Under the pieces are notes generated by a model. That model did not search any database, was not told where the DNA came from, and saw nothing but the letters and a program-made list of their open reading frames with translations. A program made the position numbers and the translations under genes. DNA of 59,620 bases from Deltaproteobacteria bacterium (GTDB lineage Bacteria > Myxococcota > Myxococcia > Myxococcales > 40CM-4-68-19). The DNA lies in the NCBI GenBank assembly GCA_005879535.1, contig VBKI01000059.1, forward strand, positions 13,555-73,174. Direction: 5' to 3'. Within the stretch, counting starts at the first letter, position 1. Every line of letters starts with the position of its first letter. Of this stretch, positions 1 to 59,620 are shown piece after piece.

Positions 1-813
1 GACGCCCGCCGATCCGGCGGGAGGCGGTTCCGACCGCATCGGGCGTGACGCGCCGGGCGGGAGAGAAACTCTCTTCCGCCGTCCATCGTCGAACGGCTCG
101 CGAGGATCCTGGGGCGGCTCGTCGGCCGGCGCGACCACCAGGTCGAGCGCTGCCTGGCGCGGCGTCTGCCGCCGCGGCTCGACGATGCGCGCATCGTCGC
201 CCGCGAACAGATCGGCTTCGTCGCCGAACGAGACCGTCCGCGCTTTCGCAATCGCTGCCGCGGCGCCGCGCACCGCCAGCGCTCCTCCGGCGACTCCGAG
301 CTTCGCGGCGCCACGCGCCGCGTGCAGCGCCCACAGATCCGTCGCCACGACCAGCGCCGCGCCGCCGACCGCACAGAGCAGCACCGCCGCACCGGGAACG
401 GAAAGCGCCGATCGCGCTGCGAAGGAGAGCATCGCTCCCACTGCGCCGCCGGCAGGGTGGCCCTGGAGGCGCGCGTGCGCAGTCAGGTCGAGCAGACCCA
501 TGGCGCACAGCGAGAACGTCAACCAGGACCCGGCGCGCGCCAACGACAGCCGCGGCCGTCCGACGACCAGCGCGCAGGCAACGGCGAGGAAGAAGATCGC
601 CATCGCGTAGGCGCCGACCCCGATGACTTCGAGCAGCCCGCCTGCGAATCCGTACCCTACGGGCCCGGCCCAATTGCCGGTGAGGCCGCGAGGCCGGTAC
701 GACGAGAGCGCCAGGATGGCCAGCAGCGCCGCTCCCGCCAGGAGGATTCCGGCGACCGGCTTGTTCCAGCTCGCACCCTTCGGCGCCGACACGGTTTTCC
801 CCTTGCGCCCCAT
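1..813 (-). CDS. ftsK: DNA translocase FtsK, N-terminal part (cut by window edge)
   Basis: Reading leftward from ATG 813-811 gives 271 codons with no stop before the window edge, so the gene continues outside. The visible part has four hydrophobic segments at about residues 20-39, 56-85, 96-115 and 139-158. A polar Pro/Arg-rich linker begins near residue 195. This matches the FtsK/SpoIIIE four-helix membrane domain plus linker; the motor and gamma domains would lie off the left edge. FtsK anchors at the division septum and pumps chromosome termini during cell division. A GGGAGG ribosome-binding site sits 6-7 nt before the ATG, and a good promoter lies at 865-892. The family assignment rests on topology and linker only, since no Walker motif is inside the window. 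Confidence 0.75.
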   Translation of the reverse strand, partial: MGRKGKTVSAPKGASWNKPVAGILLAGAALLAILALSSYRPRGLTGNWAGPVGYGFAGGLLEVIGVGAYAMAIFFLAVACALVVGRPRLSLARAGSWLTFSLCAMGLLDLTAHARLQGHPAGGAVGAMLSFAARSALSVPGAAVLLCAVGGAALVVATDLWALHAARGAAKLGVAGGALAVRGAAAAIAKARTVSFGDEADLFAGDDARIVEPRRQTPRQAALDLVVAPADEPPQDPREPFDDGRRKRVSLPPGASRPMRSEPPPAGSAGV

Positions 814-864
814 CCGAACCTCCCGGGCGCACGACCACCGTTGCTGGCGGATGCGCCCGCGGCG

Positions 865-892
865 ACTTTAAGAGCGACCCCTGTTCCGTCAA
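865..892 (-). promoter_or_regulatory. Putative sigma-70-type promoter of ftsK
   Basis: On the minus strand TTGACG (892-887) and TAAAGT (870-865) are separated by 16 bp. This places the start of transcription about 45 nt before the ftsK ATG. Confidence 0.5.
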
Positions 893-925
893 CTTTTCGG
901 GTACGGCCGGGTCTGATACCGCCGC

Positions 926-954
926 TTTACAGGTTACAGTGCCGATCCTATAGG
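926..954 (+). promoter_or_regulatory. Putative sigma-70-type promoter of the zinc-ribbon gene
   Basis: TTTACA (926-931) and TATAGG (949-954) are separated by 17 bp. The predicted leader is about 20 nt and includes a GGGGGCG ribosome-binding site before ATG 980. It is back-to-back with the ftsK promoter. Confidence 0.55.
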
Positions 955-979
955 TCACCGTCCGCACGGGGGCGCCTCC

Positions 980-2539
980 ATGGAAGTCCGTTGCGACAAA
1001 TGCCAGGCCCGCTACCGCGTCGACGACGCGCGGATCGGCCCGCAAGGCCTCAGCATGCGCTGCGGAAAGTGCCAGAACGTCTTCAGGGTAATGCCGCCGG
1101 GGGCAGCCGCGGCAGAGCCTCCGCAGAAACCTGTTCCGCCCGCGCCGAAGACGCTGCCCCGGCCGAACGCGACCGCAATTTTCGCTGCGCCTCCTCTTCC
1201 GAACAGCATTCCGTCCCCCGCGAAACCACCGCCACAGGCTGCCGGGGCCGGGAGGCCGCCTCGGTCGCCGGCCGCGCGGGTACCGCCCACATCCGAGGAG
1301 GCGGCGGGCCGGACCATGATGTTTCCGACGGCGAACCTGCCTTCGCAGCCGGCCGCCGCGAAGAAGGCGCCGGTTCCTTCCAAGCCAGCCGCCGGCGGGA
1401 CCATGGTGTTTGGCGAGTCGCCCGCGAAGTCGGTGCCTCCGCCAGTGCCCGCCCGAGGTCCAAAACCTGCCGCCAAGGCGGCAGACGCAGCGCGATCGAC
1501 GATGATGTTCGGTGCGCCGCAACCCAGGATCCAGGCAGCGCCTGCCGCGGCGGTGCCGACGCCGGAGCCGGCTGCGCTCGCGGAACCGCCTGCGTCGCCT
1601 GAACCTGCGCTGGAAGAGCCTTCAGCGATCGATGGCATGCCGCCGCCGCCTTCAGCCGGCGAGGCAGACGGCCCCGCCGCCGAAGCGCCTGCGGAGGCGC
1701 CGCCGGCAGCGGAAGGTGACGAGATCGCCGGAGAGCCGGGGCGCGAGGCTGGAACCTTCGACCGGGCGCCGCCGCGGGCCCTGCTCGTCGGCGTCGCGGC
1801 GGGTCTCGTGCTCCTCCTGGCCGTTGGCGGCGGACTCGTCGCATACCGCAAGCTCGGGCGCCGCGCTCCGCCGGCCGCGGCGGTCGAGACGCTCTCGGCG
1901 GCGCAGGCCGAGGCCGAGAAAGATTCGCTCGCGTCGATCGCCAGCGCCGAGACGAAGGCGCGCGATGCGCTCGACGTCGCCGGCCCCAGGGCGCGCTTTC
2001 CGGAAGCAACCGCGGCGCTGGCGCGCGTCGAGATCCAGTGGGCGGATGCCCTCGCCGATCAGGCGAGTCGCATCGCGGAGAAGAACGCGGACGATCCCCG
2101 CGCCGCCCAACTGCAGGCGCAGGCCAAGACCAAGGTGAAGGCCGCCTTCGATCTGCTCTCTCCAGCGGCCAAGGCCAACGCGGGCTCGCCCGACGTGCAA
2201 CTCGCGTTCGCCGACTACTACCGGGCGAAGCGGCTGCCCTCGAGCATGAGCAGGTACCTCAAGGAGGTGAAGGACGAGCCGCGGGTGGCGCTGATCGAGG
2301 GCCTTGCGCTCCTGCAGGAGGACGACGGCGCGGAGAAGGCGCTGCCGAAGCTGAAGGCGGCGCTGGCGGCGAGCCCGCAGAGCGCGCGGATCCATTACCG
2401 GCTCGCACTCGCCCACCTCGCGCTCAAGGACGAGGGCAGCGCGCGTACGGAGCTGAAGGAGACGCTACGACTCTCCCCGCAGCACGAGCGGGCCCAGGCC
2501 CTTCTGGAGCAGCTCGGCGGCGCAGCGGAGCGGAAGTAA
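980..2539 (+). CDS. MJ0042-type zinc-ribbon, single-pass membrane, TPR protein
   Basis: The 519-residue protein starts with an MJ0042-type zinc ribbon (Cys5, Cys8, Cys28, Cys31). A Pro/Ala-rich linker of about 230 residues follows. The linker carries four spaced copies of a T-[MA]-[MVI]-F motif at about residues 64, 110, 140 and 172. One membrane helix lies at about 268-291. The C-terminal part (about 310-519) is helical and has TPR-like repeats in its last 120 residues. A cytoplasmic ribbon and linker with periplasmic TPRs is the simplest topology. Zinc-ribbon N-termini of this type are common in myxobacteria, where some act as docking modules, for example in the gliding protein GltJ. The partner here is unknown. 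It lies upstream of a zf-TFIIB protein and gatCAB, possibly in one transcript. Confidence 0.8.
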   Translation: MEVRCDKCQARYRVDDARIGPQGLSMRCGKCQNVFRVMPPGAAAAEPPQKPVPPAPKTLPRPNATAIFAAPPLPNSIPSPAKPPPQAAGAGRPPRSPAARVPPTSEEAAGRTMMFPTANLPSQPAAAKKAPVPSKPAAGGTMVFGESPAKSVPPPVPARGPKPAAKAADAARSTMMFGAPQPRIQAAPAAAVPTPEPAALAEPPASPEPALEEPSAIDGMPPPPSAGEADGPAAEAPAEAPPAAEGDEIAGEPGREAGTFDRAPPRALLVGVAAGLVLLLAVGGGLVAYRKLGRRAPPAAAVETLSAAQAEAEKDSLASIASAETKARDALDVAGPRARFPEATAALARVEIQWADALADQASRIAEKNADDPRAAQLQAQAKTKVKAAFDLLSPAAKANAGSPDVQLAFADYYRAKRLPSSMSRYLKEVKDEPRVALIEGLALLQEDDGAEKALPKLKAALAASPQSARIHYRLALAHLALKDEGSARTELKETLRLSPQHERAQALLEQLGGAAERK

Positions 2540-2554
2540 TCAGAAGGACTGGAG

Positions 2555-2881
2555 ATGACCATCGAGAGGCCGAGCAACTTCGAGGACGAGTACTTCGCGC
2601 GCGAGAACGCCGAGCGCCTGCGCAAGCTGCACTACGAGGAGCAGAAGCGCCTGCGGCAGAGCGAGAAGGACGCGCTGCGCGCGCTCCACGCCGGGCGCTG
2701 CTCCCAGTGCGGGGCGCTGATGGTGCCCGAGGACGCCGGCGGCGTGCGCATCCTCCATTGCCCGGCCTGCGGAGGCGCGTTCCTCGACAAAGCGACGTGG
2801 CATTTCCTCCATGCGCATTCCGAGCCGCACCGGGTCATCGACGCCGTGCTCAACTGGTTCAAGTCGGCGAACAAGCCGTAG
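2555..2881 (+). CDS. Small zf-TFIIB zinc-ribbon protein
   Basis: The 108-residue protein has a charged, helix-forming N-terminus (residues 9-45). A zinc ribbon follows with Cys49, Cys52, Cys69 and Cys72; the second pair lies in a CPACGGAFLD motif typical of the zf-TFIIB family (PF13453). No enzyme domain is present. Family members are small proteins of unknown role. AGAAGGA precedes the ATG at a good distance. It lies 15 bp after the zinc-ribbon/TPR gene and 11 bp before gatC, so it is probably co-transcribed with both. Confidence 0.75.
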   Translation: MTIERPSNFEDEYFARENAERLRKLHYEEQKRLRQSEKDALRALHAGRCSQCGALMVPEDAGGVRILHCPACGGAFLDKATWHFLHAHSEPHRVIDAVLNWFKSANKP

Positions 2882-2892
2882 GGAGCAGCACC

Positions 2893-3186
2893 GTGGCCAT
2901 CGATCGCGCCCAGGTGAGGCACGTCGCCCGCCTGGCCCACCTGGCGTTGTCGCCGGAAGAGGAAGAGCGTTTCGCCGCGCAGCTCGCGCACGTGCTCGAG
3001 TACATCGAGCGGTTGCAGGCGGTGGACGTCAGCGGCGTCGAGCCCCTCGCCTTCGCCGGCGATGCGCAGGCCGGCGTCGTCATGCGGGCGGACGAGCCGC
3101 GCCCGTGCCTGCCTCGGGAGAAGGTGCTTTCGCAGTCGCCGCAGCATGACGGGCAGGCATTTCTCGTGCCGAGGATCATCGAGTGA
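2893..3186 (+). CDS. gatC: Aspartyl/glutamyl-tRNA(Asn/Gln) amidotransferase subunit C
   Basis: The 97-residue protein has the typical GatC N-terminus ([18 protein letters not shown]) and the central VSGVEPLAF block. GatC stabilises the GatA-GatB complex that converts mischarged Glu-tRNA(Gln) or Asp-tRNA(Asn) to the amidated form. GTG 2893 is chosen because GGGAG lies 8 nt upstream and it gives the family length. The stop overlaps the GTG of gatA, so translation is coupled. Confidence 0.93.
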
Positions 3187-4643
3187 AGATCGACCTCCTT
3201 CCGCTCTCGCAGATCTCCGACGCGCTCGCCTCCGGAGCGGTGTCGCCGGAAGCGCTGCTCGAGGCGTCGCTCGCCCGGATCCGCGCCGTCGACGGCCGGC
3301 TGCACGCGTTTCTTCGTCTGACCACCGACGAGGCGGGGGCCGCGGCGAAGGCCTCCGCGCAGCGCCGCTCGAGCCGCAAGCCGCTGGGTCCGCTGGACGG
3401 CGTTCCCCTCGCGCTCAAGGACATCTTCTGCATGGAGGGCGTCGAGACCACCTGCGGGTCCAGGATCCTCGAGGGCTATGTCCCTCCCTACGATGCGACG
3501 GTCGTCCGCAAGCTGAAGCAGGCCGGCGCGGTGATCGTCGGCAAGCTGAACATGGACGAGTTCGCGATGGGCTCCTCCACGGAGAACAGCGCCTTCGGTC
3601 CGACCATGAACCCGTGGGACCTGTCCCGAACGCCGGGCGGTTCCTCGGGTGGCAGCGCGGCCGCGGTTGCCGCGCGCCTGGTCGCCGGCGCGTTCGGCAC
3701 CGATACCGGCGGGTCCATCCGGCAGCCCGCGGCGCTCGTGGGGTGCGTCGGGATGAAGCCCACGTACGGGCGCGTCTCGCGGTTCGGCGTCATCGCGTTT
3801 GCCAGCTCGCTCGATCAGGTCGGGCCGTTTGCCCAGGACGTGCGCGGAGTGGCGTACCTGCTCGGCGCGGTGGCGGGCCACGACAACGACGACCAGACCT
3901 CTTCGCCGCGCCCGGTGCCGGACTACGCAGCCGGTCTCGACCGGGGCGTGCGCGGTCTGCGGATCGGCGTGCCGCGCGAGTATTTCGGCGAGGGCCTGGC
4001 ACCGGAGGTGGAGCGCGCGGTGCGCGCCGGTGTCGAGAAGCTGCGCAGCCTCGGGTGCGAGATCCGCGACATCTCGCTGCCGAATTCGCCGCATGCAATC
4101 GCCACCTATTACATCGTGGCGACGGCGGAAGCGTCGTCCAACCTCGCTCGCTACGATGGCGTGCGGTACGGTCACCGGGCCAAGGCCACCCAGCTCCTCG
4201 AGATGTACGAGAAGACGCGGGCCGAAGGATTCGGCGCGGAGGTGAAGCGCCGGATCATGCTGGGAACGTATGCGCTCAGCTCCGGGTACTACGACGCGTA
4301 TTATCTGCGGGCACAGAAGGTCCGGGCGCTGATCCGGCGCGATTTCGACCAGGCGTTCGCAACCGTCGACGCGGTGCTGTCGCCGACGAGCCCGACGACG
4401 GCGTTCAAGCTGGGCGAGAAGTTGGACGATCCCCTTGCGATGTACCTGAACGACGTCTACACGGTCCCGGCGAACCTGGCGGGGCTTCCGGGCATCTCCG
4501 TCCCCTGTGGTTTCGATTCGAGGAAACTGCCGATCGGCCTGCAGTTGATCGGCAGACCGTTCGACGAAGAGACTCTGCTCCGCATCGCCCGCGCCGCCGA
4601 GCCGTCCGACTGCCCGCTGCCGCCGGTGTTGGAGGGCCGCTGA
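3183..4643 (+). CDS. gatA: Aspartyl/glutamyl-tRNA amidotransferase subunit A
   Basis: This is an amidase-signature enzyme of 486 residues, the full family length. It releases ammonia from glutamine for tRNA-dependent Gln/Asn synthesis. The catalytic Ser-cisSer-Lys triad is visible at Lys79 (in ALKDIF), Ser154 (in GGSSGGS) and Ser178 (in DTGGSIR). GTG 3183 overlaps the gatC stop by 4 nt, and gatB follows after 1 nt. The gatCAB order implies one transcript. Confidence 0.97.
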
Positions 4644-4644
4644 C

Positions 4645-6048
4645 ATGCCGGTCGCTGATTTCGAGCCAGTCATCGGCCTGGAAGTCCATGCACAACTGCT
4701 CACGCGGTCGAAGATCTTCTGCGGCTGCTCGACGCAGTTCGGCGCGCCGCCCAACACGCAGGTCTGCCCCGTCTGCCTCGGGCTGCCCGGCGCGTTGCCG
4801 GCGCTGAACCGGGCCGCCGTGGAGATGGCGATCAAGGCGGGCAAGGCATTCGGCTGCACCATCGCCAGACGCAGCATCTGGGCGCGCAAGAACTACTTCT
4901 ACCCGGACCTGCCGAAGGGCTATCAGATCTCGCAGTACGAGGTGCCCATCTGCTCCGGCGGCGCGGTCCCGGTGCCCGGACTGGGGAAGATCGGCCTCGA
5001 GCGCATCCACCTCGAGGAGGACGCCGGAAAGAACATCCACACCGAGCGCGGCAGCGAGGTCGACCTGAACCGTTCGGGCGTACCCTTGATCGAGATCGTA
5101 GGGAAACCGGAGCTGCGTTCGGCGGAGCAGGCGAGCGAATATCTCAAGGCGATCCGCCTGGCCCTGATCTATCTCGGGATCAACGACGGCAACCTCGAGG
5201 AAGGGTCGTTCCGCTGCGACGCCAACGTCTCCGTCCGCCCGAAGGGGGCGACGAAGCTCGGCACCCGGGTCGAGCTCAAGAACATCAACTCCTTTCGCTT
5301 CGTCCGGCAGGCAATCGACTACGAGATCGCGCGCCAGGTGGAGCTGATCGAGAGCGGCGGCAAGGTGACTCAGGAGACGCGGCTGTTCGACAACGAGAAG
5401 AGCGTGACCCGCCCGATGCGCAGCAAGGAGGAGGCGAACGACTACCGCTACTTTCCCGAACCGGATCTCCCGCCGCTGGTCGTATCGCAGGAGCTGCTCG
5501 ACACCGTCCAGGTGCCGAAGCTTCCGCAAGCGATCGCCGACGAGCTCATCACGGCTGGCGTTCCACAGGCCGACGCCCGCACGATCGTGAGCGATCCGCG
5601 CCTCGTCGACACGCATCGCCGCATCGGCGGAGATCCGAAGCGCGCGGCGCTGTTCGTGGTCGGCGAGCTGGCCCGAGCGGTCAACGAGAACGAAGCCGAT
5701 CTCGGAGCGCTGAAGTTCGACCCGGCGCTGGTCCGGGACGTGTGGAAGCTGCAGGACGGAGGCTCGATCTCCTCGACGGCGGCGAAAGAGGTTCTTGGCG
5801 AGCTGATCCGGACCGGGGAAGCGCCCCAGCGGATCGTCGAACGGAAGGGCCTTGCCCAGGTCTCCGATGAAGGCGCGCTCGAAGCCGTGGTCGACGCCGT
5901 GATCGCGCGCAACCCGGGAGAAGTGGAGAAGTACAAAGGCGGCAAGACCAACCTGCTCGGGTTCTTCGTCGGCCAGGCGATGAAGGAGCTCAAAGGCAAG
6001 GGAAACCCCGGCGTCCTCAACACGCTGTTCCGGAAGAAGCTCGGCTGA
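4645..6048 (+). CDS. gatB: Aspartyl/glutamyl-tRNA amidotransferase subunit B
   Basis: GatB (467 residues) is the kinase/transamidation subunit that activates the mischarged aminoacyl-tRNA. The N-terminus has FEPVIGLEVHAQL and four cysteines (Cys26, Cys28, Cys41, Cys44), which bind zinc in homologues. The region near residues 75-85 reads RKNYFYPDLPKGYQISQ. The C-terminal YqeY-like tail ends in the usual helical domain (NPGVLNTLF). It starts 1 nt after gatA. The last A of its TGA begins the ATG of a broken small ORF. Confidence 0.97.
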   Translation: MPVADFEPVIGLEVHAQLLTRSKIFCGCSTQFGAPPNTQVCPVCLGLPGALPALNRAAVEMAIKAGKAFGCTIARRSIWARKNYFYPDLPKGYQISQYEVPICSGGAVPVPGLGKIGLERIHLEEDAGKNIHTERGSEVDLNRSGVPLIEIVGKPELRSAEQASEYLKAIRLALIYLGINDGNLEEGSFRCDANVSVRPKGATKLGTRVELKNINSFRFVRQAIDYEIARQVELIESGGKVTQETRLFDNEKSVTRPMRSKEEANDYRYFPEPDLPPLVVSQELLDTVQVPKLPQAIADELITAGVPQADARTIVSDPRLVDTHRRIGGDPKRAALFVVGELARAVNENEADLGALKFDPALVRDVWKLQDGGSISSTAAKEVLGELIRTGEAPQRIVERKGLAQVSDEGALEAVVDAVIARNPGEVEKYKGGKTNLLGFFVGQAMKELKGKGNPGVLNTLFRKKLG

Positions 6049-6167
6049 TGCGCAAGCGATTGCCCTCGCCCTCCTGCTCGCCGGCTGCAGGTCGACTCCC
6101 AAGCGCGAGCCGCAGCTCCGGGAGGCGCCTCGTCGCGGAAGCGGACGCACTGGAGAAGGCGAAGTAG
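6048..6167 (+). pseudogene. Broken small lipoprotein-like ORF
   Basis: ATG 6048 overlaps the gatB stop and opens a 39-codon frame ending in TAG 6167. The frame's own product is Ser/Pro/Arg-rich and not protein-like in its middle. The next frame between about 6055 and 6110 encodes IALALLLAGC, a clean lipobox, followed by RSTPKREPQ. The original frame then ends in a plausible EADALEKAK. The most economical reading is a small lipoprotein of about 40 residues disrupted by two compensating indels. A chance arrangement cannot be excluded. Confidence 0.3.
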
Positions 6168-6170
6168 TCT
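6165..6170 (+). promoter_or_regulatory. TAnnnT hexamer 6 nt before GTG 6177
   Basis: TAGTCT is followed by 6 nt and the GTG start of the next gene. This spacing is expected for a -10 element driving a leaderless mRNA. No -35 is evident. Confidence 0.35.
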
Positions 6171-6176
6171 CGGCCC

Positions 6177-6506
6177 GTGCCGGCAGTGTTCGCCACCTTC
6201 CTGCTCCTCTCGCTCGCGCTCGCGGGCGCGCTCGCCTTCTCCGCGCCGAAGACGCGGCGCTGGCTGAAATGGGTGCTGCTGCTCTCGCTCGCCCTCGCCT
6301 GGCTCGCTCTCGGTTTCGCCGTGAGGGACATCGTGCAGCGCACCTCGGCGACGCTGGTGACGCCAGGCGGGGCGCGGCAGCCCCGGCTGGTGGAGCAGGC
6401 CGCGCGCGAAGGAGCGACGCTGGTCGCCTCGCTGGGCGGACCGGCGCTGCTCGCGACGTTCCTCGCGTGGCTTGCGGTGAGGGCGACGCGGCCCGGCCGG
6501 GGCTAG
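6177..6506 (+). CDS. Small integral membrane protein, unknown function
   Basis: The 109-residue protein has hydrophobic segments at about residues 3-21, 29-49 and 84-102. A polar stretch between the second and third segments contains VRDIVQRTSATLVTPGG. No known family is recognised. There is no Shine-Dalgarno sequence before GTG 6177, but TAGTCT lies 6 nt upstream, so a leaderless start is plausible. The gene lies between gatB and an acetyltransferase, and nothing indicates its role. Confidence 0.55.
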   Translation: MPAVFATFLLLSLALAGALAFSAPKTRRWLKWVLLLSLALAWLALGFAVRDIVQRTSATLVTPGGARQPRLVEQAAREGATLVASLGGPALLATFLAWLAVRATRPGRG

Positions 6507-6540
6507 GGCGAATCTCATGAGGTGTACAGTCTCAGAAATA

Positions 6541-6572
6541 GTCGCCAAGCCGCCTTCGGCGGCCGCGACTAG
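6541..6572 (+). repeat. 32-bp hairpin repeat (REP-like), copy 1
   Basis: The element forms a stem with arms GTCGC and GCGAC around a 6-bp GCCGCC/GGCGGC hairpin with a TTC loop. Its reverse complement recurs at 13346-13377 with 31 of 32 bases identical. It lies between a small membrane protein gene and a GNAT gene. Confidence 0.7.
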
Positions 6573-6575
6573 AAT
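6570..6575 (+). promoter_or_regulatory. TAGAAT -10-like hexamer 6 nt before ATG 6582
   Basis: TAGAAT matches the -10 consensus at 5 of 6 positions and ends 6 nt before the start codon of the GNAT gene, which has no Shine-Dalgarno sequence. It overlaps the end of the hairpin repeat. No -35 is evident. Confidence 0.4.
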
Positions 6576-6581
6576 CGACTC

Positions 6582-7034
6582 ATGCAGCTCGTGCCCGTGG
6601 ACCGCAGCGGACCTCATCTCGACGAGGTCCGGACTCTGCTCGGCGAATACTGGCGATCGTTCGGGTTCACCCCGTGCTTCCAGGGATTCGACGAGGAGCT
6701 CGCGAGTCTCCCCGGCGCTTATGGTCCACCCCGCGGCGCGCTGCTGCTCGCTCCGGGGCAGGGCTGCGTCGCGCTCCGCCCCCTCGACGCCGCGACGGCC
6801 GAGATGAAGCGCCTATATGTGCGGCCGGGCGCGAGAGGCACCGGCCTGGGGCGGTCTCTCGCCCTGGCGGCAGTGGCGCACGGGCGCGAATCGGGCTTCT
6901 CGCGCGTCGTCCTCGACACCATCGCCGAGAGAATGGCGGAGGCCGTCGCGCTCTACACATCGATGGGATTCCACCCCATTCCTCCGTACTCCGGCACCCC
7001 GGGAGTGCTCTGCATGGAGCTCCTGCTGCGATGA
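6582..7034 (+). CDS. GNAT-family N-acetyltransferase
   Basis: The 150-residue protein is one GNAT domain. The acetyl-CoA-binding motif A is visible at about residues 78-95 ([17 protein letters not shown]), followed by the helix and the typical [13 protein letters not shown] motif B near residue 128. GNAT enzymes transfer an acetyl group from acetyl-CoA to an amine; the substrate cannot be told. The stop overlaps the mtnA ATG by 4 nt, so the two are coupled. ATG 6582 has no ribosome-binding site and may be leaderless. Confidence 0.85.
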
Positions 7035-8041
7035 GCTTCCGCACCCTCTGGTTCGAGGACGGCACACTGCACCTGCTCGATCAGCGGCGGCTTCCCGCCC
7101 AGGTCGAGATCGTCCAGGCGCGCACCGCGCGCGAGACCGCGCAGGCCATCCGGGAGATGATCGTGCGCGGCGCTCCCGCCATCGGTTGCGCCGCGGCCTA
7201 CGGCCTCGCGCTGGCAGTTCGGTCCGGTGAGAATTTCGCCGAGGCCCGCAGCGCCCTGCTCGATTCGCGACCGACGGCCGTGAACCTGCGTTGGGCGGTG
7301 GAGCGCCTGTCGGCGGTGCAGCCCAGGACGTTCGAGGCGTTGCGTGCCGAAGCGGACCGCGTGCTGGCGGAGGACCTCGCTGCCTGCAGGGCCATCGGCC
7401 GCCAGGGAGCGGCGCTGGTGCCGGACGGACGTGGAATCCTCACCCACTGCAACGCCGGAGGGCTCGCGACCGCCGGATACGGCACCGCGCTCGGCGTGGT
7501 TCGCGCCGCACTGGAGGCAGGGAAGAAGTGCGCGGTGTTCGCCGACGAGACACGCCCCTGGCTGCAGGGAGCGAGGCTGACCGCCTGGGAGCTCCTGCAG
7601 GACGGCATTCCCGTCACGTTGCTGCCGGACGCGGCGGCCGCTTCGTTGCTCTCGAGCGGCAGGATCGGCTGCGTGGTGGTCGGCGCCGACCGGATCGCCT
7701 GCAACGGCGATACGGCGAACAAGGTCGGGACGTATCCGCTCGCCTTGGCTGCCGACGCCGCCCAGGTGCCCTTCTTCGTTGCCGCCCCGACGAGCACTGT
7801 CGACCTGCGCGCCTCGAGCGGGCGCGAGATCCCCATCGAGGAGCGCGCGCCTTCCGAGGTCACCCACCTCGCCGGATCGCGGGTCGCCGCCGAAGGCGTG
7901 CACGTCTTCAATCCAGCCTTCGACGTGACGCCCTCGCGCTACATCACCGCCATCGTCACCGAGTGGGGCGTGGCGCGTCCGCCGTACGAGCGGACGCTTG
8001 CGGCGCTGGTCAGGCGCGAAAACCCGCCCGAAGGGCGATAG
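7031..8041 (+). CDS. mtnA: S-methyl-5-thioribose-1-phosphate isomerase
   Basis: MtnA converts methylthioribose-1-phosphate to methylthioribulose-1-phosphate in the methionine salvage pathway. The 336-residue protein has the catalytic Cys140 (in [10 protein letters not shown]) and Asp220 (in [13 protein letters not shown]). It also has the [14 protein letters not shown] motif near residue 45 and the C-terminal [18 protein letters not shown] block. ATG 7031 is chosen because it overlaps the GNAT stop and gives the family N-terminus. No other methionine-salvage gene is in the window. Confidence 0.95.
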
Positions 8042-8042
8042 C

Positions 8043-8071
8043 TTGACTCCATGACTCCGACCCGCTAGATC
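8043..8071 (+). promoter_or_regulatory. Putative promoter of rplU-rpmA-obgE
   Basis: TTGACT (8043-8048) and TAGATC (8066-8071) are 17 bp apart, immediately after the mtnA stop. They would give a leader of about 70 nt before rplU. Confidence 0.45.
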
Positions 8072-8094
8072 GCCCGTTCCTTTCCGCGCCTGGC

Positions 8095-8133
8095 GGCGGG
8101 ACTTCCCTGCCCGCCGGGCCGGTTCCAAGCCGG
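8095..8133 (+). promoter_or_regulatory. Structured leader upstream of rplU
   Basis: A perfect 6-bp stem (8095-8100 with 8110-8115, 9-nt loop) is followed by a 4-bp CCGG stem (8119-8122 with 8130-8133). The ribosome-binding site AGGAG lies just after. Leaders of rplU operons are known sites of ribosomal-protein feedback in some bacteria; whether this one acts so is inference. Confidence 0.35.
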
Positions 8134-8151
8134 AAAGCCAGGAGATCTCCG

Positions 8152-8457
8152 ATGTACGCAGTCGTCAGGACGGGTGGAAAGCAATACCGGGTCAAGGAAG
8201 GCGACCTTCTCAAGGTGGAGAAGCTTGCCCAGGACGTCGGCGCCAAGGTGGAGCTCGAGGTGTTGCTGGTGGGCGAGGGCGCGGACGTGAAACTGGGGGC
8301 TCCGCTCGTCTCCGGAGCCAGCGTCCGGGCCGAGGTGGTCTCGCACGGCAAGCGCCGCAAGCTCTGGCACTTCCGCACACAGGAAGAGGGCTGGGACCGG
8401 ATCCGAGGGCACCGCCAGCCGTATACCGAGCTCCGGATCACTGGTATCTCGAGCTAA
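8152..8457 (+). CDS. rplU: 50S ribosomal protein L21
   Basis: The 101-residue protein begins [18 protein letters not shown], the L21 signature, and ends with the [12 protein letters not shown] block. L21 binds 23S rRNA in the large subunit. AGGAG precedes the ATG. rpmA starts 13 nt downstream and obgE follows, the usual conserved order. Confidence 0.97.
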
Positions 8458-8470
8458 AGGACGCAAAGCG

Positions 8471-8743
8471 ATGGCGCACAAAAAAGGTCAGGGGTCCTCG
8501 CGCAACGGGCGAGACTCGCCGGGACAGCACCGGGGCATCAAGGTGTTCGGCGGCGAGGCGGTCGTGCCAGGGAACATCCTCGTTCGCCAGGTCGGCACCC
8601 GGGTGCATCCCGGACGCGGTGTCGAGATGGGCCGCGACTTCACGCTCTACGCGGTGGTCGTGGGCAACGTGAAGTACCAGAAGGGACGCGGCGATCGCGT
8701 CTACGTGCACGTCGAGCCCGCCAAGGCGCAGGCTCAGGCGTAA
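8471..8743 (+). CDS. rpmA: 50S ribosomal protein L27
   Basis: The 90-residue protein starts [16 protein letters not shown] and carries the L27 core ([17 protein letters not shown]). L27 reaches towards the peptidyl-transferase centre. The N-terminus has no cleavable extension of the Firmicutes type. It lies 13 nt after rplU with AAAGGA as its ribosome-binding site. Confidence 0.97.
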
Positions 8744-8784
8744 GGCCCGCGCCGCGGTGGTCCGGCACAGGCCGCCGGAACGCC

Positions 8785-9836
<1,052 letters not shown>

Positions 9837-9840
<4 letters not shown>

Positions 9841-10604
9841 GTCGCCGCCGTCCGCCGCGCCCGTGGCCAGGTCCGGTGAGGCCGGTCGATCCGGCAGATC
9901 TGGTCGGACCGCGGGGCCTGACGGAGGAGGTCCTGCGCGAGGACTGCTGCGATGCGCCGGAAAGCGGCCCGGCGCAGTTCTTCTGGTCGCTGCTCACCAC
10001 GGAGCGCAGGACGCGCATCCAGTCGGTGGTCGACGCGCGGCTGCAGAGCGTGACCGTGGTCCTCGATCGCCTGCTCGATCCGCACAACACCGCCGCCATC
10101 CTGCGCACGGCCGAAGGGCTGGGCCTTTCGCGGGCGCACGTCGTCGCGCACGCGGCAGGCGACGCGGTCGCGCATCGGCGCGTGACGCAGGATGCGCACA
10201 AGTGGATCGACGTGGAGGCGCATCCGGGCGGTGAGACGGCCGCGGAGAAGCTGCGCGCGGACGGCTACGAGGTCTGGGCTGGTCACCTCGATGCCGGCGG
10301 GCGGCTCTACACCACATTGCCCGCCGATCGGCCGGTCGCGCTCCTGTTCGGCAACGAGCACGAAGGACCATCGCCCGCGACGGTTCGTGCCTGCACGGGC
10401 ACCTTCCGCATCCCGATGGCGGGGTTCACGCAGAGCTTCAACGTCAGTGTCGCCGCCGGCATTGCCCTGGCCTGGCTGGCGGACGCCCGGCGCCGCCATC
10501 TCGGCCAACCGGGAGATCTTTCCGGGGAGGCGCGCGTTCAGCTTCGGGACCGTTACACCCTGCTCGCCGCCAGGCTCGCCCGCCGGATGAAGGCCGGCCG
10601 CTGA
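9837..10604 (+). CDS. trmH: SpoU-family RNA 2'-O-methyltransferase, probable tRNA Gm18 methylase
   Basis: The 255-residue protein has all three SPOUT motifs. These are LDPHNTAAILRTAEGLG (about residues 79-95), LLFGNEHEG (about 168-176) and IPMAGFTQSFNVSVAAGI (about 189-206). The last resembles TrmH of the Gm18 type more than the rRNA enzyme RlmB. A 40-residue Pro/Arg-rich N-terminal extension precedes the domain. GTG 9837 overlaps the obgE stop by 4 nt. Target specificity is inferred from motif resemblance only. Confidence 0.8.
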
Positions 10605-10620
10605 CACGAGTCCAACTTCC

Positions 10621-11247
10621 ATGACCGCCCTCGTCGCCGCTCTCCTCCTCGCCGTCCCCGCGAAGGATCCCGGCCGCGCCATCGCCCGCCGCGTGCAGGC
10701 CTTCTACGCGCAGACCAAGGACTTCTCCGCCGGCTTCCGGCAGCACTACACGTACGTCGCCATCGGCCGGGTCGAAGAATCGGAAGGCGTGGTGCAGGTG
10801 AAGAAGCCCGGCAGGGTCCGCTGGGATTACGCGAAGCCGGACCGCCGCACGCTCTACATCGAGGACCGCACGCTGTGGATCTGGCGGCCCGACGAGCAGG
10901 AGGTGCAGGTGAAGCGCGATTTCGGCGGGGAGCAGCTGAGCAGCGCCTTTACGTTCCTGTGGGGCAAAGGGAACCTCCTCAAGGACTTCTCGCCGCGCGC
11001 CGTGCCGGCTCCGGACGGCCTTCCGAAGGGCGACGCGCTGGAGCTGACGCCGATCAAGGCGATGCCGGGCATCGAGAAGCTGCTCTTCGTCGTCGCCAGG
11101 GACGGTCAGGTCCTCGCCAGCGTGGTGACGAATCCCCAGGGCGACATCAACCAGATCGTGTTCACCGACGCGAAGATCGATCAAGGCCTGTCCGACTCGC
11201 TCTTCCACTTCGCGCCGCCGAAGGGCGCCTACGTCCAGGAATTGTGA
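10621..11247 (+). CDS. lolA: LolA-type outer-membrane lipoprotein carrier
   Basis: The 208-residue protein has a short hydrophobic N-terminus (residues 2-13) as export signal. A LolA fold follows, with QTKDFSAGFRQHY, a GVVQVKKPGRVRWDY strand pair near residue 60 and LWIWRPDEQEV. LolA shuttles lipoproteins across the periplasm from LolCDE to the outer membrane. This fits the many lipoproteins nearby. The identity is LolA-like; myxobacteria often have several paralogues, so this need not be the only carrier. Confidence 0.8.
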   Translation: MTALVAALLLAVPAKDPGRAIARRVQAFYAQTKDFSAGFRQHYTYVAIGRVEESEGVVQVKKPGRVRWDYAKPDRRTLYIEDRTLWIWRPDEQEVQVKRDFGGEQLSSAFTFLWGKGNLLKDFSPRAVPAPDGLPKGDALELTPIKAMPGIEKLLFVVARDGQVLASVVTNPQGDINQIVFTDAKIDQGLSDSLFHFAPPKGAYVQEL

Positions 11248-11288
11248 AGCAGCGGATGACAAAGGAACGCGGTACAAGGCAGCTCGCC

Positions 11289-13349
11289 ATGCAGAGGATG
11301 ACCGCGGTCCTGTTGCTGTTCCTCTTCGCCTGCGCTCCCGCGCGCACGGTCAGGATCAACGGGCAGGACGTGCCGTACGAGGAGGCTGCCCGGGCCGAAT
11401 TCAACGTCGCGAAGGCCTCCTATGACCAGGGCCGCTATGACGCTGCGGCGCAGCAGTTCGGCGCCTTCGCGCAGCGCTACCGCGACAGCGAGCTGCTCGA
11501 CGAAGCGGTCTTCCGCCGCGGCCAGTCGCTGTCCAAAGCGGGCAAGCTGCAGGAGGCACAGGCGGCGCTGCAGGAGTTCCTCGACCAGCGCCCTTCTTCG
11601 CCGTTCCGGAACCCGGCCGTGGTCGAGCTGGCCTCCGTCCAGACGAAGCTGGGGCAACCCGCACCGCCTCTGCCGCCGATCGACACCTCGCAGATGAGCG
11701 ACAGGGAAAAGAACCAGGCGGCGGCCGCTCTCGCCGAGTCGTACGCGCGCAACGGCCAATGGGGAGAGGCGATGCGCTGGTCGGCGCGCGTCTTCGAGAC
11801 AGCGCCGCCGGCGGAACGCGAGACGCGGCGCAAGGACTACGAGCATGCCCTCGAGGCGGCCCCCGCGCAGGACGTCGCCAGGTTCGTCGCCGATCTGGAT
11901 CGCGGATCTCCCGCCTGGCCCGCCGCCGCTCTCAAGCTGGCGCGCATCCAGCTTCACATGGGCGATCGCGCCCACGCCTCAGACCTGGCGCGCGACGTGC
12001 TCGCCTCGCAGTCGCAGGGCGCGTACGCGGACGGCGCCCGCGCAGTGCAGCAGGCCGCGCAAGGGAGCGGAGTGCGCCCCAATCTCATCGGCATCGTCCT
12101 GCCGCTGACGGGAGACCTGAAGGGATTCGCGGATCAGGCGCTCAACGGGATCGCCCTCACCCTCGACCTGCAGGGCCGCGGCAAGGTGCAGGTGGAGATC
12201 GTCGACACGAAGGGCGAGCCGGACGCCGCGGCCGAGGCGGTCGAGCAGCTTGCCCAGCGCGGGGTTATCGCCATCCTCGGGCCCCTCGGCATCGCCGAAG
12301 GGCTGGCCGCGGCGACGCGCGCTCAGCAGCTCGGCATTCCGATGATCTCGCTCTCCCGCGCCGACGGGCTCACGGCGCTCGGCGAGTACATCTTCCGCGA
12401 CATGCCCACTTCCTATGCGCAGGCCAAGGCGGTGGCCGAGTACGCGCAGAAAAAGCTCAACGCGAAGAGCTTCGGAATCCTGCAACCCGACTCCGCCTAT
12501 GGCGACGAGATGGCGCACTACTTCTGGGACGCCGTGGACGCCGGAGGCAGCGAAGTGCGCGCGTTCGAGCACTATCCGCTGCGCACCACCACCTTCAAGC
12601 CGTTCGTGCAACGGATGGTCGGCCGCTCCCCGGCGGACCTCGAGGAGCGCCAGCAGTTCTCGCAGGAGGCGGAAAAGATCACCCGGGAGATCAAGGATCC
12701 ATACCGCCGCCGCAAGGCGCTGAGCCAGCTCCGCAACCAGCAGGCGCCCATCGTCGACTTCGACGCGATCTTCATTCCCGACGCGGCGCGCACGGTCCGC
12801 CTGATCGCTCCCTCCATTGCCGCCGAGGACGTGATCACCACCGGCTGCGATACGCGCGAGCTCGAGGTGGTGAAGCGGACGACCAAGAACGAGCAGCTGC
12901 GCACCGTGCAGCTCCTCGGGACGAGCCTCTGGGATTCGCCCGACCTGGTCGACGAGCGCTCGGGCGTCGCCCGCTACGTGCAGTGCAGCATCTTCGTCGA
13001 CGTCTTCTTCGCGAATTCCGAGCGCCCGGCGACGAAGAAGTTCGTCGACGACTTCGGCAGCGCGTACAAGCGCGCGCCCGGCTTCCTCGAGGCGCACGCC
13101 TTCGACGCCGCCGGCATCCTCAAGCGGACGATCGAGGAGCGGCGCCCGCAGTCGCGCGACGAGCTGAGGGCGATGTTCGCCGGCATGGGCAAGCCCTTTG
13201 AGGGCGCTTCCGGGGACACTGTCTTCGGAAGGGACCGCGAGGCCCAGAAGCCGTTCTTCTGGCTGTGGATCAACCGCGGCAGCATCGTCGAGTTCGACCC
13301 CGAGGGCCCGCCGCCGGTGCCGCCGGCCGCGCCCGTTGCCAGACGCTAG
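11289..13349 (+). CDS. LppC/LpoA-like lipoprotein: TPR plus periplasmic-binding fold
   Basis: The 686-residue protein starts MQRMTAVLLLFLFACAPART, a lipoprotein signal. TPR-like repeats of YbgF/BamD type fill residues 30-150 (YDAAAQQFGAFAQRYRDSEL). A type-I periplasmic-binding fold begins at about residue 259 (IGIVLPLTGDLKGFADQ) and runs to the end. This order is that of LppC/LpoA-type penicillin-binding-protein activators and related substrate-binding proteins. It could stimulate peptidoglycan synthesis from the outer membrane. ATG 11289 is preferred over ATG 11256 because the lipobox then sits at a normal distance. A hairpin repeat overlaps its stop codon. Confidence 0.75.
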   Translation: MQRMTAVLLLFLFACAPARTVRINGQDVPYEEAARAEFNVAKASYDQGRYDAAAQQFGAFAQRYRDSELLDEAVFRRGQSLSKAGKLQEAQAALQEFLDQRPSSPFRNPAVVELASVQTKLGQPAPPLPPIDTSQMSDREKNQAAAALAESYARNGQWGEAMRWSARVFETAPPAERETRRKDYEHALEAAPAQDVARFVADLDRGSPAWPAAALKLARIQLHMGDRAHASDLARDVLASQSQGAYADGARAVQQAAQGSGVRPNLIGIVLPLTGDLKGFADQALNGIALTLDLQGRGKVQVEIVDTKGEPDAAAEAVEQLAQRGVIAILGPLGIAEGLAAATRAQQLGIPMISLSRADGLTALGEYIFRDMPTSYAQAKAVAEYAQKKLNAKSFGILQPDSAYGDEMAHYFWDAVDAGGSEVRAFEHYPLRTTTFKPFVQRMVGRSPADLEERQQFSQEAEKITREIKDPYRRRKALSQLRNQQAPIVDFDAIFIPDAARTVRLIAPSIAAEDVITTGCDTRELEVVKRTTKNEQLRTVQLLGTSLWDSPDLVDERSGVARYVQCSIFVDVFFANSERPATKKFVDDFGSAYKRAPGFLEAHAFDAAGILKRTIEERRPQSRDELRAMFAGMGKPFEGASGDTVFGRDREAQKPFFWLWINRGSIVEFDPEGPPPVPPAAPVARR

Positions 13350-13377
13350 TCGCGGCCGCCGAAGGCGGCTTTGCGAC
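13346..13377 (-). repeat. 32-bp hairpin repeat (REP-like), copy 2, inverted
   Basis: This is the reverse complement of 6541-6572 with one mismatch. It overlaps the TAG stop of the LppC-like gene and forms the same 6-bp hairpin with a 3-nt loop plus outer arms. Confidence 0.7.
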
Positions 13378-13398
13378 TACGCTTTTGCCTGTTCAAAT

Positions 13399-13416
13399 CT
13401 GTGCGCTTGCGCACAG
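13399..13416. other. Perfect 8-bp inverted repeat with 2-nt spacer
   Basis: CTGTGCGC and GCGCACAG flank TT. It is either a hairpin that ends the upstream transcript together with the REP copy 21 nt before, or an operator for the TPR gene at 13459. No U-tract follows. Confidence 0.4.
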
Positions 13417-13458
13417 GCCGCGCCCGGTCCCCGGCACTAGACTTGTGCCTGCGCGGGG

Positions 13459-14667
13459 GTGCGCGTGGCCAAGCAGATGATGGTCTTTCCGTTCACCGTG
13501 CCGCTCGACGGCAGCGGGCGGATGCTCGATGCCGCGCAGGGTGTCTACGCCCGCTCGCTGGCGAGGACGCTGGCGGAGCGCCTCACCGAGCCGCCCCGAC
13601 TGAACGCGAACCTCGCGCAGCTCACCGCCGACGGTCCCCTCGAGGGCGAGGACGGCGTGCGCGGTCATGGCTGGGTCGTGGCGTCGCAACCGTGGACGCT
13701 GGAGGAGGCCTGCCACATCGGCCTGCCCGAAGGCACCGAGTTCGTGCTGCACGGCTGCGCCGAGCTGACCGACCGCGTGCGCATCCGTATCCTGCTGGTG
13801 GACTCGCCGCAGAAACAGCTGGCGCTCGATCACGTGGTCCTCAGGCCCCGCAGCGAGCTGTTCTCCGCGCTCGACGAGGCGGCGGTGGAGATCGCCCGGG
13901 CCGTCGGGGAGGAGCCGCCGAATCTCGCCTGGCCGACGCGCGACGTGGAAGCGTACCTTGCTTATCTGCGCGGACGCGACATGAGCGCGGCCCACGAGAT
14001 GGGGGTGCGCGTGCCCGACCCGCGCCGCAGCTTCGAGCCGTATCTGGAGGCAATGCGCCGCGACCCTCGCTTCGCCGACGCGCAGGAGCGCTTGCTGGCC
14101 CTCGCGCTCGACTTCGCACTCGGCGGCCAAGGCCCGCTGACCGCGGCGCGCGAGGCATGCGAGAAGCTGCTGGCCATCGATGCTTCCGCCTTCAAGGCCC
14201 ACCTCGCGCTCGCCGAGATCGATCTGGCACAGGGCGACGCCGTGGCGGCCGAAGGCCGCATCGCCGCCGCGCTGAAGCTGCAATCGCAGTGGGCGCCGGC
14301 GTTCGAGCGCATGGGGACGGCGCTGGTGCGACAGAAGCGCCACGCGGAGGCGATCGGCTGGTTCGAAAAGGCGATTCGAGAGCGGCCCGAAGACACGGAC
14401 GCGCTCCAGGGCCTCGGCGTCGCGCTGGCGGAATGCGGCCGGCTGGAGGATGCGGTGCGCAACTGGGAGGCGGCGCTGTCGCACGGCGTCCACACTGCCG
14501 ACCTCCACGACAACCTGTCCAATTCCCTCTCGCTGCTTGGACGCCGCGCCGAAGCCCGCGCACACCGTGCACTTTCGCGCCGGCTGCAGGGCAAGCGGAG
14601 ATTCGGGCTGGATCTGCTCCGCGAAGCGTGGGAATGGCTGTCAGGTGGAACCGGTCCCCGGCGCTGA
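13459..14667 (+). CDS. TPR-repeat protein, unknown function
   Basis: The 402-residue protein has an N-terminal alpha/beta part (residues 1-150) resembling the regions that precede TPRs in signalling or adenylate-cyclase-like proteins. At least four TPRs follow at about 210-370 (for example AEAIGWFEKAIRERPEDTDALQGLGVAL). No signal peptide is seen, so it is probably cytoplasmic. GTG 13459 and GTG 13465 are both possible starts. The gene overlaps the next one, a membrane protease, by 23 nt. Confidence 0.65.
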   Translation: MRVAKQMMVFPFTVPLDGSGRMLDAAQGVYARSLARTLAERLTEPPRLNANLAQLTADGPLEGEDGVRGHGWVVASQPWTLEEACHIGLPEGTEFVLHGCAELTDRVRIRILLVDSPQKQLALDHVVLRPRSELFSALDEAAVEIARAVGEEPPNLAWPTRDVEAYLAYLRGRDMSAAHEMGVRVPDPRRSFEPYLEAMRRDPRFADAQERLLALALDFALGGQGPLTAAREACEKLLAIDASAFKAHLALAEIDLAQGDAVAAEGRIAAALKLQSQWAPAFERMGTALVRQKRHAEAIGWFEKAIRERPEDTDALQGLGVALAECGRLEDAVRNWEAALSHGVHTADLHDNLSNSLSLLGRRAEARAHRALSRRLQGKRRFGLDLLREAWEWLSGGTGPRR

Positions 14668-15634
14668 AGAGACGCTGCTTCCACCGCCGCCCCCCGGCCC
14701 AGGTACCCTGGGCGCGCTCCGGCCGCCGCTGCTCAACATCTTCCTGTTCCTCTTGACGTTTGCCTCCGCGTTCCTCGCGGGTAGCGCGCTCAAGGACACC
14801 CAGATGCCCGAACCGTCGCGCGCCGAGATGTTGCGCCACGGCCTGGGGTTCGCGCTCGCGCTGCTCTTCATCATGCTCGCGCACGAGATGGGGCACTTCT
14901 TCCTCGCCAGAAAGCACGGCGTCGATGCGACCTGGCCATTCTTCATTCCGGCGCCGCTGCTCTCGGTGATCGGAACGCTGGGAGCCGTGATTCGCCTGCG
15001 GTCGCTGCCGCGTACCCGGCGGGCTCTGATCGACATCGGCGCGTCAGGGCCGATCGCCGGCTTCGTCGCCACCATCCCGGTGCTGGTGCTCGGACTGCGC
15101 TGGTCGACGGTCGTGCCGGTGGAGCCGGAGACGCCGCGCTGGACCCTCTTCGAGGCGTTCCTTCAGTGGTTCCAGCAGGGAACCTGGCCGTCCCCGCGGG
15201 AAGCCTTCGATCTCGGCTACCCGCTGGGCATGTCGCTGGTGCAGCAGCTCGTCGTCGGCACACTGCCGGAAGGCCAGACGCTCGCGCTCCACCCCATCGC
15301 GGTGGCCGGCTGGTTCGGCTTTTTGCTCACGGCGCTGAACCTGCTGCCGCTCGGGCAGCTCGACGGCGGCCACGTGCTCTTCGGCGCCTCGCCCAGGTTG
15401 CACAGCCTGTTCGGGCCGCCGCTCTCGGCGGTGCTGCTCGCGCTCGGCGTGTTCACCGCGTTTCCCGGCTGGATCCTCTGGGGCCTTTTGATGGGCCTGG
15501 GCCTCGGCATGCACCCGCGCCTCGCCGAACCCGAGGAGCGGATCGACGGCGTCCGCCGGGCGTGGGTCGGCGCGAGTCTTCTGCTGTTCGCGCTCTCGTT
15601 TTCACCCGTGCCGCTGGCCCTGCTCGCGCGGTAG
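14645..15634 (+). CDS. M50-family (site-2 type) membrane metalloprotease
   Basis: The 329-residue protein has several membrane helices. The zinc motif HEMGH is at about residues 81-85 and the second metal motif LDGGH at about 239-243, both inside hydrophobic segments. It therefore belongs to the site-2 protease/SpoIVFB superfamily, which cleaves substrates within the membrane. No PDZ domain is seen. The start is uncertain: GTG 14645, overlapping the TPR gene by 23 nt, gives a short Pro-rich cytoplasmic tail before the first helix. The substrate is unknown. Confidence 0.8.
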   Translation: MEPVPGAEETLLPPPPPGPGTLGALRPPLLNIFLFLLTFASAFLAGSALKDTQMPEPSRAEMLRHGLGFALALLFIMLAHEMGHFFLARKHGVDATWPFFIPAPLLSVIGTLGAVIRLRSLPRTRRALIDIGASGPIAGFVATIPVLVLGLRWSTVVPVEPETPRWTLFEAFLQWFQQGTWPSPREAFDLGYPLGMSLVQQLVVGTLPEGQTLALHPIAVAGWFGFLLTALNLLPLGQLDGGHVLFGASPRLHSLFGPPLSAVLLALGVFTAFPGWILWGLLMGLGLGMHPRLAEPEERIDGVRRAWVGASLLLFALSFSPVPLALLAR

Positions 15635-15637
15635 AAC
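15632..15637 (+). promoter_or_regulatory. TAGAAC hexamer 6 nt before ATG 15644
   Basis: The hexamer contains the TAG stop of the protease gene and ends 6 nt before the start of the helicase gene, which lacks a Shine-Dalgarno sequence. It matches the -10 consensus at 4 of 6 positions, so it is a weak case. Confidence 0.25.
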
Positions 15638-15643
15638 GGTCGC

Positions 15644-17605
15644 ATGTCCGATTCCTTGCGCGAGGTGCTCGGGCCGGGCGGCGCGCTCTCCCGGGTGCTG
15701 CCCGGTTACGAGCCGCGCCCCCCGCAGCTGGCGATGGCGGCGCGGGTGGAGGACGCGCTCGCGCACGGCAGGGCGCTTCTGGTCGAGGCGGGCACGGGCA
15801 CCGGCAAGACGCTCGCGTACCTGCTTCCGGCGGCCCGCAGCGGCCTCAAGGTGGTGGTCTCCACGGCCACGAAGACGCTGCAGGAGCAGCTCGCGGACAA
15901 GGACGTTCCCCTGCTGCGCGCCCTCGGGGTCGACGCGAAGGTCGCCTTCCTGAAAGGCCGCCAGAACTACCTCTGCCTGCTCCGCTTCGATCGCTTCCTG
16001 CGCAATCCGACCTTTGCGGTGCGGGAGGAAGCGGCGGTTTTCGACGGCATCGCGGCCTGGGCGGAGACGACGCAGACGGGCGACCGCGCCGAGCTGAGCG
16101 ACCTGCCGGAGAACCTCGCTTCCTGGCGCGATCTCTCTGCCAGCGCGGACCAATGCATCGGAACGAAGTGCGAGCACTACGATCGCTGCTTCGTCTTTCG
16201 CGTGCGGCGAGAGGCAGCGGACGCCGACGTAGTGGTCGTCAACCATCATCTCTTCTTCGCCGATCTGGCCCTGCGCACCTCCTCGGCGGGAGACGCCGGA
16301 GCGGCGGTGCTTCCGCGTTACGACGCCGTCGTATTCGACGAGGCCCACGCGGTCGAGGAGGTCGCGACCGAGCACTTCGGCGCGCAGCTCTCCAGCTTCC
16401 GCGTCGGCGAGCTCGGCCGCGATGCCCTGAAGAGCCTCGCGGCCCATTCCTCGCGGGTAGAGGCCGCGGGGCTGGCGGCGCGCCTGATGCGGGAAGGGCG
16501 CGAGTTCTTCGACGTGGCGCTCGAGTCGTCGCAGGAAGGGCGCTGGCCGCTCTTGCGCGGCGCGCTCCAACCCGCAGAGGCCGAGCGGACCAGGCTCGCG
16601 GAGCTGGTTCGCGCCCTCGGCGCCGCCGTGTCGGGCAGCGGAGACGAGGAGCTCGCGCTGATCGAGCGCCGCTGCCTTGCGCTCGGCGCCGACCTCGAGC
16701 TCTTCTCGGAGACCGAGCGCCGCCCCGATCTGATCCACTGGGCCGAGTCGCGCGCCGGGCACCTCTTCCTCCACGCCTCGCCGATCGACGTCAAAGGCCT
16801 GCTCCAGGACAAGCTGTATGACCGCATCGGGCCGGTGGTCTTCACCAGCGCAACCCTTGCGGTCGCCGGCCACCTCGAATACTTCGCGCAGCGCATCGGC
16901 CTCTCGGACGACTCCGGCCCCCTCTTTCCGCTCGAGTCGCACGTCCTGGCCTCGCCGTTCGACTACGCCTCGAACGCCGCCCTCTACCTGCCTCGCGACA
17001 TGCCCGACCCACAGGATTCGGCCTTCCCGGAAGCCGTCGCCGGCGAGCTGCGCGAGCTGTTACCGATCACGTCCGGACGCGCCTTCGTGCTCTTCACCTC
17101 GCTGCGCAACATGCGCGCGGTGCACGCGCTCCTCGCCGCCGAGCTGCCCTGGCAGGTGCTGCTACAGGGCGAGGCGCCCAAGGCGCAGCTGCTCAAGCGC
17201 TTCCGCGATCGGCCGAGCGTGCTCTTCGCTTCCCAGAGCTTCTGGGAGGGCGTCGACGTTTCCGGCGAGGCGCTGAGCCTGGTGGTGATCGACAAGCTGC
17301 CGTTCGCCTCCCCGGGCGAACCGATCGTCGCCGCGCGCATCGAGCGCCTCCGCGCGGAAGGGCAAGACGCGTTCTACGGCTACCAGCTACCCCAGGCGGC
17401 GCTGGCGCTGAAACAGGGATTCGGCAGGCTCATACGCAGCTCGAGCGACCGCGGCATCGTCGCCGTCCTCGACGCGCGCATGAGCCGAAAAGGGTACGGG
17501 CGGGTATTCATCGAATCGCTGCCCCGCTGCCGCATCCTGCGCAGCCCTGCGGAAGCGGCGGACTTCTGGACCGGCGAACCCTGTAAAGGTGCGACAGGAG
17601 CGTAG
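15644..17605 (+). CDS. DinG/YoaA-family iron-sulfur DNA helicase
   Basis: The 653-residue protein is an XPD-like superfamily-2 helicase. Walker A EAGTGTGKT is at 48-56 and the DEAH box at 232-235. Four cysteines (111, 171, 176, 182) between them fit the [4Fe-4S] cluster of the family. Helicase motifs continue near 538-548 (SFWEGVDVSGE) and 590-605 (QGFGRLIRSSSDRG). Such enzymes unwind 5'-tailed DNA, R-loops or G-quadruplexes during repair. Size and the missing exonuclease domain fit YoaA/DinG of Proteobacteria. Confidence 0.9.
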   Translation: MSDSLREVLGPGGALSRVLPGYEPRPPQLAMAARVEDALAHGRALLVEAGTGTGKTLAYLLPAARSGLKVVVSTATKTLQEQLADKDVPLLRALGVDAKVAFLKGRQNYLCLLRFDRFLRNPTFAVREEAAVFDGIAAWAETTQTGDRAELSDLPENLASWRDLSASADQCIGTKCEHYDRCFVFRVRREAADADVVVVNHHLFFADLALRTSSAGDAGAAVLPRYDAVVFDEAHAVEEVATEHFGAQLSSFRVGELGRDALKSLAAHSSRVEAAGLAARLMREGREFFDVALESSQEGRWPLLRGALQPAEAERTRLAELVRALGAAVSGSGDEELALIERRCLALGADLELFSETERRPDLIHWAESRAGHLFLHASPIDVKGLLQDKLYDRIGPVVFTSATLAVAGHLEYFAQRIGLSDDSGPLFPLESHVLASPFDYASNAALYLPRDMPDPQDSAFPEAVAGELRELLPITSGRAFVLFTSLRNMRAVHALLAAELPWQVLLQGEAPKAQLLKRFRDRPSVLFASQSFWEGVDVSGEALSLVVIDKLPFASPGEPIVAARIERLRAEGQDAFYGYQLPQAALALKQGFGRLIRSSSDRGIVAVLDARMSRKGYGRVFIESLPRCRILRSPAEAADFWTGEPCKGATGA

Positions 17606-17772
17606 CTGCGCTTACCCCGCCGTCCGGAGGCGGCCGGAAAGACTCTTGGCGGCATCGTGTGTTCAGGAGAAACTACCCGGTACTGAACTCTTCACCCGCA
17701 GTGATGGCGGGCGAAGGCCGGGGACCGCGCGAAGGCCCATCGGGCAGGCGTGTCGGGACGGGTGACCGCAGC

Positions 17773-18456
17773 GTGCAGTTCAACACGGGCCAACGCGAGC
17801 TGACGCTCAAGATCGTCTACTACGGCCCCGGCCTCTCCGGGAAGACGACCAACCTCCGCGCTCTCTACCAGCGCATCCAGCCGCAGCTACGGGGGCATCT
17901 GATGACGTTGGACACGGCCGACGACCGGACCCTGTTCTTCGACACGCTGCCCCTGGTGTTCACCGCCGGCACCCTGAAGGTGAAGCTGAAGCTCTTCACC
18001 GTTCCAGGCCAGGTGATGCACAACTCGACGCGGCGGATCGTCCTGCAGGGCGCCGATGCCATCGCCTTCATCGCCGACAGCCAGCCCTCCAAGCGGCAGG
18101 AGAACTACAAGTACTGGCTGAACATGGTGGAGAACCTGAAGGCGAACGGCCTCGAGATCGAGTCGATGCCGAACGTGGTCCAGTGGAACAAGAAGGACCT
18201 GGGCGACGCCTCCACCGACGAGGCCATCGAGAAGATGCGCCGCGAGAACAAGCAGCCCGTGTTCGAGGCGGTGGCGGTGCGCGGCGAGGGAGTGTTGGAG
18301 ACGTTCCTGGGCCTCGTCGACCTCACCTTCGAGCACGTCGACAAGGTCTACATGCTCTCGCAGAAGATCGGGCTCGATCGGCGCGCGTTCGTCGAGGAAG
18401 TCCGTCGCTGTCTGGTCGATCCGCCCTCCGGGAAGACAGGAACGGACGGAGCCTGA
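17773..18456 (+). CDS. MglA-type Ras-like small GTPase
   Basis: The 227-residue protein has the MglA-family motifs: KIVYYGPGLSGKTTN (about 13-27), TVPGQ (76-80, replacing DTAGQ) and WNKKD (138-142). MglA switches polarity and drives motility in Myxococcus; paralogues with longer C-termini have unknown roles. GTG 17773 is chosen because GGGTGA lies 8 nt upstream and VQFNTGQRELTLK is the usual family start. ATG 17704 or GTG 17659 in the same frame would add a low-complexity extension. A C-terminal extension of about 30 residues follows the GTPase fold. It is 3 nt upstream of a histidine kinase. Confidence 0.85.
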   Translation: MQFNTGQRELTLKIVYYGPGLSGKTTNLRALYQRIQPQLRGHLMTLDTADDRTLFFDTLPLVFTAGTLKVKLKLFTVPGQVMHNSTRRIVLQGADAIAFIADSQPSKRQENYKYWLNMVENLKANGLEIESMPNVVQWNKKDLGDASTDEAIEKMRRENKQPVFEAVAVRGEGVLETFLGLVDLTFEHVDKVYMLSQKIGLDRRAFVEEVRRCLVDPPSGKTGTDGA

Positions 18457-18459
18457 GAG

Positions 18460-19866
18460 GTGGCCGAGAGCGTCATCCACAAGCAGCTCGTGTTGGGCGA
18501 GTTGCTCGATCTGACCAGCTTCACCAACGTCTGTCGCACGTTCGTGGACCTCTACAAGGTCGGCCTCAAGGTCTTCGACGCCAACGGCACGAAGCTCGTG
18601 GACATGAAGGTCGCCTCCGGCGACTTCTGCGCCTACATGTTCACCGGCCCCAACGGCCGCCGGCTGTGCACCGAGACGGTGACGCACATCAAGGTGCGGC
18701 CGCTGGAAGCGCCCAACGCCCAACCGGCGCTCGCGGTCCGCAACTGCTTCAGCGGTCTGCGCTATCTGATGATGCCCATCCTCTACGAGGGCGACATACT
18801 CGGTCGCATCATCTTCGGTCCCTTCATGCCCGAGGAGGTGGGCGACCTGGGCGCCGAGCTGCAAGCGCTGCAGGGCGAGTTCGACCTGAAGAAGGCGAAG
18901 GAGCTGATCGACCGGATCCGCAGGGCGCCGGAGACCACCGTCCGCCGCATCCTCGAGCACTTCGCCAAGCTGGTCGACGTGCTCGTCTTCACCTCGCACA
19001 AGGCGATGATCTCCAGCCAGCTTCACATCGAGAGCGTCACCGAGAGCTACCGGGAGGTGCAGGAGAAGAACAAGAAGCTCTCCGACGCGCTCGAGCGCCT
19101 GCAGGAGCTCTCGCGGCTGAAGTCCAACTTCCTCGCCACCGTTTCCCACGAGCTACGCACGCCGCTCACCTCGGTGATCGGCTACAGCGAGATGCTTCTG
19201 GCCGGACTTGCCGGCGATCTGAACGACGAGCAGAAGGACTATCTGAAGACGATCCTGGAGAAGGGCGAGTCGCTCCTTCGGCTCATCTCCTCCATCCTCG
19301 ACCTCTCCCGCATCGAGGCCCGCGGCGTGCAACTCGTGCGCAAGCAGACCAGCCTCGACGAGATCGTGCAGAGCGCGATGGAGAGCGTGCTTCCGCAGAG
19401 CCTGAAGAAGAACCTGCAGCTCAAGTCCGAGGTCTCGCGCACGGTGAAGACGATCACCGTCGACGGCGACAAGATCCGGCAGTGCGTCGTGAACCTGCTC
19501 TCGAACTCGGTCAAGTTCACGCCGGCAGGCGGCCAGATCCTCATCCAGGCCGGTCCCGCGGAGCGGCCGCCCACCCAGGCGGGGCCCTTCGGCAGCTCCG
19601 GCTACTTCCAGATCGTGGTCACGGACAACGGCATCGGGATTGCGCCGGAGATGCAGCCCAAGGTGTTCGAGACGTTTTTCCAGGCGGATTCGTCGGCGTC
19701 GCGCGAGTACGGGGGAGCGGGCCTGGGGCTCTCGATCGTCCGCAGCTACATCGAAGCACACGGCGGCGAAGTGTCGTTGAAGAGCGAGCTCGGCAAGGGG
19801 TCGACGTTCACGCTGATCGTGCCCATCGAACCTCCGGGAAGCGCGCTCGAGATGCCGCGCAATTGA
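18460..19866 (+). CDS. PocR-domain sensor histidine kinase
   Basis: The 468-residue protein has no membrane segment. Residues 1-185 form a PocR-type ligand-binding domain (LTSFTNVCRTFVDLYKVGLK, with later cysteines at about 52, 69 and 88). A coiled coil (about 190-220) leads to the HisKA domain with the phospho-acceptor His230 in SHELRTPLTSV. The ATPase domain has N-box VVNLLSNSVKF (about 346), DNGIGIAPE (about 388) and GGAGLGLSIV (about 418). PocR domains sense small molecules, originally propanediol. No response regulator is adjacent. The 3-nt gap to the GTPase gene suggests joint expression. Confidence 0.88.
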   Translation: MAESVIHKQLVLGELLDLTSFTNVCRTFVDLYKVGLKVFDANGTKLVDMKVASGDFCAYMFTGPNGRRLCTETVTHIKVRPLEAPNAQPALAVRNCFSGLRYLMMPILYEGDILGRIIFGPFMPEEVGDLGAELQALQGEFDLKKAKELIDRIRRAPETTVRRILEHFAKLVDVLVFTSHKAMISSQLHIESVTESYREVQEKNKKLSDALERLQELSRLKSNFLATVSHELRTPLTSVIGYSEMLLAGLAGDLNDEQKDYLKTILEKGESLLRLISSILDLSRIEARGVQLVRKQTSLDEIVQSAMESVLPQSLKKNLQLKSEVSRTVKTITVDGDKIRQCVVNLLSNSVKFTPAGGQILIQAGPAERPPTQAGPFGSSGYFQIVVTDNGIGIAPEMQPKVFETFFQADSSASREYGGAGLGLSIVRSYIEAHGGEVSLKSELGKGSTFTLIVPIEPPGSALEMPRN

Positions 19867-20783
19867 GCTCGGAATTCGACCTCATCGCCGCATTCCTGAA
19901 GCCATTTCCGCGTGGATACCGGGTTCGCCTCGGCCCGGGAAGCGACTGCGCGGCGGTATCCGTCGCTCCCGGCATGCAGCTGGTCGCGACCACGGACGCG
20001 GTCATCGAGGGCGTCCATTTCGATCTCCGCCGATTCTCGCCGGAAGACGTCGGGTGGAAGGCCCTGGCCGTCAACCTGTCCGACCTGGCCGCCGCGGGCG
20101 CGCGGCCGCGGTGGTTCCTCTGCGCACTGGGCATCCCCGCGAGCAGCCGCGTGGTGCAGATCGCGCAGAGGATCTCCCGCGGGATGTCGTCGTTGGCGCG
20201 CAAATCGCGTTGCGCGCTGATCGGCGGCAACGTCACCTCCGCCGCGGAATGGTCGGTGACCATCACGGCGCTCGGCGAGGCTCGCCGCCCTCTGTCGCGC
20301 GCCGGTGCGCGTCCCGGTGACGCGCTGGTGGTCATCGGGTCGCTTGGCGACGCCGCCGCCGGCCTGCGCTCCTATCCGTCCCCGGTCGCGGCGCGCGCGC
20401 AGCGCCGTCCGGTTCCGCGGGTCCGCGAAGGTTTGCTGGTGGCGCCGTTTGCATCCGCCGCCATCGACGTCAGCGACGGCTTTCTCCAGGATCTCGGGCA
20501 CATCTGCGCCGAGAGCAGCGTTGGCGCGGTCGTCGAATGCAGCTCGCTTCCGCTGGGAAAGGCGGCTCGCCGTCTTCCCGACGGCATGGAGCTGGCACTG
20601 GGCGGCGGCGAAGACTACGCGCTGCTTCTGACCGTCCCGAAGCGGAAACTGCCGGCCCTTCGGAAGAAATTGAGGCTCGTCGAAGTCGGCCGCATCGTGC
20701 GCGGTCGAGGCATCCAGCTCACCGAGCTGGGCTCACCTCGCCCGCTTCCACGCCGCTCCGGATTCGACCACTTGAGAAAATAA
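19863..20783 (+). CDS. thiL: Thiamine-monophosphate kinase
   Basis: ThiL phosphorylates thiamine monophosphate to the active diphosphate. The 306-residue protein has SSEFDLIAAFL at its start, TTDAVIEGVHFDLR (about 42-56), WKALAVNLSDLAAAGARP (about 63-80) and a C-terminal GGEDYALLLTVP motif. TTG 19863 overlaps the kinase stop (TTGA) and gives the normal family N-terminus; no ATG or GTG fits. No TPP riboswitch is present, as expected for an internal operon position. Confidence 0.92.
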   Translation: MSSEFDLIAAFLKPFPRGYRVRLGPGSDCAAVSVAPGMQLVATTDAVIEGVHFDLRRFSPEDVGWKALAVNLSDLAAAGARPRWFLCALGIPASSRVVQIAQRISRGMSSLARKSRCALIGGNVTSAAEWSVTITALGEARRPLSRAGARPGDALVVIGSLGDAAAGLRSYPSPVAARAQRRPVPRVREGLLVAPFASAAIDVSDGFLQDLGHICAESSVGAVVECSSLPLGKAARRLPDGMELALGGGEDYALLLTVPKRKLPALRKKLRLVEVGRIVRGRGIQLTELGSPRPLPRRSGFDHLRK

Positions 20784-20812
20784 AACCTTGGCGCGCTGAG
20801 CGTGCTTGGCGG

Positions 20813-20840
20813 TTGATCTGAAGCGCCAGTCCTCTTAAAC
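20813..20840 (+). promoter_or_regulatory. Weak candidate promoter of mfd
   Basis: TTGATC (20813-20818) and TTAAAC (20835-20840) are 16 bp apart in the 101-bp gap between thiL and mfd. Both hexamers are degenerate. Confidence 0.25.
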
Positions 20841-20884
20841 CTTGCGCTCCGTCCCGCGCCTTCGCGCGGAGGCGGTCGTGTGCT

Positions 20885-23800
20885 TTGGAATCGACTCCGT
20901 CCGCAGCCTCGCACTTCGCCCCGCGCCCCAAAGGGAGCCCGACTGCGCTCGCCGAGCTCCTCGCTGCCTTCCGCGAAGGCGCGCGCAAGGTCCAGGCGCG
21001 CGGCCTTTTCGGCGCCGCCCGCGGATACGCGCTGATCCGGCTGGCGGAGGACTCGAAGCGGCCGCTCGTCTGCGTGGAGCCCGACGAGGAGGCGGCGGAG
21101 GCGCTGGAGCGCGACCTGCGGTTCTTCGCCCGCGACCGCGCCGTGGTGCGCATCCCGGGCGACGAAGTGCTGCCTTACGAAGGGCTCACCCCGGACCGGT
21201 TCGTCGCGCAGCAACGTCTCGCGGCCCTCTTCCGCTTGCACCTCGGCGAGCAACCGATCGTGGTCTGCTCGATCAAGTCCGTCGGGCGCCGTGTGCTTCC
21301 CCGCGCCGCCCTGGATCGGCGGAGCCTGCAGATCTCGCTGGAGATGGAGCACGACCGCGACGAGCTGGCCCGCAAGCTCACCGCGGCCGGCTACGCCCGC
21401 GTCCCGCTGGTGGACGATCCCGGCACCTTCGCCATCCGCGGCGGCGTGTTCGACGTCTGGTCTCCCCTGGACGCCCAGCCGGCTCGGCTCGAGTTCTTCG
21501 GCGACCTGGTGGAGAAGATCCGCTCGTTCGATCCGCAGACGCAGCGCACCTCCGGCGACCTGAAGGAGATCTCGCTCTGCCCGGCGCGCGAGATCGTGCT
21601 GGACGAGGAAGGGCGTCGCGCCGCCGTCGCCACTGTGCGCGCAGCCGCCGACGCGGTCGAGACTCCCTCCCGGCAGCTTCGCGAGCTCATCGACGATCTC
21701 TCCAATCTCTCGCAGGACGACGAGCTCTTTGCCGCAGGTCTGACGGCGATCCTTCCGGGGTTCTACCCGGGGGGCCTCTCGCCGCTCACCGAGTACCTGC
21801 CCAAAGACGCGATCTGGATCCTGGACGATCCGCTGGAGCTCGAGCGCCAGTGGGGAGATCTCTGGAGAGCATTGGAGGACGCCTTCACCGGAGCCCGCAG
21901 GAAAGGCGAGCTCGCGCTGCCCCCGGACCAGCATTTCGTGCACGAGCGCGATCTGCGCCCGACCGTGGAGGCGTCGCCGCTGCTCGAGCTGTCGGACCTC
22001 GCCGTCGGCGCGGACGCCGCGGTGGGAACTGCCGAGATCGACTTCGAGCTGCAGCCCACCCGCGAGCTGCGCGCCGAGATCCAGAGCCATCATGGCGAGG
22101 ACGGGGCGCTGACGCCGCTGGTGCGCAGGCTGGAGTCTCTCCGCGAACGGGGCGCGACGGCCATCGTTGCCTGCCACTCGTCGGCGCAGGCGGAGCGGAC
22201 GCGAAGGCTTTTCCTCGACCGCAATCTCATGGCGCAGATCGTGCCGCTGCAACAGGCGGCCTTCTCGCCGCACATCCACGCCCACCTGGTGGTCGGCGAG
22301 ATCAGCGCCGGCTTCGTCGATTCCCACGAACGGTTCGCCCTCTACTCGGACGAGGACATCTTCGGTCCCCGCGCCGAGGTACGCCGCGCGCCGCGCAAGC
22401 CGCGGACGTTTGGCCCCGAGGGTGCGGACTTCCGCGACCTCAAGGAAGGCGATCTGGTGGTGCACGTCGACCACGGGATCGCACGCTACGACGGACTCAC
22501 CCGCCTGAACGTGCGCGGGTTTGCGGCGGACTTCATCCTTCTGCAGTTCGCAGGCAAGGACAAGCTGTACCTTCCGGTCGGCCGCCTGCGGCAAATCCAG
22601 AAGTACGCCGGCGGCGATCCCGAGAAGGTCAGGCTCGACTCGCTCAAGAGCCAGACCTTCCAGAAACGAAAGGCGAGGGTCAAGGAAGAGCTGCTCCGGA
22701 TGGCGGCGGAGCTGCTCGACATCTACGCGGCCCGGGCTGCGCACCAGGGTTACGCCTATTCGCCGCCCGACTCGATGTACCGGCAATTCGAGGCGGACTT
22801 CGAGTTCGAGGAGACTCCCGACCAGGAGCGCGCCATCTACGAGGTGCTCGCGGACATGCAGCAGAAGAAGCCGATGGACCGGCTGGTCTGCGGCGATGTC
22901 GGGTACGGCAAGACCGAGGTGGCGTTGCGCGCCGCGTTCAAGGCCGTCGAGGACAAGAAGCAGGTGGCAGTGCTGGTTCCGACCACGGTGCTTGCCGCGC
23001 AGCACTTCCGGACCTTCTCCAGGAGGTTCGCGGACTATCCGGTCATGGTGGAGATGATCTCGCGTCTGCGCGACGAGAAGCAGATTCGCGGAGCCCTCGC
23101 CCGCGCGCGCGAAGGGAAGGTGGACGTGCTGATCGGCACGCACCGCCTGCTCTCCGCGGACGTCTCGTTCAAGGACCTCGGGCTGGTCGTGGTGGACGAG
23201 GAGCAGCGCTTCGGCGTGAAGCACAAGGAGCAGCTGAAGAAGCTGCGCAAGCTCGTCGACGTGCTCACCCTCACCGCCACTCCGATCCCGCGCACGCTGC
23301 ACATGTCGATGATGGGCGTGCGGGATCTCTCGATCATCGGGACCCCACCCGTGGACCGCCGCGCCATCCGCACCTTCGTCTCCAAATTCGACGGAGCGAC
23401 CATCAAGGAGGCCATCGAGCGCGAGCTGGCCCGCGGCGGCCAGGTCTTCTTTGTCCACAACCGCATCGAGACCATCTCTGGCGTGTTGGACTACCTGACC
23501 CGGCTCGTTCCCCAGGCGAAGATCGCCGTGGCGCATGGCCAGATGGCCGAAGGCAAGCTGGAAAGGGTGATGACGGAGTTCATCGACAGGAAGCACGACG
23601 TGCTGCTCTGCACCGCCATCATCGAGAGCGGCCTCGATATTCCCTCCGCCAACACCATCCTCGTCGACCGCGCCGACCACTTCGGACTCTCGCAGCTGTA
23701 CCAGATCCGCGGCCGCGTCGGCCGCAGCCGCGAGCGGGCCTATGCCTATCTGTTGATCCCGGCGCGCCGGAAGATCACCCGCGAAGCGCAGAAACGCCTC

Positions 23801-24442
23801 CAGGTCCTGCAGCAGTTCACCGAGCTGGGCGCCGGATTCCAGATCGCATCCCACGACCTGGAAATCCGCGGCGCCGGCAATCTCCTCGGTCCTGACCAGA
23901 GCGGCAACATCGCCTCGGTCGGATTCGATCTGTACACGCAGCTCATGGAGGAAGCCGTAGCGCAGATCAGGGGCGAGGAAGTGCGGCAGGAGTTCGAGCC
24001 GGACGTCGAGCTGCCCATCCCGGCGCTGATCCCCGAGGACTACGTCCCGGACGTGCAGCAACGGCTCTTCTTCTACAAGCGGCTCGCGTCCGCCAGCACC
24101 GAGGAGGCGCTCTACGACGCCAAGGGAGAGATGCGTGACCAGTGCGGCGACCCCCCGGCGGAAGTCGATGCGCTGGTCGAGGTGATGTCGCTCAAGAACG
24201 AGCTGCGCGCGCTGCGGATGCGCGGCCTGAAGAGCGGTCCGGACCGTCTGGTCGTGCAGCTCGGGCCGGACGCCGCTCTCGATCCCGCCTCCCTGGCTCA
24301 GCTCGTGGCGAAGGGAAAGGGGCGATATCGCCTCACACCCGGGATGGAGCTGGTCGCCACCATCAATGGCGTGTCTTCGCCACTGGAGAGCGCTCGGCAG
24401 CTCGTCCGGGAGCTGCGCGCCTGCGCACAGGTCTCGGACTAG
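20885..24442 (+). CDS. mfd: Transcription-repair coupling factor
   Basis: Mfd (1185 residues) removes RNA polymerase stalled at DNA lesions and recruits UvrA. UvrB-like domains fill residues 1-380. The RNA-polymerase-interacting CarD-like domain lies near 515-590 (LVVHVDHGIARYDGL). The translocase has Walker A GDVGYGKTE (about 670), DEEQRFG (about 773) and the RGRVGRS motif VI (about 944). The C-terminal TRCF domain is present. The length is normal. The TTG start at 20885 is uncertain, since no ribosome-binding site is clear. Confidence 0.95.
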   Translation: MESTPSAASHFAPRPKGSPTALAELLAAFREGARKVQARGLFGAARGYALIRLAEDSKRPLVCVEPDEEAAEALERDLRFFARDRAVVRIPGDEVLPYEGLTPDRFVAQQRLAALFRLHLGEQPIVVCSIKSVGRRVLPRAALDRRSLQISLEMEHDRDELARKLTAAGYARVPLVDDPGTFAIRGGVFDVWSPLDAQPARLEFFGDLVEKIRSFDPQTQRTSGDLKEISLCPAREIVLDEEGRRAAVATVRAAADAVETPSRQLRELIDDLSNLSQDDELFAAGLTAILPGFYPGGLSPLTEYLPKDAIWILDDPLELERQWGDLWRALEDAFTGARRKGELALPPDQHFVHERDLRPTVEASPLLELSDLAVGADAAVGTAEIDFELQPTRELRAEIQSHHGEDGALTPLVRRLESLRERGATAIVACHSSAQAERTRRLFLDRNLMAQIVPLQQAAFSPHIHAHLVVGEISAGFVDSHERFALYSDEDIFGPRAEVRRAPRKPRTFGPEGADFRDLKEGDLVVHVDHGIARYDGLTRLNVRGFAADFILLQFAGKDKLYLPVGRLRQIQKYAGGDPEKVRLDSLKSQTFQKRKARVKEELLRMAAELLDIYAARAAHQGYAYSPPDSMYRQFEADFEFEETPDQERAIYEVLADMQQKKPMDRLVCGDVGYGKTEVALRAAFKAVEDKKQVAVLVPTTVLAAQHFRTFSRRFADYPVMVEMISRLRDEKQIRGALARAREGKVDVLIGTHRLLSADVSFKDLGLVVVDEEQRFGVKHKEQLKKLRKLVDVLTLTATPIPRTLHMSMMGVRDLSIIGTPPVDRRAIRTFVSKFDGATIKEAIERELARGGQVFFVHNRIETISGVLDYLTRLVPQAKIAVAHGQMAEGKLERVMTEFIDRKHDVLLCTAIIESGLDIPSANTILVDRADHFGLSQLYQIRGRVGRSRERAYAYLLIPARRKITREAQKRLQVLQQFTELGAGFQIASHDLEIRGAGNLLGPDQSGNIASVGFDLYTQLMEEAVAQIRGEEVRQEFEPDVELPIPALIPEDYVPDVQQRLFFYKRLASASTEEALYDAKGEMRDQCGDPPAEVDALVEVMSLKNELRALRMRGLKSGPDRLVVQLGPDAALDPASLAQLVAKGKGRYRLTPGMELVATINGVSSPLESARQLVRELRACAQVSD

Positions 24443-24443
24443 C

Positions 24444-24464
24444 CCGGCGCGAGGTCTGCGCCGG
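24444..24464 (+). terminator. Hairpin directly after mfd
   Basis: CCGGCGC (24444-24450) and GCGCCGG (24458-24464) form a perfect 7-bp stem with a 7-nt loop, 1 nt after the mfd stop. No U-run follows, so it is only a possible terminator. Confidence 0.35.
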
Positions 24465-24568
24465 CTGTCCCGTAGCGCCGCGCGAGCCCGCGCGCCTCGG
24501 GGAGTAAAGCCTTCCCCCAGCGTGTTCGCTCTGGTATCTCCTGGCCCCCTGACCGAAGGATCCGCCGC

Positions 24569-25606
24569 ATGAACACCCGCTTTGCCAGCGTCCTCTGCGC
24601 CACGCTCGCCCTCGTCGCCTGCAAGAAGAGCGAGAAATCCGGACCTGTCGTGGCCGAGGTCGGAGACGAAAAGATCACTGCCGAGGAAGTCCGGCAGCGG
24701 CTGAACGAAACCAGCCCCTTCCTTCGCGCGCGCTACAGCACGGTCGAGCGGAAGAAGGAGTTCCTCGAGAACCTGGTCCGCAACGAGCTGCTCGCCCAGG
24801 AGGCGGTCCGGCAAGGCTACGACAAGAGTCCGGCCGTCCGCGACCAGATGAAGCGGGCGATGATCCAGGAGCTGATCAAGCACCAGCTCGATGCGAAGCT
24901 CTCCGGCACCGACATTGGCGATGAGGAGCTGAAGAAATTCTACGAGGCGCACCTCGACGACTTCGTGAAGCCGGAGCGGGCGCGCGTCTTCCACATCCTC
25001 CTGCCGGCAAAGGACGCGAAAGAGCGGGCCGATGCGCGCAAGAAGGGCGCCGCGCTGCTCAAGGACATCGACGCCCGCGAGAAGAAGGGTGAAGTGAACG
25101 CGTTCCAGAGCGCCGCGATGAAGGAGAGCAAGGATGCCCTCTCGGCGCCGATGGGCGGAGATCTCCGCTTCCTCTCCCGGGACGAGCTCGCCAAGGCCTA
25201 CAACTCCGAGCTCGCCCACGCGGCGTTCGAGCTGAAGAACCCCGGCGACAAGTCCGGACCCGTCGATACGTCCGCCGGCGTGGAGCTGGTGAAGCTGCAG
25301 GTGAAGACGGTGGCGGTGAACCGCACCTTCGAGGAGAGCAAGGAACCGATCCGGCAGCGGATGGCGCGGGAACGGCGCAGCCGCGACTACGACGAATGGG
25401 TGAAGGGCCTGCGCGAGCGCACCAAGGTCGCCATCTACGACCAGGAGCTGGACAAGATCCAGGTGGACGCCGCTGCACAGCCGCCGCCTGCGGGTCCGGC
25501 GAGCATCTCCGGCGGCCATCCGGTGCCCCAGGCGATCGCGCCGGCTGCGCCGCCAGCGGGGCAGAAGTCGCCTTCGACGGCGACGTCGAACATCGGCGGG
25601 AAGTAG
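24569..25606 (+). CDS. Parvulin-type peptidyl-prolyl isomerase lipoprotein (1 of 3)
   Basis: The 345-residue protein has a lipoprotein signal with LVAC ending at Cys18. The SurA N-terminal chaperone region (about 28-135, VVAEVGDEKITAEEVRQRL) is followed by a parvulin domain at about 138-245 (VFHILLP and GGDLRFLSRDEL). A Pro/Ala-rich tail ends the protein. It should fold or chaperone exported proteins from a membrane anchor. GAAGGA precedes the ATG. Two more foldases of the same type follow, the first only 4 nt away. Confidence 0.85.
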   Translation: MNTRFASVLCATLALVACKKSEKSGPVVAEVGDEKITAEEVRQRLNETSPFLRARYSTVERKKEFLENLVRNELLAQEAVRQGYDKSPAVRDQMKRAMIQELIKHQLDAKLSGTDIGDEELKKFYEAHLDDFVKPERARVFHILLPAKDAKERADARKKGAALLKDIDAREKKGEVNAFQSAAMKESKDALSAPMGGDLRFLSRDELAKAYNSELAHAAFELKNPGDKSGPVDTSAGVELVKLQVKTVAVNRTFEESKEPIRQRMARERRSRDYDEWVKGLRERTKVAIYDQELDKIQVDAAAQPPPAGPASISGGHPVPQAIAPAAPPAGQKSPSTATSNIGGK

Positions 25607-25610
25607 CCGC

Positions 25611-26585
25611 GTGAGTCGGGGCATGAAGAGGGCGATCCCGTTCGCGCTGGTCGCGCTCGGGCTCGTCCTCTCCGTCGCCGGATGCAAGCGCTCGAGACCA
25701 AATGCTCCTCCGCCGCCGCGCGCTGCCGCAGTGGTGAATGGCGCCCCCATCGCGGTGACCCGCGTCCAGGCCGAGCTGGACCGCATGCGCCGCGGCTCCG
25801 AGGAGAGCCAGGCAAAGGTCGCGCCGCAGGACGTGCCCCGGCTGGCCCGCGCGCTCCTCGATGCGCTGGTCGATCGGACCATCATCCTCCAGCGGGCGAA
25901 GGCAGCGGGGTTCGCGGTCACCGAGGCGGAGGTCCAGCGCGCCACCGACGCGCTCGCGGACGATACCCGCCAAGGAGGGGCGGCCTGGGGCGAGCAGCTC
26001 GCGAAGGCGGGGCTGAACCCGGAGCAGCTCTCCGACGATACCCGCGAGCGCCTGCTGGCGGAGAAATACGTGGCGGAGCAGACCCGCGCGGAACGCGCCT
26101 CGCCGGCGGAAACGCGGGCGTACTACGACACGCACATCGCGCAGTTCGAGGACCCGGAGGCAGTCCACTGCTTGCAGATCGCGGTGCGCACGCCCGAGGA
26201 GGCCAAGAGCGTCCTCGATCAGCTCCGCGGAGGAGCCGCCTTCGACAAGGTCGCACGCCAGGCGGGCACCTCTCCCGACGCGCGCACCGGCGGCGACCTC
26301 GGCTGGTTCTCGAAAGGCACGATGCCGAAGGTCTTCGACGACACCTGCTTCTCGCTCGGTACAAACAAACTCTCAGGCGTGGTCGCCTCGCCGTACGGGT
26401 ACCACGTGTTCAAGGTGGTCGGACGGCGCGCGCCGCGGACGCGCAAGTTCGAGGACGTGAAGACGGAAGCCGGGCGGCGCACCACGGCGGAGAAGCGCGT
26501 CCAGGCCGAGCGCCAGCTTCTGCAGCAGCTCCGCTCGGCGGCCCAGGTCAAGATCGACGAATCCGCCCTCGCCCTGGTGCGCTAA
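25611..26585 (+). CDS. Parvulin-type peptidyl-prolyl isomerase lipoprotein (2 of 3)
   Basis: The 324-residue protein has a lipobox VAGC with Cys25. The SurA-like N-domain (AAVVNGAPIAVTRVQAEL, about 37-54) precedes a parvulin domain at about 175-270 (HCLQIAVRTPEEA and GGDLGWFSKGTMPKVFDD). It probably acts in the periplasm on outer-membrane proteins. GTG 25611 starts 4 nt after the previous gene; an internal ATG at 25623 would also keep the signal. Confidence 0.85.
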   Translation: MSRGMKRAIPFALVALGLVLSVAGCKRSRPNAPPPPRAAAVVNGAPIAVTRVQAELDRMRRGSEESQAKVAPQDVPRLARALLDALVDRTIILQRAKAAGFAVTEAEVQRATDALADDTRQGGAAWGEQLAKAGLNPEQLSDDTRERLLAEKYVAEQTRAERASPAETRAYYDTHIAQFEDPEAVHCLQIAVRTPEEAKSVLDQLRGGAAFDKVARQAGTSPDARTGGDLGWFSKGTMPKVFDDTCFSLGTNKLSGVVASPYGYHVFKVVGRRAPRTRKFEDVKTEAGRRTTAEKRVQAERQLLQQLRSAAQVKIDESALALVR

Positions 26586-26596
26586 GTCTTCCCTTC

Positions 26597-26624
26597 TTGA
26601 TCTGAAGAATGGATCGATTATGGT
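26597..26624 (+). promoter_or_regulatory. Promoter for a probably leaderless surA
   Basis: TTGATC (26597-26602) and TATGGT (26619-26624) are 16 bp apart, and the second hexamer ends 7 nt before ATG 26632. An mRNA from it would begin at or next to the start codon. Confidence 0.4.
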
Positions 26625-26631
26625 CCGCCCC

Positions 26632-27573
26632 ATGCTGCGTTTCTCGTTGGTGCTGACCCTCCTGCCGCTTGCGGCGCTTGCCGAGATCAAGGACCGGATT
26701 GCGGCCGTGGTGAATGGCCTGCCCATCACGCTTTCCGAAGTGGAGGAACGCGTCGCACCCGAACTGGCGCGCGTCCCTTCCGGTCCGGCCGGAGCGGCGC
26801 AGCGCAAGGACATCCTCAAGCATGCCCTGGGGCAGCTGATCGACGAGCAGCTCGTGGCGAGCGAAGCGAGCGCGCTGGGCATCGACGTGACCGAGGACGA
26901 GCTTCAGCGCCTCGTGGAACAGCTCGCGAAAGAGAACCGCCTCGACATGTCCCAGTTCCGCCAGGCGCTCGCGCAGCAGGGGCTCAGCCTCGAGACGGTG
27001 CGCGAGTCGCTCAAGCGCCAGCAGCTCACGGTGCGGCTCCTCCAGTACAAGGTGAAGCCACGCCGCGTGAGCGACGAGGAAGTGCAGGCGGCCTATGCCA
27101 CGATGAACCGGAACGCGGAATACGAAGTGCGCGCCCGCGACATCTTCATCTCCGCGCCGGACGGGGCGAGCGCGACGCAGCAGAGCGCAGCGAGGGCCAA
27201 GGCCGATGCGGCCCTGCGCCGGATCCGCGAAGGAGAGAGCTTCGCCAAGGTCGCTCGCGACGTGTCCGACGGTCCCACCGCGCGCGAGGGCGGCGATCTG
27301 GGGTACTTCCGCCGCGGGCAGATGCTCCCGCAGCTGGAGCAGGCCGCTTTCGCACTGCAGCCGGGGGAGACCTCTGGGCTGATCCGCGTCGTCGGAGCGC
27401 GCGGGGGCTATCACCTCGTGACCGTCGAGGACCGCCGGCAGCTCGCGGCGCGCCCGCTCGCGGAAGTCCAGGAGGAGATCCGCAACCGCCTGACTGCGGA
27501 ATCGGTGATGAAAGAGCGCGAGCACTATCTCTCGCAGCTTCGAAAGACGGCGCAGCTCGACGAGAAGCTCTAG
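26632..27573 (+). CDS. surA: SurA-type periplasmic chaperone/peptidyl-prolyl isomerase (3 of 3)
   Basis: The 313-residue protein starts MLRFSLVLTLLPLAALAEI, a Sec signal peptide without lipobox. The SurA N-domain follows (IAAVVNGLPITLSEVEER), then one parvulin domain at about 165-260 (VRARDIFISAP and GGDLGYFRRGQMLPQLEQ). SurA escorts outer-membrane proteins to the BAM complex. ATG 26632 is preferred to ATG 26620 because it begins the signal peptide directly and sits 7 nt after a -10-like hexamer. Confidence 0.85.
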   Translation: MLRFSLVLTLLPLAALAEIKDRIAAVVNGLPITLSEVEERVAPELARVPSGPAGAAQRKDILKHALGQLIDEQLVASEASALGIDVTEDELQRLVEQLAKENRLDMSQFRQALAQQGLSLETVRESLKRQQLTVRLLQYKVKPRRVSDEEVQAAYATMNRNAEYEVRARDIFISAPDGASATQQSAARAKADAALRRIREGESFAKVARDVSDGPTAREGGDLGYFRRGQMLPQLEQAAFALQPGETSGLIRVVGARGGYHLVTVEDRRQLAARPLAEVQEEIRNRLTAESVMKEREHYLSQLRKTAQLDEKL

Positions 27574-27594
27574 CTTTGGGCTGTACAGGTTCGT

Positions 27595-28548
27595 TCAACG
27601 AGCGGGATCCGTCGGCGCGTTTCCTCTGCTGTCGAGGGCGGGCGCGAGGTCCTGGTTCTCCACGGGTCTGACCGACCCCTTCGTGGATTGCACGTCGATG
27701 GAGGCGAGCGCCCAGACGGCGCCAGGCGGATCGCCCGGACGGGATCCGTCGCGGTCGATCCAGGTCGCCTCCAGCTTCGCGTTCTTGCGCACCAGGTCGC
27801 GAAATGCCGCGTCGGGATCGTCGACGGTCTGCGCGAATTGATCGACGGTGAGACCGGAGCCGTTCTCCACCAGGAGCGTGTACGCCTGGACGTGCGCGCG
27901 CAGCGAGGCAGCGAGATTGTCGATCGCGTCTTCGCCCGCATACTTCTTCGCGTCATCCGCATGGTACGTGGGCCCGGAGTACCCGGTCGCGTACAGCTTC
28001 GCCTTCGCGACGGGAAGCCGATCGAGCCACGCTGGCCCGTTCCTTGCCGTCGTCGAGCCGCCGACCTGCGCCTCGGCGGCACTCTTTCCGCGCACGGAGT
28101 CGACCTCCAGGGTCGCCAGCGCCCAGACGCCGCCGGGCTCGCTGCGCTCGCCGTTCTCGTCGGTCCAGGTCGCCTCGATGCGAGAATTCTGCAGCACGAC
28201 GTCTGCAGCTTCCTTGCTGATGGTGGCGCCCTGGTTTGCGCTCGCGGTGGCCCGGTCCAGTCCCAACACCTCGACGTGCGAGGCGAGGGCAAGAGCGAGC
28301 TTGCCCCGCGCGTCATCCGCCGCAGCGTTGATGGCGTCCTGTGGCCAGAAGCTCGCCTGCGCGTACCCGACCGCGACCAGCTTGCCGTTGCCGCTCTCCG
28401 GAACCTTTTCCACCCACGGCGGAACGGCGACGCCTTCCTTCCACGGCTTGCCCCAGCGATTCAGCTTCGGAGACGGCTCGACGCGCTTCTGCGCACCCGC
28501 GCAGGCGGTGCAGGCAAGTACAGCCCCAAGCCATAGCCGCAAAGCCAC
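27595..28548 (-). CDS. Double LPP20-domain lipoprotein
   Basis: The 317-residue protein has a lipoprotein-like signal (Cys13 or Cys16). Two tandem copies of an LPP20-type unit follow. Copy 1 (about 56-155) runs from KLVAVGYAQASFWPQDAIN to GVWALATLEVDS. Copy 2 (about 185-290) runs from KLYATGYSGPTYHADDAKK to GAVWALASIDVQS. LPP20 proteins (PF02169) are outer-membrane lipoproteins, such as Helicobacter Lpp20 and flagellar FlgP. It is the last gene of a leftward four-gene set of LPP20/CsgG lipoproteins. The GTG 28548 start has only a weak ribosome-binding site. Confidence 0.75.
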   Translation of the reverse strand: MALRLWLGAVLACTACAGAQKRVEPSPKLNRWGKPWKEGVAVPPWVEKVPESGNGKLVAVGYAQASFWPQDAINAAADDARGKLALALASHVEVLGLDRATASANQGATISKEAADVVLQNSRIEATWTDENGERSEPGGVWALATLEVDSVRGKSAAEAQVGGSTTARNGPAWLDRLPVAKAKLYATGYSGPTYHADDAKKYAGEDAIDNLAASLRAHVQAYTLLVENGSGLTVDQFAQTVDDPDAAFRDLVRKNAKLEATWIDRDGSRPGDPPGAVWALASIDVQSTKGSVRPVENQDLAPALDSRGNAPTDPAR

Positions 28549-28565
28549 CCCAGAGACGGCAGCGG

Positions 28566-29135
28566 CTAGCGGACTCTCTTCGCTTCCTCGGCCGAAAGCT
28601 CGTCGAACGCCTTGTCGGCATTGGCGCGGACGGTGTCGCGCACCTTGGCATTCAGCTCCTTCATCTTGTCCATGTTGTTCTTGAAGGAGTCCATGTCCAG
28701 CGCAGCGAGAGCGTATTCGGTGCCGTCGGTATCCACCCAGTGATCGATGATCTGCACGCCGGAGAGCTCCATCTGCGAATAGGTCTTGAGGGCCTGCTGG
28801 ACGTGCTGCTCTTCCGTCGACTGGCTCATGTCGCCGGCCGTGGTCGACGCCATGTAGTCCTTGTTCAGCACCGAGACGTAGGTGTCGAGGATCTTCGAGA
28901 TCTCCGCCCGCCCCCGCGAGTCGGAGGTCGAGCGGCGCATGGCGGCGTTGCGGATTCCACTGGCGATGCCGACGCCATAGAAGACCTTGCCCTTGTCACC
29001 GCCGAACGCGCCCGTACCACGATTCACCCAGTCCGGGCCGTTGGCATGCAGCACCTGATTCGACATCTCCGGCGGCTTGCTGCCGCCGCACGCGGCGAGC
29101 GCCGCCACCATCGCGAACCCCAGAATCTTCTTCAC
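28566..29135 (-). CDS. LPP20-type lipoprotein
   Basis: The 189-residue protein starts VKKILGFAMVAALAACGGSK, with the lipobox Cys at residue 16. One LPP20 unit follows: KVFYGVGIASGIRNAAMRRS, a helix with SRGRAEISKILDTYVSVL, and ALAALDMDSFKNNM. GTG 29135 is chosen because GGAGG lies 7 nt upstream; a longer frame has no signal peptide. It belongs to the leftward lipoprotein set. Confidence 0.8.
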   Translation of the reverse strand: MKKILGFAMVAALAACGGSKPPEMSNQVLHANGPDWVNRGTGAFGGDKGKVFYGVGIASGIRNAAMRRSTSDSRGRAEISKILDTYVSVLNKDYMASTTAGDMSQSTEEQHVQQALKTYSQMELSGVQIIDHWVDTDGTEYALAALDMDSFKNNMDKMKELNAKVRDTVRANADKAFDELSAEEAKRVR

Positions 29136-29181
29136 TGTCGTTCCTCCATGTTTGCGGCGGCCTTGCCGACGCGCATCCGGT

Positions 29182-30261
29182 TCAGAGTCCCGCGTTCTCC
29201 TTCGCCACGAGCGCCGCCGCGAGATCGCTTCCCGCGCCGAGACCTGCCTCGCTCGCCGCTGCCTGCTGCGCCGCCTCTGGGGTCCGGCCCACCCCTTTGG
29301 CCTGCTTCTGCGTAGAGGCGACCACCGCCCCGCTCCGCGCATCCAAAGCCCGGACATCCAGAGCGGCGGTGGCGGCCACCTGAGCAAACACCCTGCCGCC
29401 CGGCGTGGTAGTCGCGTGGACCACGATCACCCACGGCATACCCTGCGCCTTTGCCTGAGCCAAAGCGGTATTTTCGCTGGCCTCGCCCTGCGTCTGGGCG
29501 GTGAAGCCTTGCCTGGAGAGGGCCTGCGTCACCGCTCCGGCTACCCAATCCGGCGCTACGACGATGGCCCTACGCGCCTTGCTCTGCGTCGCGTTCGCCG
29601 CGTCCTGCGCCTTCTGCAGCAGCGCGGCCGCGGTGGCGAGCTCGCGATCTCCGGTGGGGGTATTCCCGGCGACCTCCCTGGCCTTGGCCACGGCATCGCG
29701 GTAGCGGACGAGCGCGGCGATCACGTCGCCCTGCCTCTCCTGATCGCGTCCCTCGCGGTAGCGGGCCGCCGCGGCCGCAGCGGTTTGCTGGGCCTGCTGC
29801 GCCTGTCGCTGGCGCTCCTTGTCCACTTCGGCGCGAGGGAGCTTGAGGAGCACCCAGACGTCGTACCTGTCGACGGTCCCCGCACCCACCTCGCGCGAGA
29901 TCCTCTCGTAGTAGACGTCGGCCAGCTCGGCGGACCGGAGCATGGCATTGGCGCGGCTCCTCACCGTGTCCTTCGCCTTGTTTTCCGCCTCCTCGGTGCT
30001 CATGACGTCGTGGTGCTCGGCGCTGATCTCCACGCCGATGTACTGCGCCGCCTGGCTCCGCGCCGACTCGATCGCGCTCGCCTTGCCCTCTTCGAGCGAG
30101 GCCGCGCCCTCCTTCGCTCCCGAGAAGTACAGCGAATCCCCAGAGGCAGGAACCTTTGCGAGCCAGACCGGCGGCTTCGGCGAGGAGCTGGTCTTCACCG
30201 CCGGTTTCTCGCCTCCGCACGCGGCGGCGAGGACGGCGAGCGCAAGGACCCTACTGCGCAC
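29182..30261 (-). CDS. LPP20-like lipoprotein with CsgG-like C-terminal half
   Basis: The 359-residue protein has a lipoprotein signal (VLAAAC, Cys15). An LPP20-like unit fills about 30-150 (SLYFSGAKEGAASLEEGKAS to YDVWVLLKLPRAEVDKE). An Ala/Gln/Arg coiled helix lies at about 150-180 and a short TPR-like stretch near 185-230. The C-terminal half (AIVVAPDWVAGAVTQALSRQ, later GGRVFAQVAATAALDVRAL) looks like a periplasmic alpha/beta domain. GTG 30261 overlaps the end of the upstream CsgG-like gene by 11 nt, so the two are coupled. GGAGG precedes it. Confidence 0.7.
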   Translation of the reverse strand: MRSRVLALAVLAAACGGEKPAVKTSSSPKPPVWLAKVPASGDSLYFSGAKEGAASLEEGKASAIESARSQAAQYIGVEISAEHHDVMSTEEAENKAKDTVRSRANAMLRSAELADVYYERISREVGAGTVDRYDVWVLLKLPRAEVDKERQRQAQQAQQTAAAAAARYREGRDQERQGDVIAALVRYRDAVAKAREVAGNTPTGDRELATAAALLQKAQDAANATQSKARRAIVVAPDWVAGAVTQALSRQGFTAQTQGEASENTALAQAKAQGMPWVIVVHATTTPGGRVFAQVAATAALDVRALDARSGAVVASTQKQAKGVGRTPEAAQQAAASEAGLGAGSDLAAALVAKENAGL

Positions 30262-31231
30262 CGGTGGCCTCCGGCGCCGCGGTCTGCTCGGCGAGCTTCT
30301 TCGCGTCGGCCTGGAGCCGGTGGATGTTGTCGATCTCGCCGAGCATGTCCTTCTCGTTGGAGAGCGAGTAAGCCTTGTTCACCATCGCCTCGGCCTTGTC
30401 GTATTCGCCGGCGTACTCATAGGCGAGGCCCAGGTTCCAATAGCACTTCGCGACCTGTCCCGCCTTCAGCTTGACGTTCTTCTCCGCAATCTGCGCCGCG
30501 TCGTTGAACGTGCTCTGCGCCTTCTTCCAGTCGCCGCGCTCCGCCCAGCCGATGCCTCCCTCCAGCTGAGGGATGTCGGAGTCCTTCTGGAAGTTGGCGT
30601 ACATGAATTCCTGGTGCGGAACGATGGCCTTCATGAACCGCTCCACCACGGCGCGCCGCGCCGCGTTCTCGAGCGGCATGCGGTCGATGGGCTCGGGCCG
30701 GCGATCGAGTGCGCGGTTGGTGTCGTCGCGCCGCTCCTCGTAGGTCTTGGCGACGATCAGGCGACCCGTGGCCACGTCGACGATCTTGAACGTGGCGCGG
30801 ACGTATGACTCGCCCTTGAGCGAGTACCAGACGTGCCAGACCTTCTTGTCGTCCTGGTAGCGCGTCTCGTTGGGCTGCTCCCGGTAGCTGTTCTGCACGT
30901 CTCCGAAGATCAGCGCCCCGGCCGTCACCACCTTGCCGAGCTTCGCGGCCGCCCTCGGATCGGCCAGATCGGTGGAGGAGAGCTGCAGCTCGCGCATCAG
31001 TTGCGCGATGTGCTGCCGGTCGACCACGGTGAAGCGGTTCGTGTTGACCAGCGCCTCCTCGAGCGAATCCGTCATCGGCCGGTTGCCCACGCCCGTCATG
31101 TCCCCGACCGCGACGTTCTGGTACGGAGCCATGTTGATCTCCGCCGGCCTCATCACCGGAACGCGGACCGCGACGCTTCCACAGGCGCAAAGAAGCCCTG
31201 CACTGAGCAGGCCGAGAACGAGGTTCTTCAT
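30251..31231 (-). CDS. CsgG-family lipoprotein with TPR tail
   Basis: The 326-residue protein has a lipoprotein signal (CAC, Cys17). A CsgG/LpoB-like domain covers about 35-190: NVAVGDMTGVGNRPMTDSL, RFTVVDRQHIAQLMREL and GALIFGDV. TPR repeats follow at about 225-300 (KCYWNLGLAYEYAGEYDKAE). Family members form outer-membrane pores (CsgG) or activate cell-wall synthases (LpoB). It is the first gene of a four-gene leftward set, divergent from a second CsgG-family gene 160 bp away. Confidence 0.8.
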   Translation of the reverse strand: MKNLVLGLLSAGLLCACGSVAVRVPVMRPAEINMAPYQNVAVGDMTGVGNRPMTDSLEEALVNTNRFTVVDRQHIAQLMRELQLSSTDLADPRAAAKLGKVVTAGALIFGDVQNSYREQPNETRYQDDKKVWHVWYSLKGESYVRATFKIVDVATGRLIVAKTYEERRDDTNRALDRRPEPIDRMPLENAARRAVVERFMKAIVPHQEFMYANFQKDSDIPQLEGGIGWAERGDWKKAQSTFNDAAQIAEKNVKLKAGQVAKCYWNLGLAYEYAGEYDKAEAMVNKAYSLSNEKDMLGEIDNIHRLQADAKKLAEQTAAPEATGAQ

Positions 31232-31391
31232 CGTCGGTTTCCCCGAGGTACTAGAGCCAGTTGCGCGATCCGATGGCGTAGCACTCGCTTCCCGGTAGGG
31301 TCAAATTCCCGGTCGCAATTCTGGACGGTGGCCATCCGCGGCGATTAGCGTGTCCCCGGAACCGAAAAACCAGCCTTCCGCGGGACGGGTC

Positions 31392-32462
31392 ATGCGCAAT
31401 TTCCTTACCTTCGCGCTCTTCGCAGTGCCTGCTGTTGCCTTCGCGCAAGCGCAAGGCGCGCCGACGGTCGCCATCGCCGAGGTGACCGCGCGCGGCAACG
31501 CGGACGCCGACATGGCGTCGGAGGTGAACGACGCGCTCACCGACCAGCTCGTCTCGGACGGCCGGTTCCGGGTGGTCGAGCGGCAGCAGATCGCGAAGGT
31601 GATGAAGGAGCAGATGCTGGCGCAATCCGGCGTCATGAGCGACGAGGTGCAGATCAAGGTCGCCCAGCTCGTCGGCGCGCGGTTCATCGTGCTCGGGAGC
31701 GTGGGGACCAAGGGGCGCAGCTACGCGCTGTCGCTGCGGGCACTCGACTCCACCAGCGCGCAGGTGGCGTTCTCGGAGACGCTGAAGGTGGGCACGGAAG
31801 AACAGATCGAGGCTGGCTCGAAGCAGCTGGCGCGCAAGCTCGCGGACAAGCTGGTGGGGCCGTCCGCGGGCGGTTCGGCGCAGTCGGCGGCCTCGGCCGA
31901 GGTGCTCGGCGATTTCGACGCCGCCCAGGTGAAGGACGGAGCGCAGGCGGTGGCGCGCTCGCTGGCGTTGCGGTTTCCCAAGCTGACGGGAAGGATCGTG
32001 AACGCGCTGCCGAACGGAACCGCCTCCTGCTCCTTCGAATCCGGCGAGCCGTTCAAGGGCGAATTCTTCGAGGTGTCCGGCCGCGACGACGTGACCGAGC
32101 AGGACTCGCGCAAGGGATACTTCCTTCTCGGCAGCTGGTCACGGAACGGCTGCAGCGGCCGCGTCAAGCGCGAACCGGGCGGGATCATCGAGGACGGCGA
32201 TACCCTCACTTCCTTGCCCGTCAAGATCGGCGTCGAAGCGCTGCAGCCCGGTCCCGGAACGCCACCGGAGCTTGCATCGCTCGTGGCGACCGAGCTCCGC
32301 GCCGCCCTGGACTCGTTCCCGCAGTTCCAGATCGCCCCCGATCCCCAACTCACTGCCACGGGCCGCGTCTCCGGCCCTCGCGGCCGCCGCAGCATCGAGG
32401 TGCAGGTCATCGACAAGTCCGGCACCGTCATCCAGAAAGTGAATGTCCCCACCTCGTTCTGA
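31392..32462 (+). CDS. CsgG-family secreted protein
   Basis: The 356-residue protein starts with a Sec signal peptide (MRNFLTFALFAVPAVAFAQ) without lipobox. A CsgG-like domain follows at about 25-160: TVAIAEVTARGNADADMAS, RFRVVERQQIAKVMKEQML and ARFIVLGSVGTKG. The C-terminal 190 residues contain two Cys (in SCSFES and NGCSGR) and match no family I recognise. ATG 31392 is chosen for the signal peptide and GGGACGGG upstream. It diverges from the LPP20/CsgG lipoprotein operon and may share a 160-bp control region with it. Confidence 0.78.
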   Translation: MRNFLTFALFAVPAVAFAQAQGAPTVAIAEVTARGNADADMASEVNDALTDQLVSDGRFRVVERQQIAKVMKEQMLAQSGVMSDEVQIKVAQLVGARFIVLGSVGTKGRSYALSLRALDSTSAQVAFSETLKVGTEEQIEAGSKQLARKLADKLVGPSAGGSAQSAASAEVLGDFDAAQVKDGAQAVARSLALRFPKLTGRIVNALPNGTASCSFESGEPFKGEFFEVSGRDDVTEQDSRKGYFLLGSWSRNGCSGRVKREPGGIIEDGDTLTSLPVKIGVEALQPGPGTPPELASLVATELRAALDSFPQFQIAPDPQLTATGRVSGPRGRRSIEVQVIDKSGTVIQKVNVPTSF

Positions 32463-32490
32463 CGGGCAACGCTGTACGAAGCGCATCACC

Positions 32491-32514
32491 GCGGAATCGT
32501 GAGCGAAATTCCGC
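32491..32514 (+). terminator. Hairpin after the CsgG-family gene
   Basis: GCGGAAT (32491-32497) and ATTCCGC (32508-32514) form a perfect 7-bp stem with a 10-nt loop, 28 nt after the stop at 32462. No U-run follows. Confidence 0.3.
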
Positions 32515-32669
32515 TGTGCTGGCGCGGCGCCGTTACCGGCGTCACGCGATCGCACAGTGCGTGAATGTGCTCGCTTGTAGGAGCCCGGGGTACGCGGCGT
32601 ACACTCCCGCCACTTCCAGGGACGGCCATCCCCGCATCAGGGGCTGCGCCGGGGGGAGCGGAGTTCGAC

Positions 32670-35600
32670 ATGACCATCATCCGGGATCATTCCTACCTCT
32701 TCGTGTGCCTCGCTGCCGCATGCGGCGGCGCTCTCGATTCCTCGCTCGTGGAGCGCGATCGCGCGCTCACGGCCGCGACCGCCGATTCTCCAGGGCAGGG
32801 AGAGATCGTCTGCAACAACAAGGTGGTCTTCTTCGGCCGCAGCGGCGCTCCGTCGGGCAGCGTCATCACCGCCGCTACGTTCGATTCCGGGATGGTACGA
32901 CGCACGTGCACGGCCACGGTGGCGAAGGATCAGACCTGGTCCTGCGCGCAGACGCTTGGGGATGGGGGCTACACCTGGACCGCGCAGGTGGCCGCGAGCG
33001 GTCCGGCCTCGCAGCAGGTCGACTTCGTCGTCAACACGCGCGGCTACCCCGCGCCGACGATCGATCACACGCCGTCGCCGAACAGCGATGCGAAGCCTAT
33101 CCTCACCGGCACCGTCAGCGCGTCGCTCACCAACAAGAGCTTCCATCTGGAGGTCACCGAGAACGGGAAAGCGATCTGCATCGTCTCGCCGATCAAATCG
33201 ACGAACTGGGCCTGCGCGCTCGCGGACAAGCTGGGCGATGGGCCGCACGTGCTGAGCGTGGACGTCGACTTCTCCAACGGCGACGAAGCCACTCCTTCGG
33301 GAAATGCGAACGCGTTCGTGGTGAAGACGTCGATTTCGAAACCGACGCTGGCTCCGGTGCCCACCCCGACCAGCAGGACCAGCATCCTCTTCTCCGGCAC
33401 CGGCGAACCTGCCGCGGTGGTGACGCTCGCCCAGAGCACTGGCGCGGGTGTCGCGGCGTCGCAGGGCAGCGCGGTGCTCTGCCAGAGCACCGTTTCCGCC
33501 GGAGGTGCGTGGTCGTGCATGCCGCCCTCGCCGCTCGGCGATGGTGCGCACACCGTCTCCGCCACGCAGCAGGACGCTGCGGGGAACGTCAGCGCCGCCG
33601 CCACCGCTTCGTTCGTCATCGACACGCACGTGCCGGCGGCGCCCACGCTGCAAGCGCCTGCGACGCCCACGGACAACCCCCGGATCACCTTCGCAGGCTC
33701 GGGCGAGGCGGGCGCGCGGGTGTCCGTCATCGACAGCTATTCGCGGCTGCTTTGCTCGGGGGCCGTGAGCGGAGCGGGAGCCTGGAGCTGCGCACCGGCG
33801 TCCGCCGTCGCCGACGGCGATTATCTGTTGACCGCGTTCCAGGTGACCCAGGTGGAAAACCGCAGCGGTCCCTCCGCGGCGGTGCCCCTCAGCGTGCGCA
33901 CGCTGAAGACGCCGGTGTTCGACGCTCCGTCGTCGCCGACGCGCGATGCCTCGCCGCTCCTCACCGGCCATGCCCAGTCGGGATCTCTCGTCTCCGTGTA
34001 CCTCGGCGAGACAGCGGTCTGTGACAGCAGCGCCGACGCGTCGGGATCCTGGAGCTGCAGGCCTGCGGCCCTCGCCGACGGCCCATACTTGCTGCAGGCG
34101 CGCGTCACCGACGCCCAGAGCCATGCCTCCGGACCGAGCGCCGCTCGCGCGCTGGTGGTCGACACGACCGCGCCGGCCGCGCCGGTCCTCGATCAGCCCG
34201 CTTCGCCCACTCGCAAGCGCGAGCCCGTGCTCAGCGGCACTGCGGAAGCCGGCTCCGCGGTGACGGTGACGGATGTGACGAGCGGCGGCGAGGTGTGCTC
34301 GGCGAACGCGACTGCCGCCGGAACCTTCCGCTGCGCGCCCTCGGCCACCCTGGCGCTCGGCGACCACCACGTGACGGCAAAGGCGGCCGACGCGGCGGGC
34401 AACCTCTCGCTGGCGGCAGAGGAAGTCGACTTCACAGTGTCCGACACGATGCCGCCTGCGCCGACCATCGAATCGCCCGCGAACGGCACCGTGCTCGACG
34501 AGCGACGGCCCGTGATCTCGGGACGCACCGCGCCGGGAACGCTGGTGGAGATCTCGGTCGACGGCCAGAGCTACGTGGCCCAGGTCACGCCGGGCGGCCT
34601 CTGGACGCTGCTGCCGGCCGCGGACCTGGCGGTGGGGAATCACGAGCTCCTCGCCTCCGCGACGGACCCCGAACAGAACGTAAGCGACACTGCGACGAGC
34701 CGGTTCTCGATCGCAGAGACGGGTTTTGCCCGTGGAGGGTGCAGCAGCGGCGGCATGCCCACGCCCGTGCTCGCGGTCGCGATGTTGCTCGCCTGGATGC
34801 GCAGGCGCCGTCGCGTGTCTCTCGCCTGCGCTCTCGCGATTACGGCCACGCCCCTGCTGGCGCGGGCGCAGGAGATCGACGTCTCCCTCTTCAGGCCCGC
34901 TTCCGGCGGCGATGGCTTCGCGGCCGTGGAGGGTGCGCGGCCGCCGTTGGCGGGCGAGCCGCGCCTCGAGCTGCGGACCTGGACGGACTACGCCGTGCAT
35001 CCGTTGACGTACGTCACCTCGTCGGGCGCGGAGCAGCCGCTGGTCCGGGGGCGGGCCATGGAGTGGCTCGGCGCGCAGGTCCATCTCGTCGGGTCCCTCT
35101 CGCTCTCCGCCCAGGTTCCAGTCACGGTCTCGAGCACCGGCAGCCTCTCGCAGCTCTCGTCCTCGTCGGGCGGTTCGTCCCAGCTGTCGTCCGGCTTCGC
35201 CGACTTGCGCTTGACTCCGCGGCTTGGCCTGCTGCGACAGGAGTGGGCGGGGATCGATCTCGCCGCGCAGATGTCGTTCGAGCTGCCCACGGCGCACGCG
35301 CAGAGCTACTCCGGTGACGGCCGGGTCCGGGTGGAAGGCCTGGTCGCCGCAGGGCGAAGGCTCGCCGCGGTGCCGGCCGGCGATCTCGATCTGCTCGCCA
35401 ACGCATACGTGCGCGTGCGGCCGGCGCGGGAGTTCCTCGATGTGAAGTCCGGCAGCGAGGCGGGTCTGCGGGCAGGCGTCGGGTACGGGATCGCCGCGGC
35501 ACGCGCGTGGATCCCTCGACGTCTCTATGTCGAGCTGGAGGGGCGGTCCTTCCTCCGTGCGGGATTCGCGCCGGGCTCCGCGCCTGCCGAGTGGCGCGTC

Positions 35601-36344
35601 GGCGGCACCCTCTGTCCCGTCGGACACCTCGCCGTCGACGTCGCGGGCGGCGGCGCGTTGACCGACGGCGTCGGAGCGCCGCGCGCGCGGTTCCTCCTCG
35701 GATTCGGATTCTCTCCCACGGCGTGCGCGCGGACCTATCCGACCGCGCAGCCTTTGATGGCCGCCGCGCCGGCGCCCGCTCCCGCGCCGCGTCCGCGCAC
35801 CGTCGCGGAAGCTCTGCCGCTGCCTCCGAAGCCCGCGGTCGTCGACAGCGACGGCGACGGGATTCCCGACGCCGAAGACAACTGTCCGGATCAGCCGGGT
35901 ACCGTCGAGAACCACGGCTGTCCCCAGGGCATCCCCCAGCGCGTGGTCGTCTCGGCCACCACCCTCGAGATCCTCGATCAGGTGCACTTCGCAACCGGCG
36001 AGGCGCGCATCCAGAAGCAGTCGTACTGGCTGCTCGACCAGGTGGCCGCCGTCCTCAGGACGCACCCGGACCTGCTCCTGGTCCAGGTCGAGGGGCACAC
36101 CGACGACCGCGGAGCTTCCTCGTTCAACATCCTGCTCTCGCACGCGCGAGCCACGGCGGTCGCCGACTACCTCGTCTCCAGGGGTGTCGACCGCGAGCGG
36201 CTCGTCGCGCGTGGGTTCGGTCCGACGCGTCCCGTGGGCAGCAATGCCACTGCGGAAGGTCGGGCGGCAAACCGCCGTGTCGCCTTCACGGTGGTGAAGA
36301 CGCGCGCGCGGGTGATCGAGGCCGAGCGGCCCCCGGACTCCTGA
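32670..36344 (+). CDS. Ig-repeat protein with internal MYXO-CTERM-like tail fused to an OmpA-family protein
   Basis: The 1224-residue frame has no interruption. A lipoprotein-like signal (Cys20) is followed by seven Ig-like repeats of about 90 residues (about 40-680), the first six with a Cys pair. At 689-715 comes GGCSSGG, a hydrophobic helix and five Arg, which is the shape of a MYXO-CTERM sorting tail (Cys691). Directly after, VSLACALAITATPLLARAQ (716-734) is a second signal peptide. It leads to a beta-barrel-like region, a Pro-rich linker, a thrombospondin-3 calcium repeat (DSDGDGIPDAEDNCPD, about 1062) and an OmpA peptidoglycan-binding domain (VEGHTDDRGASS to GRAANRRVAF). GTG 34815 could start the second half separately (509 residues). 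GGAG precedes ATG 32670. Confidence 0.8.
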   Translation: MTIIRDHSYLFVCLAAACGGALDSSLVERDRALTAATADSPGQGEIVCNNKVVFFGRSGAPSGSVITAATFDSGMVRRTCTATVAKDQTWSCAQTLGDGGYTWTAQVAASGPASQQVDFVVNTRGYPAPTIDHTPSPNSDAKPILTGTVSASLTNKSFHLEVTENGKAICIVSPIKSTNWACALADKLGDGPHVLSVDVDFSNGDEATPSGNANAFVVKTSISKPTLAPVPTPTSRTSILFSGTGEPAAVVTLAQSTGAGVAASQGSAVLCQSTVSAGGAWSCMPPSPLGDGAHTVSATQQDAAGNVSAAATASFVIDTHVPAAPTLQAPATPTDNPRITFAGSGEAGARVSVIDSYSRLLCSGAVSGAGAWSCAPASAVADGDYLLTAFQVTQVENRSGPSAAVPLSVRTLKTPVFDAPSSPTRDASPLLTGHAQSGSLVSVYLGETAVCDSSADASGSWSCRPAALADGPYLLQARVTDAQSHASGPSAARALVVDTTAPAAPVLDQPASPTRKREPVLSGTAEAGSAVTVTDVTSGGEVCSANATAAGTFRCAPSATLALGDHHVTAKAADAAGNLSLAAEEVDFTVSDTMPPAPTIESPANGTVLDERRPVISGRTAPGTLVEISVDGQSYVAQVTPGGLWTLLPAADLAVGNHELLASATDPEQNVSDTATSRFSIAETGFARGGCSSGGMPTPVLAVAMLLAWMRRRRRVSLACALAITATPLLARAQEIDVSLFRPASGGDGFAAVEGARPPLAGEPRLELRTWTDYAVHPLTYVTSSGAEQPLVRGRAMEWLGAQVHLVGSLSLSAQVPVTVSSTGSLSQLSSSSGGSSQLSSGFADLRLTPRLGLLRQEWAGIDLAAQMSFELPTAHAQSYSGDGRVRVEGLVAAGRRLAAVPAGDLDLLANAYVRVRPAREFLDVKSGSEAGLRAGVGYGIAAARAWIPRRLYVELEGRSFLRAGFAPGSAPAEWRVGGTLCPVGHLAVDVAGGGALTDGVGAPRARFLLGFGFSPTACARTYPTAQPLMAAAPAPAPAPRPRTVAEALPLPPKPAVVDSDGDGIPDAEDNCPDQPGTVENHGCPQGIPQRVVVSATTLEILDQVHFATGEARIQKQSYWLLDQVAAVLRTHPDLLLVQVEGHTDDRGASSFNILLSHARATAVADYLVSRGVDRERLVARGFGPTRPVGSNATAEGRAANRRVAFTVVKTRARVIEAERPPDS

Positions 36345-36356
36345 AGGCCGCGCGCC

Positions 36357-37466
36357 TCAGACGTTGAAGAGGAAGTGGATGACGTCGCCGTCCTGGACGA
36401 CGTAGTCCTTCCCTTCGACGCGCATCGCGCCCCGGCTCTTCGCCGCAGCCTCCGAGCCGTAGCGCAGCAGCTCGTCCCAGCGGATCACCTCCGCCTTGAT
36501 GAAGCCGCGCTCGAAATCGGTATGGATCACGCCTGCTGCTTGCGGCGCACGGATCCCCTTGCGGATCACCCAGGCGCGGCACTCGTCCTCGCCCACGGTG
36601 AAGAAGCTCTGGAGCCCGAGCAGCACGAACCCTTCGCGCAGCAGCCGGTTCAGGCCCGGCTCCGTAAGGCCGATGTGAGCCAGATACTCGGCCCGCTCGG
36701 CCGGGGGAAGTTGTTGGATCTCGGCCTCCACCTTGCTGCAGATGGCCACTGTCCGCGCTCCCTCCGCTTCGGCGAGCTTGCGGACTCTGGCGACCAGCGG
36801 GTCCGAATCGAGCCGGGCGAGCTGTGACTCGTCCACGTTGGCCACATGGAGCACCGGCTTCGAGGTGAGCAGGAACAGCTCGCGCGCCCGCGGCTTCTCG
36901 TCGTCGCCGAGCGCGACGCTGCGGGCCGGCCGGCCCGCCTCCAGCGCTGTTTTCAGCTTCTCGTAGACGGCGAGATCCGCCTTCGCTTCCTCGCCAGGCT
37001 TGCCCGGCGCCTTCGCGTCCTTGAGCCGGCGCTCGCGCTTCTTCTCCAGCGACTCGAGATCCTTGAGCTGCAGCTCGGTGTCGACCACTTCCTTGTCGCG
37101 CAGCGGGTCCACCGTCCCGTCGACGTGCACCACGTCCGGATCCTCGAAGCAGCGCAGCACGTGCGCGACCGCGTCCACCTCGCGGATGTTGGCGAGGAAC
37201 TGGTTGCCGAGCCCCTCGCCTTTCGAGGCGCCGCGCACCAGCCCGGCGATGTCCAGGAACTCGAGGGCGGCGTGGGTGGTCTTCTTCGGTTTGTACAGGG
37301 TGGCGAGCCGGTCGACGCGATCGTCGGGAACCGGGACCACTCCGACGTTCGGGTCCTTGGTCGCGAACGGATAGTTCGCGGCGAGCACGGAAGCGCCCGA
37401 GAGCGCGTTGAACAGCGTGCTCTTGCCCACGTTGGGCAGACCGACGATGCCGATGGAAAGACCCAT
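36357..37466 (-). CDS. ychF: Redox/ribosome-associated ATPase YchF (OLA1 family)
   Basis: The 369-residue protein has [14 protein letters not shown] (about 8-21), [17 protein letters not shown] (about 72-88), NVDE in place of NKxD (about 206-209) and a C-terminal TGS domain ending in [11 protein letters not shown]. NVxE makes family members prefer ATP to GTP. YchF binds ribosomes and catalase in other bacteria. The gene converges on the OmpA-fusion gene with only 12 bp between the stops, and diverges from the phosphoketolase gene. Confidence 0.96.
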
Positions 37467-37522
37467 GGGGCGTGCGATCTACACCAAAGAGGTACAGGAT
37501 CGCCCGACCATATGGAGGAACG

Positions 37523-39877
37523 ATGCCTCATACCCTGACCGCGGACGAGCTCAGCCTTCTCGACGCCTGGTGGCGCGCGGCGAACTACCTCACCGTGGGG
37601 CAGATCTATCTGCAGGCGAATCCGCTCCTGCGCGAGCCTCTGCGGCCGGAACACATCAAGCCGCGGCTGCTCGGGCATTGGGGCACGTCGCCAGGCCTGT
37701 CGCTCCTGTACGCGCACCTGAACCGGTTGATCCGCAAGCGGAACATCGACGCGATCTTCCTCGCCGGACCGGGACACGGCGGGCCGTCGCTGATCGCCAA
37801 CGTCTGGCTCGAGGGGACCTGGAGCGAGATCTATCCCGAGGTCCCGCGCGACGGCGAGGGCATGCGGCGGCTCTTTCGCCAGTTCTCCACGCCCTACGGC
37901 GTCCCCAGCCACGTGAGCCCGCCGGTTCCCGGATCCATCCACGAAGGCGGCGAGCTCGGTTACGTGCTCACCCACGCCTTCGGAGCTGCGTTCGACAACC
38001 CGGACCTGCTGGTCGTCGCCGTCGTCGGTGACGGCGAGGCGGAAACGGCGCCGCTGGAGGGATCCTGGAAGGGGGTCAGCTTCCTGCAGCCGGCGCGAGA
38101 CGGAGCCGTTCTTCCGGTGCTGCACCTCAACGGCTACAAGATCGCGAACCCGACGGTGCTCGCGCGCAAAGACGACGAGGAGGTCGCCTCGCTGTTGCGC
38201 GGCCATGGCTACGAGCCGTTCGTCGTCGCCGGGAACGATCCACCCCGCGTCCATGCCGCGTTGGCGGAGACGCTGGATGCCTGCCACGACCGAATCCGCG
38301 AGATTCAGCAGCGCGCCCGCGGCGGCTCCTCCGGGCGTCCGCGTTGGCCGATGATCGTGCTCCGCACGCCCAAGGGGTGGACCGGACCGCAGACCGTCGA
38401 CGGCGTCCAGGTCGAGGGCACGTTCCGCGCGCACCAGGTCCCGATCGCGCAGGTGCGGGAGAATCCCGATCACTTGCGCCGCCTCGAGGCCTGGATGAAG
38501 TCCTACAAGCCTGGGGAGCTGTTCGACGATGCGGGCGCTCCCAGGGATTTCCTCGCGGCGCTGGCGCCCCGCGGGCAGAAGCGGATGAGCGCCAGCCCGC
38601 ACGCGAACGGAGGCCGCGTCCTGGTGCCCCTCGACCTGCCGGACTACACCGGTTACGCCGTCGAGGTGAAGGCACCGGCGACGCAGCTCCACGAGTCCGT
38701 CCGCCAGCTCGGCGTGATGCTGCGCGACGTCTTCGTCCGGAACCAACGGCAGCAGAACTTCCGCCTCTTCTGCCCCGACGAGCTCAACTCCAACCGGCTG
38801 GGAGCAGTCCTGGAGGCTACGGACCGCTGCTGGGTAGAGAAGCGCCTGGATGGCGATGACCATCTGGCGCCCGATGGCCGCGTGCTGGAGGTGCTCTCGG
38901 AGCACAACTGCGAGGGTTGGCTGGAAGGTTATCTATTGACGGGCCGACACGGGCTCTTCTGCACGTACGAGGCCTTCGCCATGGTGGTCGCTTCGATGAC
39001 CACGCAGCATGCGAAGTGGCTGGAGATGTGCCGGGACCTTCTCTGGCGCGCTCCCGTCGCTTCCCTGAACGTGCTGCTCACCTCGACGTGCTGGCGCAAC
39101 GACCACAACGGCTTCTCCCACCAAGGGCCGGGGTTCATCGACACGCTGATCTCGAAACAGGGAGAGGTGGCGCGCGTGTACTTGCCCGCGGACGCGAACT
39201 GCCTGCTCTCCGTCGCCGATCACTGCCTGCGCAGCCGCAACTACGTGAACCTGATCGTCATCGACAAGCAGCCGCAGCTGCAGTGGCTCTCGATGGACCA
39301 GGCGCGCGCGCACTGCGCCCGCGGCGCCGGCATCTGGGACTGGGCGTCGAACGGTGGCGACGAACCCGACGTGGTGCTCGGCTGCGCCGGCGACATCCCG
39401 ACGCTCGAAACCGTCGCGGCAGCGCATTGGCTGCGGCAGCGCGCGAAGGAGCTGCGCGTGCGCGTGGTCAACGTCGTCGATCTCTTCGCCATCGCGGATC
39501 CGCAGGAACACCCGCACGGGATGCCGGGGGATCAGTTCGTTGACCTGTTCACGCGCGACACGGACGTCGTCTTCGCCTTCCACGGCTACCCGAACGTGCT
39601 GCACGCGCTGTTGCACGGCCGCCAGAACGCGCGGCGGTTCCACGTCCGCGGCTACAACGAGGAAGGGACCACCACCACCCCGTTCGACATGGTGGTGCTG
39701 AACCGGATGTCCCGCTTCCATCTGGTCATCGAGGCGCTGCGCCGGGCGCGGCGGCCGCCGGAGAACGCGGACCAGCTGATCGACGATTGCGAGGGCTCGC
39801 TCCGGAGCCACACCGCGTACGTGAAGGAGCACCTCGAGGACATGCCGGAGGTCCGCGACTGGACCTGGACGCCGTGA
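37523..39877 (+). CDS. xfp: Xylulose-5-phosphate/fructose-6-phosphate phosphoketolase
   Basis: The 784-residue thiamine-diphosphate enzyme splits xylulose-5-P or fructose-6-P into acetyl phosphate plus glyceraldehyde-3-P or erythrose-4-P. Visible family blocks are [15 protein letters not shown] (about 21-35), [10 protein letters not shown] (about 51-60), GPGHGGPS (about 87-94), [14 protein letters not shown] (about 171-184) and [18 protein letters not shown] lies 5 nt before ATG 37523. The stop overlaps the acetate kinase start, so acetyl phosphate can be turned directly into acetate and ATP. Confidence 0.95.
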
Positions 39878-40878
39878 TCCTCGCGCTCAATTGCGGATCG
39901 TCCTCGCTGAAGTACGCGGCGTTCGAAGGGGAGCGGCGCACCGCGGGCGGGGCCGTCACCGGCATCGGCGTCGAAGGGGGCCACGCCACGCACGCGGAGG
40001 CGGTGCACGCCGCCCTCGATGGCTTGCGGCCACCGGATGCCGTCGGCCACCGGTTCGTGCACGGCGGTCCGAAGCTGCTGGAGCCGGTGCGCATCGATGA
40101 CGTCGTCCTGAAGGTGCTGCGCGAGGCCGTGCCTTTCGCGCCGCTGCATCTCCCGCCCGCGCTGTCTGCGGTCGAAGCGGTCGCCCGCCGCTACCCACAT
40201 GTCGTGCAGGTCGCCTGCTTCGACACCTCGTTCCATCGCTCGCTGCCCGAAGTGGCGCGGCGCTTTCCCCTGCCGGCCACCGTGGACGCGCTCGGGGTGC
40301 GGCGCTACGGCTTCCACGGCCTCTCGTACGAATGGGCGACGTCCGAGCTGCGCCTGCCGGGTCGAGTGGTCGTCGCGCATCTGGGGAACGGGGCTTCGAT
40401 GTGCGCGGTCAAGGACGGCGTCTCCATCGACACGACGATGGGCCTGACCCCGGCCGGAGGATTCATGATGGGGACGCGCTCCGGCGACCTGGATCCGGGA
40501 GTCATCGTCTTCCTGCTCGAAACGATGTCCCGCGAGAAGATCGGCCGCCTCGTCGACCACGAGTCCGGCCTGTTGGGCGTCTCGGGCACGACGGCGGACA
40601 TGAAGACGCTGCTCGCCTCGGAAGATCCCTGGGCCCGGCTGGCCGTGGAGATGTTCTGCTACCAGGCGCGCAAGTCGGTGGGCGCCCTGACCGCGGCGCT
40701 TGGCGGTCTCGACGCGCTCGTGTTCACCGGCGGCATCGGAGAGCACGCCGCGGAGATCCGGGACCGCATCCGTGGCGGTCTCGCGCACCTGGGCAGCTTC
40801 GTCGTCCACGTCATCGCAGCGGACGAGGAGCGCGTCATCGCCCGCCATGTCCGTCGGCTGCTCGGGGTCGCAGCGTAG
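39874..40878 (+). CDS. ackA: Compact acetate kinase
   Basis: AckA makes ATP and acetate from acetyl phosphate. The 334-residue protein is about 60 residues shorter than usual. It keeps [11 protein letters not shown] (4-14), [62 protein letters not shown] and a final Glu in ADEERVIAR. Missing are parts of the N-terminal domain and a segment between the GIGE motif and the last helix. GTG 39874 overlaps the xfp stop by 4 nt. The xfp-ackA pair is a common operon. Confidence 0.9.
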
Positions 40879-40914
40879 AATTGCAATGGCCCGTCCCAGT
40901 CCCTGCGCGCAGAG

Positions 40915-40920
40915 TAGACT
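40915..40920 (+). promoter_or_regulatory. TAGACT hexamer 6 nt before ATG 40927
   Basis: TAGACT ends 6 nt before the start codon of the DUF2891 gene, which has no Shine-Dalgarno sequence. This is the spacing of a leaderless start. No -35 is evident. Confidence 0.35.
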
Positions 40921-40926
40921 GCGCGG

Positions 40927-41952
40927 ATGGTCCACATCCTCGCGGTAGCCCTCTCGCTGGATGCAGGCGCGGCCTCGCACTTTGCGCAGCTCGCGCTGCA
41001 GTGCGCGGAGAAGGAGTACCCGAACAAGCTCGACCACGTGATGAACGGGCCCCACGAAGTGCAGTCGCCCCGTGCCCTCCACCCCGCATTCTACGGCTGC
41101 TACGACTGGCACTCGACGGTGCATGGGCACTGGATGCTGGTGCGCCTGCTGCGGCAATTTCCCCAGCTTCCCGAGGCAGCCGAGATCCGCCGCCAGCTGG
41201 ACGAGCATCTCTCCGAGCAGCCCGTCGCGGTGGAGGTCGCTTACTTCGGACAGCCGAATCGCAAGAGCTTCGAGCGGACGTACGGTTGGGCATGGCTGCT
41301 CAAGCTGCAGGCGGAGCTGCGCAGCTGGGATTCACCGGAGGCGCGCCGCTGGGCCCAGGCTCTCCAGCCGCTGGCCGATACCGTGACGCGCGCTCTCTCC
41401 GATTTCCTGCCGAGGCAGACGTATCCGATCCGCACCGGTGTCCACCCCAACACGGCGTTCGGCCTGACGCTCGCGCTCGACTACGCGCAGGCCGTGCACG
41501 ACGAGAAGCTCGGGGCGCTGATCGCCGAGCGGGCGCGGACCTACTTCGCGAAGGACACCGAAGCGCCGCTCAAGTGGGAGCCGGGCGGCGAAGACTTCCT
41601 CTCTCCCGCGCTCGAGGAAGCGACGCTGATGGCGCGCATCCTTTCGCCGTCCGCTTTCCGCTCCTGGATGAAGGCCTTCCTTCCGGCGGTGAAGCTGACG
41701 CCAGCGATCGTCTCCGATCGTACCGACCCGAAGATCGTCCACCTCGACGGGCTCAACCTCTCGCGCGCCCGCTGCCTGTACGCGCTCTCGACGGCGCTCC
41801 GACGCCCGGCGCTCGCGCAGCTGGGCGACACGCACGCGCAGGCCTCGCTGCCGTTCATCGCGAGCGGCAGTTACGAGGGCGAGCATTGGCTCGGCACGTT
41901 CGCGGTGCAGATGCTGGACGCGCGCGAGCAAGGAACCGCGCTGACCCGCTGA
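40927..41952 (+). CDS. DUF2891 family protein
   Basis: The 341-residue protein is full length for DUF2891. It has the family block HPAFYGCYDWHSTVHGHWML (about 56-75), YFGQPNRKSFERTYGWAWLL (about 106-125) and the all-helical, alpha/alpha-toroid-like pattern of the family. The Trp/His-rich block suggests a glycosidase- or lyase-like active site, but no activity is established. The N-terminus is weakly hydrophobic and is not a clear signal peptide. The gene stands alone after xfp-ackA. Confidence 0.85.
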   Translation: MVHILAVALSLDAGAASHFAQLALQCAEKEYPNKLDHVMNGPHEVQSPRALHPAFYGCYDWHSTVHGHWMLVRLLRQFPQLPEAAEIRRQLDEHLSEQPVAVEVAYFGQPNRKSFERTYGWAWLLKLQAELRSWDSPEARRWAQALQPLADTVTRALSDFLPRQTYPIRTGVHPNTAFGLTLALDYAQAVHDEKLGALIAERARTYFAKDTEAPLKWEPGGEDFLSPALEEATLMARILSPSAFRSWMKAFLPAVKLTPAIVSDRTDPKIVHLDGLNLSRARCLYALSTALRRPALAQLGDTHAQASLPFIASGSYEGEHWLGTFAVQMLDAREQGTALTR

Positions 41953-41976
41953 CGAACCGCCCGATTCACCGACCCG

Positions 41977-42300
41977 TCAGCGGTGGCCAACGCGACGGGG
42001 CTTCGCCGGCAGTTTGCTCGAGAGGAACCGCACGGTCCGCAGGTACTCCTGACGAAGAAACGAGATCTCCACTGCGCTCGGGTCCGCGTCGAGCGGCCCC
42101 AGGTAGTCCTGGTGTGGTGTGCCGCAGTTGGCGCACCGGACCCAGATGACTGCCGGCTTGAATGCGAGGCAGTATTTCGGCTTCTGTACGAACACATGCG
42201 GGCGCACGACGCCCTCTGCGAATACCGATATGTAGCCGCACCGCGTGGCTACGTCCGGAATCGGCGTTGGACGACAGCGCCGTCCGGAGATGCAAGTCAA
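41977..42300 (-). CDS. Small hypothetical ORF in a composition-shifted stretch
   Basis: The stretch 41953-42459 has no clear gene other than this 107-residue minus-strand frame. It reads like protein in its second half (FKPAVIWVRCANCGTPHQDY, then ISFLRQEYLRTVRFLSSK) and includes a CxxC pair. By hand count about one codon in five ends in A or T, more than in neighbouring genes. The only starts are TTG 42300 or an upstream CTG, and a stop precedes them, so the gene may be 5'-truncated. An overlapping plus-strand frame (41983-42474) runs into the tRNA and is less convincing. I do not recognise a family. Confidence 0.35.
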   Translation of the reverse strand: MTCISGRRCRPTPIPDVATRCGYISVFAEGVVRPHVFVQKPKYCLAFKPAVIWVRCANCGTPHQDYLGPLDADPSAVEISFLRQEYLRTVRFLSSKLPAKPRRVGHR

Positions 42301-42419
42301 TACCGCCCACAGGGTATGGCGCTTTTACAATGCTGCGGTGCGGATCGTCATCGCTCTTGCGAGAGCCAGCGGCCTTGCGTACTGGACGGACGTGCAGGCA
42401 GGGAAGCGCTGTGTCGGTC

Positions 42420-42431
42420 GTTTGCGCAAAC
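42420..42431. other. 12-bp perfect palindrome upstream of tRNA-Gln
   Basis: GTTTGCGCAAAC lies 28 nt before the tRNA gene. It could be an operator or the remains of an integration site; nothing else supports either. Confidence 0.3.
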
Positions 42432-42459
42432 TGCCATCGTGAGCGAACCTATGGAGCGA

Positions 42460-42530
42460 TCGGGAGTCGTCTAACGGTAGGACAGCGGCCTTTGAAGCCG
42501 TGAATCGGGGTTCGAGTCCCTGCTCCCGAA
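42460..42530 (+). tRNA. tRNA-Gln (anticodon TTG)
   Basis: The cloverleaf is complete: acceptor TCGGGAG pairs with CTCCCGA, discriminator A at 42530. The D stem is GTC/GAC, the anticodon stem GCGGC/GCCGT with loop CTTTGAA (anticodon TTG at 42492-42494), and the T stem CGGGG/CCCTG with loop TTCGAGT. CCA is not encoded. The gatCAB operon in this window is consistent with indirect charging of this tRNA through Glu-tRNA(Gln). Confidence 0.93.
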
Positions 42531-42586
42531 TCTTCGTGCGGCGGCCGCCAGCTGACCGATAGGATTCGCCGCGTACGCGACAGACG

Positions 42587-43357
42587 ATGTCGCGCATGCG
42601 CAGGAGCGACGACGGGCAGGCGCTGGTCGAAGCGGCGTTCGTCTTGCCTGCCTTCGTCTTCCTGTTGCTGGTTGCGCTGCAGCTGACGCAGCTCCAGCAA
42701 GCACGGATCCTCGCGGACCACGCGGCGTTCGCCGCCGCGCGCGCCGGCATCGTGATGAACGGCGATCCGGCGAAGATGAGGGACGCAGCCGTCCTCGCGG
42801 TGCTGTCCGGAGTGGGTCCGACCGACGGCGCGGTGGCGCTGGCCAGGACGCTCATCCGTTTCAAGGCGGAAGAGGCTGCGCTCGGCGCCTTCGGGCTCGA
42901 GCAGATGCGCGTGCACGTGCACAACCCGGTCGCACAGGACTTTCCGGTCTGGGGCCAGCACCTGCATGGCGAGGAGATCGACTTCGATGATGTCCGCCCC
43001 GGCGTGACGGATGCGACCCTGCTCTCGCTGCAAATCAGGTGGCTGTACGAGCTGAAGGTGCCGTTCGCCAACAAGCTGCTCCAGACCATCTGGATGGCGG
43101 CAAAAGGCGGACTTCTCGGCGGCTGGCAGGGCTGGGATCTGTCCAGCCCGCGTCTCGGGTCGCAATCCGGACCCGACGCGGTCCGGGCGTCGCGGGCCGG
43201 CGCGGCCGGCAACGCCGTCGAAGACGGCATGCCGCAGGGTCTCCGGCTCGGGGCGCTCGTCGCCGCCGCCAGCGCCGGTCGGTACTACCTGCCCGTCCAG
43301 GCCTTCTACACGATGAGGATGCAGTCCAACCCCTACCGGAAGTGGGCGCACCGGTGA
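42587..43357 (+). CDS. TadE-like pseudopilin
   Basis: The 256-residue protein begins with a short basic leader and DDG, then QALVEAAFVLPAFVFLLLV. This is a prepilin-peptidase-like site with Glu at +5, followed by a hydrophobic helix. Such TadE-like proteins are minor pilins of Tad/Flp pili. The remaining 220 residues match no family I recognise. It is the first gene of five that overlap by 4 nt (or 3 nt). ATG 42596 is an alternative start. Confidence 0.75.
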   Translation: MSRMRRSDDGQALVEAAFVLPAFVFLLLVALQLTQLQQARILADHAAFAAARAGIVMNGDPAKMRDAAVLAVLSGVGPTDGAVALARTLIRFKAEEAALGAFGLEQMRVHVHNPVAQDFPVWGQHLHGEEIDFDDVRPGVTDATLLSLQIRWLYELKVPFANKLLQTIWMAAKGGLLGGWQGWDLSSPRLGSQSGPDAVRASRAGAAGNAVEDGMPQGLRLGALVAAASAGRYYLPVQAFYTMRMQSNPYRKWAHR

Positions 43358-44958
43358 TCGGCACCATGAATCAGCTCCGGCGCACGGAGGAAGGGCAAGC
43401 GCTGGTGCTCGCGGCCATCTTCGGGCTCGTGCTGATGCTGTGCGTGCTCGGCACCGTCAATCTCGGCCGCACCGTATACGACAGGATCCAGCTCCAGGCT
43501 GCCGCAGATTCGGCGGCCTATTCGCAGGCGGCGATGGAAGCGCGGGTGATGAACTTCACCGCGTACACCAACCGCGCCATGGTCGCGCACTACGCCTCGG
43601 TGATGGCGGCTACGAGCTACCTGACCTGGCTGCATTTCATCTGGGCCGGCCTAAAGCCGCTGCTCGAGATCCTCGGCGAAGTTCCTTTCATCGGTCCGAT
43701 CGCCGCCGCGATCGAGAACGGCCTCTCGGCGCTGATCCGCGTCATCGACGCCGGCGTCGCGGCGCTGAGCCCTCTTCTCTCGGCCGCAAACATGCTCCTC
43801 TACGGCCTGCAGGAGGGAGCCTGGCAAGCCGTGTGGGCGCGGCTGGGAAGGTCGCTTCCACCGGAAGCGCATTCCGGCGACTCGGCGGCGCGCCCGTACC
43901 AGCCGATCTGGCCTGCGGCGCTTTCGCTCGCGAACCAGGCGGTCTTCGCGCAGACGCGCGGTCACCTGACCATGCCTCAGGACGCGGCTGAGACGCTCCA
44001 GATCCTGGCCAATGCAAAGGACAAGCAAGTACAGCAGGCGCGACTGCACATGCTGGAGATCGCGAACTCCGCGCGACAGCCGTGGGTTGCGTACGGAGAC
44101 CGCTACGGGAACCCGGCGCTGTCGCCGATGGCGCGTCACTTCCGCTGGGGATTCTCCATCGGGGTGGTGTCGCTGCAGTTGGGCAGCGTCGGGCGGACGG
44201 AGATGGGCGCGTACGCACCCCGCTCCGGTCTGCAGCGCGGACAGACGGCACCGCCCCAGATCTGGAGCGCACAGCGGCTGCAACTCGTCGCCGAAGCGTT
44301 CGGGTTCACGAAAAGGCTGAACGTCCTGTCGCTGGTGGAGATGGATCAGCTCTACGCGCCGTTCCCGCGGCCGGAGCACCAGTACTACCTGCTGTTCTCG
44401 CTGCCAGGCTGGCTCAAGACGATCCTTCCCGGCGTCGGACGCGTGCGCGACGCCATGAGCGACGCTCTCCAGCAGTATGCGCCTTCGCCGGCGCAACGCC
44501 TGTTCTGGATGTCGCCGTACGTCTACTTCGCACCCGAGGCGAAGGCGAAGCCATCGCCGGGACCTGGCGCCGCGCTGGGCAATTTCGGCCAGCCGGATGT
44601 CGTCGTCGGCCTCGCTCTGGACGAGACCGATGCGGAGCCCTCGGCCTCGGCCGTCTACCGGCGCCGCTTCTCCTGGAACGGCCGCAAGGCCGGCGCGGCG
44701 GCCGTGGACTTCCGTTGGAAGGAGAGCGATTCGCCGGCGATTCCCGGGCTGCCGCCGGCGCTGCAGCCGCTCCATCGCGGTCTCAACGTCTTCGCCGCCG
44801 CGCAGGCGTACTACCACCGCCCCGGCGACTGGAAGGAGATGCCCAACTTCTTCAACCCGCTCTGGGGAGCGCGCCTGATGCCGGTGCTCGAGACGAACGT
44901 GGCGGCGAAGCTCGGGCTCACCGCCGTACCCGCACTCCGCCAGCTTCTCCTGCACTGA
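43354..44958 (+). CDS. TadG/TadE-like membrane-anchored protein
   Basis: The 534-residue protein starts with EEG followed by QALVLAAIFGLVLMLCVLG, the pseudopilin pattern but with Leu instead of Glu at +5. The segment QLQAAADSAAYSQAAMEARV after it is typical of TadG-type proteins (Flp pilus assembly, PF13400). A second hydrophobic region lies near 85-125. The rest (about 150-534) is a large extracytoplasmic domain of unknown fold. GTG 43354 overlaps the previous stop; ATG 43366 is an equally possible start. Confidence 0.72.
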   Translation: MIGTMNQLRRTEEGQALVLAAIFGLVLMLCVLGTVNLGRTVYDRIQLQAAADSAAYSQAAMEARVMNFTAYTNRAMVAHYASVMAATSYLTWLHFIWAGLKPLLEILGEVPFIGPIAAAIENGLSALIRVIDAGVAALSPLLSAANMLLYGLQEGAWQAVWARLGRSLPPEAHSGDSAARPYQPIWPAALSLANQAVFAQTRGHLTMPQDAAETLQILANAKDKQVQQARLHMLEIANSARQPWVAYGDRYGNPALSPMARHFRWGFSIGVVSLQLGSVGRTEMGAYAPRSGLQRGQTAPPQIWSAQRLQLVAEAFGFTKRLNVLSLVEMDQLYAPFPRPEHQYYLLFSLPGWLKTILPGVGRVRDAMSDALQQYAPSPAQRLFWMSPYVYFAPEAKAKPSPGPGAALGNFGQPDVVVGLALDETDAEPSASAVYRRRFSWNGRKAGAAAVDFRWKESDSPAIPGLPPALQPLHRGLNVFAAAQAYYHRPGDWKEMPNFFNPLWGARLMPVLETNVAAKLGLTAVPALRQLLLH

Positions 44959-46220
44959 TGAACCGGGCGCACACCGACGAGCAGGGCAGCGCGCTGGTCG
45001 AGGCGGCCCTCGTCATTCCCGTCCTGCTGCTTCTCGTGTGTGGTTCGGTGGCGCTGACGGATGCGGCGGCGCTGAAGCTGAAGCTCGCCGAGGCGCTGCG
45101 CTACGCGCTCTGGGAAAGTACGGTGTTCAAGCCCGAAGCGAGGATCGAAGCGGAGGTGCGAACCAGGTTCGCCGATCTCCGCTCGCCGTCCGCGGTTCGG
45201 TCGCAGGCCACAGGCCTCGTCCTGTACCCGCACGCGCGAAACCTCTCGTTCCGCGCAACCGTCGACACCACCTCCGCCGAGGTTGCTCTCGGCGGATCGG
45301 CGAAGTTCCCGAAGCGCGGCGGGCCCTGGGATCGGTTCGTCGACGCCCTTGGCGGTGCGCTGGACGAGGCGGTCGGACCGGCGACCAGGGCGATGGGATT
45401 CAATACCCACGGCGTTTCCGTCGCGCGCGTCGCCCTCGAGGCCCACGCCGACGGGCACAGCGTCATCGCCGGCGAGTTGTGGCCGCGGTCCGGCCTGCGT
45501 CGATTCCGTCTGCAGGCGCCACTCGAATCGCAAGGGCCGATGCAGCTCGTCTTCGACACCTGGAAGGCCTGGCCCAAGCCCGCCGCTTACACCCCCAGCG
45601 ACGCGGGTACGTACGTGCGCGTTGCTCCCGCGCGCACGTACCCGGAAGTGGAGAAGCAGGTCAGCGCGCAGGTGAGGCAGATCGCATTCTTCGGCGCCCG
45701 CCGCATTCCCGGATCCGACGATCTTCGCGCTTTCGCTTCCGGCCTCCTGCGCGCCGGCGTCACGCGGACTCTCGCCGGCGGGACGCTGCCGGACATCTTC
45801 TCCACGGACCGGATGGACGACCGCGGGAGCACTCGCGGTCCCATCACCATTCTTCCGCCGGAGCGCGCTGCGGAAAGCTGGGTCCCGCACTGGTGCGAAA
45901 TCGCAGGCGCCGACGTGCCGTGCCCGACGCAGCGGGCTGGCGATGTGACCAGCGCGGGCGCGGCGCGATACCTGGACGGCGAGCACAGCATCGGGGACCG
46001 CGTGGACCGTACCCGGTACACGGTCCCGTACCGGATCCGCACGACGTACTGGAGCCGCTATGGGGGCATGGACCGCGAGCTCGATGATGCGCGGCTCGAC
46101 GCGGTGGACCCGCGCATTGCCGCAGAGAATGGCTACGTGAAGACCTATCGGTGCCGCGGGCATTTCTTCGGAGGTTCGCAGAAGGCGCAAACGGCAAAGG
46201 CTTTCGGAGGCTGCAAATGA
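44958..46220 (+). CDS. TadE-like pseudopilin
   Basis: The 420-residue protein begins MNRAHTDEQG, then SALVEAALVIPVLLLLVCG. The Glu at +5 and the hydrophobic helix match a pseudopilin. The extracytoplasmic part has no recognised domain and ends with a Cys-containing tail (CRGHFF, GGCK). The ATG shares its A with the stop of the preceding gene, and the stop overlaps the next ATG. Confidence 0.72.
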   Translation: MNRAHTDEQGSALVEAALVIPVLLLLVCGSVALTDAAALKLKLAEALRYALWESTVFKPEARIEAEVRTRFADLRSPSAVRSQATGLVLYPHARNLSFRATVDTTSAEVALGGSAKFPKRGGPWDRFVDALGGALDEAVGPATRAMGFNTHGVSVARVALEAHADGHSVIAGELWPRSGLRRFRLQAPLESQGPMQLVFDTWKAWPKPAAYTPSDAGTYVRVAPARTYPEVEKQVSAQVRQIAFFGARRIPGSDDLRAFASGLLRAGVTRTLAGGTLPDIFSTDRMDDRGSTRGPITILPPERAAESWVPHWCEIAGADVPCPTQRAGDVTSAGAARYLDGEHSIGDRVDRTRYTVPYRIRTTYWSRYGGMDRELDDARLDAVDPRIAAENGYVKTYRCRGHFFGGSQKAQTAKAFGGCK

Positions 46221-46945
46221 AGGTCGTGCGAATCCTTGCCGCCATCGCGACGTCGGCCACGGTCCTCGTCGGTGGGGCCTGGTCGGGAGGCGCGCTCGCT
46301 GAACGGCGCGCACCGGAGCGTGCCGCCGCCGTCACCTGTCCCGGCAGCCATGACGTCGTTCGGATCGGCGAGGGCCTCGCGGTCGCCGGTCAACCCATGC
46401 AACTCTCGCTGTTCCGTACCGGCGACCCGCCAGCTCGCATCGCGCGGTTCTACGCCGACGCCTTCCGCGCGCGCGGGCTGACGCCGGTCATGTCGAGCGA
46501 GACGAACCTCGCGCATGTCGCGGCGTTCGACCCCGGGGACGGACTCCAGCGGTTCATCACCGCCATCCGGTGGCCCGATGGCGCCACGCTGGTCATGGTG
46601 GGCTCGGCCAATCCGCGCATGCCGCCGCGGTTCCTCGAGGGCGGGGAACGAGCTTCCTTCCCACTGCCTCCCGGACATCGGGGCGTTCTCGCGTTTCGCA
46701 GCGCCGATGCGGGTTCGAGCGCGGAGAGCGCGCACTTCGTGACTTCCCTTCCTCCCGGCGAGGTTGCGAGCTTCTACCGATCGGCGCTCGCAGCCGAGGG
46801 ATACAGCGAGACGCCGGACCCTCGGAACGAGGGCCTGTTGACCTTCCTGAAGCGCAATTCCGCGATCTCGCTCGCGATGCAACATCTGGGCGAAACGTCG
46901 GGCGCCGCGGTATTCATCATGCGGTCCGAAGGCGAAGTGCGATGA
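46217..46945 (+). CDS. Secreted protein with duplicated domain, pseudopilin operon
   Basis: The 242-residue protein has a signal peptide (residues 1-29, ending GGALA). Two copies of an approximately 70-residue unit follow. Each has a helix of the type IARFYADAFRARGLTPV (about 75) or VASFYRSALAAEGYSET (about 184), then a hydrophobic strand (ATLVMVGSA, AAVFIMRSE). It is not pilin-like itself. ATGA overlaps on both sides place it in the operon. Its function is unknown. Confidence 0.7.
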   Translation: MKVVRILAAIATSATVLVGGAWSGGALAERRAPERAAAVTCPGSHDVVRIGEGLAVAGQPMQLSLFRTGDPPARIARFYADAFRARGLTPVMSSETNLAHVAAFDPGDGLQRFITAIRWPDGATLVMVGSANPRMPPRFLEGGERASFPLPPGHRGVLAFRSADAGSSAESAHFVTSLPPGEVASFYRSALAAEGYSETPDPRNEGLLTFLKRNSAISLAMQHLGETSGAAVFIMRSEGEVR

Positions 46946-47121
46946 GACGGCGCGGTGAGCAAGGCCAGGCGCTGGTCGAGTCGAGCATCCTCCTCGCGAC
47001 CTTGCTCGGAGGGCTGGCAGTGGGCGGCGTCTGGCTGATGAAGACGCATCCGCAGATGCTCCGCGCCATCGACGCGCACGTCCGCGGCTATCTCTTCGCG
47101 CTTTCCCTTCCGTTCCCCTGA
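46942..47121 (+). CDS. 59-residue pilin-like protein
   Basis: The short protein reads MRRRGEQG, then QALVESSILLATLLGGLAVG, then a tail of about 30 residues. The G-Q site, Glu at +5 and the size resemble Flp-type major pilins, although the Flp EYGL motif is absent. Its start overlaps the preceding stop (ATGA), which supports it as a real gene. Its 3' end overlaps the 3' end of a convergent minus-strand gene by 34 nt. Confidence 0.65.
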   Translation: MRRRGEQGQALVESSILLATLLGGLAVGGVWLMKTHPQMLRAIDAHVRGYLFALSLPFP

Positions 47122-47678
47122 TCCCACCCCGGTGGAAAGACGGAGTGGCCGCCAGTGGTCCCGGAGGTGAGCAACTCCACCGATTGCCGCGGAGAGCGCG
47201 CCTTCACGAGTCCCCAGAGCGGTACGCTCCTCGCCCGCCAGACCCGCACTGGCACGCGCGCCGTACTGCGTGGCAAAGCCAGGCGGATGCGATCGAGCGG
47301 GATTTCGACGGGCTGCTGCGCGGCGAGCATCACGTACATGCGTCCGACGTTTGCGGGCCAGGGCCGGTCGCCCTCGATGAGCACTCTGGCCGCCGAAGCG
47401 ATGCCGCTTTCCCCCGCTGCGGTCAGCTCGAGCCAATATCGTCCTTCGCCTTCGGCTGGCAAAACCGTCGCGCGAACCCGGACGTCCTCGCGGCCCCGCG
47501 TGCGCACCAGATACTCCGCCCACGATCCCGGTCGCGGATTGATGGGCCCCAACGCGGCGGGGATCGCGGGATCGGCAAAGAACGGCAACGACGCCGCGGC
47601 GAGCAGGAACGCGAGAGCCACGGCGAGAAGCCTGGAACGCTCCGGCCGGCGTTGCAATGCGATCTCTGGCGGAGCCAC
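47088..47678 (-). CDS. Hypothetical exported protein
   Basis: The 196-residue product has a hydrophobic N-terminal segment (about 15-37, RLLAVALAFLLAAASLPFFA) and an extracytoplasmic domain with PGSWAEYLVRTRGRED and PRSTARVPVRVW. No family is recognised. The start is uncertain (GTG 47678 or TTG 47657); a longer frame adds only Pro/Arg-rich sequence. It diverges from 47708 with a 29-bp gap and converges on the pilin-like gene with a 34-nt overlap. Confidence 0.55.
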   Translation of the reverse strand: MAPPEIALQRRPERSRLLAVALAFLLAAASLPFFADPAIPAALGPINPRPGSWAEYLVRTRGREDVRVRATVLPAEGEGRYWLELTAAGESGIASAARVLIEGDRPWPANVGRMYVMLAAQQPVEIPLDRIRLALPRSTARVPVRVWRARSVPLWGLVKARSPRQSVELLTSGTTGGHSVFPPGWDQGNGRESAKR

Positions 47679-47695
47679 CGCCGTCGGCCGACGAC

Positions 47696-47701
47696 TATGA
47701 T
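47696..47701 (+). promoter_or_regulatory. TATGAT -10-like hexamer 6 nt before GTG 47708
   Basis: TATGAT matches the -10 consensus at 5 of 6 positions and ends 6 nt before GTG 47708, the leaderless spacing seen at other genes here. Confidence 0.4.
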
Positions 47702-47707
47702 GCCTCG

Positions 47708-48421
47708 GTGATCCGCCTCGCCTACTTGTGCGCGTACGCCCTGGTCGCGGCGCTGGGCGAGGCACTGGTCGCGCGCCCCGCGTCTCTCTGGCTCCGCTCA
47801 CAGGGCCTCTTCCACCCCGCGCTCGCCTGGGAGGTTCCTTACGGTTCGCTGCTCGCCGCGTCGGCTGCCGCCCTCGCTCTGTTCACAGTCTGGCTCGGCT
47901 CGCACACCGCGATGGGCCGGAAGCCCGTCCTGCCTCTCCACGTCGCCTTCCTGCTGCTCGTCGGGATCTGCCTCGCCCTGCGCTCCGCCTCGGGCGAGCC
48001 GCGGCCGCCGCCGGATCCCGCTCCCGCTCTCGTCTCCGCCCTCGCGGCCGCCGCGGCCGAGCTGGATCGCAGTTATGCCAGCCTCTACGCGTCAGACGCT
48101 GCGCAGTTCGCCTCTTCGCTCGCCCAGATCGCTGCGCCCCCGTTCCTCAGACTTGGCCGGCGGATCCCACTGCACGCGAGAATCCTCTCCGCCGCAGAGG
48201 GCGCCCAATTGGAGCCGCTTCCAGACGATCAGCCCGGAACGCTGTACATCGCGATCTCCCGGGATCGCCAATCCGCCTGGCTCACGGCACTGTCGCTGAA
48301 CGGGATCCTCGAGCTCCCTCCCGGGAGCCCGGCAATCGCCGAAGCGCACGCAGGGACCCACTCCGCACCTGGCGCCGATCCGAAGATCCCGTCCTATACG
48401 CCTGTGCGTTCAGGAAAATGA
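47708..48421 (+). CDS. Hypothetical membrane protein
   Basis: The 237-residue protein has three hydrophobic segments in its first 100 residues (about 3-22, 47-68, 77-97) and a soluble C-terminal part of about 130 residues. No family is recognised. GTG 47708 is chosen because it begins the first helix and follows TATGAT by 6 nt; an in-frame ATG at 47657 would overlap the divergent gene. It converges on gyrB, with 19 bp between the stops. Confidence 0.55.
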   Translation: MIRLAYLCAYALVAALGEALVARPASLWLRSQGLFHPALAWEVPYGSLLAASAAALALFTVWLGSHTAMGRKPVLPLHVAFLLLVGICLALRSASGEPRPPPDPAPALVSALAAAAAELDRSYASLYASDAAQFASSLAQIAAPPFLRLGRRIPLHARILSAAEGAQLEPLPDDQPGTLYIAISRDRQSAWLTALSLNGILELPPGSPAIAEAHAGTHSAPGADPKIPSYTPVRSGK

Positions 48422-48440
48422 TGGCGGTTGACCCGCAGCG

Positions 48441-50939
<2,499 letters not shown>

Positions 50940-50984
50940 TTATCACCCGAAACGCGCCGGAAGCAAGGCGAAAAAGCGCTCAGA

Positions 50985-52115
50985 TCACTCTGAAAACAGG
51001 GTGTTTTTTGGAGCGATCCGGCCGCTCTCCACGCGCTGGAAAACGGCCTCTTTCACGGCGCTTTTCGCCACCAGGTTCGGGTCGGTGGTCGTGAGGACCA
51101 CCTGCCCGTCCAGACCGCCCAGATAGCGCATGAGAAACGCGTTGCGCGAGGGGTCGAGCTCGCTGGAGACGTCGTCCAGCAGCAAGAGCGGCGCCCGCCC
51201 CTGCGCGGCGCGGAGATTCTCGATCTCGCCGATCTTGAATGCCAGCACGATTGCGCGCGACTGCCCCTGGCTCGCATACGTTCGCGCCTGCGTCTCGCCC
51301 AGCAGCAGCCCGAGGTCATCCGCGTGGGGGCCGACGCTGGTGTAGCCGCGTTCGCGGTCGCGCGGCAGGCGGCGGCGCAGCGCTTCGAGGAGCCGTTCCT
51401 CGAGCGAAGCGCCCCCTTCGGCAAGCGCGTCCGATTCCCGACCCGCGGCGAGGTACGCGAGGGTCAGCGGTTCCTCTCCGCGCGCTACCTCCGCGAACGC
51501 TTGCTGCGCGTGCGGCCGGAGCTCCGCCAGTACGCCCTCGCGCCGTCTTCTCACCGAGGCGCCGAGCTTCGCCACGGGCTCATCGAAGCTCGCGATCAGC
51601 TCCGGCGCGGCCTGGTGCCGCAGCAGCTCATTGCGCGAGCGCAGCGCTCGCAGATACGCCCGCGCGTCCGCGAGGTGCGCCGGATGGCGATTTTGCGCCG
51701 CGCGGTCGAGCAGCTTGCGTCGCCCTTCGGGTCCTCCCTTGACGACCAGGACGTCGTCTGGCGTGAAGGCGACGGTGGCGAGCCCGCCGAACAGCTCGTC
51801 AGGATCGCGAACTGTCTTGCCGTCCACGCGGGCGCTGCGCCCTTCCCTTCCGACTTCGACCTCGACTTCGCGCACGCCACCTGGCAGCTCGAAGCGCCCT
51901 CGCACCAGCGCCGGCTGGTCGCTCCCGATCCGGACCAGCTCGGCGAGCTTCTGCGCCCGCAGTGGCCGCAGCGTGCAGAGGAGATGGCAGGCTTCGAGGA
52001 AGTTCGTTTTTCCCTGGCCATTCGAGCCGAACAGCACGGTCGTGTGCCGCCCGAGCTCGACGCGAGCATCGGCGAGATTGCGAAACGCGCGCGTGCTGAC
52101 GTCGAAGAGAAGCAC
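50985..52115 (-). CDS. recF: DNA replication and repair protein RecF
   Basis: RecF (376 residues) is an SMC-like ATPase that loads RecA at gaps. Walker A GSNGQGKTN is at about 30-38. The signature TYASQGQSRAIVLAFKIG is near 283-300 and Walker B LLLLDDVSSELD near 316-327. The GTG 52115 start comes immediately after the TAG of the Cys-rich gene, with no base between them, so the two are coupled. gyrB follows after 72 bp. Confidence 0.95.
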   Translation of the reverse strand: MLLFDVSTRAFRNLADARVELGRHTTVLFGSNGQGKTNFLEACHLLCTLRPLRAQKLAELVRIGSDQPALVRGRFELPGGVREVEVEVGREGRSARVDGKTVRDPDELFGGLATVAFTPDDVLVVKGGPEGRRKLLDRAAQNRHPAHLADARAYLRALRSRNELLRHQAAPELIASFDEPVAKLGASVRRRREGVLAELRPHAQQAFAEVARGEEPLTLAYLAAGRESDALAEGGASLEERLLEALRRRLPRDRERGYTSVGPHADDLGLLLGETQARTYASQGQSRAIVLAFKIGEIENLRAAQGRAPLLLLDDVSSELDPSRNAFLMRYLGGLDGQVVLTTTDPNLVAKSAVKEAVFQRVESGRIAPKNTLFSE

Positions 52116-52472
52116 CTACTGCTTTACGCACATGTCGAACGGCACGCCGGCGCCGGCGCTGCGGCACTCGTACTTCACTGGGCACCGCGGCGACGGCTTC
52201 TTCGCCTTCCTGCCGACGTCGACGGGAGCGCCGGGACTGAGCTTCTGTGTGCCGGATTCGAAGGAGGCGCAGGGCAGCACGCAGAATCCCTTGTCCAGCG
52301 GCTTCCCCTTCATGTCGCTCTGGTGGACGCACCGCTGCGACCGGTGCTTGCAGTCGGCGTTCTTTCGACAGCTCTTCCCCAGTCCCATCGTTCGCGGGTC
52401 CCTGGACACCTTCTGCGACGGGCGGGCGTCGGATGCGGCAGCGAGGAGAACGGCTGCGAGCAGAGCGCTCAT
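52116..52472 (-). CDS. Cys-rich exported protein between dnaN and recF
   Basis: The 118-residue protein has a short signal peptide (residues 1-16, SALLAAVLLAAASDA) and eight cysteines (35, 41, 48, 64, 68, 97, 103, 115), enough for four disulfides. The mature part is basic. No family is recognised. It is tightly inserted: its ATG directly follows the dnaN TGA, and its TAG directly precedes the recF GTG, with no spacer bases. A secreted product in a replication operon is unexpected. Confidence 0.75.
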   Translation of the reverse strand: MSALLAAVLLAAASDARPSQKVSRDPRTMGLGKSCRKNADCKHRSQRCVHQSDMKGKPLDKGFCVLPCASFESGTQKLSPGAPVDVGRKAKKPSPRCPVKYECRSAGAGVPFDMCVKQ

Positions 52473-53594
52473 TCAGATGCGCATCGGCATGATCACCGCC
52501 GTGTATCTCGCGCCTGCTCCCGGTTCCCCGGCGGGCTTGAGCACACCCGGCGACAGCTCGTCGCAGAGCTCGACCTTCATCTGCTCGGCGTCGACCACCT
52601 GGAGGACATCCATCAGGTATCGGGCGTTGAAGCCGATCTGCAGCGGCAGTCCTTTGTAGGAAACCGGGATCTCTTCCTTCGCGTCTCCCAGGTCGGGGTT
52701 CTGCGAAGTCACCTTCAGCGATCCCTCCTGCAGCTCGAAGCGGACGGCGTTGGTGCTGCGGTCGCTCGAGAGCAGGCTCATGCGCTTGAGCGTGTCGAGC
52801 AGGCGCGGCCGGTCGACGGTGACCGTCCGGTCGGCCTCCTTGGGGATCACCTGCTGGTAATCGGGGAAGATGCCGTCGATGAGGCGCATCACCATGGTGA
52901 CGTCGCCGCGGCGGAAGACGCCGGAAGTCTCGGTGAAGCCGAGCTCGCAGGTTCCGGTCTGGTCCTCGGACAAGAGCCGGCGCAGCTCGAAGAGTCCCTT
53001 GCGAGGCACGATCACGCCCCGCTTGAGATTGAACTGCCCCTCGAGCCGACGCTGCACCAGGCTGAGCCGGTGCCCGTCGGTGGCCACCATCCTCACGTCG
53101 CCTTCGCCGCTCTCGAAAAAGACGCCGTTCAGGTTGTGCCGGGTCTCGTCGGCCGAGATGGCGAATTGGGTCTTCTCGATCATCTCCAGCAGCGCGGTCG
53201 GATCGACTGGGACAAAGTTGACCTTCTCCGAGCGCGGGAAGGGCGGATAGTCCTCGGCGGGCTGCCCGACGATGTTGAACTCGGCCGCTCCCGAGGTGAG
53301 CCTCACCCGGTTGTTCGCCTCGCGCCGGAGCACCGCCGACTTCTCGGGCAAGGCGCGGACGATGTCGTAGAGCTCCTTGTGCTTCAACGCCACCGAGCCG
53401 CCCTTGCGCACCTCGCAGGGGTGCGTCCCGGTGACGCCGATCTCCAGGTCGAATGCCGAGACGCGCATCCTCCCGTCCTCGGTCGCCTCGAGCAGCACGG
53501 AGGCAAGGATCGGCATCGTGCTCTTCTTCTCGACGATGCCCTGCGCCCGGTACAGCGCCCGGGAGAACTCGTCGGTCCCGATCTGGAGCTCCAT
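52473..53594 (-). CDS. dnaN: DNA polymerase III beta sliding clamp
   Basis: The 373-residue clamp has the three-domain layout: MELQIGTDEFSRALYRAQ at the start, EKTQFAISADETRHNLNGV at about 140-158, and the C-terminal YTAVIMPMRI. It rings DNA and tethers the polymerase. AAAGGTAAG lies upstream of ATG 53594. It is 194 bp downstream of dnaA. Confidence 0.97.
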   Translation of the reverse strand: MELQIGTDEFSRALYRAQGIVEKKSTMPILASVLLEATEDGRMRVSAFDLEIGVTGTHPCEVRKGGSVALKHKELYDIVRALPEKSAVLRREANNRVRLTSGAAEFNIVGQPAEDYPPFPRSEKVNFVPVDPTALLEMIEKTQFAISADETRHNLNGVFFESGEGDVRMVATDGHRLSLVQRRLEGQFNLKRGVIVPRKGLFELRRLLSEDQTGTCELGFTETSGVFRRGDVTMVMRLIDGIFPDYQQVIPKEADRTVTVDRPRLLDTLKRMSLLSSDRSTNAVRFELQEGSLKVTSQNPDLGDAKEEIPVSYKGLPLQIGFNARYLMDVLQVVDAEQMKVELCDELSPGVLKPAGEPGAGARYTAVIMPMRI

Positions 53595-53788
53595 CTCTGC
53601 TTACCTTTCTGATCAGGAAAAGAGGATCTCGTAGTGCTCTTAGAGCCTGTGGATCTGTGGGGAGTGAGCGTTCATCCGCAGGATCGTTGATCTTCGGGTT
53701 GCGGACAACCGATTCGAATCGCTGTGCGCGAGCTGTGCGGCGGCCGCTGGCGAAACCGTCCACATGTGTCGCGCAACCTTTCGCACAC
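53595..53788. other. dnaA-dnaN intergenic region with degenerate DnaA boxes
   Basis: The 194-bp gap holds TGTGGATCT (53648-53656, 7 of 9 match to the reversed box), TCATCCGCA (53672-53680, 7 of 9) and weaker TGTGGGGAG and CCGTCCACA sites. It is a candidate part of oriC, or a DnaA-controlled leader of dnaN. No perfect box lies in it. Confidence 0.35.
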
Positions 53789-55228
53789 TCAGGAGTTCAG
53801 CCGGCGAAGGAGGGACTGAACGGTCTTCGAAAGGTCGGGTTCCTCGTTCATCAGCTGATCGATCCGCTGCTCGGCGTTGATCACCGTGGAGTGATCCTTG
53901 CCGCCGAACTTCTCGCCGATGACTGGATACGAAAGGCCGGTGATCCGCCGCGTCAGGAACATGGCCACCTGGCGGGCGCGGGCGATGTTCTGCTGCCGCC
54001 GGTCGCCCTTGATGTCCTGCGGCTTCACCTGCATCGCTTCGGCGACGATCTTGATGATGGTCTCCACGTCCGGCTTGTCGCCGCGCACGACCAGGATGTT
54101 CTTGAGGACGTCCTGGGCCAGCTCGACGGTCAGCGCCGCCCCGGTCAGGCTCGCGAACGCCGCGAGGCGGATGAGCGATCCCTCCAGCTCCCGGACGTTG
54201 CTGCGGATGTGCGTCCCGAGGAAGAGGGCGACGTCGTCGGGAAGGGCGATATGGTCCGTCGCCGCCTTCTTCTTGAGGATGGCGACGCGCGTCTCGGTTT
54301 CTGGCGGCTGGATGTCCGCGATCAGTCCCCACTGGAACCGGCTGCGGAGCCGCTCCTCGAAGCCCTCGATCTCCGTCGGGAGCTTGTCGGAGGTGACGAA
54401 GATCTGCTTGCCGGCCTCGTGAAGCGCGTTGAAGGTGTGGAAGAATTCCTCCATCGTCTGCTTCTTGTTGCCGAGGAACTGGATGTCGTCGAGCAGGAGG
54501 ATGTCGCACTTCTCCCGGTAGCGCGCGCGGAATTCGGGCATCCGGTGCTGCTCGAGGGCATGGATCAGGTCGTTGGTGAACGACTCCGACGACAGGTAGA
54601 CGACGTGGCAGTTGGGGTTCTGCCGCAGCGCGTGGTTGCCGACGGCGTGCACGAGGTGCGTCTTGCCCAGTCCCACGCCGCCGTAGAGGAACAGTGGGTT
54701 GTAGGCCTTGCCCGGAGCGTTGGCGACCGCGGTGCAGGCGGCCACCGCGAACTGGTTCGAAGGGCCGACGACGAACGAGTCGAAGGAGTACTTCGCGCTG
54801 ATCTGGAGCTGGCGGGCCCCGGGGGGCGGTTCAGAGGGAGGAGGGGTAGTAACCGGAGGACGGCTCTCCGGAACGGGGATGGCCTCGGCGACATCCTCGC
54901 CCGGTGCGCGCTCGCGTACGACAAACTTGACGACGCACGGGCGTCCGAGCTGCGCCTCGAGGTCCTGCAAAAGGACATCGAGCAGGTTGTCGCGGACCCA
55001 GTCGATCATGAAACGGCTGGAGTGGGCGAGCGTCAGCTCGTCGCCTTCCAGGCTGACCGGCTTGATCGGCTCGAAGTAGGTCTGGAACGTGTGCCGGGAA
55101 AGCCGACCCTTCAGACGGTGGATCGCCCGCGTCCAGAGATCCGTCGCTGCACGTTCCGACTCGAGAGAATTCGCCACCGCAGAGCCGTCCACAGTGTTGT
55201 TCACAGCTGTGGATAAGGAGCCAGGCAT
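53789..55228 (-). CDS. dnaA: Chromosomal replication initiator DnaA
   Basis: DnaA (479 residues) opens the origin. Domain I covers about 28-105, with a Pro-rich linker at about 118-137. The AAA+ domain has GGVGLGKTH (183-191) and LLLDDIQFL (about 247-255). The C-terminal helix-turn-helix has GGKDHSTVINA (about 448-458). ATG 55228 is chosen because GGGGGA lies 6 nt upstream. A perfect DnaA box spans codons 5-7, and an inverted second box follows it. Confidence 0.96.
   Translation of the reverse strand: MPGSLSTAVNNTVDGSAVANSLESERAATDLWTRAIHRLKGRLSRHTFQTYFEPIKPVSLEGDELTLAHSSRFMIDWVRDNLLDVLLQDLEAQLGRPCVVKFVVRERAPGEDVAEAIPVPESRPPVTTPPPSEPPPGARQLQISAKYSFDSFVVGPSNQFAVAACTAVANAPGKAYNPLFLYGGVGLGKTHLVHAVGNHALRQNPNCHVVYLSSESFTNDLIHALEQHRMPEFRARYREKCDILLLDDIQFLGNKKQTMEEFFHTFNALHEAGKQIFVTSDKLPTEIEGFEERLRSRFQWGLIADIQPPETETRVAILKKKAATDHIALPDDVALFLGTHIRSNVRELEGSLIRLAAFASLTGAALTVELAQDVLKNILVVRGDKPDVETIIKIVAEAMQVKPQDIKGDRRQQNIARARQVAMFLTRRITGLSYPVIGEKFGGKDHSTVINAEQRIDQLMNEEPDLSKTVQSLLRRLNS
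55197..55216 (-). promoter_or_regulatory. Inverted pair of DnaA boxes inside the dnaA start
   Basis: The minus strand carries a perfect TTATCCACA (55216-55208). After 2 bp the plus strand carries TTGTTCACA (55197-55205, 8 of 9). Both lie within dnaA codons 5-11. They may serve autoregulation of dnaA or origin function. Confidence 0.6.
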
Positions 55229-55543
55229 CGGAAGTCCCCCGGGATTTGTCTTAGGAATAGGACGCCCCTCGAGCGCGCGGCGCGGCTCGCTGGCCGTGGA
55301 TGTCGGTTCTCCGGAATGTCTGCCTGACAACAAAAACGAAACAGCGCCGCGGACCCTAGCAAACGGGGCGAAAGCGGATCAAGCGCGATCTCCAAAGTGG
55401 CTGGATCGACGCCAGATCAATGGCAGCCGGGGCCCGAATCGTTTGCGCAGCGAACGATCGGTCGTGCGCCGCGGACGTTTCTTGACTTGCCCGGTCGCGC
55501 ATGCTTTCTTGCCGCGCTTTTCGCTCTCAGGAGGCAGTCCGTC
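55229..55543. other. dnaA-rpmH divergent intergenic region
   Basis: This 315-bp gap separates the two replication-origin gene blocks. It contains an A-rich stretch (55327-55342), an inverted repeat ATCGTT/AACGAT (55438-55443 and 55453-55458, 9-nt spacer) and a -35-like TTGACT for rpmH. No perfect DnaA box was found, only CGTGGATGT-like remnants near 55298. oriC may lie here or in the dnaA-dnaN gap; sequence alone does not decide. Confidence 0.4.
55482..55510 (+). promoter_or_regulatory. Candidate promoter of rpmH
   Basis: TTGACT (55482-55487) is a good -35. The hexamer at 17-bp spacing, TTTCTT (55505-55510), matches -10 only at 3 positions. The leader would be short and holds AGGAGG before GTG 55544. 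Confidence 0.35.
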
Positions 55544-55693
55544 GTGAAGCGCACGTATCAGCCGAGCAAGGTCCGCCGCAACCGCGAGCACGGGTTTCGC
55601 AAGCGAAATGCGACGCGAGCGGGGCGGAGAGTCCTCAAGCGCCGCCGCGCGAAGGGCCGCAAGCGGCTCGTGGTGAGCGCGCCGAGAAAGTAG
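55544..55693 (+). CDS. rpmH: 50S ribosomal protein L34
   Basis: The 49-residue basic protein starts [17 protein letters not shown] at its second residue and has the family core [19 protein letters not shown] 55544 follows AGGAGG. It heads the rpmH-rnpA-yidD-yidC block, as in most bacteria. Confidence 0.97.
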
Positions 55694-55709
55694 CCGCACG
55701 GGAGGGGCC

Positions 55710-56087
55710 GTGGCGGCCTACGCATTTCCAAAGAGCGCGCGTCTGCTCCGGCGTTCTGATTTTCTCGAGGCCCGGAAGACGGGCAGCAGTTTCGCGGACG
55801 GGCCCTTGGCGGCAAGTTTTCGCCCGCGTGAAGCAGCGCCGACGCGGCCGGGAATTGCAGGCGGCATGGCGCGCGTTGGACTCATTGTGTCGTCCAAGGT
55901 AGGAGGCGCCGTGGCCCGAAACCGGATCAAGCGTCGCCTTCGAGAGGCGGTCCGGCTCGAGCTTTCCGCGCTCCCCGCCGTGGATCTGGTGCTGGTCGCG
56001 CGCGCGGGCGCAGTGGATGCGTCCGTCGAGGACTTCCGCCGCTGGCTGCGCCGGGCCGCGGTCCGCATCGCGGCGGTGACGCCGTGA
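55710..56087 (+). CDS. rnpA: Ribonuclease P protein component
   Basis: The 125-residue protein binds the RNase P RNA and tRNA 5' leaders. The RNR motif [14 protein letters not shown] is at about 69-82, and the N-terminus has [19 protein letters not shown] 55710 follows GGGAGGGG. Its stop overlaps the yidD GTG. Confidence 0.93.
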
Positions 56088-56329
56088 CGGTACGTCTGCT
56101 GTCGCTGCCCCTCCTGGCCCTGATCGCGGTCTATCGGCGGCTGATCTCCCCAATGATTCCAGCGGCTTGCCGCTACTACCCGAGCTGCTCCCAGTACGCG
56201 CAGGAAGCGGTGCTCGCGCATGGGCCGTTGATCGGGCCCTGGCTCGCACTGCGGCGGCTGCTCCGTTGCCATCCGTGGGCCGTCGGCGGTCCTGACCCCG
56301 TGCCGCCCGCGCGAAAGAGACTCGCATGA
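56084..56329 (+). CDS. yidD: Membrane protein insertion efficiency factor YidD
   Basis: The 81-residue protein has a hydrophobic start, then [20 protein letters not shown] with Cys29 and Cys35. It ends with [15 protein letters not shown], the family signature. It overlaps rnpA and yidC by 4 nt each. Confidence 0.93.
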
Positions 56330-58074
56330 AGAACCAGAACCAGAACCTGCTCGTCGCCGTCGCCATCTGGCTCGCCTGCATGTTCGGGCTGTACCTCTTC
56401 TTCCCGAACGTGATGGGGGGCAAGCGCGCGGCGCAGCACAAGCCGGAGCCGGCCGTCCAGGCTCCGCCTCCGACGGCGCCACCCGCCGCGGCCCCTTCCG
56501 CCACGGGAACGGCGGCTGCCCAGAAACCCGCCGATGTTCCACGTGGAACGCCGGCGGCGAGGCCTGCGCTGCGGACGGTGACGTTCGAGACGGCGCGAAC
56601 GCGCGTCGTCGCCACCAGCGAAGGGGCGGCGATTCAGAGCGTCCAGCTGATCGGCGAGAAGTGGACGCGGCACAAGGGCCTGAAAGACGAGTCCCAAGTC
56701 GATCTCGTCTTCTCCCACGGCGGAGAGCCGCTCCCGTTCAGCACCGTCGTCTCCGGCGCCGATGGCAAGCCAATCGTTCCGGCTGCGACGCCGTACGAGC
56801 TCCTGAAGTCAGACGCCACCGGCGCGACGTTCCGGGCGGAGCAGGGCGGGGTGACGATCACCAAGACCCTCTCCGTCAACCCGCAGAACTACGGCATTGC
56901 CCTCGCGGTCGAAGTGCGAGCCGCACAGGGAGTCTCCGGCCAGCTCACGGTCCTCTCGGGAACGCACGCAGAAGAGCCGCAGGGAGGCTTCTTCACTCCC
57001 CACAGCAACACGCCGGCGCGCAGCATCTGCTCCGCTGGGAACAACAAGGTGGAGCGCCTGGCCATCGGCGCGAAGAATCCCGTCTTCGAGGCGGCCGCAG
57101 CCCAATTCGCGGGCATCGACGAGCAGTACTTCCTCAGCGCCATGATGCCTCCCGCGGGAGTCCCCGCCACCTGCCGCCTGGAGGCGCAGGGCGAAAAGGC
57201 GGGATCGCTGATCGCCTCGCTCACCGTACCGCTGCAGGTCGCGGCTGCCGCCCCCGCGCAACTGGCGTTCCAGGGCTACGCAGGCCCCAAGGGCGAGTCT
57301 GAGCTCACCCAGGTCGGCAAGCCCCTGAAGGCGTCGATCGACCTGGGGTTCTGGTCCGTGATCGCGGAGCTTCTCCTCGGGATCATGAAGTTCTTCTACC
57401 GCGTGGTCCCACCGCACAACTGGGGCATCGCCATCATCCTGCTCACGCTGGCGATGAAGGTCCTGACCTTCCCGCTGCAGCACAAGAGCATGAAGTCGAT
57501 GCAGGAGATGCAGCGGATCCAGCCGCAGCTGGAGGAGATGAAGAAGAAGTACGCCGGCGACACCCAGCGTCAGAACCTCGAGCAGATGAAGCTGTTCAAG
57601 GAGCACGGGGTCAACCCGATGGGCTCCTGCCTGCCGATGCTGATCCAGATGCCCATCTGGTTCGCGCTCTACACCACGCTGCAGGTCTCGGTGGAGCTCT
57701 ACAACGCGCCGTTCATCCACGGCTGGATCGACGACTTGACCAGCAAGGATCCGTACTACGTCCTGCCTGTCGCCATGGGCATCACGATGATCCTCACCCA
57801 GATCCTGACGCCGACGCCCATGTCGAATCCGAGCCAGAAGACCATGGGCTACGTGATGAGCGGCTTCTTCTCCCTGCTGATGCTGACCCTGCCCTCCGGC
57901 CTGACCCTCTACATCTTCACCAACAACATCCTGTCCATCGGACAGCAGATGTACCTGCGCCGCAAGCTGCATCCGGCGAAGGCGAGTGCGCAAACGGTGG
58001 AGGTCGGCAAGAAGAAAGACGACCACCCGGGCAGTAGCGGCGGCGCCGCGGACCGTGCCAAGCTCCGCGCCTGA
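56326..58074 (+). CDS. yidC: Membrane protein insertase YidC
   Basis: YidC (582 residues) inserts proteins into the inner membrane. The first helix is at about 8-25. A Pro/Ala linker (about 38-80) leads to the periplasmic beta domain (about 82-325). The conserved five-helix insertase domain follows from about 365, with [37 protein letters not shown] and [13 protein letters not shown]. The linker codons 71-75 contain a perfect parS site. The usual jag gene does not follow. Confidence 0.96.
56536..56549. other. parS centromere-like site inside yidC
   Basis: GTTCCACGTGGAAC is a perfect 14-bp palindrome identical to the myxobacterial/proteobacterial parS core bound by ParB. It encodes part of the unconserved YidC linker, so it is free to be kept as a DNA site. 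Confidence 0.8.
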
Positions 58075-58077
58075 CCC

Positions 58078-58302
58078 ATGGCCGAGACGGCAAAGAAATC
58101 CCCCAGGAAGAATCGGCTCTTCGGAGCGGCCATCGTCAAGGCCGTGCTCCGAAAGCGCAACGGCGTGACCGCCAGCAGCGAGCTTTACGAAGGCATTCTC
58201 CGCGACCTGGGGGTCACCGACGTCCAGGTCGAGGAGTACCTGGCGGAGCATGCCGAGGAAGTGGAGCTGGCGATCCGGAGCCACGGGCGCAGGGGGGACT
58301 GA
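58078..58302 (+). CDS. Small hypothetical protein after yidC
   Basis: The 74-residue protein has a basic N-terminus (about 4-15) and a helical acidic rest (SSELYEGILRDLGVTDVQVE). It sits where jag/khpB normally lies but has no KH or R3H motif. ATG 58078 is 3 nt after the yidC stop. No family is recognised. Confidence 0.6.
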   Translation: MAETAKKSPRKNRLFGAAIVKAVLRKRNGVTASSELYEGILRDLGVTDVQVEEYLAEHAEEVELAIRSHGRRGD

Positions 58303-58314
58303 GGAGGAGCGAGA

Positions 58315-58533
58315 GTGGCCGACGTCGAGGGAACGCTGTTCGTCGCTCGATCGACGGGGCCGGGCGCCGTCCGGGAGGAGCAGTTGTCGTTCCGCGACCT
58401 CCAGTCCTTGCTCGACGCCTGTACCTCGTCGGAGGGCACCGCCCTGGTCCGGGTAGAAATCGTCGGGACGAGCGCCGGCGAGCGCCGTCGCCTGGTCCTG
58501 GATTTCGGTCACTTCGGGCGCGACGAGGAGTGA
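58315..58533 (+). CDS. Small hypothetical protein before rsmG
   Basis: The 72-residue acidic protein has a beta-rich pattern (GTLFVARSTG, ALVRVEIVG, RRLVLDFGHF). GAGGAGGAG precedes GTG 58315, and its stop overlaps the rsmG GTG by 4 nt. Both contexts support a real gene. No family is recognised. Confidence 0.6.
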   Translation: MADVEGTLFVARSTGPGAVREEQLSFRDLQSLLDACTSSEGTALVRVEIVGTSAGERRRLVLDFGHFGRDEE

Positions 58534-59168
58534 TCGTGGAAGCTGCGCAGCTGAAGCGGATCGAGGAAGGAGCCGCGCAGATGGGCGTGCGGCTCGGCCC
58601 GGAGCAGCTCAAGCAGCTCGGCCGACACGTCGATCTGATGATGAAATGGAACAAGTCGATCAACCTGACCGCGATCACCGATCCCGCGGAGGTGGCAGAG
58701 AAGCACGTCCTCGACTCACTGGCAGTGGTGCCCGTGTTGCCTGCGGGAAGCCTGCTCGACGCGGGCAGCGGGGCCGGGTTCCCCGGCATCCCCGCCGCGA
58801 TCGCGAAGCCGGAGCTCGACGTCGCGCTGGTGGACTCGGTGCAGAAGAAGGTCGCGTTCCTCAAGAGCGCTCTCGCGGAGCTGCGGCTGCCCCGGGTGAG
58901 GGCATATGCCGTGCGGCTGGAGGGCAACCCCTCGAAGGAAGAGCTACCGCGGGTGCACGCGGCGGTCGCGCGCGCCTACGCGCCCCCGCAGGAGTGGCTG
59001 CAGCTCGCGCAGCACTACGTGCTCCCGGGCGGCGTCGCCATCTGCATGCTCGGACCGGCAGAGGAGGCACCGGAGAGGGTGGGAGATCTCGCTCTCAAGC
59101 AGCAGCTCGGATACACGCTGCCGTTCTCGAAGTCCCAACGTCGCCTCGCCATCTATCGGCACCTGTAA
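58530..59168 (+). CDS. rsmG: 16S rRNA (guanine-527-N7) methyltransferase
   Basis: RsmG (212 residues) methylates G527 of 16S rRNA. It has MMKWNKSINLTAITDPAEVA (about 37-56), HVLDSLAVVP, and the AdoMet-binding loop LLDAGSGAGFPGIPAA (about 74-89). GTG 58530 overlaps the preceding stop. In most genomes parA and parB follow rsmG; here a parS site and a convergent PfpI-like gene follow. Confidence 0.94.
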   Translation: MIVEAAQLKRIEEGAAQMGVRLGPEQLKQLGRHVDLMMKWNKSINLTAITDPAEVAEKHVLDSLAVVPVLPAGSLLDAGSGAGFPGIPAAIAKPELDVALVDSVQKKVAFLKSALAELRLPRVRAYAVRLEGNPSKEELPRVHAAVARAYAPPQEWLQLAQHYVLPGGVAICMLGPAEEAPERVGDLALKQQLGYTLPFSKSQRRLAIYRHL

Positions 59169-59172
59169 CACC

Positions 59173-59186
59173 GTTCCACGTGGAAC
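59173..59186. other. parS centromere-like site after rsmG
   Basis: GTTCCACGTGGAAC, identical to the copy in yidC, lies 4 nt after the rsmG stop, about 2.6 kb from the first copy. Clusters of such sites near the origin are bound by ParB for chromosome segregation. Confidence 0.85.
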
Positions 59187-59194
59187 GCGGCCGC

Positions 59195-59212
59195 AGAGGC
59201 AACCCCGCCTCT
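59195..59212. terminator. Hairpin between convergent rsmG and PfpI genes
   Basis: AGAGGC and GCCTCT form a 6-bp stem with loop AACCCC, between the two stop codons. It could end both transcripts, but no strong U-run is present on either strand. Confidence 0.35.
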
Positions 59213-59620
59213 TCAGGGATGAGCGCCGGGCTGAGAAGGCCGGTTCGCGTCGACTCCCGATTCCGAGCGCTCGAGTTCTTCGACGATGGCGTCGGAGAAC
59301 TGCTGCAGGTCATCCGGCTTGCGGCTGGTGATCCAGTTCCGATCCCTGACCACCGGTTCGTCCTTCACCGTGGCTCCGATCTGCCGCAGGTCGTCCTGGA
59401 TCGTCTGCCAGGCAGTCAGGGTCCGGCCCTTGACCAGGTGCGCCGCGATCAGGAGTTGCGGGCCATGGCAGACCGCCGCGATCGGCTTCCCCGCCTGATC
59501 GAACTTCTTCACGAACTCGACCATCCGCCGGTCGGCGCGCAGGTGATCCGGCGACTGACCGCCGGGGATGAGCAGGGCGTCGTAGTCCTCCGCCTTCACC
59601 TGATCGATCGATTTCTCGAC
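59213..59620 (-). CDS. PfpI/DJ-1 family protein, 5' part cut off
   Basis: Reading leftward from the right edge, 135 codons stay open and end at TGA 59213. The product has YDALLIPGGQSPDHLR, KPIAAVCHGPQLLIAAHLV with the nucleophile Cys in CHGP, and NWITSRKPDDLQQF. These are the PfpI/YhbO signature, a class-I glutamine-amidotransferase-like fold reported as deglycase or protease. The first part (about 45-50 residues) lies outside the window. Confidence 0.9.
   Translation of the reverse strand, partial: VEKSIDQVKAEDYDALLIPGGQSPDHLRADRRMVEFVKKFDQAGKPIAAVCHGPQLLIAAHLVKGRTLTAWQTIQDDLRQIGATVKDEPVVRDRNWITSRKPDDLQQFSDAIVEELERSESGVDANRPSQPGAHP

Follow-up and report, generated by a model that had tools for sequence, protein, structure and literature searches.

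RESULTS

A single frame in a soil myxobacterium carries two export modules

The window, the whole stretch of 59,620 nucleotides analyzed here, comes from a soil myxobacterium and holds a fused adhesin/outer membrane (OM)-anchor gene whose neighbors are a CsgG-like gene and ychF. Translation runs stop-free from ATG 32670, preceded at ~7 bases by a GGAG-type ribosome site, to the stop codon at 36342-36344 (Table 1). Read by eye, the first signal ends LFVCLAAAC before GG (MTIIRDHSYLFVCLAAAC followed by GG) and looks lipoprotein-like, with Cys18 as the putative lipid site. The same-genus relative L048 has an identical first signal and L047 the canonical LVLAGC, and a lipobox is also found in many other fused relatives. 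The Ig region that follows scored 180.6 bits with Big_13 and also matched Big_6 in Pfam. Upstream, at positions 27595-32462 and adjoining the fused gene, small lipoprotein-like genes cluster with a CsgG/LpoB-like gene (31350-32462); L048 and L051 preserve the order of two members of this cluster.

Table 1. Features of the fused gene, in window coordinates
Feature	Residues	Positions	Strand	Evidence
Whole open frame; predicted precursor of two exported parts	1224 + stop	32670..36344	+	Translation, Pfam
First signal, lipoprotein-like, MTIIRDHSYLFVCLAAAC; putative lipid at Cys18		32670..32723	+	By eye; relatives L048, L047
Seven Ig-like repeats; presumed adhesin/stalk	~44-683	32799..34718	+	Big_13, Big_6; Ca_tandemer NF033510; borders by eye
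Internal MYXO-CTERM tail: GGC (Cys691), helix, RRRRR	689-715	34734..34814	+	TIGR03382, TIGR03901; 44 fused relatives
Second signal, n-region formed by the Arg block; ARA (733/734) as predicted signal peptidase I site	711-733	34800..34868	+	
12-strand beta-barrel	~766-1014	34965..35711	+	AlphaFold2; Foldseek matches FapF, COG4313 channel 4rl8
One thrombospondin type 3 (TSP3) calcium repeat, below Pfam cut-off	1059-1076	35844..35897	+	Pfam
OmpA domain; presumed peptidoglycan binding	1107-1202	35988..36275	+	Pfam 71.1 bits; Foldseek TM 0.83 to 5wtp

Residues 686-733 of the window protein read FARGGCSSGGMPTPVLAVAMLLAWMRRRRRVSLACALAITATPLLARA. Both MYXO-CTERM models place the first part of this stretch above their curated cut-offs, at 25.3 bits for TIGR03382 (cut-off 15.85) and 21.0 bits for TIGR03901 (cut-off 20), and the tail was above the cut-off in the whole-genome search too (20.3 bits). 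A defining feature of MYXO-CTERM is its position at the C-terminus, which the window tail lacks: 509 residues lie downstream. The tail ends in an Arg block at residues 711-715, followed at once by GTG 34815 (residue 716).

For the second half, an AlphaFold2 model built on 20 relatives (mean pLDDT 80.7) has its 12 long strands within model residues 51-299, with the OmpA domain last; the barrel starts no more than ~30 residues past the second signal. The top Foldseek matches were OmpA peptidoglycan-binding domains, among them 5wtp, an OmpA C-terminal domain, and the barrel matched the OM channels FapF and the COG4313 channel. Foldseek thus returned only generic barrels and OmpA domains, with no functional lead. 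By sequence, the best named relative of the barrel half is TraB of outer membrane exchange, and the region after the second signal scored 70.9 bits against the N-terminal part of the TraB model. A single-protein scan of our collection gave mostly unrelated OmpA domains, the only close matches being L156 and L157, which are on the same contigs as L047 and L048, from Deltaproteobacteria MAGs. In three same-genus genomes, an APC-like permease gene immediately precedes a stand-alone barrel-OmpA relative of the contig C91 type (L010, L053, L054).

Most of this layout had been read from the letters of the DNA in an earlier note, and it stands: one uninterrupted 1224-residue frame with no stop between the halves; Cys691, Arg711-715 and GTG 34815 at residue 716; a MYXO-CTERM-like tail inside the protein, now found above two curated cut-offs; seven Ig-like repeats, readable by eye and detected by Pfam as Big_13 and Big_6; and a second signal followed by a barrel (12 strands in the AlphaFold2 model), a calcium repeat (sub-threshold TSP3) and an OmpA domain (Pfam). 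The first signal described there is present as well, and it looks like a lipoprotein signal rather than a plain one.

The fusion is found across the phylum

We identified relatives of the window gene with a C-terminal query. The near relatives, all of the same genus or family (L048, L047, L049, L018, L050, L052), are fused at the same junction, and none is split. The closest are L048, of the same genus, at 75% over the matched stretch, and L047 at 62%; both keep the frame and the pattern. In L051 (G005:C146, 5940-6696), also of the same genus, the syntenic place, with the CsgG-like gene on one side and ychF on the other, holds only a barrel remnant of ~155 residues; either the gene was lost from G005, and is dispensable there, or the assembly is broken.

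In the wider phylum, the eight-barrel profile had matches in 158 of 195 Myxococcota genomes. Some 80 barrel loci were fetched, chosen to cover families and long frames, so that the sample gives no frequency. Among the barrel frames with 200 or more residues open upstream, 48 in all, 44 were fusions, all with Cys-helix-Arg before the second signal; the other four (L055, L082, L115, L120) have no such module and were judged to be chance read-through of a high-G+C frame, a call made from composition and position on which the 44/48 count partly depends. The 44 fusions represent seven families and at least 19 genera; collapsing them at 90% barrel identity leaves 36, and at 70% it leaves 27.

The window genome is a draft of 118 contigs, and the fused frame could in principle reflect a sequencing or assembly error, or a stop lost recently in this organism alone. 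We consider this scarcely credible: fused relatives occur in three genera of the window's own family and in six other families, and fused genes are present in the single-contig genomes G038, G084, G103, G107, G131 and G145. With near relatives and single-contig genomes fused, both forms of the explanation were rejected. The same evidence contradicts the hidden sequencing error at the junction that the earlier note had allowed for, and its further caveat, that orthologues might always be separate genes, fails because no near relative with a complete junction is split. The note had left two readings of the frame, a polyprotein or a lost stop. The recent lost stop finds no support, the near relatives with a complete junction all being fused; the polyprotein is supported as far as sequence goes, since there are numerous old fusions, both the tail and the second signal have been retained, and the second half mostly lacks a start of its own (below).

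A plain operon fusion would be a different matter. Here, a stop would have been lost long ago, the two parts would be processed as they were from separate genes, and the fusion would have no special role. Split forms of this kind exist among distant relatives: in L069, L073, L077 and L118, a separate gene with an Arg-ended MYXO-CTERM tail stops 35-95 bases before the barrel signal. In addition, about 10 changes between fused and not-fused states are needed on the barrel tree, at least three of them forced by well-supported branches, on a quick tree from which the direction of these changes is not derivable. The four-base overlap of the two genes traA and traB (PMC3325183) also fits. Against this, the fused state persists in deep clades, being found in 31 of the 32 rows of one large clade of the barrel tree. 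Such a fusion without a role is possible and, to our minds, somewhat doubtful. Selection for the linkage is the only point on which it differs from the double-export model proposed below, and the two are compatible.

The junction is constrained and the ectodomain is not

A strict rule for the Cys-helix-Arg-second-helix module was matched by 41 of the 44 fused junctions, and the remaining three show the module by eye. The same rule had no match in 66,362 residues of upstream parts and matched 8 of 4400 shuffled junctions. An AxA cleavage pattern is present at the second signal in 42 of the 44. Between the two helices lies a loop with a median of 5 Arg/Lys; the 44 loops combined contain no more than 7 Asp/Glu, a composition that fits a cytoplasmic loop, as expected for the predicted topology. 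Of the 27 tail codons, 12 encode a different residue in L048 than in the window, as do 12 of the 20 signal codons, counts too small for a selection test; despite these changes, L048 retains the Cys, the helix, the positive block and the ARAQ-type site.

The ectodomains of the fused genes vary: Ig, DUF11 with InlB-type, TSP3, Big_12, cysteine-rich repeats and AgmC_N are all represented. The comparison shows a junction apparently under constraint across the fused genes while the ectodomains differ freely. Judged from these loci, the fusion class is widespread in Myxococcota, old and junction-constrained, which is an addition to the published case of MXAN_5598.

The second half has mostly lost its own start signals

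Alternatively, an internal start codon could be an additional or even the main source of the second half. The window does contain ATG 34797 and GTG 34815 near the second signal. We found no ribosome site before either codon, and neither is conserved in L047 or L048. Across the loci, a start codon with a ribosome site of at least 5 bases is present at 1 of 44 fused junctions versus 9 of 33 stand-alone barrels, by a crude rule that many stand-alone genes fail as well; an ATG is present at the start region of 22 of 44 versus 28 of 33. The junction stretches searched in L050, L105 and L107 hold no ATG, GTG or TTG at all.

Most fusions having no internal start with a ribosome site, the second half would normally be translated together with the first, and its independent production is probably not general. 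Internal initiation was rejected as the main route on the 1/44 count, and we rate it as very improbable even in a supplementary role. By these counts the start signals of the second half are decayed in the fused genes, and this loss of internal starts is a new addition. The decay also speaks against the plain operon fusion.

A proposed model of double export and two cuts

The window's own genome encodes a GspD (563.9 bits) and an MrtX-like protein; the latter has both motifs, EExxxR (EEFFYR) and HxxxN (HFLCN), and scored 139.8 bits against the NF040593 cut-off of 180. Eight further genomes from the genus or family, several of them incomplete, were searched for MrtX; five gave no match, including G006, which carries a fused gene. 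The own genome has 13 MYXO-CTERM candidates, eight of them above the cut-off; an internal location is known for two, the window gene and a paralogue on contig C36. Cleavage of terminal MYXO-CTERM by MrtX is experimental (PMC11980579). In E. coli, MrtX alone was enough in the case of TraA.

The frame, its domains, their conservation, the lack of internal starts and the presence of the MrtX-like gene and GspD in the genome are directly established. We propose, with a probability of roughly three in four, that a twice-exported precursor is split by a myxosortase and a signal peptidase into a lipid-anchored adhesin and an OmpA-type barrel. Led by the first signal, the Ig part would be exported via Sec. 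In the one topology model considered, the MYXO-CTERM helix would halt in the inner membrane (IM) with Arg711-715 in the cytoplasm, where the block would double as the n-region of the second signal, and export of the barrel-OmpA part would resume. An MrtX-like myxosortase would cut just past Cys691, as judged from terminal tags, leaving the Ig part lipid-anchored and bound for the surface, presumably via the type II secretion system. Signal peptidase I, predicted to cut after residue 733, would free the barrel-OmpA part for OM insertion and peptidoglycan binding. One ribosome pass would deliver a TraA-like adhesin and its putative partner, a TraB-like anchor, in a 1:1 ratio. We infer both cuts, the lipid and the final locations of the window products from published work on terminal tags.

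Lipoprotein-like first signals were observed in the window gene (32670-32723) and in L047, L088, L090, L092, L095, L103, L107, L109, L112, L113, L121 and L009; other fused precursors have a plain first signal. Because many fused precursors start with a lipoprotein-like signal, the adhesin part of these may carry lipid at both ends.

The chain might instead stay uncut at the MYXO-CTERM tail, or wholly uncut, with the helices forming an IM hairpin or staying on one part, so that the product is one long protein. In cells lacking mrtX, a little uncut MYXO-CTERM protein can still arrive at the surface (PMC11980579), which would allow this. The ~30 residues between second signal and barrel, however, seem too few to cross the periplasm from an IM hairpin, so the signal peptidase cut, at least, seems needed. 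Moreover, retention of Cys, helix and Arg in 44 of 44 fusions would be unexplained if the tail were never used. We regard an uncut product as improbable.

Beyond the window, the double-export model suggests a general one-gene design in Myxococcota, a proposal on which we stand evenly divided. In it, exchangeable adhesins would be combined with a conserved cassette made up of the sorting tail, the shared Arg loop, the second signal, the 12-strand barrel and OmpA, with double export, two proteases and 1:1 delivery. The design would have arisen or been undone several times, and TraA-TraB would be its split form.

Comparison with known systems

The arrangement of the window gene, and the idea of its processing, is already published for MXAN_5598 of M. 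xanthus, in which an adhesin part and an internal MYXO-CTERM are followed by a barrel and OmpA (PMC11980579). Its layout was called atypical and internal motifs rare; it was considered a possible two-gene fusion and likened to TraA plus TraB, with the N-terminal part proposed to be processed, and the gene lies beside ftsA and ftsZ (PMC11980579). The protein was also listed as an OmpA protein in OM vesicles (PMC4158809). The window protein has the same parts in the same order in one frame.

Ten of the fused loci adjoin ftsZ (L057, L065, L089, L091, L110, L111, L114, L116, L122, L125). Since the published gene is placed beside ftsA/ftsZ, these are very likely relatives of MXAN_5598. All four tested (L089, L110, L111, L114) exceed the NCBIfam cut-off for the N-terminal domain of the gliding protein AgmC; a literature search for AgmC found nothing. 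The window gene differs from MXAN_5598 and the ftsZ-adjacent fusions in length (1224 residues versus open frames of ~2300-3200), in its lipoprotein-like first signal, in having a barrel from a separate clade and in its location away from ftsZ, and no AgmC_N (NF047640) was found in it. An arrangement that had been termed atypical for a single species is common among Myxococcota, with a constrained junction.

The paralogue in the same genome (L009, contig C36) likewise has an internal MYXO-CTERM-like tail, a second signal, a barrel and OmpA. It differs in its 2650-residue frame, in a cysteine-rich ectodomain, in a tail slightly under the cut-off (19.0-19.9 bits) and in a barrel that groups with the Cys-rich fusions of other families. 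A more distant parallel is Bradyrhizobium fbcH, in which cytochromes b and c1 come from a single chain that is cleaved at a signal peptide inside it. Both are bacterial precursors with an internal cleavable signal, predicted in the case of the window. The fbcH products are inner-membrane respiratory proteins, with neither a sorting tag nor outer-membrane parts. The fused gene offers a testable bacterial precursor with two back-to-back export signals. Sorting tags are sought at protein ends, and proteins with internal tags can therefore be missed or annotated only as OmpA.

At first inspection, the window protein resembles TraA-TraB, with a MYXO-CTERM surface part and then a barrel, TSP3 and OmpA. 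The whole protein scored 165.4 bits against the TraB model NF033763, far under the cut-off of 700, versus 950-1027 bits for true TraB in relatives; in other genomes, true TraB genes stand alone, with frames of 581-665 residues. The domain search found no PA14 domain and no TraA cysteine repeats, and only Ig-like domains in the first part. With the TraB cut-off missed and PA14 absent, straight membership in TraA-TraB was rejected. The fused genes offer many natural adhesin-anchor pairs in which the generality of TraA-TraB style pairing can be tested.
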